Made by a program: the position numbers and the translations under genes. The notes beneath the pieces were generated by a model. The model did no database searches and had not been told where the DNA came from. It saw only the letters and a list, made by a program, of their open reading frames with translations. From Alphaproteobacteria bacterium MarineAlpha6_Bin4 (GTDB lineage Bacteria > Pseudomonadota > Alphaproteobacteria > GCA-002720895), in assembly GCA_002937775.1 (NCBI GenBank), contig PTKO01000007.1, positions 1 through 43,115 of the forward strand: 43,115 nt of DNA, read 5' to 3'. Numbering within the stretch: position 1 is the stretch's first letter; the number at the start of each line of letters is the position of its first letter. This document shows positions 1 to 43,115 of this stretch, one piece after another.

Positions 1-14
1 TGTTAATAAATTAG

Positions 15-428
15 AAAAAAAAAAAAAATTATTTTGATTATTTTATATTATTACAACCAACATCACCAAGGTTAGTTACTGATATTGATAAGTCTCTAAA
101 TGAATTAATAAAATCAAATTTTGACTCTTTAATTTCAGTTCATAAAGTTGAAGATTCACATCCTGCAAGGATGTATAAAATAAAAAATAAAAAACTTTAT
201 TCTTTAAATAAAAGGTACGAGCATTATAATCGCCAAGATTTGCCGGATATTTTTCATAGAAATGGAGCTATATACGCTATTAAATATAAAGAATTAAAAA
301 AATTTAAAACATTTTTTTTAAATAAATGCATGCCGTATATTATGCCGATAAGTAAGTCAATTACACTTGATACAGAAATGGATTTTTGCATCGCTGAAGC
401 TATTTGTAAAAAAAATAAATTTTTATAA
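15..428 (+). CDS. NeuA-like acylneuraminate/sugar-acid cytidylyltransferase, C-terminal part; reading frame extends upstream of ORF-track start to about position 15 and is broken at a poly-A tract
   Basis: Frame-3 translation upstream of 171 reads KKKKNYFDYFILLQPTSPRLVTDIDKSLNELIKSNFDSLISVHKVEDSHPARMYKIKN..., containing the LLQPTSP motif of NeuA-type cytidylyltransferases. Confidence 0.75.
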   Translation, partial: KKKKNYFDYFILLQPTSPRLVTDIDKSLNELIKSNFDSLISVHKVEDSHPARMYKIKNKKLYSLNKRYEHYNRQDLPDIFHRNGAIYAIKYKELKKFKTFFLNKCMPYIMPISKSITLDTEMDFCIAEAICKKNKFL

Positions 429-436
429 AGAAAGTT

Positions 437-1387
437 TTGAAAATGAAATTAATTTGCCCAGATCCTGATCTTTTTAGCCCAGAAATAATTAGAAAAGTAA
501 AGAAAAGCTATCATTGTTATATAAAAGAATTATCCCAAGAAAATCTTAATAAAATTGGAAGCAAATATGACATAATTTTAACAAGATTCTCAAAATATAT
601 TGGTAAGGAAATAATGTGTAAAAATACAATGGTAAAATATATTTTAACTCCAGTTACCGGTTTAAATCATATAGATACAAAATTAGCTAAAAAAAAAAAT
701 ATTAAAATTATTTATTTAAAAGATAAAAAATTCCTAAAAAATGTAACCGCTACAGCAGAACACACATGGCTATTAATACTTGCTGCAATTAGAAAATTAA
801 TACCAGCTGTAAATAGTGTCAAAAGAAATAAATGGACTCCGATTGGTTTTAAGGGACAGGAATTGCAAGGAAAAAATATTGGAATAATTGGTTTTGGTAG
901 ATTAGGAAAAAAAATCGGAAAGTACGCTAAAGCTTTTGGAATGAATGTTTTTTTTTACGACAAGTATGTTAAAAAAAAAAAGGGTTATAGAAAAATATCA
1001 TCATTAAAATCACTTATAAAAAAGTCCAATGTCATTTCTATAAATTCATCAATGACAAATGAAACATATCATATGATTAACAAAAAAAATCTTTCAGGAA
1101 TAAGAAAAAATTCAATAATAATAAATACTTCAAGAGGGGAGATAATAAATTCTAAAGATTTGTGTGAAATTTTAAAAAAAAGAAAAGTGTATGCAGCTGT
1201 TGATTTAATTGAAAAAGAAAATTTTTTTTACAAAAAAAAGAGTGATCCTTTAATTAATTATGCTAAGAAAAATAAAAATTTATTAATAACACCTCACATA
1301 GGTGGTTTTACAGAAGAGTCAGTTAAAAAAACGGATATTTTTATATTTGAAAAATTTAAGTCTTTATTAACTTCATCAAAATCATAA
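437..1387 (+). CDS. D-isomer-specific 2-hydroxyacid dehydrogenase (phosphoglycerate-dehydrogenase-like)
   Basis: GKNIGIIGFGRLGKKIGKYAKAFGM NAD-binding motif, NTSRGEIIN, PHIGG. Confidence 0.85.
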   Translation: MKMKLICPDPDLFSPEIIRKVKKSYHCYIKELSQENLNKIGSKYDIILTRFSKYIGKEIMCKNTMVKYILTPVTGLNHIDTKLAKKKNIKIIYLKDKKFLKNVTATAEHTWLLILAAIRKLIPAVNSVKRNKWTPIGFKGQELQGKNIGIIGFGRLGKKIGKYAKAFGMNVFFYDKYVKKKKGYRKISSLKSLIKKSNVISINSSMTNETYHMINKKNLSGIRKNSIIINTSRGEIINSKDLCEILKKRKVYAAVDLIEKENFFYKKKSDPLINYAKKNKNLLITPHIGGFTEESVKKTDIFIFEKFKSLLTSSKS

Positions 1388-1392
1388 AAAAT

Positions 1393-2799
1393 ATGAATCT
1401 AAAAAAATTAATAAACTTTCCCTTTTATTTTATAATTTTTATTTCTTTTTTAATTTTTCTTTTAGGTTTTAACAATTTAAAGAATATAGCCTTATACTCA
1501 TATTTTTTATTCTTTATTTCTTTTATATTAATTTTTACAAGTTTTTATTATTTAAAATTTTCAAATTTTGAGAATAAGATTAATTTTTTTACAGTTATTT
1601 TATTTACTTATATTACTTTATCGATTATTAACTTTTTTATAATTCTCAATAATTATTATAACCCCAGCCAATTAAAAGAAAAGCAAATGAGAATTGAAAA
1701 AGCCAATGAACTAGGAATTGAGTTTGATAAAAGAACTAGATTACAAGTAATTGAAGATTATAGAAAAAATAATAAAGAAACTTATGGAGTTATTCTTCCT
1801 AGCCTGTTTAGCCAGCAATATATTAAAAAAAATTTGTTTCCATTATCCGGTATTTCCAATGTCTTTACAGTTTATGGCAACGAAACAGGCGAATATTTAG
1901 TTTATAAAAGTGATAGGTATGGTTTTAATAATGAAGATTATGTTTATGATCAAAATGAAATTGATTTTTTAATTATCGGCGACTCTTTTGCACATGGTGC
2001 CAATGTTAAGAACGGGAATGATGTTGCAAGTATTTTAAGAAAAAAAGGTTATTCGGCAGTTACTATTGGTATGGGTGCAAACGGGCCATTGACTGAATTA
2101 GCATCAATGGTTGAATATGGTGTAGAACTTAAACCAAAAATAATATTATGGTTTCTTTTTTCAAATGATTTAAACGACTTAGTTAGAGAACTACAGAATC
2201 CTATATTAAAAAATTATTTATCTAATGAAAATTTTAATCAAGATTTAATAAATAAACAAAAAGAAATAGATTTGATGTTAAAAGAAATTCATGAGATTAA
2301 AATTTCTGAATTTAAAGAAAATGAAAAGAGATTTTTTAAAACCTCTTATAACCCAAATAAATTTTTCTCAAAAAATAATTTAAAAAAATTTTTTACCTTA
2401 TATGAAATAAGAGCGTTGCTAAATATTGATAAGGGATCTTTTAAAAAAGAAAATAAAGTAACAAATTACACTAGAGAAAATTTTAAAAAAATATTTAAAA
2501 AAGCATGCTCTATAGCAGACAAAAATAATTCACAACTTTTCATTGTAAATTTACCTTCTTACGAATCTTTAGATAATGGTAAAAGTTTTAAGAATGATTT
2601 TATTAAGTCTTTTATAAAAAACTTTTTTGTTGAAGTAATTGATTTTGGTGATTTTCTCCTATTACAAAATGATTTTAGAGTTTTTTTTCCTCTTAAAATG
2701 ATTGGGCACTATACAAGAGAAGGTTATGAAAATTTATCAAATATTATTTTAGATAAAACTATTTTAAATGAAAGTGTTGGTGGGTGCGAGAAGAGTTGA
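1393..2799 (+). CDS. Membrane-anchored SGNH/GDSL-hydrolase-like protein
   Basis: N-terminal hydrophobic segments, then LIIGDSFAHGANV block and C-terminal IGHYTREGY; 3' end overlaps tRNA on opposite strand. Confidence 0.6.
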   Translation: MNLKKLINFPFYFIIFISFLIFLLGFNNLKNIALYSYFLFFISFILIFTSFYYLKFSNFENKINFFTVILFTYITLSIINFFIILNNYYNPSQLKEKQMRIEKANELGIEFDKRTRLQVIEDYRKNNKETYGVILPSLFSQQYIKKNLFPLSGISNVFTVYGNETGEYLVYKSDRYGFNNEDYVYDQNEIDFLIIGDSFAHGANVKNGNDVASILRKKGYSAVTIGMGANGPLTELASMVEYGVELKPKIILWFLFSNDLNDLVRELQNPILKNYLSNENFNQDLINKQKEIDLMLKEIHEIKISEFKENEKRFFKTSYNPNKFFSKNNLKKFFTLYEIRALLNIDKGSFKKENKVTNYTRENFKKIFKKACSIADKNNSQLFIVNLPSYESLDNGKSFKNDFIKSFIKNFFVEVIDFGDFLLLQNDFRVFFPLKMIGHYTREGYENLSNIILDKTILNESVGGCEKS

Positions 2800-2852
2800 A
2801 CTTCCGACCCCTACGATGTCAACGTAGTGCTCTACCACTGAGCTACGCACCC
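2778..2852 (-). tRNA. tRNA-Val (anticodon GAC), CCA encoded
   Basis: Reverse complement GGGTGCGTAGCTCAGTGGTAGAGCACTACGTTGACATCGTAGGGGTCGGAAGTTCAACTCTTCTCGCACCCACCA folds as a cloverleaf: 7-bp acceptor stem, CTACG-TTGACAT-CGTAG anticodon arm, TTCAACT T-loop. Confidence 0.93.
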
Positions 2853-2947
2853 TAAAGAAACAATGATATGGTATTGTATTGTTAAAAGAAACAAAAACAT
2901 TATATTAAAAATTATATATTAAATATTAAAATTAAAATTTACTAAAA

Positions 2948-3865
2948 ATGGCAATTTCAACTTCATTTCCTACACTAACAAGCGGTATATCTCAGTATTT
3001 ATCTACCATAGCTAAATATCCAATTTTAAATGAAAAGGAAGAATATATGCTTGCAAAAAGATGGCAAACTAAGGGAGATACTAAAGCTGCAAGAAAACTT
3101 ATTACAAGTCATTTAAGACTTGTAGCAAAAATAGCATTTGGTTATAGAGGATATAAACTTCCCATAGAAGATCTGATTTCTGAAGGTAATGTTGGTCTAA
3201 TGAAAGCTGTTAAAAAGTTTGATCCTGAAAGAGGATTTAGATTATCAACATATTCAATATGGTGGATAAAAGCTAGTATTAATGAATTTATTCTGAACTC
3301 ATGGTCTTTAGTTAAATTGGGAACTACCGCAGCCCAAAAAAAACTTTTTTTTAATTTACAAAAGCTTAAAAATCAAATGAACCAAATAGAAAAAGGTGAA
3401 CTACCTAATGAAATAGTAAAAAAAATAGCAAAAAAATTAGAAGTAAAAGAAACTGAAGTTGTTGAAATGAACAGAAGGTTAAGTGGCCCTGAAAAATCTT
3501 TAAATGCACCTATTTCTGATGAAGATGAGTCTGAAGCAATTGATATGTTAAAAAGTAATGAAGAAAACCAGGAAAAAAAACTATACAAATTGGATGAAAA
3601 GAATAAAAGAAAAGAATTGCTTATTAAAGCACTAGGTTGTTTGAATGAACGTGAAAAAAACATATTTATTAAAAGATGTTTGAATGATCCTCCTTCTACA
3701 CTTGAAAAATTAAGTAAACTTTACAAAGTATCTAGGGAGAGAATAAGACAAATAGAGGTAAGGGCTTTTGAAAAAGTAAGAAAATTAGTGCTAGATACTG
3801 CAATATCCGAAAGTAAAGAAAACTTGTTTGAAGAAAAAAAATTACCCTTACCACTTGAAAAATAA
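2948..3865 (+). CDS. rpoH: RNA polymerase sigma-32 (heat shock sigma factor)
   Basis: sigma-70 family regions 2 and 4; LITSHLRLVAKIAFGYRGYKLPIEDLISEGNVGLMKAVKKFDPERGFRLSTYSIWWIKASINEFILNSWSLVKLGTTAAQKKLFF is RpoH-typical. Confidence 0.93.
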   Translation: MAISTSFPTLTSGISQYLSTIAKYPILNEKEEYMLAKRWQTKGDTKAARKLITSHLRLVAKIAFGYRGYKLPIEDLISEGNVGLMKAVKKFDPERGFRLSTYSIWWIKASINEFILNSWSLVKLGTTAAQKKLFFNLQKLKNQMNQIEKGELPNEIVKKIAKKLEVKETEVVEMNRRLSGPEKSLNAPISDEDESEAIDMLKSNEENQEKKLYKLDEKNKRKELLIKALGCLNEREKNIFIKRCLNDPPSTLEKLSKLYKVSRERIRQIEVRAFEKVRKLVLDTAISESKENLFEEKKLPLPLEK

Positions 3866-3882
3866 TTTATTTAATACTATAT
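3854..3882 (+). promoter_or_regulatory. Candidate sigma-32-type promoter for groESL (CTTGAAA ... ACTATAT), -35 inside 3' end of rpoH
   Basis: CTTGAAA at 3854-3860 exactly matches the classical heat-shock -35; CTATAT at 3877-3882 partly matches the -10 (CCCCATNT); located upstream of groES start at 3924. Confidence 0.5.
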
Positions 3883-3923
3883 TTCTGCGTATTAAAAAGT
3901 AATAAAGTTTTTTGTAAAAATTT

Positions 3924-4211
3924 ATGAAGTTTAAACCCTTACACGATAAGATTTTAGTCAAAACATTAGAAAATACAGAAAAAACAAAAGGTGGAATTAT
4001 TATACCTGACACCGCTAAAGAAAAACCTTCTGAAGGAGAAGTTGTTGCTGTTGGACCAGGAGCAATTAATAATGAAGGAAAAAGAAACACATTAGATGTT
4101 AAAGAAGGCGATAAAATACTTTTTAGTAAATATTCTGGAGATGAAGTAAAAATTGACGGCCAAGATCTTATTATAATTAAAGAAGAAGACGTTATTGGAA
4201 TTTTAAATTAA
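3924..4211 (+). CDS. groES: Co-chaperonin GroES
   Basis: [46 protein letters not shown]. Confidence 0.97.
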
Positions 4212-5907
<1,696 letters not shown>

Positions 5908-5909
<2 letters not shown>

Positions 5910-5935
5910 AAAAAGGTCTTTAATTACTTTTTTTT
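5908..5935. terminator. Possible A/T-only bidirectional hairpin between convergent groEL and kdsB
   Basis: aaaaaaag-loop-cttttttt spanning the two stop codons; all-A/T stem so weak. Confidence 0.25.
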
Positions 5936-6669
5936 AAAAATTTCTCAATTTTTTTTATATCATTTGGGTAGTCAACAGCAAAAAAACTATCCTTAATTTT
6001 AACACACAAAATTTTTTCTTTATTTTCAACAAATCTCATTTGTTCAAGACTTTCTGATATTTCTGATGGGCTCATTTTATAATTATGAAATCTTTTAAGT
6101 GCAGATTTTGTATATGCATACAAACCTATGTGTTTTAGTGGTTTATTTTCTTTTGACTTTAAAGATTCTATTTGAGTCCCTCTATAAAAAATAAAAGCCT
6201 TATTAGGATTACCTGTTTTTTCAAGAAAAACTGTTGTTTTAATATCGTTATATTTAATAAATTTTTTTAAATTTTTAACTTCAGAGTATCCAGTTGCAAT
6301 TTCGTATCCTTTGTTAAAATTTTTTTTTAAACATGAAATAACTTTGTCTATATTTATTGGGTCTATAAGAGGTTCATCTCCTTGAACATTACAATAAATA
6401 TCAAAATTAATCTTTTTAGATACTTCACAAATTCTATCAGTTCCAGTTTTATTATTTTTTGAAGTCATTAATGTTTTAATTCCTGAATTGTCACAAAATT
6501 TTTTAATTTTTTTATTATCTGTAGCAACAATTACATCTTGTGCTAATTTTGATAAACTAGCTTTTTCCCAGACATATTTTATAACCTCTTTTCCACAGAT
6601 TTTAGCCAGGGGCTTTCCAGGAAATCTTGTTGAATTCCATCTAGCAGGTATAACAATTGCAACTTTCAT
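5920..6669 (-). CDS. kdsB: 3-deoxy-manno-octulosonate cytidylyltransferase
   Basis: MKVAIVIPARWNSTRFPGKPLAKICGKEVIKYVWEKA ... YCNVQGDEPLIDP. Confidence 0.93.
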   Translation of the reverse strand: MKVAIVIPARWNSTRFPGKPLAKICGKEVIKYVWEKASLSKLAQDVIVATDNKKIKKFCDNSGIKTLMTSKNNKTGTDRICEVSKKINFDIYCNVQGDEPLIDPINIDKVISCLKKNFNKGYEIATGYSEVKNLKKFIKYNDIKTTVFLEKTGNPNKAFIFYRGTQIESLKSKENKPLKHIGLYAYTKSALKRFHNYKMSPSEISESLEQMRFVENKEKILCVKIKDSFFAVDYPNDIKKIEKFLKKSN

Positions 6670-6683
6670 TATTCAATTTAATA

Positions 6684-7481
6684 TTAAAACGGTGGGTAAT
6701 ATCTATTAGCAAAAGAATGTAATAATTTGTTTAAATAATCATAAGTTAAATAATATTTAAAGTATTTTAAAGATATTCCTCTATTTTTACCATTAACTAA
6801 ACTTGTTGAAAATGACAAATGCTTACTACTAGCTTTATGTTCCCAAGAGATAAATTGTTTAAAAGTTTTTGCTCTATAGCCAACTTGTATAAATGTATTA
6901 CAATGACTCAAGATTTTTTCATTTAAAATTTTATCTTTTTTAGTTGTATCTATTTCCAAACCATTTTTATCAAATTTTGAATATTTTTTACGAATTCTAA
7001 CTGGTCCATTAGATGCTACGATTACGTCAAAAAAAGCTTTGGGATTTTTTTTAAAAAAACTTTTAAAATCATCACATATAAAATTAACTTCAGGGAATAG
7101 AGTTTTTGCGTTATATATTGCTTCTTTATTTTTATCAAGACCCACAGCTTTTTTTTTTGTTGAATCATTCATAATCCATGTACTTAAACCAAAACCACAG
7201 CCAATTTCTAATAAGCTTTTAGGTGGATTAACATCTAGATAATCAAACACTGCATGATAATTCTCACAGATCCATTTAATAGCATTAGGAGGGCCTGTTA
7301 ACGGATTATGAGGAGAAAATGAATATTTAGAAAATTTAAAATTTTTGTTAACACTTCTATCTCTAATAAATACAGAAAATGATTTTTTTGATCCTAAGTT
7401 TCTGTAAAAAAAATTTATTTTCTCTAATTTCTTAAATTTTTTAAATAAAATTTTTACATATATTCTGCTTAAAACGGACAT
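6684..7481 (-). CDS. Class I SAM-dependent methyltransferase
   Basis: SLLEIGCGFGLSTWIMNDSTKKKAVGLDKN motif I. Confidence 0.75.
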   Translation of the reverse strand: MSVLSRIYVKILFKKFKKLEKINFFYRNLGSKKSFSVFIRDRSVNKNFKFSKYSFSPHNPLTGPPNAIKWICENYHAVFDYLDVNPPKSLLEIGCGFGLSTWIMNDSTKKKAVGLDKNKEAIYNAKTLFPEVNFICDDFKSFFKKNPKAFFDVIVASNGPVRIRKKYSKFDKNGLEIDTTKKDKILNEKILSHCNTFIQVGYRAKTFKQFISWEHKASSKHLSFSTSLVNGKNRGISLKYFKYYLTYDYLNKLLHSFANRYYPPF

Positions 7482-7586
7482 TTTTTAACAAGCATAATTA
7501 ATTAACTAATTATTTATTTATTATTTATTATTTTAAAAATATATAATTATATATATATTTAATTTCAAAGCTTTAATTATTTATAA

Positions 7587-7715
7587 ATGAGTAAAACTAT
7601 ATACATTATTTTAATAGTTATCTTTCTTGTTTTTTTAATAGGTATAATTTTGTTAAAAAAAAGATCGTCAAAAAAAAGAGGAAATTCTTCTGACGACATA
7701 TATCCTCTATACTAA
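7587..7715 (+). CDS. Small putative single-pass membrane protein (42 aa), not in ORF track
   Basis: ATG...TAA encodes MSKTIYIILIVIFLVFLIGIILLKKRSSKKRGNSSDDIYPLY: one hydrophobic helix followed by a basic segment. Confidence 0.45.
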   Translation: MSKTIYIILIVIFLVFLIGIILLKKRSSKKRGNSSDDIYPLY

Positions 7716-7759
7716 ATTTAATTTTGTAAAAAAAAATAAAATTAAAAAAATATTTATCT

Positions 7760-8782
7760 GTGACTTATAAAAATTTCTTAGAAAAAGCAAAAACAATTTT
7801 AGATATAATTAAGGATTCTAAGAAAGAATTTTATAATCAATATTATATTTACGACAATGAACTAGGTTGGGATATAAAGAAAAATTCAAAGCATAACAGC
7901 TTGCCTTATAATTCAGATGCATACGGAAATAGAAAAATTAACAATTTTAAAAGTTCAAAAAAAAATAAAATCGTAATAATAGGAGATTCTATGGTTCATG
8001 GTGATGAAGTTGGTGATAATGAGACTTGGGGTTTCTTTTTATCAAAAAAATTAAAAAAAACAAATTTAATTAATTTAGGAGTTTCTGGTTATGGAAATGA
8101 TCAAGCGTACTTAAGATTCAAAAGATTTTTAAAGAAAACAAAAGTTAAAATTGCAATTTTTTGTTTTAACTCAGGAAATGAATTAAGAAATATTAATATT
8201 CAAAGACTATTTTTGAATAACAAAGGTCAGTTTGTTTATTTAAAGCCAAGATTTATAAATAAAGGAAATAAAATCAAACTAATAAAAATTCCAAAAAATA
8301 AAGAAAAAGATTATTATTTATTTCTAAAAAGTAAAAAAGTGAAAGAACATTTAAAGAAATATGATTTCTTTTACCCTAATTTCTTTAAAAATATTTTAAA
8401 AAAAATTTTAAAAACTTTAAGTTATAGTTTTTCTTATAATCATTATCTTTTATTAAGTAGAAACAATGCTTTAAATATAACATTTAGAATTTTTATTCTT
8501 TTTATTTCGTTATGTAAAAAAAATAAAATAATTCCAATTATTTTGTTCTTACCAAAACTAAGTGGTAATTTTAAAAGTGAAAAAAATTTAATTTATTTAA
8601 AAGAAAAATTAGAAGAAAAAAAAATAAATACTTTTTATCCAAGGGATATTTTTTTTAATAATGAAGGAAAAGTTATTAAAAAATATTTTTGTGATAAAAA
8701 CCACTACTCTAAAAATGGTGGCAAAGTTTTAGCAGAAACAATATATAACTATATAAGAAAAAAAAATTTTTTTAACATTTAA
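7760..8782 (+). CDS. SGNH-hydrolase-like protein (GTG start)
   Basis: KIVIIGDSMVHGDEVGDNETWG (GDS block), INLGVSGYGNDQAYLRF, C-terminal DKNHYSKNGGKVLAETI. Confidence 0.65.
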   Translation: MTYKNFLEKAKTILDIIKDSKKEFYNQYYIYDNELGWDIKKNSKHNSLPYNSDAYGNRKINNFKSSKKNKIVIIGDSMVHGDEVGDNETWGFFLSKKLKKTNLINLGVSGYGNDQAYLRFKRFLKKTKVKIAIFCFNSGNELRNINIQRLFLNNKGQFVYLKPRFINKGNKIKLIKIPKNKEKDYYLFLKSKKVKEHLKKYDFFYPNFFKNILKKILKTLSYSFSYNHYLLLSRNNALNITFRIFILFISLCKKNKIIPIILFLPKLSGNFKSEKNLIYLKEKLEEKKINTFYPRDIFFNNEGKVIKKYFCDKNHYSKNGGKVLAETIYNYIRKKNFFNI

Positions 8783-8793
8783 AAAATCAATTA

Positions 8794-9615
8794 ATGAAAA
8801 ATTTTATTAAAAATTTTATAAATTCTAAAACAAACTATAAATTTTTTATAAAAAATTTTACGCAATTAACAGATTTAAAAATTGCGTCTTATGTTGCAAA
8901 ATCAATGAGGCATAGTTTAATTATCAACCCCTACGAAAACAAAAAAAAACTAACTGGTAATACTATAATTTTTTCACCTCATCCTGATGATGAAATTATA
9001 GGGCTAGGGGGTACAATTATTAAACTAATTAAGGATAGATCTAAATTACATTGTATTTATTTTAGTACTGACCGTGAGAGAATTAAGGAATATAAAACAG
9101 TTTCAAAGTTATTAAATTTTTCAACAACTCAGTTAAATTTAAAAATAAATAATTTTGCTATAAATAATAAAAATTTAGATTTAATTGCTAAAGAAATTAA
9201 CTTACGTAATCCAAAAAGAATTTTCTTACCATTTCTATTTGATGATCATGACGATCATAGAAGAGTAAATCAGTTTTTTTTAGAATTATTTAAAAAAAAA
9301 TTAATTTTAAAAAAAGATTTTGAAGTTTGGGGTTATCAAATATATTCCTTTTTTCCAACAAATTTATATGTAGATATCACAAAAAATATAAAAAATAAAA
9401 TTTTTTATTTGAAGAAATATAAATCTCAAGTAAAAAAAAAGAATTTCGTACATCTGGTACTTTCTATGAACGCTTATAATTCTAGATTTATAAATACTTC
9501 AAAAAAATTATATCTTGAGAATTTTTTTGTAGTTCCTTCCAAAGAATATTTTAAATTATGTGAAAAATATTTTAAGACACCTAGAAACTGTTATTACAAT
9601 AAAAACTATTATTAA
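8794..9615 (+). CDS. PIG-L/LmbE-family N-acetylglucosaminyl deacetylase-like protein
   Basis: TIIFSPHPDDEIIGLGGTIIKLI (HPDDE zinc motif), DDHDDHRRVN. Confidence 0.82.
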   Translation: MKNFIKNFINSKTNYKFFIKNFTQLTDLKIASYVAKSMRHSLIINPYENKKKLTGNTIIFSPHPDDEIIGLGGTIIKLIKDRSKLHCIYFSTDRERIKEYKTVSKLLNFSTTQLNLKINNFAINNKNLDLIAKEINLRNPKRIFLPFLFDDHDDHRRVNQFFLELFKKKLILKKDFEVWGYQIYSFFPTNLYVDITKNIKNKIFYLKKYKSQVKKKNFVHLVLSMNAYNSRFINTSKKLYLENFFVVPSKEYFKLCEKYFKTPRNCYYNKNYY

Positions 9616-10735
9616 AAAAAAAATTAAAATTTGTTTTCCTTTTGTAGGGGATAGTATTGGTGGTAGCCATATATCTGCAATAGAATTAATTAAAAAATTA
9701 GATAAAAATTTTTTTTCCCCAATAATCGTATTGCATAAAAAAGGAATTTTATACAATAGATTAATTAGCGATGGTTTAAATCCTAATCATTTAAAAATTA
9801 CAAATTTTGTAGGTAAAAAAAAGGGATTTATTCCAAATTTATTAAGTATTTTAAAAAATACTTTATTAATTACTTCTTATATAAAAAAAAAAGAAATTGA
9901 TATTGTACATTTAAACGACTCAAGCGCAGGATTGTCATGGATATTTCCTACAAAAATTAGTGAAGCAAAATTAATTTGGCATCAAAGAGTTGCGTTTCCA
10001 AAATGGAGACTTTACAAAACTTTATTTTTTTTTACAGAAAAAATAATTTGTATTTCTAAATTTGTTTATAAGACTATTCCTAATTATAGTAAAAAAAAAG
10101 CAACAATAGTCTTTAACCCAATATCCATAAAAAAAATTAAAACCAAAAGTATTAAAAATAATTATTTAAAGATAAAATCTGATTTAGAAAATAAGAAGAT
10201 AAAGAAAATTTTATTTCTTGCTAACATTATTGAAAGTAAAAGGGTTGATTTTTTTATTAAGATTGCTGAAGAAATTATTAAAAAGAAGATTATTAAAAAT
10301 TCTAAATTTTACATAGTGGGTTCGGATAAAAAAAATCTATTAAAAAATAATATTTTTAATAATAAGATAATTTACATCGGCCACGAACCTAACAAAGAGA
10401 TTTTTCTTAAATATTGTGATTTACTTATTGTTACAGCAGAAAATGAAGGTTTTAATAGAACAATTGTGGAAGGAATGCTTTCTAAAATACCTGTAATAGC
10501 TGTTAAATCAGGAGCTCATTCAGAAATTATTAAAAATAATTTTAATGGCTGGCTAGTAAAAAAAAATAATATAAATAATTTTGTTAGCACAGTAACAAAA
10601 GTTTTAAATTTGGAGAAAAACAAATTAAGAAACATTTTAAATAAATCAAAGAATTTAGCTAAGAAAAATTATAATATTTCTAATCATGCCACTAAAATTT
10701 CAGAAATTTACTTTAAATTATTTTCTTCTAAATAA
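9560..10735 (+). CDS. Glycosyltransferase family 4-like (GT-B)
   Basis: FPFVGDSIGGSHISAIELIKKL N-terminus; C-terminal ENEGFNRTIVEGMLSKIPVIAVKSGAHSEII; only start candidate seen is GTG at 9560, inside the preceding gene. Confidence 0.8.
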   Translation: MKNILRHLETVITIKTIIKKKIKICFPFVGDSIGGSHISAIELIKKLDKNFFSPIIVLHKKGILYNRLISDGLNPNHLKITNFVGKKKGFIPNLLSILKNTLLITSYIKKKEIDIVHLNDSSAGLSWIFPTKISEAKLIWHQRVAFPKWRLYKTLFFFTEKIICISKFVYKTIPNYSKKKATIVFNPISIKKIKTKSIKNNYLKIKSDLENKKIKKILFLANIIESKRVDFFIKIAEEIIKKKIIKNSKFYIVGSDKKNLLKNNIFNNKIIYIGHEPNKEIFLKYCDLLIVTAENEGFNRTIVEGMLSKIPVIAVKSGAHSEIIKNNFNGWLVKKNNINNFVSTVTKVLNLEKNKLRNILNKSKNLAKKNYNISNHATKISEIYFKLFSSK

Positions 10736-12267
10736 TATTTAGAAAAAAAAGAAACAGTGTTTCTACTTTTTTTGTAATTTTTTAGAAAAATTTCTTTTCC
10801 AAGCATTCCATATTGATTTTTATCATTGCTGTAATAGTACATTCTTTTATAAAATTTTTCTTTTATATCTTTTACTGGAATAAAGTTTAAAAAGAAACCA
10901 ACAAATTTTATAATTTTGTAAATACCAACCCACACCTCTGGCTCTGAACGTAGGTCATTGAAAATATTTCTATAATTTTTTTTTTTTAAAAAATTTATAT
11001 AAAAATTTTGATTAATTTTATCTTTTAATGGTATTTTTTCAAAAAATTTCATTATTTCTTTATCCCAAAGAGGCATTTCCCATTCAACATTAAAAAAGTC
11101 ATAAGCTTTATTTCCATTTACAACTAACTTTGATTGTCTTTCTTTCCATTCCCAATACTCATAAAGCATTTTTAAATTTTTTTTTTTTATAACTAATTTT
11201 CCAAATGATTTGTTAATCTTTTTTTTTATAAAACTAATATTTTTTTTATTTACAAGATTTTTCCATAATGAGTAATGCTTTTTTATTATATATTCGTATA
11301 AATTTTTAATTTTTGATTTTTTTGAATAATTAATAAATTTAGTTAGATGTGAACCTGAAATATAGTCACCGGATTGTCCATTTATAACTATTTTATTTTT
11401 TAAAAAATTTTCTTTATTCATTTTTGACAATGTTTCAAATTCTAAATAACTAGGAGTAGATGAAAGATTTGAAGAATAATCTGAGTAATTTTTTCTTTCA
11501 TAAGATTTGTATAAAAAATTAATTTTTTTTTCATCATGTTCATAAAATTTCCAAGGAACATTCAATAACTGGCTTATTTCTTTAGCTTTAATTGATTCAT
11601 GATTTCTTTTTATCCCATAACTTACAGCTAATATTTTGTTATATTTTAGCTCTACTAATTTACCTAAAATAAATCTAGAATCTAAGCCGCCACTTAAGAA
11701 AACAATTATTGTCTTACCATTAGCTCTTTTTATTATTTTTTTGAAAATTTTATTAATTATTAATTCAAATTTATTGTAACTTTGTTTTTTTGAATAATTT
11801 GGTAAATATTCAAAATATTTGATTTTTTTTTTTATGTTATTTTTTTTTTTCCAAAGAATTATATTTCCAGAGTTAATCTGATAAACATTATTTATTAAAG
11901 TTTCATTTCCACTGACATAGCCAAGCATTTTAAATTCAAGAACAGATCTTTTGTTTACAAAATTATCATTTTTTAATAATTTTGCAGAATTTGACACATA
12001 GCCCTTATTATTAAAAAAAATCGGTTGGCTTCTTACATTATCCACAGCACAAAAAACATTTTTTTTATTTTCTAAAATTATTCCAAAATAAAAATCAAGA
12101 GTAGTTATAAAATTTTTAAATATTTTTAAATTAATTTTCTCTTGTTTTTTAAAAAAAAAACTAATTTTTTCAATATTTGCGATGTTTGTTTTAACATATA
12201 TGTTGTTTTGGTGGTACTTTAGATGATGCCAGTTATATTTTTTGTCAATTCTTACCTTATTTAACAT
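10708..12267 (-). CDS. Asparagine-synthase-like (PP-loop) protein with degenerate N-terminal glutaminase-like domain
   Basis: TIIVFLSGGLDSRFILGKLVELKYNKILAVSYG ATP-pyrophosphatase motif; N-terminus MLNKV lacks Cys2. Confidence 0.75.
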   Translation of the reverse strand: MLNKVRIDKKYNWHHLKYHQNNIYVKTNIANIEKISFFFKKQEKINLKIFKNFITTLDFYFGIILENKKNVFCAVDNVRSQPIFFNNKGYVSNSAKLLKNDNFVNKRSVLEFKMLGYVSGNETLINNVYQINSGNIILWKKKNNIKKKIKYFEYLPNYSKKQSYNKFELIINKIFKKIIKRANGKTIIVFLSGGLDSRFILGKLVELKYNKILAVSYGIKRNHESIKAKEISQLLNVPWKFYEHDEKKINFLYKSYERKNYSDYSSNLSSTPSYLEFETLSKMNKENFLKNKIVINGQSGDYISGSHLTKFINYSKKSKIKNLYEYIIKKHYSLWKNLVNKKNISFIKKKINKSFGKLVIKKKNLKMLYEYWEWKERQSKLVVNGNKAYDFFNVEWEMPLWDKEIMKFFEKIPLKDKINQNFYINFLKKKNYRNIFNDLRSEPEVWVGIYKIIKFVGFFLNFIPVKDIKEKFYKRMYYYSNDKNQYGMLGKEIFLKNYKKSRNTVSFFSKYYLEENNLK

Positions 12268-12374
12268 TATTTATATTTTAGTAATATATGTCTATATGTA
12301 AATTTAGTAAATTTGTTAATAAATTTGTAACTTGCAATTTTTTTTTTTTTATATTAAATAACAATTAAATTTGC

Positions 12375-13340
12375 ATGATTAATTTTCTAATTAAATATAT
12401 ATTGTTTTTTGCATTTTCTGTAAATATAGCTATTGCTGAGCAGATGTTATCATTAGATGATAATTTTTTTCCAGAAGGTATAGCAATTTCAAAGAATGGC
12501 GATATTTTCGTTGGAAGTTTAAAAGAAAATAAAATAGTTAGGTTTAAAAATAATGAAAAAAAATCTGAAATTTTTGTTCCTTCTAATTCAAATAGCTTAA
12601 ATTCTGTAATTGGTATTATAGCAGATAATAGAAATAAGATTTTGTGGGCTTGTTCCTCTAACCCAGGGGTATCAAATTATCCTAGTGATAAAGTTGTGTC
12701 ACTAAAAGCATTTGATATTAATACTGGAGATTTTATTCAAAGTTACGAATTTCCTAATGGAGGATTTTGTAATGACATTACATTAGACAGTAATGGAAAT
12801 GTTTATGCAACTGACTCATTTAATCCACGTATACTTCGGTTAAATAAATCGCAATCAAGACTTGAAACTTGGTATGAAAACGACGATTTCAAAGGCGAGG
12901 GCTTTAATCTTAACGGAATTACATTTATTGATAATAAAATTTATACTGTAAAAATGAATTCCGGGGAATTGTTTGAAATAGAAGTTGCTGATAACGGAAA
13001 ACCAATTAATTATGTTAAAATAGATTTACCACGACCTTTAAATGCTCCAGATGGTATCAAAGCAATTGACAAAAATAATTTATTAGTTGTTGAAAATAAA
13101 GGAAGCTTAACAAACATAAGTTTATCTGATCCAATTATACTTAATGTTATTAAAGATAATTTAGATACTCCTACAACCGTAGCAATTAAAGGAAAAACAG
13201 CATGGGTTCTTCAAGCACAATTTGGGCATTTATTTGGTGATGAAAAGGATATACCACCAGGGCCATTCGAAATTATAGGCGTTCAATATAAACCATCAAT
13301 CTTGACAAAAATAAAAAAACTATTAAATTTCGAAAAATAA
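12375..13340 (+). CDS. Secreted SMP-30/gluconolactonase-like beta-propeller protein
   Basis: Signal peptide-like N-terminus; FPEGIAISKNGDIFVGSLKENKIVRF, NDITLDSNGNVYATDSFNPRILRL repeats. Confidence 0.7.
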   Translation: MINFLIKYILFFAFSVNIAIAEQMLSLDDNFFPEGIAISKNGDIFVGSLKENKIVRFKNNEKKSEIFVPSNSNSLNSVIGIIADNRNKILWACSSNPGVSNYPSDKVVSLKAFDINTGDFIQSYEFPNGGFCNDITLDSNGNVYATDSFNPRILRLNKSQSRLETWYENDDFKGEGFNLNGITFIDNKIYTVKMNSGELFEIEVADNGKPINYVKIDLPRPLNAPDGIKAIDKNNLLVVENKGSLTNISLSDPIILNVIKDNLDTPTTVAIKGKTAWVLQAQFGHLFGDEKDIPPGPFEIIGVQYKPSILTKIKKLLNFEK

Positions 13341-13352
13341 GAGGTTTTTTTT

Positions 13353-13478
13353 ATGAAAGTTTTAAGTTCTTTAAAGTCAGCAAAAGGTCGACATCTAAAA
13401 TGTAAAGTTGTTCGCAGAAGAGGCCGTATTTATGTGATCAACAAATCCAATCCTAGATTTAAAGCAAGACAAGGATAA
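13353..13478 (+). CDS. rpmJ: 50S ribosomal protein L36, not in ORF track
   Basis: Translation [41 protein letters not shown]. Confidence 0.95.
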
Positions 13479-13513
13479 TATTTTTTATTACTATAACTTT
13501 TAGGATAAATTTT

Positions 13514-14719
13514 ATGCTAAAAGATAAATTAAAATTTTTTTTAAAAAAAAACTACCCTGCGCTTGTAAGAAAATATAGAGACTACTCTATTTCTAAATCA
13601 TTTAATCATAATTATTGGGAAAAAAAGAAAGACTCTTTTATTGGAATTGTAAATGATTTAAAAAACAAACCTTTTGATGAAACATTGCCTAAAAATTTTA
13701 ATGAAATAAAAATTAAACACGACAGAGCTACTTTAGAAATAAATAATACTTGTAATCTTGATTGTATAATGTGTAAAACTAGCCTTTCTACTAGAAAAAA
13801 AGGTAAGATGGATAGTGAGACACTTAACGTTGCTCTAGAAAGACTAAAAGAAGCTGGGGTTACACATGTTACCTTGCACACAATAGGCGATCCTCTAGCT
13901 AACCCAAGATTAAAAGAAGTATTTATTGAATTAAGGAAATACAATATTAAGTGCTCAATATCTACAAACGGGCTACTCTTATATAAGCACGTTGATACCT
14001 TAAAAGAATTTCTCGATATATGCCCATCTATAAGATTCTCAATTGATGGGGTAAATAAAGAAACTTATGAAAAAATAAGAGCTAAAGGGAAATGGGAAGA
14101 TTTAATTACAAATCTTGACCTATGTAATAATGAACTTAGAACTAAAGGCTTATCTACAGATATTAATATGACTGTTTCAAAAGATAATTTTAATGAGATT
14201 GGAGAATTTATAGTTTTTTTTAAGAAATATATTTCTTATCCTTTTATGGATTTTTCATTTAACTTTGTTAATAGTTTAAGTCCAGACAATACATATTTTA
14301 ACGAAGCTAATACGATTCCAGAACACACGCACATAAATAAAATGTGTCATCTTGTTTCAGGTAAAGTTCCATATATTTTGATTGATGGGAAATTATCTGT
14401 TTGTTGCAGAGATTATAGCGGCGAATTAATTATTGGAGATATAAATAAGTCATCTTTAAATGCGGTGAGGAGTTCAAAAAAATTAAAATCATTACAGAAA
14501 GCTCATACGAATGGAAATTTAGAAAATTATCCTTTATGTAAAACCTGTTTTATTATTGATGATAGAATTAATATTGTTTTTAGTGGCGTATTGCAATATT
14601 TGCTTTTTATGCACCCAGATGAAAAAGCTGAATATTTTCAAAGTAAAGCTGACGAACTAATAGAATTTTTGAGAAATAAAGAATTATCTACTGAAAAATT
14701 TACAAAATTGTTAAATTAA
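13514..14719 (+). CDS. Radical SAM protein with SPASM-like C-terminal cysteines
   Basis: LEINNTCNLDCIMCKTSLS (CxxxCxxC) and C-terminal LSVCCRDYSGELIIGDI...YPLCKTCFI. Confidence 0.85.
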   Translation: MLKDKLKFFLKKNYPALVRKYRDYSISKSFNHNYWEKKKDSFIGIVNDLKNKPFDETLPKNFNEIKIKHDRATLEINNTCNLDCIMCKTSLSTRKKGKMDSETLNVALERLKEAGVTHVTLHTIGDPLANPRLKEVFIELRKYNIKCSISTNGLLLYKHVDTLKEFLDICPSIRFSIDGVNKETYEKIRAKGKWEDLITNLDLCNNELRTKGLSTDINMTVSKDNFNEIGEFIVFFKKYISYPFMDFSFNFVNSLSPDNTYFNEANTIPEHTHINKMCHLVSGKVPYILIDGKLSVCCRDYSGELIIGDINKSSLNAVRSSKKLKSLQKAHTNGNLENYPLCKTCFIIDDRINIVFSGVLQYLLFMHPDEKAEYFQSKADELIEFLRNKELSTEKFTKLLN

Positions 14720-16137
14720 TACCTATCTACTGATGCAATTCTAAGCACATTTGTCGCTCCACTTTGACCAAACGGAACCCCAGCGGTTATTACAACACGA
14801 TCACCTTTTTTTGCAAATTTTTCTTTTTTTGCTAATTTTCCTGATTTAATAACCATATCTTTAAAACTTCTAGCATCTTTGGTATGAATACAGTGTACAC
14901 CCCATGCCAAAGCTAATCTTCTAGCTGTGTTAAGATTTGGAGATATCCCCATAATCGGAACATCGGGTCTTTCTCTTGCAGCTCTCAAAGCAGTTGAACC
15001 AGAAGTTGTATAAGTAACAACAGCTTTTGCAGACATTATTCTAGCAACATACTTTGCAGATTCAGTTATTGCATCTTCTGCGGTTGCCCTTGCTTTAACA
15101 TGACTAGCTTCATTAATATTTAAATACAAAGGGTCACTCTCAACTTTTTCAATTATTTTGTTCATCATTTTTATAGATTCATTTGGATAAGCACCGATAG
15201 CTGTTTCAGCCGATAACATTACTGCATCTGTACCATCATATATTGCTGTTGCAACATCTGATGCCTCTGCTCTTGTTGGAGTCGGATAATTAACCATTGA
15301 GTCAAGCATTTGGGTTGCAACAACAACAGGTTTACCCTCTTGCCTGCAAGCATTTATAATTCTCTTTTGTTGGCTTGGAAGACTTTCCAATGGTGATTCA
15401 ATACCAAGATCACCCCTGGCAATCATTATTGCATCAGAAACTTTTATTATCTTATTCAAATTTTTTAAAGCAATTGGTTTTTCGAGCTTTGTTAAAACAG
15501 AAGCTTTATTTTTTATAATTTTTTTAAAATTCAATACATCCTTTTCTGTTTCAACAAAAGATAAAGCTATCCAATCCACTCCTAATTTTAGAGCTAGTCT
15601 CAAATCTTCTTCATCTTTTTTTGTTAATTTACCATTGGCTGATTTAACATTAGGTATGTTAAATCCTTTATTGCTAGATATGAAACCACTAAATTTTACT
15701 TTAGTTTCAATATAATTACTGTTCTTTCTTGTAACTATTAATGTTAATTTTCCATCATCAACTAATATTTTGTTTCCTTTTTTTATCTTTCTAAAAATAT
15801 CTTTATGAGGTAAGAAACATCTACGTTTATTTCCAGCCATTGGATTTAGGTCAAACGTAAATTTTCTACCACTTTTAAGAAAAATCGGCCCATCATCAAA
15901 CTTTCCAACTCGTAACTTTGGACCTTGCAAATCCATTAGGATTCCAATTGGTCTTTTTACTTTTTTTTCCAGCAGCCTAATTTCTTTAAATCTTTTTATA
16001 TGCGTCTCTGCTACATCATGACTAAAATTTAGCCTAAATATATCTGCTCCCGATATAAATAATTTTTTTATTGTTTTATAATCAGACGATGCCGGTCCTA
16101 ATGTTGCAATTATTTTAGCTTTTCTATTTCTTCTCAT
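14716..16137 (-). CDS. pyk: Pyruvate kinase
   Basis: KAKIIATLGPASSDYKTIKKLFISGADIFRLNFSH; MIARGDLGIE; ATQMLDSM. Confidence 0.96.
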   Translation of the reverse strand: MRRNRKAKIIATLGPASSDYKTIKKLFISGADIFRLNFSHDVAETHIKRFKEIRLLEKKVKRPIGILMDLQGPKLRVGKFDDGPIFLKSGRKFTFDLNPMAGNKRRCFLPHKDIFRKIKKGNKILVDDGKLTLIVTRKNSNYIETKVKFSGFISSNKGFNIPNVKSANGKLTKKDEEDLRLALKLGVDWIALSFVETEKDVLNFKKIIKNKASVLTKLEKPIALKNLNKIIKVSDAIMIARGDLGIESPLESLPSQQKRIINACRQEGKPVVVATQMLDSMVNYPTPTRAEASDVATAIYDGTDAVMLSAETAIGAYPNESIKMMNKIIEKVESDPLYLNINEASHVKARATAEDAITESAKYVARIMSAKAVVTYTTSGSTALRAARERPDVPIMGISPNLNTARRLALAWGVHCIHTKDARSFKDMVIKSGKLAKKEKFAKKGDRVVITAGVPFGQSGATNVLRIASVDRY

Positions 16138-16248
16138 ATATAAATATTGAATAACTAACTTATAAATAGTAATTTTTTTGTTTCTTTACATGTTTTTTTG
16201 TAAATATTACTTATATATTAATGAATTTTATAATTGATAATAAATGCT

Positions 16249-17376
16249 ATGAAAAATAACTTTTTTTCAGTAGGTCTTGAGGAAGAATATTTAGTTGTAA
16301 ATAAATATAATGGCGAGTTAATTGTTGATCCTCCTAAAGGCCTTATGAGAGATTGTAAAAAGAAACTTAAAGGTCAAGTTAAAAGTGAGTTTTTAAGATC
16401 TCAAATTGAAGTAGGGACCAAAGTTTGTAATTCAATAAAAGATTTAAAAGATAACTTAATTTTTTTAAGAAAAAATGTTGCAAAAATACTTAATAAGTAT
16501 GATTTATCTTTTATTGCAGTTTCAACACATCCATTTTCTGATTGGGAAAATCAAAAACATACGCAAAAAAGGAGATATTATAATTTAGCTGACAAGTTCC
16601 AAATGATTGGAAGAAGACTTGTTATTTCAGGTATGCATATTCATGTCGGAATACCTGATAATGAATTAAGAATTGATTTGATGAATCAAATTTCTTATTT
16701 TTTACCTCATTTATTAGCACTAAGTACTTCATCACCTTTTTGGAGAGGTGAAAATACAGGGCTTAAATCTTATAGAGTTAGTATTTTTGATGAATTGCCA
16801 AGAACAGGATTACCGGAAGAATTTGGTAGCTATGATGAATATAAAAGACATATCAAAATTTTAATGAATGCTGGAATATTAGATGACCCTAGTACTATTT
16901 GGTGGGATTTAAGACCTAATGTAAAATTTCCTACTTTAGAAATGAGAATTTGTGATACATGCACATCTTTAAATGATGCAATTTCTATTGCTGCATTATA
17001 TTTATCGATAATTCATATGGCTTGTAGATTAAGAAGAGAAAATAAAAAATGGAGAGTTTATTCAAAAATGTTAATTAATGAAAATAGATGGAGAGCACAA
17101 AGATATGGTATAGAAAAAAGCTTGGTAGATTTTGGTAAAAGTAAACTTGTACCATATAAAAATTTAGCAAATGAATTAATCGATTTAGTTAGAGAAGATG
17201 CCAAAATATTAAAATGTGAAAAAGAAATAAATAAAATCAAAAATATTATTAAAACAGGAACTAGCGCAGATAAACAAGTTAAAATTTTTAAAGAAGAAAT
17301 TAAAAAATCAAATAATAAAAGAATAGCCCTAGATAAAGTAGTAAAATTTCTTATGAAAGAAACAATTAATTTTTAG
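16249..17376 (+). CDS. GCS2/YbdK-type carboxylate-amine ligase (glutamate-cysteine ligase-like); ATG at 16249 preferred over TTG at 16234
   Basis: FSVGLEEEYLVVNKYNGELI, SGMHIHVGI, WWDLRPNVKFPTLEMRICDT. Confidence 0.85.
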   Translation: MKNNFFSVGLEEEYLVVNKYNGELIVDPPKGLMRDCKKKLKGQVKSEFLRSQIEVGTKVCNSIKDLKDNLIFLRKNVAKILNKYDLSFIAVSTHPFSDWENQKHTQKRRYYNLADKFQMIGRRLVISGMHIHVGIPDNELRIDLMNQISYFLPHLLALSTSSPFWRGENTGLKSYRVSIFDELPRTGLPEEFGSYDEYKRHIKILMNAGILDDPSTIWWDLRPNVKFPTLEMRICDTCTSLNDAISIAALYLSIIHMACRLRRENKKWRVYSKMLINENRWRAQRYGIEKSLVDFGKSKLVPYKNLANELIDLVREDAKILKCEKEINKIKNIIKTGTSADKQVKIFKEEIKKSNNKRIALDKVVKFLMKETINF

Positions 17377-17379
17377 ATT

Positions 17380-17643
17380 ATGAATGAAAAAAAAAAAGTT
17401 GAAATCGAGTCCGAAGTTTTTCGAAGGTTAATAAATCATTTTAGAAAGAAACCTGATGTTCAAAATATAGATTTAATGAATTTAGCAGATTTTTGTAGAA
17501 ATTGTTTGTCAAAATGGTATATGCAATCTGCAAAGAAAAAAGGAATAAAAATAAATTACGAGGAAGCAAAAGAAATAATTTATGGCATGCCTTATGACAA
17601 ATGGAAAAAAAAATATCAAAAACCTTTAGCGAAGGATAAATAA
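17380..17643 (+). CDS. DUF1244-domain protein
   Basis: FRRLINHFRKKPDVQNIDLMNLADFCRNCLSKWY. Confidence 0.85.
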   Translation: MNEKKKVEIESEVFRRLINHFRKKPDVQNIDLMNLADFCRNCLSKWYMQSAKKKGIKINYEEAKEIIYGMPYDKWKKKYQKPLAKDK

Positions 17644-17655
17644 AAAACATTTAGT

Positions 17656-18630
17656 ATGAAAATTTTAGTTACAGGAGCAGCCGGTTTTATAGGCTTTCAT
17701 TTATGTGAAAGATTGCTAAAAGATAACCATCAAATTTTTGGAATTGATAATATCAATAATTATTACGATGTTAAATTAAAAAAAGATAGATTAAATATAT
17801 TGTTAAAAAATAAAAAATTTAAATTTAAGAAGATTGATATTTCTAGTGAAAATTTTGTAAAAAAAATTTATCCACTTACAAAAAATTTTAAAATAATAAT
17901 ACACTTGGCTGCGCAAGCAGGAGTTCGATACTCAATAACCCATCCTTATAAATACATAGAAAGCAATGTTAAGTCACAAGTTTCAATACTAGAATTAGCA
18001 AAAAAAATAAAAAATTTTGAACATTTAATATATGCTAGTTCATCTTCCGTTTATGGTTCAAATAAAAAAACCCCATTCTCAACAAATGATAGAGTTGATG
18101 ACCCTATATCTTTATATGGAGCATCAAAAAGATCCGGTGAATTAATTGCAAAGTCCTATTCAAAGATGTTTAAAATAAATTGTACCGCATTAAGATTTTT
18201 TTCTGTTTACGGACCTTGGGGAAGACCTGATATGGCAGCATATATTTTTACAAAAAATTTATTTGAAAAAAAAACTTTTGATCTATTTAATTTTGGCAGA
18301 ATGGAAAGAGATTTTACATTCGTTGAAGATATTGTAAATGGTATTATTCCACTGGTTAAATTTAAGAAAAGAAAAAAAGATTTACATAAAATATATAATT
18401 TAGGAAATAATAAACCTGAACCACTTATGAAGTTGGTGAATTTATTAGAAAAATTCTCTGGAAAAAAAGCAAAAATAAAGAAAAAAGGAATGCAATTAGG
18501 AGATGTTCGTCATACCTATGCAAATATTAAAGACAGTAAAAAGGATTTAAAATTTAAGCCACAGACAAATTTAGAAGAAGGGCTAGAAAAATTTGTTAAT
18601 TGGTATAAAGAGTATCATAAAATTAATTAG
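17656..18630 (+). CDS. NAD-dependent epimerase, UDP-glucuronate 4-epimerase-like
   Basis: MKILVTGAAGFIGFHLCERLL, ASSSSVYG, SLYGASKRSGEL. Confidence 0.88.
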   Translation: MKILVTGAAGFIGFHLCERLLKDNHQIFGIDNINNYYDVKLKKDRLNILLKNKKFKFKKIDISSENFVKKIYPLTKNFKIIIHLAAQAGVRYSITHPYKYIESNVKSQVSILELAKKIKNFEHLIYASSSSVYGSNKKTPFSTNDRVDDPISLYGASKRSGELIAKSYSKMFKINCTALRFFSVYGPWGRPDMAAYIFTKNLFEKKTFDLFNFGRMERDFTFVEDIVNGIIPLVKFKKRKKDLHKIYNLGNNKPEPLMKLVNLLEKFSGKKAKIKKKGMQLGDVRHTYANIKDSKKDLKFKPQTNLEEGLEKFVNWYKEYHKIN

Positions 18631-20366
18631 TTATATAATTCTTCAATAATTTTTTTATATTTTTCATACACTTTGTTTCTTTTAATCTTCATTGTAGGAG
18701 TTAAAAAGGCATTTATATCATCTTGATGTAAAGTAACAAAAGCAGATTTTCTTATTTTTTCTATTGGAGATAATTTTTTATTTATTTTTTTAATATGTAA
18801 TTTAATTTTTTCCTCTTCATCCCCAATATTAGTTACAATGCTTTCTTTATCTATTTTAATAATTACTAAAGCAACTAAAAATGGTTTATTATCGCCAAAT
18901 ATCAGTACTTGAGATGTAGTTTCAAGAGTTGAGAACAAACTTTCAATTTTTTGTGGAGCAATATTATCACCTCCAGTTGTAACAATGATATCTTTTTTTC
19001 TATCAGTTATTATTAAATGATTGTCTTCATCTAATTTTCCTATATCTCCTGTATACAGCCAATTATTTTTTATTTTTTCTTTAGTTTCTTTTTCTTTTCC
19101 TAAATAGCCTTTCATTAAAGTATCACCTCTTACCAAAATTTCCCCATCGCTTGCTATTTTAACTTCAACTCCTTTTATCGGCGGGCCTACTGTTCCAATT
19201 TTATTAAATTCAGGCCTGTTACAACTAACCGTTGGAGAAGTTTCTGTAAGACCATATCCTTGTAGAATTTTTATTCCTATTGATTCAAAAAAAAGATTTA
19301 CATCGTAGCTTAGGGCACCACCACCTGATACTAAAAACTTTAATTTAGTTCCAAAAACTTTTTTTATTTTATTATCAAAAATAATTTTAAAAAAAAATTT
19401 AAAAAAACGTGTTAAAAGTAATAATTTTTTTTGATTTAAATAAATTTTTTTTCCTAAGCTTAGATTAAAATTAAATAATTTTTCTAAGATTTTTTTTTTT
19501 GAAAAGTTGTTTAATATTTTTTTATAAATAGCTTCGTAGAATCTTGGTACGGCAGCTATATAAGTTGGATTAACCTCCTTAAAATTAGTAAATAATTTAT
19601 CCATATTTTCTGCATAAAAAATTTCACTTGATGTAAGTAATGGCATAAATTGACCAGCAGTATGTTCATAGGAATGAGATAAAGGTAGAAAAGAAATGTA
19701 TCTCTCATTATTAAAGTTTATTTTTTCGAAAATATCTAAAGATCCAATTAAATTAGAACGAATTGCTTTATGTGTTAAAATTACACCTTTAGGGACTCCG
19801 CTGGTTCCAGAAGTATAAATAATACATGCAGGGTCATCCTCCTTTATTTTTATATTTGCATCTTCTTTTTTTATTTTTTCTTTCCATAGCTCTTCTATAA
19901 AAATTATTTTTTTATTTATATCATGGTTTATTTTTTCATAGGAAAAAATATTTCTAATTTGTTTATAATTCTTAATCGCAGGTAAAAAGTTTAAAAATAA
20001 TTTCTTATTTGAAACAAAAACAATTTTTGCTTTACTATCTTTTATTAAGTATTCGTAGTCTTTTTTTGTATAAGTAGTGTAAGCAGGGACAGTTACACCT
20101 CCTGCAAGCATTATAGCGAAATCAGTAATAAACCAATTAGGGTTGTTTTCTGAAATAATTATAACCTTGTCACCTTTTTTTATTCCTAGTTTAATAAGTT
20201 TTGATGAAAGTAATAAAATTCTTTCTCTTACCAACTTCCAAGAATAAGATTTGTATTGATTATTTTTTTTGTTCCATAGAAGGGGTTTATCTAATTGTTT
20301 TTTTGCCTCTTCTAGAAATAGTTCTGGCAATGTTTTCCAATTAAATTTTTCTTCAATATTTTTCAT
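18627..20366 (-). CDS. AMP-forming long-chain acyl-CoA synthetase
   Basis: IIYTSGTSGVPKGVILTHKA; LQGYGLTETSPTVSCNRP; YTGDIGKLDEDNHLIITDRKKDIIVTTGGDNIAP. Confidence 0.92.
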   Translation of the reverse strand: MKNIEEKFNWKTLPELFLEEAKKQLDKPLLWNKKNNQYKSYSWKLVRERILLLSSKLIKLGIKKGDKVIIISENNPNWFITDFAIMLAGGVTVPAYTTYTKKDYEYLIKDSKAKIVFVSNKKLFLNFLPAIKNYKQIRNIFSYEKINHDINKKIIFIEELWKEKIKKEDANIKIKEDDPACIIYTSGTSGVPKGVILTHKAIRSNLIGSLDIFEKINFNNERYISFLPLSHSYEHTAGQFMPLLTSSEIFYAENMDKLFTNFKEVNPTYIAAVPRFYEAIYKKILNNFSKKKILEKLFNFNLSLGKKIYLNQKKLLLLTRFFKFFFKIIFDNKIKKVFGTKLKFLVSGGGALSYDVNLFFESIGIKILQGYGLTETSPTVSCNRPEFNKIGTVGPPIKGVEVKIASDGEILVRGDTLMKGYLGKEKETKEKIKNNWLYTGDIGKLDEDNHLIITDRKKDIIVTTGGDNIAPQKIESLFSTLETTSQVLIFGDNKPFLVALVIIKIDKESIVTNIGDEEEKIKLHIKKINKKLSPIEKIRKSAFVTLHQDDINAFLTPTMKIKRNKVYEKYKKIIEELYN

Positions 20367-20374
20367 TTCATTAA

Positions 20375-21766
20375 TTGATATTTAAATTGTTCTATATACT
20401 TTATTATCAATTATATTTTAAAATTGTTAATAAATTGAACAATATTTTAGATAAAGATAACTTTTCAAAAAGAGCAAACAGATATTTGCAGCTTACCAGT
20501 CAAGTAGGTGGCTTACTAACAAGATTAGGTGTGAATAAACTTGGCTTAGGTATAAATAAAGACAAACATGCAACAAATTTAAAAAATAACCTTGGAGAAT
20601 TCAAAGGGCCAATAATGAAAATAGCTCAACTTTTATCCATGATACCAGATGCTTTACCTGCTGAGTATTCAAATCAGTTAATGCAATTACAATCACATGC
20701 ACCTCCTATGGGCGAACTTTTTGTTAAAAGAAGAATGATTAATGAATTGGGAAATAATTGGGATAATAATTTTTTAAATTTTAATAAATCAGCCTCTTAT
20801 GCTGCATCATTAGGGCAGGTTCATAAAGCTAAATTAAAAAATGGTAATTTAGTAGCTTGCAAACTGCAATATCCCGATATGAGATCTGCTGTAGAGGTGG
20901 ATTTAAATCAATTTGAAGTAATTTTAAAATTATTTGAAAAATATAATAAAGCAATTAAAACTAAAAAAATATTTTTAGAAATAAAAGACCGTTTAATTGA
21001 AGAGATTAATTACGATAATGAAATAAAAAATATGAAGTTTTTTGAAAAAATTTTTAAATTTGATAAATCTGTAAATATTCCCAAAGTTTATAAAGAATTT
21101 TCTACAAAAAGATTGATTACTATGAGCTGGCTTGAAGGTCATACTTTAGACGAAGTTATAAAATATTCAAAAAATAGAAAATATTTATTGGAAAAAATAG
21201 CTACTAATATTTTTAATGCATGGTACATGCCTTTTTATAAGTTTTGTGTTATACACGGTGACCCGCATTTCGGAAACTATTCTTTTAAAAATAATGGCGA
21301 TATAAATTTATTTGATTTTGGTTGTGTGAGATTTTTTCCTACAAGTTTTGTTAAAGCAGTTTTAAATTTATATTATGCACTGGAGAAGAAAGATGAAGAT
21401 TTAACAATTGAAGCATATAAATCATGGGGATTTAAAAAAATTAATAAAAAATTAATTAAAATTTTAAATTTATGGGCTTCATATATATACGGACCTTTAT
21501 TAGAAGATAAAAAAAGATTGATACAAGGAGAAAACAATAAGGGTTATGGAATTAATGTTGCTAATAATGTTTATAAAGAGTTAAAAAAAATTGGCGGAAT
21601 AGAACCTCCAAAAGAATTTGTTTTTATGGATAGAGCTGCTATTGGAATGGGGTCTTTATTTATGAAATTAAATGTAAAATTAAATTGGCATGAAAAATTT
21701 AATAATTTAATAAAAGACTTTGATGAAAAAAAAATATTAAAAAAAAGGGAAAGTGTAATAGTTTAG
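20375..21766 (+). CDS. ABC1/UbiB/ADCK-family atypical kinase (TTG start; alternative TTG at 20435)
   Basis: [19 protein letters not shown] (KxGQ-like motif), [37 protein letters not shown]. Confidence 0.85.
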
Positions 21767-21951
21767 TATCTTCTTTGGAATTTTCTTTTTCTTCTCAAGA
21801 CCTCTGAAGCAACTCTTTTTCTCTTAATTGAAGGTTTTTCATAGTGTCTTCTTAGTTTCATTTCTTTAAAAAGGCCTTCTTGTTGCATTTTTTTTTTAAG
21901 TATTTTTAATGCAATTTCTAAATTATTATCTCTTATAAATATTTGTACTAT
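21763..21951 (-). CDS. rpsU: 30S ribosomal protein S21 with apparent ATA start codon; not in ORF track
   Basis: Minus-strand translation (I/M)[68 protein letters not shown] upstream of ATA. Confidence 0.92.
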
Positions 21952-22073
21952 TTTATTTCTCCTTATTTATAAATTTAAATCAACTTTTTAAATTAAAATA
22001 TATAATTTGATAAGAATATTAGTAAAAAACTAAATTACAATTATTTTTTTATAAAAAAATATCAAATATATTT

Positions 22074-22556
22074 CTAAAGTGGGTCTTTTCTTACTTTCTC
22101 ACTTTGCTTCTTTCTAAAGTCTTTCAATCTATCCGTAAGATCTTTATCTTCAATAGCAAGAATTGCAGCTGCAAGCAGACCAGCATTTTTTGAACCAGGC
22201 GAACCTATTGCTAAGGTTCCAACTGGGATACCTGGGGGCATTTGGACAATTGATAATAAACTATCAATTCCTTTTAAACTTTTACTTTCTATTGGTACAC
22301 CTAGAACTGGCAAAAGCGTGTAAGCAGCAATTACTCCAGGTAGTGCTGCTGCCATTCCAGCTCCCGCAATAAAAACTTTAACTCCATTTTTTTCCGAATC
22401 TTTAATATATTCTCTTAGTCTGTCAGGTGTTCTATGAGCCGATATAACACGAGTTTCATTTTTTATTTTTAATTCATTTAAAATATCAGATGCAGGCTTC
22501 ATTTCCTCAGCATCAGATTCACTTCCCATTATTATTGCTACTTTAATATCATTCAT
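22074..22556 (-). CDS. purE: N5-carboxyaminoimidazole ribonucleotide mutase
   Basis: KVAIIMGSESDAEEM, TRVISAHRTPDRL, GIDSLLSIVQMPPGIPVGTLAIG. Confidence 0.95.
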   Translation of the reverse strand: MNDIKVAIIMGSESDAEEMKPASDILNELKIKNETRVISAHRTPDRLREYIKDSEKNGVKVFIAGAGMAAALPGVIAAYTLLPVLGVPIESKSLKGIDSLLSIVQMPPGIPVGTLAIGSPGSKNAGLLAAAILAIEDKDLTDRLKDFRKKQSEKVRKDPL

Positions 22557-22558
22557 GA

Positions 22559-23116
22559 TTATATTTTATCTAATTCATCAGTTTTTTCTTCTTCTTCATT
22601 TTTTTTATGTATTTCAGATATTTTATTCAAATCTTTCTCATTACAAAAGCCTAATCTTAAAGGATCTTTTGCTATTATATTTTCATAATTCCAATGACTT
22701 TTATTTCTTATTGAATCTACAGTATTTTTAGTAGTTCTGATTAGTTTACAAATTTCATTATCTGAAATAGATGGGAATTCTTTTAATAGCCATTTTATTG
22801 CGCCAGGCCTTTCTTGCCTTTTAGCTATTGGAGTATACTTTGTACCTTTAGTAATTTTTTTTGGTTTTGGCAGACTACTTTTATTAACTTTTAATTTTGA
22901 TTTAGGGTTTGTTTCACATTTCTTTATTTCTTCTAATGTTAAAATTTTACTATTAATTGGATTTATCCCAGGCATTTTTCCAACAACCTCACCATTAGCC
23001 ATTGATTCAACTTCTAAAACGTGTAATTCACAAAAATCTGATATTTGTTTAAAAGTTAATGAGGTGTTATCTAATAACCAAACTGCGGTTGCTTTTGACA
23101 TTAAAATCTTTGCCAT
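22559..23116 (-). CDS. DUF1013/TrcR-type cell-cycle transcriptional regulator family
   Basis: MSKATAVWLLDNTSLTFKQISDFCELHVLEVESMANGEV...GINPINSKILTLEEIKKCE. Confidence 0.85.
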   Translation of the reverse strand: MAKILMSKATAVWLLDNTSLTFKQISDFCELHVLEVESMANGEVVGKMPGINPINSKILTLEEIKKCETNPKSKLKVNKSSLPKPKKITKGTKYTPIAKRQERPGAIKWLLKEFPSISDNEICKLIRTTKNTVDSIRNKSHWNYENIIAKDPLRLGFCNEKDLNKISEIHKKNEEEEKTDELDKI

Positions 23117-23158
23117 TTATTTAAGTACAATTTAATTGATTAATTTATTCAAAAATTT

Positions 23159-24136
23159 CTAAATAGTTAATGCTATTTTACCAAAATGTAATCCTTTTTC
23201 TATATAAATATGAGCATTTTTTACTTTACTCAATGGAAACGTTTTACACAAAATAGGCTTTATTTTATTTTTTTTTATTAAAGGCCATATATTTCTTTTT
23301 AAATCTTTTGCAATTTTTTCTTTTTCTTCTAAAGAGCCTATTCTTAGCGTGGATCCCGTAATTAATAATCTCTTAAGCATTATCATTAACAAATTGACGT
23401 TAACAACTGAACCAGTTAACCACCCGATATTAATAAGGGTCCCATTTCTTTTTAAAATATTAATATTCTTTTGTACATAATTTCCACCTACAATATCTAA
23501 TATAAAATCCACGCCAGTATTTTTTGTTTTTTTTTTTATAAAAATTTCAAAATCATTTTTTTTTGCATTAATAGCATAATTAGCTCCTATTTTTTTACAT
23601 TTTTTTACTTTTATATCAGATCTAGTAGTAGTAAAAACTTCTAGGCCGAAATATTTAGCAAATTGGATTGCAGTTGTTCCAATACCACTAGACCCTCCAT
23701 GTATTAAAATTTTTTTTCCTTTTTTTATTTTACTTCTTATAAACAAATTAAACCAAACAGTAAAAAAAGTTTCAGGTATAACAGATGCCTCTTCAAAGCT
23801 TAAATTATTTGGGATTGGAATACATTGGGTGCTTGGAGCTATACAATATTCAGCATATCCACCACCAGATACTAAAGCACATACTTTATCACCTACTTTT
23901 ATTTTTTTTGTTTTTTTTCCTAATTCAACTACTATTCCAGATATTTCAAGACCCAAGACATCGCTTGCATCTTTAGGAGGAGGGTAGCCACCCTCTCTTT
24001 GAAGAATATCAGGTCTATTAACTCCTGCTGCTTTAACTTTTATTAAAACTTCATTTTCCTTAGGTTTTGGTATTGGTCTATTACCAACATACAACACCTC
24101 AGGGCCACCATGTTTCTTAATTTCGATTACTTTCAC
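23159..24136 (-). CDS. NAD(P)H quinone oxidoreductase / zinc-type alcohol dehydrogenase-like
   Basis: GVNRPDILQREGGYPPPKDASDVLGLEISGIVVELG; ILIHGGSSGIGTTAIQFAKYFG. Confidence 0.9.
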   Translation of the reverse strand: MKVIEIKKHGGPEVLYVGNRPIPKPKENEVLIKVKAAGVNRPDILQREGGYPPPKDASDVLGLEISGIVVELGKKTKKIKVGDKVCALVSGGGYAEYCIAPSTQCIPIPNNLSFEEASVIPETFFTVWFNLFIRSKIKKGKKILIHGGSSGIGTTAIQFAKYFGLEVFTTTRSDIKVKKCKKIGANYAINAKKNDFEIFIKKKTKNTGVDFILDIVGGNYVQKNINILKRNGTLINIGWLTGSVVNVNLLMIMLKRLLITGSTLRIGSLEEKEKIAKDLKRNIWPLIKKNKIKPILCKTFPLSKVKNAHIYIEKGLHFGKIALTI

Positions 24137-24144
24137 TTAATTAT

Positions 24145-24432
24145 CTAGTTATTATCTTTTTTAATTTCTGACTTTGATTGATTTTTATTTTCGACAATTT
24201 CTTCTTTATTATCTTTTTTATAGTTTTTAAATTTCTTTGCAAATTTTGAAATTTGTCCTTGCGTATCTACCAATTTTCTTTCTCCACCACTCCAAGCAGG
24301 GTGTGATTTTGGGTCAATATCTAAATTAAGAACATCGCCTTTCTTGCCCCAGGTTGATCTAGTCTTAAATTTTGTACCATCAGTCATAACAACTTCAATT
24401 TCATGGTAATCTGGATGTATTTTTTTTTTCAT
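24145..24432 (-). CDS. rpmE: 50S ribosomal protein L31
   Basis: [47 protein letters not shown]. Confidence 0.94.
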
Positions 24433-24453
24433 AAGATATAAATTATATTTTTT

Positions 24454-25086
24454 TTATTTTTTTTCAAATCCAATTATTACTTTATTTTCTTTATTTTTCA
24501 TATCACCAAATGATTTAACAATTAAATTTTTTGCTGGCACGCCTTCATTCATAAGAATGGTTCTAACATTAATTGCTCTATCGAGCGATAATCTTCTTGA
24601 AATATCCTCACTTTTATCAGTCTTTGCATAAGATGTAATTTTAAAATTTAATTTTTTTTTATTATGCTGGCTGTTAATAAAGTTTATTATTTTATTTTTA
24701 TGTTCTTCTTTTAAATTAGCTGTTTCCGAATTAAAAAGAATTTGTATTTCATCAGGTTGTTGTTCAATAATCTCTTTAATTCTTGCAAGTTTTTTTTCAA
24801 CATTATTATCAATTGAATATTTTTTTTGTTCTTTCTTTTTTATTTCTTTAATTAACACATCTTCTTTTACTTTTTTTTTTATTTTAGTTCTTATGTCTTT
24901 TTTTATTACAATTTCTTCTTCGTTCTGATTTTTATTTAAATTTTCAATTATTGATAAATTAGTTTCAATATCTTTTTGAAAAGGTTTGCCAATTTCTACT
25001 GGATCTATAGAGAAACTATCGTTAATTAGTGAATTATATATAAAAATAAAAAAAATTATTTTTAGTTTTATGGTTATATTTTTCAT
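24454..25086 (-). CDS. Exported protein with OmpA-like C-terminal domain
   Basis: Hydrophobic N-terminus; C-terminal ILFNSETANL...ISRRLSLDRAINVRTILMNEGVPAKNLIVKSFGD. Confidence 0.65.
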   Translation of the reverse strand: MKNITIKLKIIFFIFIYNSLINDSFSIDPVEIGKPFQKDIETNLSIIENLNKNQNEEEIVIKKDIRTKIKKKVKEDVLIKEIKKKEQKKYSIDNNVEKKLARIKEIIEQQPDEIQILFNSETANLKEEHKNKIINFINSQHNKKKLNFKITSYAKTDKSEDISRRLSLDRAINVRTILMNEGVPAKNLIVKSFGDMKNKENKVIIGFEKK

Positions 25087-25088
25087 AT

Positions 25089-25883
25089 TTACGTTTTAAA
25101 CCTATCTTCTAATTCGTCAACTAAGTTATTATTACATGCGTATATATTTCCTGTATATAGATAATTTTCATTTTTATTAATACTGCCAACGCTTCCCCCA
25201 GCTTCTTTCACTAATAAAGATCCGGCAGCTATATCCCAGGTCTTTAAATTAAATTCCCAAAAAGCATCATATCTACCTGAAGCAACATAAGCTAGATCCA
25301 AAGCAGCAGCGCCATATCTACGAATTCCAGAAGAATTTTTCATTATATTTTCTAAAATTTTTAAATAGTTTTTATGGGAACTTTCCATACCTTTCCAAGG
25401 TATTCCTGTAGAAACTAAAGCATCTTTAAGACTATTTCTTCCTGAAACTCTTATTCTTTTATCATTTAGATATGCCCCAACTCCTTTTTCTGCCCAAAAA
25501 AGCTCATCTTTAATAGGGTCATAAATAATTCCAGAAATTATTTCTCCTTTAAACATTAACGCTATAGAAATTGCAAAGTGAGGTAGTCCATGTAAGAAGT
25601 TTAGAGTTCCATCTAAAGGATCAATTATCCATTTTTTTTCATGTTCATTTAAGCTAATTTCTGAATTCGTTTCTTCAGAAATAATTTTTATATCAGGGTA
25701 AGCTTTTTCAAGTATTTTTATAATTGTTTTTTCAGAATTTAAGTCTGCTGAAGTTACAAAATCGCCAATACCCTTTTTTGATACTTGCAAATTTTCAACT
25801 TCTCTAAAATCTTTTATTAAAATATTGCCAGCTTTATACGCTGCTTTAGTCATAATATTTATTATAGGTGTCTTTAAAGCCAT
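25089..25883 (-). CDS. suhB: Inositol monophosphatase family protein (SuhB-like)
   Basis: WIIDPLDGTLNFLHGLPHFAISIAL; TWDIAAGSLLVKEAGG. Confidence 0.92.
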   Translation of the reverse strand: MALKTPIINIMTKAAYKAGNILIKDFREVENLQVSKKGIGDFVTSADLNSEKTIIKILEKAYPDIKIISEETNSEISLNEHEKKWIIDPLDGTLNFLHGLPHFAISIALMFKGEIISGIIYDPIKDELFWAEKGVGAYLNDKRIRVSGRNSLKDALVSTGIPWKGMESSHKNYLKILENIMKNSSGIRRYGAAALDLAYVASGRYDAFWEFNLKTWDIAAGSLLVKEAGGSVGSINKNENYLYTGNIYACNNNLVDELEDRFKT

Positions 25884-25905
25884 GATAATTTTTGTGTAAA
25901 ATATT

Positions 25906-26472
25906 TTACTTAACTTTCTCTACATAAGAGTTATCTAATGTTTTTACTACTATTTTTACTCCTTCTTCTATATGAACAGGAACCATTACTTTAATTCCAT
26001 TTTCAAGAATTGCCGGCTTTAATCCAGATGTCGCAGTTTGACCTTTAATTACAGCTTCAGCCTCTTTAATTTCTAGAATTACTGTTTCAGGAAGAATTAT
26101 ATTTATAGGCTTTTCATCTTTTAATTCCAGGATAATATTAATACCATCTTTTAAATATGGAAGAGTTTCACTTATAATTTTTTCTTTATCTATGCTGATT
26201 TGCTCGTAATTATCCTGATCCATAAAAAAATACTCATTTCCACTTGAGTAAAGAAATTGAAAACTTTTTTGTTCTAAATAGGCTTTTTCTAAGTTTTCAT
26301 CAGATCTAAATCTTTCATTTTTTTTTGTTCCATCGCTAATCTCTTTCAATTCAGCTTGAACATATGCCCCACCTTTACCCGGCTTTGTATGTTCTAATTT
26401 AAGAACTTTCCATAATTTATTATCAATTTCTAAGATATTCCCAATCTTTATTTCATTTGCAGATATTTTCAT
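25906..26472 (-). CDS. efp: Elongation factor P
   Basis: MKISANEIKIGNILEIDNKLWKVLKLEHTKPGKGGAYVQAELKEI. Confidence 0.96.
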   Translation of the reverse strand: MKISANEIKIGNILEIDNKLWKVLKLEHTKPGKGGAYVQAELKEISDGTKKNERFRSDENLEKAYLEQKSFQFLYSSGNEYFFMDQDNYEQISIDKEKIISETLPYLKDGINIILELKDEKPINIILPETVILEIKEAEAVIKGQTATSGLKPAILENGIKVMVPVHIEEGVKIVVKTLDNSYVEKVK

Positions 26473-27131
26473 TTTTTTTTATTTATTATATTGTTAAATA
26501 ATTTCACTGCTTCCACTGGACCTTTGTCAAAATCCCAAACACCTGATGATATAGCAATTAAATCACATTTTGTTTTTATAATTTTTTTACAATTTTTCAA
26601 ATCAATACCTCCAATAGCAGCACATGGTAGACTAAAATTCTTTTTAAACCAATCTATATTCTTAATTTTTGCTCTAAATTTAATTTTCTTTGTTTTAGTA
26701 TTAAAAAAAGATCCAAGTGAAATGTAACTAGGATTAAGTTGCATTGCCTTTCTCACTAAGCTTTTTGAATTATGGCAAGTTATTCCTAAGAATTTTTTTT
26801 TAGCTTTAATTTTATACACTTTTTTCAAAGAAATATCTTTTTGTCCTAAATGTATACCATCACAGCACTTTATAATTTCATCATCCGCGTAATCATTAAT
26901 AAAAAAAATTGTTCTATTTTTTTTACAAATATAGCTTATTGCTTTTGATGTATTTAAAATTTGTTTTTTTGTTTTATTTTTTAGTCTTAGTTGTAAAAAT
27001 TTAATTTTTTTTGTTTTTAAAACTTCATTTAAAATCTTTAAGTATTTTGGTAATGGAAGTCTTTTTGTTAATAATTGAGGAGGCGTTATGAGATATAAAT
27101 ATTTCTTTTTTTTTTTAAAAAAATTATTCAT
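26469..27131 (-). CDS. thiE: Thiamine-phosphate synthase-like
   Basis: LQLRLKNK, INDYADDEIIKCCDGIHLGQKD, YISLGSFF, AAIGGIDLKN. Confidence 0.82.
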   Translation of the reverse strand: MNNFFKKKKKYLYLITPPQLLTKRLPLPKYLKILNEVLKTKKIKFLQLRLKNKTKKQILNTSKAISYICKKNRTIFFINDYADDEIIKCCDGIHLGQKDISLKKVYKIKAKKKFLGITCHNSKSLVRKAMQLNPSYISLGSFFNTKTKKIKFRAKIKNIDWFKKNFSLPCAAIGGIDLKNCKKIIKTKCDLIAISSGVWDFDKGPVEAVKLFNNIINKKK

Positions 27132-28137
27132 TTTCTAAGCTTGTTTCCCACTTACCATTACAAGCCAAAGAATTCATTTTAGCGCGATGCAAAAAAATTT
27201 CTTGCACTTTGTTTTTATTTTCATTTTTTCCTGCCCATGCTTTTAAAGCATCTTCTTGCAAAGCTCTCCCATATGAAAATGATAAATTCCAGGGCGCATC
27301 ATTTAATTTATTAATTTCATTTAAAATCATGGTTGCATTTAAACTGCTTAGCCCTCCAGATAAAAAAACAATTCCAGTTACTTCATTTGGGACAGTTTCT
27401 TTAAGACATTTTAACGTTTTTTCTGCAATTTCTTTTGTATTTAAATCAATACCACTTTTGCTTCCAGGAACTACCATGTTAGGTTTTAATAGCATTCCTT
27501 TTAGGTTTATTTCTTTTTTTTTTAAATCATTAAAAACCCTATTAAGAGTTTCTTTAGTCACTTCATAACATTCATCTAAAGAATGGCTACCTTCCATAAT
27601 TACTTCCGGCTCAACAATTGGAACTAAGCCATTATTCTGGCTTATTAATGCGTATTCAGACAATAAATAAGAATTTTTCTTTATACAATCAGCTGAAGGC
27701 ATATTTTCACCAATGTTAATAACCGCTCTCCACTTTGTGAATTTTGCTCCATTTTCAACAAAAGGCTTTATACGATCATTTAAAGTTTCTATTCCATTCG
27801 TAAAAGTTTCGATCGAATCTTTGCTAATTTCTTCTAAGCCTTGATCAATTTTTATTCCTGGACAACAATCAATATTTTGTAGTTTATCTTTTAAAGATTC
27901 CCCGTCTTCATTTTTTTGAAAAAAAGTTTCTTCAAATAATATTACACCTGATATATATTTTGAAATTTCCGGAGTTGAAAACAACATATCTCTATAACTA
28001 GATCTTGTTTTTTCATTTGATTCTACATTTATAGATTCAAATCTTTTTTTTATAGTATTTGTACTTTCGTCAGCAGCGAGTATGCCTTTGCCGTTGTTAA
28101 CAATTTTTTTTGCAATATTTTGTAAATCTTCAGACAT
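27124..28137 (-). CDS. Class I fructose-bisphosphate aldolase
   Basis: GKGILAADESTNTIKKRFESINVESNEKTRSSYRDMLF; GMLLKPNMVVPG; SFSYGRALQ. Confidence 0.95.
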   Translation of the reverse strand: MSEDLQNIAKKIVNNGKGILAADESTNTIKKRFESINVESNEKTRSSYRDMLFSTPEISKYISGVILFEETFFQKNEDGESLKDKLQNIDCCPGIKIDQGLEEISKDSIETFTNGIETLNDRIKPFVENGAKFTKWRAVINIGENMPSADCIKKNSYLLSEYALISQNNGLVPIVEPEVIMEGSHSLDECYEVTKETLNRVFNDLKKKEINLKGMLLKPNMVVPGSKSGIDLNTKEIAEKTLKCLKETVPNEVTGIVFLSGGLSSLNATMILNEINKLNDAPWNLSFSYGRALQEDALKAWAGKNENKNKVQEIFLHRAKMNSLACNGKWETSLENE

Positions 28138-29147
28138 TAAATATATTTTGAAATATAATTTGTAAGGTCTATCAATCTATTAGCAAAACCCCATTCATTA
28201 TCATACCAAGAAACTATTCTGCAAAGTTTTTTTTTAATAACTTTAGTTTGAGTCGTGTCAAAGTTAGAGCTGTAAGGCGAATGGTTAAAATCTATTGAAA
28301 CCAGAGGTTCATTAGTAATTGATAAAATATTTTTTAAATGCCTTGCTGATGAATTAATACATATTTTATTTATTTCATTTTCCGATGTATCTCTAGAAGC
28401 ATTAAAGACAAAGTCTATTAAACTAACATTTGGAGTAGGAACTCTAATAGCAGTGCCATCAAGTCTCCCTTCTAATTCAGGTATCACTAAACCTATTGCT
28501 TTAGCTGCTCCTGTTTTAGTAGGTATCAAGGACGAAGCAGCTGACCTTGCTCTTCTTAAATCGCTTTTATGAAAAGTATCAACAATTCTTTGATCACCAG
28601 TATATGAATGAATAGTTGTCATATGACCAGTTTCTATACCAATAGAATTATTTAAAATGCTAACTACAGGAGCTAGGCAATTTGTAGTACAGGATGCATT
28701 GGAAATTATTCTATGATTATTATTAATTTCTTTATGATTGACTCCAAATACAACAGTAATGTCAGGGTTATCAGATGGGGCAGAAATAATTACTTTTTTT
28801 GCTCCAGATTTTAAATGTTTTAAAGAATCTTTTTTTGATGTTAAAATTCCTGTGCATTCAATTACAACATCAATATTATTTTTTTTCCAAGGAAGTTTTG
28901 CTGGGTTTGTTTCAGAAATAATTTTAATTTTACCAAAACCAATATCAAATGAATTTTTGTAATTTTTAATTTTTCTATTATATGTTCCATGAACGGAATC
29001 ATATTTAAATAAATGTATATTGGATTCTAAATCAGCCAAATCATTTATAATTTTTACTTTTATATTTTTTGCATTTTTACTTTCTGACAAAGCTCTTAAA
29101 AAAAGCCTTCCAATTCTACCAAAACCGTTTATTGCAATATTAACCAT
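28137..29147 (-). CDS. gap: Glyceraldehyde-3-phosphate dehydrogenase
   Basis: INGFGRIGRLFLRAL; SNASCTTNCLAPV; WYDNEWGFANRLIDL. Confidence 0.96.
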   Translation of the reverse strand: MVNIAINGFGRIGRLFLRALSESKNAKNIKVKIINDLADLESNIHLFKYDSVHGTYNRKIKNYKNSFDIGFGKIKIISETNPAKLPWKKNNIDVVIECTGILTSKKDSLKHLKSGAKKVIISAPSDNPDITVVFGVNHKEINNNHRIISNASCTTNCLAPVVSILNNSIGIETGHMTTIHSYTGDQRIVDTFHKSDLRRARSAASSLIPTKTGAAKAIGLVIPELEGRLDGTAIRVPTPNVSLIDFVFNASRDTSENEINKICINSSARHLKNILSITNEPLVSIDFNHSPYSSNFDTTQTKVIKKKLCRIVSWYDNEWGFANRLIDLTNYISKYI

Positions 29148-31152
29148 TACTTTTTTTATAAATTCTTAATGCCAATTTAACAAGCTCTTTAGCATTTAAT
29201 CCAAAATTATTATATAAAATTTCTGCTGGGGCAGAAGCGCCAAAACTGCTCATTCCTAACATATGTTCTTCATTTAATATATACTTTGTCCATCCATATT
29301 TCAAAGCTGCTTCAATAGCTATTCTTTTTTTAATAGGCCCTAATATTTTATTTTTATAAGTATCGCTAGTTTTATCAAAGATTTCCCAACAAGGCATTGA
29401 AACAACAGTGACATTTAAAGATTTTTTTTCTAATATTTTTTTAGCTTCTATAGCAATTGAAACCTCCGATCCAGTTGAAATAATTGTAATATCTCTCTTA
29501 TTTTTTTTTGTTTCTGAAATTATATAAGCTCCTTTTTTTGACATATTTGCGGATAAATTTAACTTTCTAACTAAAGGAACATTTTGTCTTGTAAGTGATA
29601 AAACTGAAGGACTATTTTCTCTCAAAGCAATTTCCCAACATTCTAAAGTTTCAATTGCATCCGCAGGCCTTAAAACATTTAAATTTGGCAAAGATCTTAG
29701 ACTTGTTAGCTGCTCAATTGGCTGATGGGTAGGGCCATCCTCCCCAAGTCCAATAGAATCATGCGTCATAACATAGACAACTTTTTGTTTCATAATTGAA
29801 GCAAGTCTTATAGATGGTTTACAATAATCTGTAAATATTAAGAAAGATCCTCCATAAGGTATTAAACCCCCATGTAAAGAAATTCCAGTCATAGCTGCTG
29901 CCATAGCATGCTCTCTTATTCCATAATAAATGTATGTTCCTTTATTATTTGTACTACTAAATATTTTTTGATTATCACCTTTTGTTAGATTAGATTCTGT
30001 TAAGTCTGCAGATCCGCCTAATAAAAAAGGTATTTCTTTTAGCAAAGAATTAATTGCAATATTTGACGCCTTTCTAGTTGCAACACTATCATTAGAAAGA
30101 TGAATTTTTGTTTTAATTTTTTTTAATTCAGAAAAGCATTTATTATTAATTTTTTTTTCAAAATAATTTCCAAATAAACTTTTTTTCTTTTTATTTAAAC
30201 TTTTTAACTTTTTATCCCATTTTTTATTTTCTAGAATTCCTTTAAGCCTTGTTTTTCTCCATATTTTTAATATTTCATTTGGAATTATAAAAGGAGGATG
30301 TTCCCAATTAATCTTATTCTTAGTTTTTTTTACCTCATCAAGTCCTAAAGCAGCTCCATGACTAGAATTTTTACCCTGTTTGTTAGGTGATCCATAACCT
30401 ATAATAGTTTTGCATGCAATTAAAGATGGTTTATTTGTTTTTTTTGCTTTGTTTATAGCATCATAAATTTGCTTAAAATTATGACCGTTTATTTTTTGCA
30501 CATCCCAATTACAAGCTTTAAATCTTAGCAAATGATTTTCAGAGGTAGACAAGTTAGTTGGGCCGTCAATAGAAACATTATTATCATCAAATAAAACAAT
30601 TAATTTGTTTAACTTAAGATGACCAGCTAATGATATAGCTTCTTGACTTATACCCTCCATTAAACAACCGTCTCCAGCAACAACAAATGTATTATGATTT
30701 ATTATATTTTTTCCAAAAATAGATGACAGATGCTTTTCTGCTATTGCCATACCAACAGAATTGCCCAAACCCTGACCAAGTGGCCCAGTTGTAGTTTCTA
30801 TACCTGATTTAACATCATACTCAGGATGCCCAGCTGTCTTACTATTTAATTGTCTAAATTTTTTAATTTGATTAATTGTCATATTTTTATATCCAGTTAA
30901 ATGTAAAACTGAATAAAGAAGCATTGAGCCATGACCAGCTGATAAAATAAATCTATCTCTATTTATCCACTCAGGATTTTTTGGATTAAAATTTAGAAAA
31001 TATTTATAAAGAATCGTTATAACGTCCGACATACCTAAAGGCATACCAGGATGCCCTGAATTTGCTTTTTCAACTGCATCCATAGACAATGCTCTTATAG
31101 CATTGGACATTAATTTTAATTCTTTTATGTTTAAATAATTTTTGGTTAACAC
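29140..31152 (-). CDS. tkt: Transketolase
   Basis: ANSGHPGMPLGMSDV; VAGDGCLMEGISQEA; EDGPTHQPIEQL. Confidence 0.97.
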   Translation of the reverse strand: MLTKNYLNIKELKLMSNAIRALSMDAVEKANSGHPGMPLGMSDVITILYKYFLNFNPKNPEWINRDRFILSAGHGSMLLYSVLHLTGYKNMTINQIKKFRQLNSKTAGHPEYDVKSGIETTTGPLGQGLGNSVGMAIAEKHLSSIFGKNIINHNTFVVAGDGCLMEGISQEAISLAGHLKLNKLIVLFDDNNVSIDGPTNLSTSENHLLRFKACNWDVQKINGHNFKQIYDAINKAKKTNKPSLIACKTIIGYGSPNKQGKNSSHGAALGLDEVKKTKNKINWEHPPFIIPNEILKIWRKTRLKGILENKKWDKKLKSLNKKKKSLFGNYFEKKINNKCFSELKKIKTKIHLSNDSVATRKASNIAINSLLKEIPFLLGGSADLTESNLTKGDNQKIFSSTNNKGTYIYYGIREHAMAAAMTGISLHGGLIPYGGSFLIFTDYCKPSIRLASIMKQKVVYVMTHDSIGLGEDGPTHQPIEQLTSLRSLPNLNVLRPADAIETLECWEIALRENSPSVLSLTRQNVPLVRKLNLSANMSKKGAYIISETKKNKRDITIISTGSEVSIAIEAKKILEKKSLNVTVVSMPCWEIFDKTSDTYKNKILGPIKKRIAIEAALKYGWTKYILNEEHMLGMSSFGASAPAEILYNNFGLNAKELVKLALRIYKKSNG

Positions 31153-31248
31153 ATTAAGATATATAAATTTTAATTCTAATTTTTGCTGTCAATTATAGAA
31201 TAAAAAAATATACTTTAGTATAAGTAGATATAATAAAAAAAAAACATA

Positions 31249-31596
31249 ATGCCAGTTCTAAGAATTAATATCAATGGTCGTTACTATGATATCACTTGCG
31301 AAAAAAACAAAGAAAAATATGTTTTAGAATTATCTAAGTATTTCGATGAAGAAGTTAGAAATTTGTCTGTTAAATTAAAAAATGTGGACCATTCTCGATT
31401 GATTGTTTTGACTGGAATTTTATTAAGTGAAAAACTAAACAATATTATGAAAAATAAAAGTAAAATTGATAATCCTTATGGAGCAAATTACAAGAATGAG
31501 TTAGAGAATTTAAAAAAAAAACACTCTGAAAATACATCTTTAGTAAAAAATAAAATTGATAAATTAATTTCTCGTATACAATCTTTAACTAAATGA
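31249..31596 (+). CDS. zapA: Cell division protein ZapA
   Basis: VLRININGRYYDITCEKNKEKYVLELSKYFDEEVRNLS; position divergent from tkt. Confidence 0.82.
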   Translation: MPVLRININGRYYDITCEKNKEKYVLELSKYFDEEVRNLSVKLKNVDHSRLIVLTGILLSEKLNNIMKNKSKIDNPYGANYKNELENLKKKHSENTSLVKNKIDKLISRIQSLTK

Positions 31597-32399
31597 AAAT
31601 TCTTTTTTTTGGCGATATATTTGGCAGATCAGGAAGAGATGCTTTAATAAAACAACTACCTAATTTAAAAAATAAGTATAAACCAGATTTTATATTAGCT
31701 AACGGAGAAAATGCTTCGCATGGAAAAGGCATATCACATTCAATTTGTAAGGAATTATTTTCAGCTGGTGTAGATGTTATTACCGGCGGCAATCATATTT
31801 TTGATAATAGCGATGTATTTAATTTTATAGACGAAGAAAAAAGACTTTTAAGACCTAATAATTATCCCATAGATACACCTGGAAGAGGTTATGAAATTTT
31901 TGAAAAAAATTTAAAAAAAATATTAGTTATAAATGTAATGGGAAGAGTTTTCATGCAACCTTTAGACGATCCATTTGAATCTGTAAGAAAAATATTAAAT
32001 GAAAAAAAAATTGGCAAAGATGTTTCGGCAATAATTATCGATATTCATTGTGAAGCAACTAGTGAAAAAATGGCTATAGGACATGAATTTGATGGTAAAG
32101 CTAGTTTAATAGTAGGGACACATACCCATGTACCAACAGCGGATGGAAGAATTCTTACAAAAGGAACTGCATTTATTTCTGATCTAGGAATGTGTGGCGA
32201 TTATGATTCAATTATTGGTATGGATAAAGTCAAATCTCTTGAAAGATTTAAAAAAAAAATTCCAATAAAAGGAGGAATGAATCCTGCTACAGGTGAAGCC
32301 ACTTTGTCTCTTGTTTATGTTGAAATTGACGATGAAACAGGATTAGCAAGTTCAATTAAACAAGTAATTATTGGTGGATCATTAAAAGAAATTTCTTAA
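31593..32399 (+). CDS. YmdB-family metallophosphoesterase (TIGR00282-like)
   Basis: MKILFFGDIFGRSGRDAL; NGENASHGKGIS; VDVITGGNHIFD; VGTHTHVPTADGRIL. Confidence 0.92.
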   Translation: MKILFFGDIFGRSGRDALIKQLPNLKNKYKPDFILANGENASHGKGISHSICKELFSAGVDVITGGNHIFDNSDVFNFIDEEKRLLRPNNYPIDTPGRGYEIFEKNLKKILVINVMGRVFMQPLDDPFESVRKILNEKKIGKDVSAIIIDIHCEATSEKMAIGHEFDGKASLIVGTHTHVPTADGRILTKGTAFISDLGMCGDYDSIIGMDKVKSLERFKKKIPIKGGMNPATGEATLSLVYVEIDDETGLASSIKQVIIGGSLKEIS

Positions 32400-32412
32400 A
32401 GGTTTATTAAAA

Positions 32413-33165
32413 ATGGCTGGTCATTCAAAATTTAAAAACATAATGTTTAGAAAAGGGGCTCAAGATAAAAAAAGAGCTAAAATTTTTGCAAAATTAGGAA
32501 GAGAAATTCAAATTGCGTCTAAACACGGAGGTGTAGATCCAGATTCAAATCATAGATTGAGAACAGCGATAGATGCTGCTAAGGCTGCAAACGTTCCAAA
32601 AGATAATATTGAACGGGCAATAAAAAAAGGTTCTAGTAATGAAAATGATAATTTAGAAGAAATAAAATACGAAGGATTTGGCCCAGGAGGCACAGCTTTA
32701 ATTGTTGAAACAATGACTGACAATAAAAATAGAACAATTTCAGAAATAAGACAAATTTTCTCAAAAAACGGTGGATCTATAACTGAAAATGGTAGTGTTT
32801 CCCATAGTTTTTCAAGAAAAGGGGAGTTGGTTTATAAGGCAAAAAGTGGTTTAGAAGATAAAATATTTGATTACGCGGTTGAGTCAGGAGCAGACGACGT
32901 AATAAATGAGGAACAAAATTATATTGTATATTGCGACCCAGACAAAATAATAAATATTAAAGAAAAAATTTCTAAACTATCAATCTTACCAATTTCAGTT
33001 TCATTGACATGGATATCTTCTTCAAAGGTTAAAATAAATAAAGAAGACGGAAAAAAACTTTTCAATCTTATAAATCAATTAGAAGACAATGAAGATGTTC
33101 AAAATATATCTTCGAATTATGATATTTCAAAAGAAGTTTTTGATACAATAGAGTTTGATAGGTAG
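32413..33165 (+). CDS. yebC: YebC/PmpR-family transcriptional/translational regulator
   Basis: MAGHSKFKNIMFRKGAQDKKRAKIFAKLGREIQIA. Confidence 0.95.
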   Translation: MAGHSKFKNIMFRKGAQDKKRAKIFAKLGREIQIASKHGGVDPDSNHRLRTAIDAAKAANVPKDNIERAIKKGSSNENDNLEEIKYEGFGPGGTALIVETMTDNKNRTISEIRQIFSKNGGSITENGSVSHSFSRKGELVYKAKSGLEDKIFDYAVESGADDVINEEQNYIVYCDPDKIINIKEKISKLSILPISVSLTWISSSKVKINKEDGKKLFNLINQLEDNEDVQNISSNYDISKEVFDTIEFDR

Positions 33166-33173
33166 GTATTTTT

Positions 33174-33482
33174 ATGGCTGATAAAACTTGGAAAGCTAGA
33201 GAAAGACAAGTTGCTAAGTATTTTAACACAAACAGAACACCTTTAAGTGGAGGGAGTTCGAGACACACAAGGTCCGATTCTTTACATAAAGATTTATTTG
33301 TTGAATGCAAACTTAGAAAAAAACATTCAGTCATTTCTTTATGGGACGAAACAAATGAAATGGCAAAAAAAGAGTCTAAAATTCCGGTAGTTGCTTTATG
33401 TGAATCAGGAAGACCTGGTTTTTGGATCATGGTACATTCTGATGATTTAGAAGAAGTATCTGATATAGTAAAAAAAAAATAA
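33174..33482 (+). CDS. Small putative PD-(D/E)XK nuclease, Holliday-junction-resolvase-like (phage-like family)
   Basis: RERQVAKYF helix, SGGSS, then KDLFVECKLRKK (D...ExK) followed by VVALCESGRPGFWIMVHSDDL. Confidence 0.55.
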   Translation: MADKTWKARERQVAKYFNTNRTPLSGGSSRHTRSDSLHKDLFVECKLRKKHSVISLWDETNEMAKKESKIPVVALCESGRPGFWIMVHSDDLEEVSDIVKKK

Positions 33483-33551
33483 TTTTATAATTTTGTAAAG
33501 AAATAATACTTTGTTTTTTTCGTTATAATTTTAGAATAGAAAAATAGAATT

Positions 33552-34244
33552 ATGGAAAATCAAGCTGTAGATGCTATAAATCTTGTGCAAAATAATGCTT
33601 ACGATCTATCTATTTTTTCATTATTTTTAAGAGCGGATCCTGTAGTCAAATTGGTAATGATTGGTTTACTTTTATCATCTATATGGAGTTGGGCAATTAT
33701 TATAAATAAAATAAAAATTATTAGAAAAATGAATGAAGTAACAAAAAAATTTGAAGATCTTTTTTGGTCCTCATCCTCGTTAGAGGATTTATATACTAAA
33801 ACTGAAAGTAAAAATGATAATCCAATGATTTCAATTTTTAATAAATCAATGATTGAATGGTTAAAGCTTAGAAATTCTAAAGTTAAAGAAAAAGTAGAAA
33901 ATCGATTAAATAATGTATTAATTTCATCAATAAATAATGAAATTGCAAAATTAGAAAAAAATATGATTTTTTTAGCTTCTCTAGGTTCTGCTGCACCGTT
34001 CGTTGGTTTGTTTGGCACTGTTTGGGGAATTATGAATAGTTTTCAGGCTATTGGTATAACAAAAAATACAAGCTTAGCTGTAGTAGCGCCTGGAATAGCA
34101 GAAGCCTTATTTGCCACTGCTTTAGGGCTTATAGCCGCGATACCTGCTGTTTTAGCTTATAATAAAATATCAAGCGTTTTTGATAATTATTCAATTAGAT
34201 TGGAAACTTTTGCTCAGGAATTTGTCAACCGTTTAACAAAGTAG
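33552..34244 (+). CDS. tolQ: TolQ (MotA/ExbB family)
   Basis: FLASLGSAAPFVGLFGTVWGIMNSFQAIG...APGIAEALFATALGLIAAIPAV. Confidence 0.95.
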   Translation: MENQAVDAINLVQNNAYDLSIFSLFLRADPVVKLVMIGLLLSSIWSWAIIINKIKIIRKMNEVTKKFEDLFWSSSSLEDLYTKTESKNDNPMISIFNKSMIEWLKLRNSKVKEKVENRLNNVLISSINNEIAKLEKNMIFLASLGSAAPFVGLFGTVWGIMNSFQAIGITKNTSLAVVAPGIAEALFATALGLIAAIPAVLAYNKISSVFDNYSIRLETFAQEFVNRLTK

Positions 34245-34250
34245 GAAAAA

Positions 34251-34703
34251 ATGTCCAATAAATCTATTCAAAGAACTAGTAGTTTAAAATTTTCTAGAAT
34301 TTTAAAAAGAAATAAAACAATAAGCCAGATAAATGTAACCCCGATGGTAGATGTCATGCTAGTTTTACTTGTTATTTTTATGATAACCGCGCCATTATTG
34401 ACTGTTGGTGTTCCTATTAATCTACCAAAAACAAAAGCTAAATCATTACCAGAGGACCAAGCCCCTTTATCGGTAACAATAAATAAAGAAGAAAAAATTT
34501 TTGTTCAAGATACAGAGATAACTATTGAAAAACTTGTACCAAAATTAGTTTCTATATCAAAAAATAAAAGTGATAGAAAAATTTTTATAAGAGCTGATGA
34601 AGTATTATCTTATGGCAAAGTAGTTGAGGTTATGGCAGTAATTACTTCCGCTGGATTTAACAAAATTGCTTTAATTACTGACTTTGAAGTAAAAAAAAAA
34701 TAA
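34251..34703 (+). CDS. tolR: TolR (ExbD family)
   Basis: ISQINVTPMVDVMLVLLVIFMITAPLLTVGVPINLPKT. Confidence 0.95.
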   Translation: MSNKSIQRTSSLKFSRILKRNKTISQINVTPMVDVMLVLLVIFMITAPLLTVGVPINLPKTKAKSLPEDQAPLSVTINKEEKIFVQDTEITIEKLVPKLVSISKNKSDRKIFIRADEVLSYGKVVEVMAVITSAGFNKIALITDFEVKKK

Positions 34704-35528
34704 ATGACATTTAACAATCTATTTTTTATTCCAATGAAAAAAGAAGTTTTGGAAAAGAAAAATTATCTTTTACAGTCCTTAGGACTTCATTTTTTGATAA
34801 TTATACTAATATATTATGGGTTACCTAATTTATTTAAATACCGTTCAGAATTTTTACCACCATTACCAGTTGAGATTATAAATATATCAGAGAAAACAAC
34901 TGCTCCAAAAATTAATTTTAAAAAAAGCCCAGATGCTAAAAAGAATAAAACTAACTATGTCGATCAAGAAAATATAAAATATGACAAACAATCCGAGACC
35001 GTTAATGAGAAAACAGAATTAATTGATTCAAACAAAGAAGTTAAAGTAAAAAAAAAGATTGTTAAGTTGAAGGAATTAAAAAAAAAACCTAATCAATTAC
35101 AAAGTGTTTTAAAATCTATAGAACAAATAAAAAGAGATTTTAGTGAAAAAAAGAAAGAAGATAAAAATAAAGAAAGTAAAGAAAAAGTTACGCCGACAAA
35201 ATTAGGAATAAATTTATCAATAAGTGAGGTTGACGCAATCAGAAGACATTTTGAAAAATGTTGGAACATTCCTTCAGGTGCTAGAGAGGCAGGAAATCTA
35301 GCAACTGAGATTAAAGTGAGATTTAATAAAGAAGGAAATGTTTTAGATGCAAGAATAGTTGATATAGGTCGTATGAAAAGAGATAGATATTTTAGAACTG
35401 CTGCCGAAAGTGCTTTGAGAGCAGTTTTAAATCCAAGTTGTCAGAACGCCCCATTGCCTGCAAATAAATTTGATAAATGGAAAAATTTAACTTTAAATTT
35501 TGACCCAAAAAGTATAATTGGTTACTAA
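34704..35528 (+). CDS. tolA: TolA-like protein
   Basis: N-terminal TM, Lys-rich domain, C-terminal TonB/TolA-like domain; between tolR and tolB. Confidence 0.85.
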   Translation: MTFNNLFFIPMKKEVLEKKNYLLQSLGLHFLIIILIYYGLPNLFKYRSEFLPPLPVEIINISEKTTAPKINFKKSPDAKKNKTNYVDQENIKYDKQSETVNEKTELIDSNKEVKVKKKIVKLKELKKKPNQLQSVLKSIEQIKRDFSEKKKEDKNKESKEKVTPTKLGINLSISEVDAIRRHFEKCWNIPSGAREAGNLATEIKVRFNKEGNVLDARIVDIGRMKRDRYFRTAAESALRAVLNPSCQNAPLPANKFDKWKNLTLNFDPKSIIGY

Positions 35529-36862
35529 TGTTTTTAAAATTTAATTACATAAATAAAGTAATTTGCTCTTTTATAATTTTGTTTTTATTTACAATAAGAG
35601 CAAACGCTGAACTTAAAATTGATATTACTTCAGGATATACAGAGCCTACTCCAATAGGAATAAGTGAATTTACAGGAACTAATGATGAGGAAAATGGTCT
35701 AGCAAAACAAATTACAAAGCTAGTTATTGCAGATCTTAACAACAGTGGATTATTTAAAGTTGTTGATCCAAAAGCATATATTCAAAAAATTTCCAACCCA
35801 AATATTATGCCTAAATTTTCTGATTGGAAAGTTATAAACACACAAGCGCTAATCGTTGGATCTGCTCAATTAAATGCCAGTGGAAATGTCAGGATTGAAT
35901 TTAGATTATGGGATGTGTTTGCTGAGCAGCAAATGGCAGGTTGGGCATTTAGCACAGCAAGAAGTAACTGGAGGCAAATTTCCCATAGAATAGCAGATAA
36001 AGTTTATGAAAGATTAACTGGTGAAATAGGTTACTTTGATACAAGAATAGCTTATATCGCAGAAAGTGGCCCTTTAAAAAAAAGAATAAAAAGATTAGCT
36101 ATAATGGACCAAGATGGAGCAAATCATCGTTTTTTAACCGATGGAAACAATTTAGTTCTTACCCCTAGATTTTCTCCTTCGCAACAAGAATTAACCTATC
36201 TTTCTTATATTGGAAGAATCCCTAGAGTATATTTGTTAGATATTGAAACAGGAAAACAAGAAGTTGTTGGAGATTTCCCTGGTATGACTTTTGCTCCTCG
36301 ATTTTCACCATTTGGTGATCAGGTAATAATGTCGCTAGCAACAGAAGGGAATTCAGATATTTATTCATATAATCTTAAAACTAATATAAGAAAGCAGCTA
36401 ACTACTTATAGAGGAATAGATACATCTCCATCATATTCACCAAATGCAAAGAAAATAGTTTTTAATTCTGATCGTGGAGGATCTCCTCAAATTTATACTA
36501 TGAATAGCAATGGAAAAAAAATAAAAAGAATTAGTTTTGGAAAAGGACAATATTCAACACCTGTATGGTCTCCAAGAGGAGACTATATTGCTTTTACAAA
36601 ATTTTTTAACAATACTTTTTATATAGGAGTTATGACACCAGAAGGTAAAGGGGAAAGAGTAATTGCTAAAGGATTTCTTGTTGAAGGCCCAACATGGACA
36701 CCAAATGGAAGAATGATAGCATATACAAAAAAAGACTATCCTAAGAACAAAAAAGAAGGAAAAACAAGAATATTTTTGATTGATCTTACAGGTTTCCATG
36801 AAAAAGAGTTAATCACACCTTTAGAAGCATCAGACCCTTCATGGTCAGCATTATTGAACTAA
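35528..36862 (+). CDS. tolB: TolB beta-propeller
   Basis: Signal peptide; repeats such as PRFSPFGDQVIMSLATEGNSDIYSYNLKT, SPSYSPNAKKIVFNSDRGGSPQIYTMN. Confidence 0.95.
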   Translation: MFLKFNYINKVICSFIILFLFTIRANAELKIDITSGYTEPTPIGISEFTGTNDEENGLAKQITKLVIADLNNSGLFKVVDPKAYIQKISNPNIMPKFSDWKVINTQALIVGSAQLNASGNVRIEFRLWDVFAEQQMAGWAFSTARSNWRQISHRIADKVYERLTGEIGYFDTRIAYIAESGPLKKRIKRLAIMDQDGANHRFLTDGNNLVLTPRFSPSQQELTYLSYIGRIPRVYLLDIETGKQEVVGDFPGMTFAPRFSPFGDQVIMSLATEGNSDIYSYNLKTNIRKQLTTYRGIDTSPSYSPNAKKIVFNSDRGGSPQIYTMNSNGKKIKRISFGKGQYSTPVWSPRGDYIAFTKFFNNTFYIGVMTPEGKGERVIAKGFLVEGPTWTPNGRMIAYTKKDYPKNKKEGKTRIFLIDLTGFHEKELITPLEASDPSWSALLN

Positions 36863-36881
36863 AAAAAAAATTAAAAAATAC

Positions 36882-36909
36882 TTGTATCTAATACAGTCGT
36901 TATTATAAT
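36882..36909 (+). promoter_or_regulatory. Candidate sigma-70-type promoter for pal (TTGTAT-N16-TATAAT)
   Basis: TTGTAT 36882-36887, TATAAT 36904-36909, spacer 16; upstream of pal ATG at 36943. Confidence 0.5.
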
Positions 36910-36942
36910 TTACTTTGAATTATAATTAATACAGTATAAAAA

Positions 36943-37419
36943 ATGAATATTTTAAGAACTTTCTCAACACTAATTTTCACAGCTTTTTTGTTTAGTTGTG
37001 CTCAACAACAAGGCGCTGTTGAGGATGTTTCAACCGGTTTATATGAAAAAGGTGGAATGACTTATCTTGATAAGGGTATGAAAGTTCCAGCAAAAATATA
37101 TTTTGATTATAATTCATATCTTTTAACATCAATGGCAGAGGGAACTCTTGATATACAAGTTACTTGGATGGATGAAAATCCTAGTAAATATATATTAATT
37201 GAAGGCCATTGTGACGAAAGAGGAACAAGGGAATACAATTTGGCGTTAGGAGAAAGAAGAGCTAACGCTGTAAAAGAATACTTATCCTCAATGGGAATTG
37301 CTCCAGATAGATTAAATATCGTTTCTTATGGAAAAGAAAGACCAGACGTTGAAGGCTCTTTCGACGATGCATGGCAAAAAAATAGACGTTCAGTTACAAC
37401 ATTAGATGTTGATAGATAA
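36943..37419 (+). CDS. pal: Peptidoglycan-associated lipoprotein Pal
   Basis: Lipobox LFSCA; IEGHCDERGTREYNLALGERRANAVKEYL. Confidence 0.95.
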   Translation: MNILRTFSTLIFTAFLFSCAQQQGAVEDVSTGLYEKGGMTYLDKGMKVPAKIYFDYNSYLLTSMAEGTLDIQVTWMDENPSKYILIEGHCDERGTREYNLALGERRANAVKEYLSSMGIAPDRLNIVSYGKERPDVEGSFDDAWQKNRRSVTTLDVDR

Positions 37420-37496
37420 GAATTTATTCTTCTCTTCTCTTGAATTTATAGTAATCTAGATAATATAAAGACTAAGTTCAATTCAATTTAGTTAAA

Positions 37497-38390
37497 ATGT
37501 TTAAACATAGAACAACCACTCTAACTTTTATTTTTATTTTTTTTATTTCATCAAACCTTTATGCTGTAGATGAGTTCGATCTAAATTTATTAAGCGATAG
37601 GATTAACCGTCTAGAAAAAGAAATAACTGATATTCAAAAATCTTTATTCTCATCAGATGATAATTCTTCAATTAAAGAAAATAATTCAAATATTCCTACA
37701 AAATATCAAAGAAGGATAAATAAGATTGAGAATGACTTTGCCAAAGTTAATGGAAAATTTGAAGAAATTTTTTTCAGATTAGATCAACTACAAGAAAAAT
37801 TGGATAGATTTACATCTGATGTTGATTTTAGATTATCAAATAAAAATAACACTTCGCAATATATAGATAAAAAATCTGCTCAAGACACATATGCATACCC
37901 AGACAATACATCTGAAGTTGATGCCTCAGGAGGAGATGTTGAAATATTAGGAACAATAAAAAATCAAAAACCAGAGGAAGAAGCATTTGAAATAGCAAAA
38001 AATTTTCAGGATCCAGAAAACTTGTTTAAGTATGGAAAAGATTCTTTGCAAAATCTAGATTATACAAATGCAGAAATGGCATTCAGAGGTTTTGTAAAAA
38101 AATATCCTAATAATGATAAAATTCCAAATGCATATTATTGGCTAGGAGAGTCTTTATTTGTAAGAGAGAATTATCCTGAAGCTGTTTTAGCTTATGGCGA
38201 AGTAATTAAAAACCATAAAAGGCATAAAAGAGCATCTGCAAGTTTGTTAAAAATAGCATTATCATTTTCAAGTTTAGGAAAAAATAAGGAATCTTGCGAT
38301 GCATTAAAAAAAATACTAAAACAATATCCTGATTCTGAAAGAGATGTTTTAAAAAAAACAAATTTTGTAATACAGAAAAATAATTGTTAA
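37497..38390 (+). CDS. cpoB: CpoB/YbgF, Tol-Pal system coiled-coil/TPR protein
   Basis: Signal peptide, coiled coil, C-terminal TPRs (LFKYGKDSLQNLDYTNAEMAFRGFVKKYPNN); after pal. Confidence 0.88.
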   Translation: MFKHRTTTLTFIFIFFISSNLYAVDEFDLNLLSDRINRLEKEITDIQKSLFSSDDNSSIKENNSNIPTKYQRRINKIENDFAKVNGKFEEIFFRLDQLQEKLDRFTSDVDFRLSNKNNTSQYIDKKSAQDTYAYPDNTSEVDASGGDVEILGTIKNQKPEEEAFEIAKNFQDPENLFKYGKDSLQNLDYTNAEMAFRGFVKKYPNNDKIPNAYYWLGESLFVRENYPEAVLAYGEVIKNHKRHKRASASLLKIALSFSSLGKNKESCDALKKILKQYPDSERDVLKKTNFVIQKNNC

Positions 38391-38397
38391 TTAATAA

Positions 38398-39735
38398 ATG
38401 ATCCAAAAAGCCTTTTCTAAAATAATGGATAAACTTGGTCCGTATGAGAATAAACCTCACCTAGCAATAGCTGTTTCAGGTGGCTCAGACAGTATGTGCC
38501 TAGCTATTTTAGCTAAAGAGTGGGCAAATAGTAAAGGTGGAAAAGTTTCTGCATTAATAGTGGACCACGGTTTAAGAAAAAGTAGTAAAAAGGAATGTGC
38601 AAAAACAAAAAAAGAATTAGAAAATAGAAAAATTATTACACGATGTTTTAAATGGAAATTATCAAAAATTCCTAAAAATGCTGTCCAAGAAAAAGCACGA
38701 GAGTTTAGATATAATATTTTCGAGGAATGGTGTTTTAAAAAAAAAATTAAAAATTTATTAGTTGCCCATCATTTCGAAGATCAAAAAGAAACTTTTATTA
38801 TGAGGTTAAATAATAATAGTGATATTTACGGATTGGCATGCATGCCAAAAGTTTTGTTAAAAAAGGAAATAAGAATATTAAGACCCATGTTAGATTTCAA
38901 TAAAAAAGAAATTATTAAATATTTAAAACAAAATAAAATAAGCTGGATTGAAGATAAAACTAATTCATCTTCAATATATTATAGGAATAGAGTAAGAAAA
39001 GTATTGCCAAAGTTACAAGAAAAAGGTTTAACAGATAAAAAATTAAAAAAAATTTTAAAAAGAGCTCAGTTAGAAAGAAAAAGAATTGAGTCTAATGCCA
39101 ATAAATGGCTAGTTAAGAATGTGGAAGTTAAAGATCTTGGATATGTTTCAATAAATTTTTCTAATTTAAAATTACTTAGCAAAGATAATTTTGTCTTTAT
39201 TTTTTCAAAGATTATTAATATAGTTTCAGGTTCTTTTCATATAACAAAGTCAAAATATTTAAATAATCTTTACAATAAAATAAATTCTAAAGAAAATAAT
39301 AAACATACAAATATAGGAGGATGCCATATTTTATTTGAAAAAAATAAATTATATGTATCTAGAGAAATTTTAAAAAGAAATAGAGAACAAAAAATTAATT
39401 TTAAATTTAATAAAATTATTTGGGATAATAGGTTTGAAATTAAATATAAGGAAAATAATTATTTTTTTTTAAAAAAAAGATTAGGAAAGACTCTTTTTAT
39501 TGAGCAGCTGGCAAAAAATGGATGGAACGAAGTTATAAAAAAAAATAGAAAGATAAAAAAAAAACTTAGCGTTCCAAATAAAATAATCTTATCTTTACCT
39601 GCAATAAAAAATAAAGAAAATCATGTTTTATATGTTCCACATTTAAAGTATTATTCTAGCATGGAAGATAAAAATGAATTTTCTAATATAAATTTTATTT
39701 TTAAACCATTTATTGATATTTCTAATAAATATTAA
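38398..39735 (+). CDS. tilS: tRNA(Ile)-lysidine synthase
   Basis: LAIAVSGGSDSMCLAILAKEW PP-loop; VDHGLRKSS; VAHHFEDQKETFIMRL. Confidence 0.92.
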   Translation: MIQKAFSKIMDKLGPYENKPHLAIAVSGGSDSMCLAILAKEWANSKGGKVSALIVDHGLRKSSKKECAKTKKELENRKIITRCFKWKLSKIPKNAVQEKAREFRYNIFEEWCFKKKIKNLLVAHHFEDQKETFIMRLNNNSDIYGLACMPKVLLKKEIRILRPMLDFNKKEIIKYLKQNKISWIEDKTNSSSIYYRNRVRKVLPKLQEKGLTDKKLKKILKRAQLERKRIESNANKWLVKNVEVKDLGYVSINFSNLKLLSKDNFVFIFSKIINIVSGSFHITKSKYLNNLYNKINSKENNKHTNIGGCHILFEKNKLYVSREILKRNREQKINFKFNKIIWDNRFEIKYKENNYFFLKKRLGKTLFIEQLAKNGWNEVIKKNRKIKKKLSVPNKIILSLPAIKNKENHVLYVPHLKYYSSMEDKNEFSNINFIFKPFIDISNKY

Positions 39736-39781
39736 CAAACCATATTGTTCTTACAAAAAAAAAGATTAAATATATGTATAT

Positions 39782-41707
39782 ATGAAAAAATTTAATAAAA
39801 ACTTAATAATATGGCTAGTTATAGGATTTTTATTATCATCATTTTATAACTTTTTCACCAAATCCAATGAAAATGTTAAAGTTGAACAAATAGCATTCTC
39901 AGATTTCTTAAATGAAGTTGAAAAAGATAATGTATTGGATGTTAACATAAAAGGAGATTTAATAAGTGGGAATCTAGCTGATGGAAAGAAATTTAACACA
40001 TATACCCCATATGATCCTAATTTAATAGAAAAGTTATCTAAAAAAGATGTGAAGATAAACGTTGAACCTTACAAAACCAAAGGTTCATCATTGTTAAATA
40101 TTCTCTTATCTTGGTTTCCAATGTTATTATTAATTGGTGTTTGGCTATTCTTTATGCGTCAAATGCAATCAGGTAGCGGAAAAGCGCTTGGCTTTGGAAG
40201 ATCAAAAGCAAAAATGTTAAATGAAAAAACTGGAAAAGTTACTTTTAAAGATGTTGCAGGAATAGATGAGTCAAAGAATGAATTGCAGGAAGTAGTTGAA
40301 TTTTTAAAAGATCCTTCAAAATTTCAAAGACTAGGTGGAAAAATACCTAAAGGTGTTTTATTAGTTGGTCCACCAGGATGTGGGAAAACTCTTTTAGCTA
40401 GAGCAGTTGCAGGGGAAGCTGGAGTTCCTTTTTTTACTATTTCAGGGTCAGATTTTGTAGAAATGTTTGTAGGTGTCGGAGCCTCTAGAGTAAGAGATAT
40501 GTTTGAACAGGGAAAAAAAAGCGCACCTTGCATTATATTTATAGACGAAATTGATGCGGTTGGTAGACATAGAGGAGCCGGTCTTGGAGGCGGTAATGAT
40601 GAAAGGGAGCAAACTCTTAATCAATTATTAGTAGAAATGGATGGGTTTGAAAGCAATGAAGGAGTAATAATTGTTGCAGCAACAAATAGACCGGATGTAC
40701 TTGATCCAGCCCTTTTGAGACCTGGAAGATTTGATAGACAAGTAGTTGTTCCGAATCCAGATATACTTGGAAGAGAAAAAATTTTAAAAGTTCATTTGAG
40801 AAAAGTTCCACTTGCTCCAAATGTTGATTCAAAAATTATTGCTAGGGGGACCCCTGGTTTCTCTGGAGCTGATTTAGCAAATCTTGTTAACGAAGGCGCG
40901 TTATTAGCTGCTAGAAGAAATAAAAGATTTGTAACTATGCAAGAAATGGAAGACGCTAAAGATAAAGTTTTGATGGGAATAGAAAGAAAATCTATGGTTA
41001 TGAAGGATGATGAGAAAAAATTAACTGCCTATCACGAAGCAGGACATGCAATTGTTGCTATACATTCAAAATATTCAGATCCTGTTCATAAAGCTACGAT
41101 TATACCAAGAGGAAGAGCACTAGGGATGGTTATGAGATTACCTGAAAGTGATAGAATATCTATGTCTAAGATAAAAATAAAAGCTGATTTGGCAGTTGCC
41201 ATGGGCGGAAGAATTGCGGAAGAATTAATATTTGGTCCATCTAAAGTTACCACTGGCGCATCTTCAGATATTAGCATGGCTACTAATATTGCAAGGAAGA
41301 TGGTAACTGAGTGGGGCATGAGCGATAAAATGGGTCCACTTTCATATGGAGAGAATGAACAAGAAGTTTTTTTGGGACATTCCGTAACACAAAAAAAGAA
41401 TATATCAGAAAATACTGCTCAAGAAATAGATAAAGAGGTTAGAAAAATTGTTGATGAGGCATACAAGACTGCACATGCAATAATAAAAAAAAATATAAAT
41501 CAAATGCATAAGTTAGCAAAAGGCTTACTGAAATATGAAACTTTAACTGGCGATGAAATAAAAGATTTAATTAAAGGAAAAAAAATTAAAAAGTTTGTTG
41601 CAAAAAATAAAAAAAATAAAAAAAGTAAGATATTATCACCTGTACCAAATGTTGAGAAAAAGAGAGAATCTAAAGGCTTGAATGATCCGCAATTAGAAAG
41701 CAATTAA
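39782..41707 (+). CDS. ftsH: ATP-dependent zinc metalloprotease FtsH
   Basis: [23 protein letters not shown] Walker [12 protein letters not shown] zinc site. Confidence 0.97.
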
Positions 41708-41753
41708 AAAGTAAAAATATTTGTAAAATTTAATTAATAGTTACAATAAAGCT

Positions 41754-42599
41754 ATGCGTCCAATTAGATATTTTAACAAGCCATATCTAGGCTTTAAAAC
41801 TCCGGCAATTATGGGTATTTTAAATATTACACCTGATAGTTTTTCAGATGGAGGTAAATATTTTTCAAAACCTAGTCTTGCAATAAAAAATGCAATAAAA
41901 ATGAACAAATTAGGAGCTGATATCATTGATATTGGTGCTGAATCAACAAGACCAGGTGCTAAACCTATAAATCCGGTAATGGAGATTAAAAGATTAAAAC
42001 CAATTATTATTGGTTTAAAAAAAAATAAAATAAATATTTCGGTCGATACTAGAAACTCTTTAACAATGAAATTTGCCTTAGATAACGGAGTTAAAATAAT
42101 AAATGATGTTTCTGCTCTTAATCATGATCATCAAAGTTTAAATTATATTAAGAAATCTAATTGCCTAATAGTTCTAATGCATATGCAAGGTACTCCAGAA
42201 ACCATGCAAACAAAACCAAGATATAAATTTGCACCAAGAGATATATATTATTTTTTAAAAAAACAAATTTTAAACTGTGAAAAGAATGGAATAAAAAGAA
42301 AAAGAATTATAATTGACCCTGGTATTGGTTTTGGAAAAACAAGCAAACATAACATTCAAATATTACAAAATTTAAAGATTTTTCAAAAATTGAAATGTAA
42401 TATTCTAATTGGATTATCAAGAAAAAGAATAATATCTGATTTAACTAAAAACGAGAAGCCAACTGATAGAATTCCTGGAACAATCGCGGCAAATCAATTT
42501 GCATTAGACAATGGTGCCGACATAATTAGAGTCCATGATGTTAAAGAAGCAGTACAAGCTAAACTAGTTTGGCAAGCTCTTAAAAAAAAAAATGTATAA
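41754..42599 (+). CDS. folP: Dihydropteroate synthase
   Basis: IMGILNITPDSFSDGGKY; DIIDIGAESTRPGA; DPGIGFGKTSKHN. Confidence 0.96.
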   Translation: MRPIRYFNKPYLGFKTPAIMGILNITPDSFSDGGKYFSKPSLAIKNAIKMNKLGADIIDIGAESTRPGAKPINPVMEIKRLKPIIIGLKKNKINISVDTRNSLTMKFALDNGVKIINDVSALNHDHQSLNYIKKSNCLIVLMHMQGTPETMQTKPRYKFAPRDIYYFLKKQILNCEKNGIKRKRIIIDPGIGFGKTSKHNIQILQNLKIFQKLKCNILIGLSRKRIISDLTKNEKPTDRIPGTIAANQFALDNGADIIRVHDVKEAVQAKLVWQALKKKNV

Positions 42600-43115
42600 A
42601 AACTTATTTGGCACAGACGGTATTAGGGGATATGCAAGTGATGAAATTTTTAATCATGCATCATTGAACTTTCTAGCTAAAGCAATAATAAATAATAAAA
42701 AAAGTTTTAAAGTTTTAATTGGTATTGATACAAGAATTTCTAGTAAAATAATAGAAAAAAAATTAGTAGATAATTTAAAAAATAATGGCGCTTATATATA
42801 TTTAACAGGAATATTACCTACTCCTGCTGTTTCCTATTTAACAAAAAAATTTAATTGTAATTTAGGAATTGTAATATCAGCTTCACACAACCCATATAAA
42901 TATAATGGAATAAAATTTTTTAATAAAAATGGCGAAAAGTTATTAAAACATCAAGAGAAGGCAATAGAAAAAAAATTTTTTAAATTTAAAAAAGAAGGGA
43001 AATTTGTAAAAAAGAAGTCAGAGAGAAAAATAAAAAAAATAAAAAATTCTTATACGATTTATATAAAAAAAATTATTTCAATTTTAAAAAAAAAGAAACT
43101 ATCAAATAAATTAAA
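42592..43115 (+). CDS. glmM: Phosphoglucosamine mutase, truncated by window end; not in ORF track
   Basis: ATG 42592: MYKNLFGTDGIRGYASDEIFN...GIVISASHNPYKYNGIKFF. Confidence 0.93.
   Translation, partial: MYKNLFGTDGIRGYASDEIFNHASLNFLAKAIINNKKSFKVLIGIDTRISSKIIEKKLVDNLKNNGAYIYLTGILPTPAVSYLTKKFNCNLGIVISASHNPYKYNGIKFFNKNGEKLLKHQEKAIEKKFFKFKKEGKFVKKKSERKIKKIKNSYTIYIKKIISILKKKKLSNKL

Follow-up and report, generated by a model that had tools for sequence, protein, structure and literature searches.

The gap between yebC and tolQ in the window, the whole 43,115-nucleotide stretch of DNA analysed here (contig PTKO01000007.1 of Alphaproteobacteria bacterium MarineAlpha6_Bin4), is occupied by one small gene. 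We consider it likely that a stand-alone putative Holliday junction resolvase of phage origin, with a PD-(D/E)XK active site, took over this slot, and that ruvA and ruvB were lost together with ruvC.

The gene between yebC and tolQ and its predicted fold

The interval 33166‒33551 is the entire gap between the stop of yebC (33165) and the start of tolQ (33552). Upstream lies the yebC ORF (YebC/PmpR family, 32413‒33165, + strand), and downstream lies the tolQ ORF (33552‒34244, + strand), which opens tolQ-tolR-tolA-tolB-pal. As originally predicted, the gap holds only one plausible gene, an ORF at 33174‒33482 on the + strand encoding a protein of 102 amino acids. It starts with an ATG 8 nt past the yebC stop, and its AGG-type Shine-Dalgarno sequence overlaps the end of yebC. 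An antisense ORF over yebC and the resolvase gene (33068‒33430, − strand) was judged spurious, being interrupted by stop codons in all four relatives examined. The resolvase is 88‒94% identical in four sister genomes, where it occupies the same slot, and among members of the window's family dN is 0.03‒0.08 against a dS of 0.8‒1.9, the latter near saturation. Since the gene is kept in the sister genomes in the same slot with dN far below dS, it is real and not a chance ORF, and it is under strong purifying selection.

Profile searches of Pfam and NCBIfam with the 102-residue protein gave no family match; in Pfam, this includes RuvC (PF02075, RNase H-like), RecU, and RusA (PF05866). The protein matches PHROG 2002, "Holliday junction resolvase", with E=1e-8 (residues 3‒99 on positions 16‒117 of the 130-position profile), a family name that was itself assigned by remote homology. 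Each of the 12 relatives tested also gives a match to this profile, and three of the 12 match phrog_244 ("RusA-like") weakly as well. Trp6, Lys7, Glu10, Ala14, Phe17, Asp35, Glu44, and Lys46 are invariant in 44 homologues with identities down to 21%. The predicted layout of E, SGG, D, and ExK is present and invariant in the relatives, so that the acidic residues and the (D/E)-x-K motif expected of the PD-(D/E)XK superfamily are in place. Glu10, Asp35, and Glu44-x-Lys46 correspond to the expected PD-(D/E)XK set and are candidate catalytic residues. Scans seeded with very distant phage members gained few extra sequences.

AlphaFold was given the window protein and its homologues. The active-site loop was unsettled in the first model (pLDDT 75.8), and a model with distant phage members added reached a pLDDT of 83.6 and a pTM of 0.76. 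The predicted fold comprises a helix at residues 6‒16, strands at 41‒47, 70‒76, and 84‒86, and helices at 53‒66 and 89‒100. The likeness to archaeal Hjc that had been proposed from the sequence reappeared in Foldseek searches of the PDB (350,542 chains) with the models: Hjc of P. furiosus and A. fulgidus head the list (1gef, probability 0.99, E 7.5e-3), with 2wiw (E 3.3e-2) and 1gef again near the top for the second model. The top matches are nearly all Hjc, at a modest level (E>0.001, TM about 0.5), and the weaker ones are mostly further PD-(D/E)XK nucleases, among them RecU, Cas4, and cap-snatching endonucleases, along with tRNA-splicing endonucleases. Among predicted viral proteins, Foldseek gave 12 matches within E 1e-3, and several of the listed entries are named Holliday junction resolvase. 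A profile search of PDB sequences did not return Hjc and yielded nothing beyond coiled-coil matches to nucleoprotein TPR, which are due to chance, and an hhalign comparison with one P. furiosus Hjc sequence aligned the ExK region at a level that was not significant.

Loss of RuvABC and distribution of the gene

Profile searches for RuvC (PF02075), the C-terminal RuvB profile RuvB_C (PF05491), and the N-terminal RuvA profile RuvA_N (PF01330) found none of them in the window's own genome (69% complete, 43 contigs) or in the sister genomes (G001‒G005). RuvC, RuvA, and RuvB were likewise all not found by profile searches in four genomes of two other families in which the gene is present: G034 (99% complete, one contig), G164 (96%), and G261 and G338 (both 94%). 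Nearly every other class member is matched by the same profiles, and true RuvB gives E-values of about 1e-80 there; RuvB_N matches in the resolvase-bearing genomes reach only about 1e-5 to 1e-7, as other AAA ATPases do. The ruvC, ruvA, and ruvB genes are missing genome-wide and not just displaced. RecG, a helicase that also drives branch migration, was found in all resolvase-bearing genomes save the two least complete. The genome-wide inventory covered RuvC, RuvA, RuvB, and RecG, and a further resolvase of another family may lie elsewhere in these genomes. Separately, three single-contig genomes of 600 kb (G022, G153, and G251) carry RuvC with no detectable RuvA or RuvB.

The resolvase gene is present in eight of the 385 alphaproteobacterial genomes: eight of the 32 that are RuvC-negative and none of the 353 that are RuvC-positive (Fisher p=9e-10; 3e-4 with one vote per family). 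In RuvC-positive members, yebC is followed by ruvC, for example at locus L208 of G025, which bears out the gene order that the original prediction had taken as usual for the class. Among 80 public homologous loci, yebC is a neighbour of the resolvase gene in all and tolQ in 79, and the same 79 show the order yebC-X-tolQ, the remaining locus being yebC-X. At L104:2118-3020 (CACKTS010000014.1), the resolvase is in frame with an apparent orotate phosphoribosyltransferase (PyrE), a 301-residue ORF in place of tolQ that is either a fusion or an assembly chimera.

In public genomes, the window's nearest relatives are MAG SP38, ALOHA_A2.5_6, the single cell AG-464-G09, and MarineAlpha6_Bin2. Public yebC-X-tolQ loci also include AG-337-I02, which the literature places in AEGEAN-169, order HIMB59, or SAR11 clade V (PMC8692485, PMC12965618), and MAGs of MarineAlpha5, for which a relation to HIMB59 has been described (PMC8879329). 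The pairing of the resolvase with RuvABC loss spans at least three bacterial families. One record, "Gammaproteobacteria bacterium TMED225" (L099, NHJW02000023.1), carries an AEGEAN-type yebC-resolvase-tolQ locus almost identical to those of alphaproteobacterial single cells and is probably misnamed.

Phage relatives and other resolvases in the same slot

The nearest non-cellular relatives of the protein are encoded on IMG/VR contigs (60‒73% identity), and together with the PHROG 2002 match they bear out the suggestion of a phage-like resolvase. In these phages, the gene order is terS-X-terL, with an acetyltransferase gene and a head-tail adaptor gene next downstream. Where contig room permits, terL lies within 900 bases downstream in 75 of 85 viral loci and terS lies upstream in 49 of 58. 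Neither terS nor terL was found near the resolvase in any cellular locus, and neither yebC nor tolQ in any viral locus. Since the gene sits in the terS-X-terL packaging module, flanked by the genes for the two terminase subunits, small and large, the phage copy would most likely debranch DNA before packaging, a role that has been argued for other phage resolvases (PMC3864405).

A tree of 81 proteins splits the cellular copies into three groups, namely the window family, family f30, and the AEGEAN-type cells, each set apart among viral sequences. With the 102-column alignment, the AU test disfavours placing every cellular copy in a single clade (p=0.016), while a grouping of f30 with the AEGEAN-type cells is compatible with the data (p=0.33), as is, at the 0.05 level, a grouping of the window family (f1) with the AEGEAN-type cells (p=0.08). 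In the YebC tree of the hosts, the three lineages come together with weak support (69/52). With so short an alignment and so weak a grouping of the hosts, any count or direction of the transfers is tentative.

Two further types of resolvase were found beside yebC in RuvC-less lineages. In family f49 (G053, G177, and G348; loci L207, L205, and L299), a PDDEXK_15 protein (PF24608, E 3e-21; phrog_244 "RusA-like Holliday junction resolvase", 4.5e-14) lies right after yebC and is followed by tilS instead of tolQ; it is 45% identical to proteins of giant Pseudomonas phages. In families f98 (G102, G210, G299, and G376) and f118 (G122), yebC is followed by a RuvC-like phage resolvase and then tolQ (L214, L287‒L290, and L293), with ybgC between resolvase and tolQ in G102, G376, and G122. 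This resolvase matches phrog_1770 with E-values down to 1e-37 and is 43% identical to the crossover junction endodeoxyribonuclease of Salmonella phage epsilon15, and RuvC (PF02075) is missing from these genomes. The f98 genomes are single-contig assemblies of 1.2‒1.3 Mb and possibly belong to Pelagibacterales. RuvA and RuvB were not found in profile searches of G053, G177, G102, and G122. Altogether, half of the RuvC-negative genomes (16/32) carry one of three phage-type resolvases in the yebC-adjacent slot, and most of the others are incomplete assemblies. In G138 (99% complete; L212) and G201 (92%; L216), RuvC, RuvA, and RuvB are absent and no recognisable resolvase lies beside yebC.

These loci suggest that stand-alone resolvases from phages, drawn from at least three families (PHROG 2002, PDDEXK_15/phrog_244, and RuvC-like phrog_1770), have probably displaced the whole of RuvABC several times in streamlined marine Alphaproteobacteria, each in the same yebC-adjacent slot. 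Homologous recombination in these lineages would then depend solely on RecG and a debranching enzyme from phage.

Proposed mechanism, alternatives, and known systems

In the mechanism that we propose, joint molecules made by RecA would be migrated by RecG in place of RuvAB. By analogy with Hjc and RecU, the putative resolvase may bind four-way junctions as a homodimer, and a metal ion held by Glu10, Asp35, and Glu44, with Lys46, would allow two opposing strands to be nicked. The small enzyme would then cut junctions without RuvAB and take over the RuvABC function in vivo. An E. coli ruvABC deletion regains UV resistance with nothing more than RuvC of phage bIL67 (PMC3864405), which shows that a phage resolvase can in principle act without RuvAB. 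Family membership, predicted fold, phage kinship, and the absence of RuvABC all point to what had been predicted from the locus, a phage resolvase in place of RuvC with RuvAB dispensable. No intact ruvCAB was found elsewhere in the genomes searched, the same searches detected recG, and the solved folds nearest to the model, at modest strength, are those of PD-(D/E)XK nucleases.

The absence of RuvABC might be only apparent, owing to incomplete assemblies or divergent genes, with the protein in an accessory role. The window's own genome, 69% complete and in 43 contigs, would allow this. However, the absence recurs in G034, a single contig at 99%, and in G164, G261, and G338, and three separate profiles that match nearly all other class members concur. 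The near-complete relatives rule out incompleteness of the window's genome as the cause, and we regard an apparent absence as very improbable. It is at least as hard to see the gene as a decaying or selfish phage remnant devoid of cellular function. Its closest non-cellular relatives are indeed phage genes, but three bacterial families have retained it, its dN/dS is far below 1, it is tightly spaced to yebC, and no other phage genes accompany it in the cellular loci; as far as sequence can refute such a reading, it is refuted, and we give it hardly any weight.

A less remote alternative is that the nuclease has another housekeeping job, at flaps or forks or in repair nicking, and that RuvABC was lost independently through genome reduction, offset by RecG, YqgF, or nothing. 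PD-(D/E)XK nucleases are functionally diverse, and it is common for phage resolvases to cleave forks and other branched DNA besides junctions (PMC3864405). Loss without replacement may also occur, as G138 suggests, having neither RuvABC nor a recognisable resolvase beside yebC. On the other hand, the gene occupies the exact ruvC slot, the resolvase and RuvC are mutually exclusive across genomes, the nearest solved folds are nearly all Hjc, and other RuvC-less lineages have two more resolvase families at this very position. A different job is unlikely in our judgement, and replacement of RuvABC by the phage-type resolvase remains the preferred explanation.

RuvAB is among the most conserved sets of recombination genes; in a 2005 survey, just two of the genomes with RecA were without it (PMC1193525). 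Here, its loss is clade-wide, and the slot left empty holds a phage nuclease. The bacteria concerned, AEGEAN-169/SAR11 clade V among them, are abundant in the surface ocean. A function is also suggested for a protein family that matches nothing in Pfam or NCBIfam. If the proposal holds, the resolvasome is exchangeable for one small phage protein, and recombination in streamlined marine genomes might then bear the mark of a more promiscuous phage-type enzyme. The kind of enzyme is already known. We found no description of RuvABC replacement in SAR11, HIMB59, AEGEAN-169, or Pelagibacter in the open-licence literature, and a phage resolvase that replaces the whole of RuvABC at the chromosomal site of the ruv genes themselves, with parallel cases from other families, appears to be undescribed.

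Archaeal Hjc is, like the window protein, a small PD-(D/E)XK protein with a comparable E/D/ExK layout, and it is the best fold match in the PDB (1gef and 2wiw). However, the two share only about 16‒23% identity with no significant sequence or profile match, and the window protein is of bacterial and phage occurrence. Since the sequence comparison is not significant, the protein would work like Hjc but is not classed as Hjc. RecU of Firmicutes and Mollicutes is likewise a PD-(D/E)XK resolvase in place of RuvC, but it substitutes for RuvC only and works with RuvAB (PMC1193525, PMC3864405), whereas RuvAB is gone here and the window protein has no RecU profile match. With RuvC itself, the protein shares the chromosomal slot after yebC and a presumed junction-resolving role; RuvC, however, has an unrelated, RNase H-like fold, and the window genome is without its partners RuvA and RuvB. 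RusA of cryptic prophages is also a phage-derived resolvase, and RusA can act without RuvAB. It differs in that the window protein has no PF05866 match and in that RusA lies in prophages and is not the sole resolvase of a ruv locus. The closest likeness is to the PHROG 2002 phages (IMG/VR L131 and L171, and Bacteroides phage BS162P1, where the protein is named "DNA endonuclease"), whose proteins belong to the same profile family with 46‒73% identity and the same invariant E, D, and ExK. The IMG/VR copies lie in the terS-X-terL module, whereas the window copy is chromosomal, in the ruvCAB slot.
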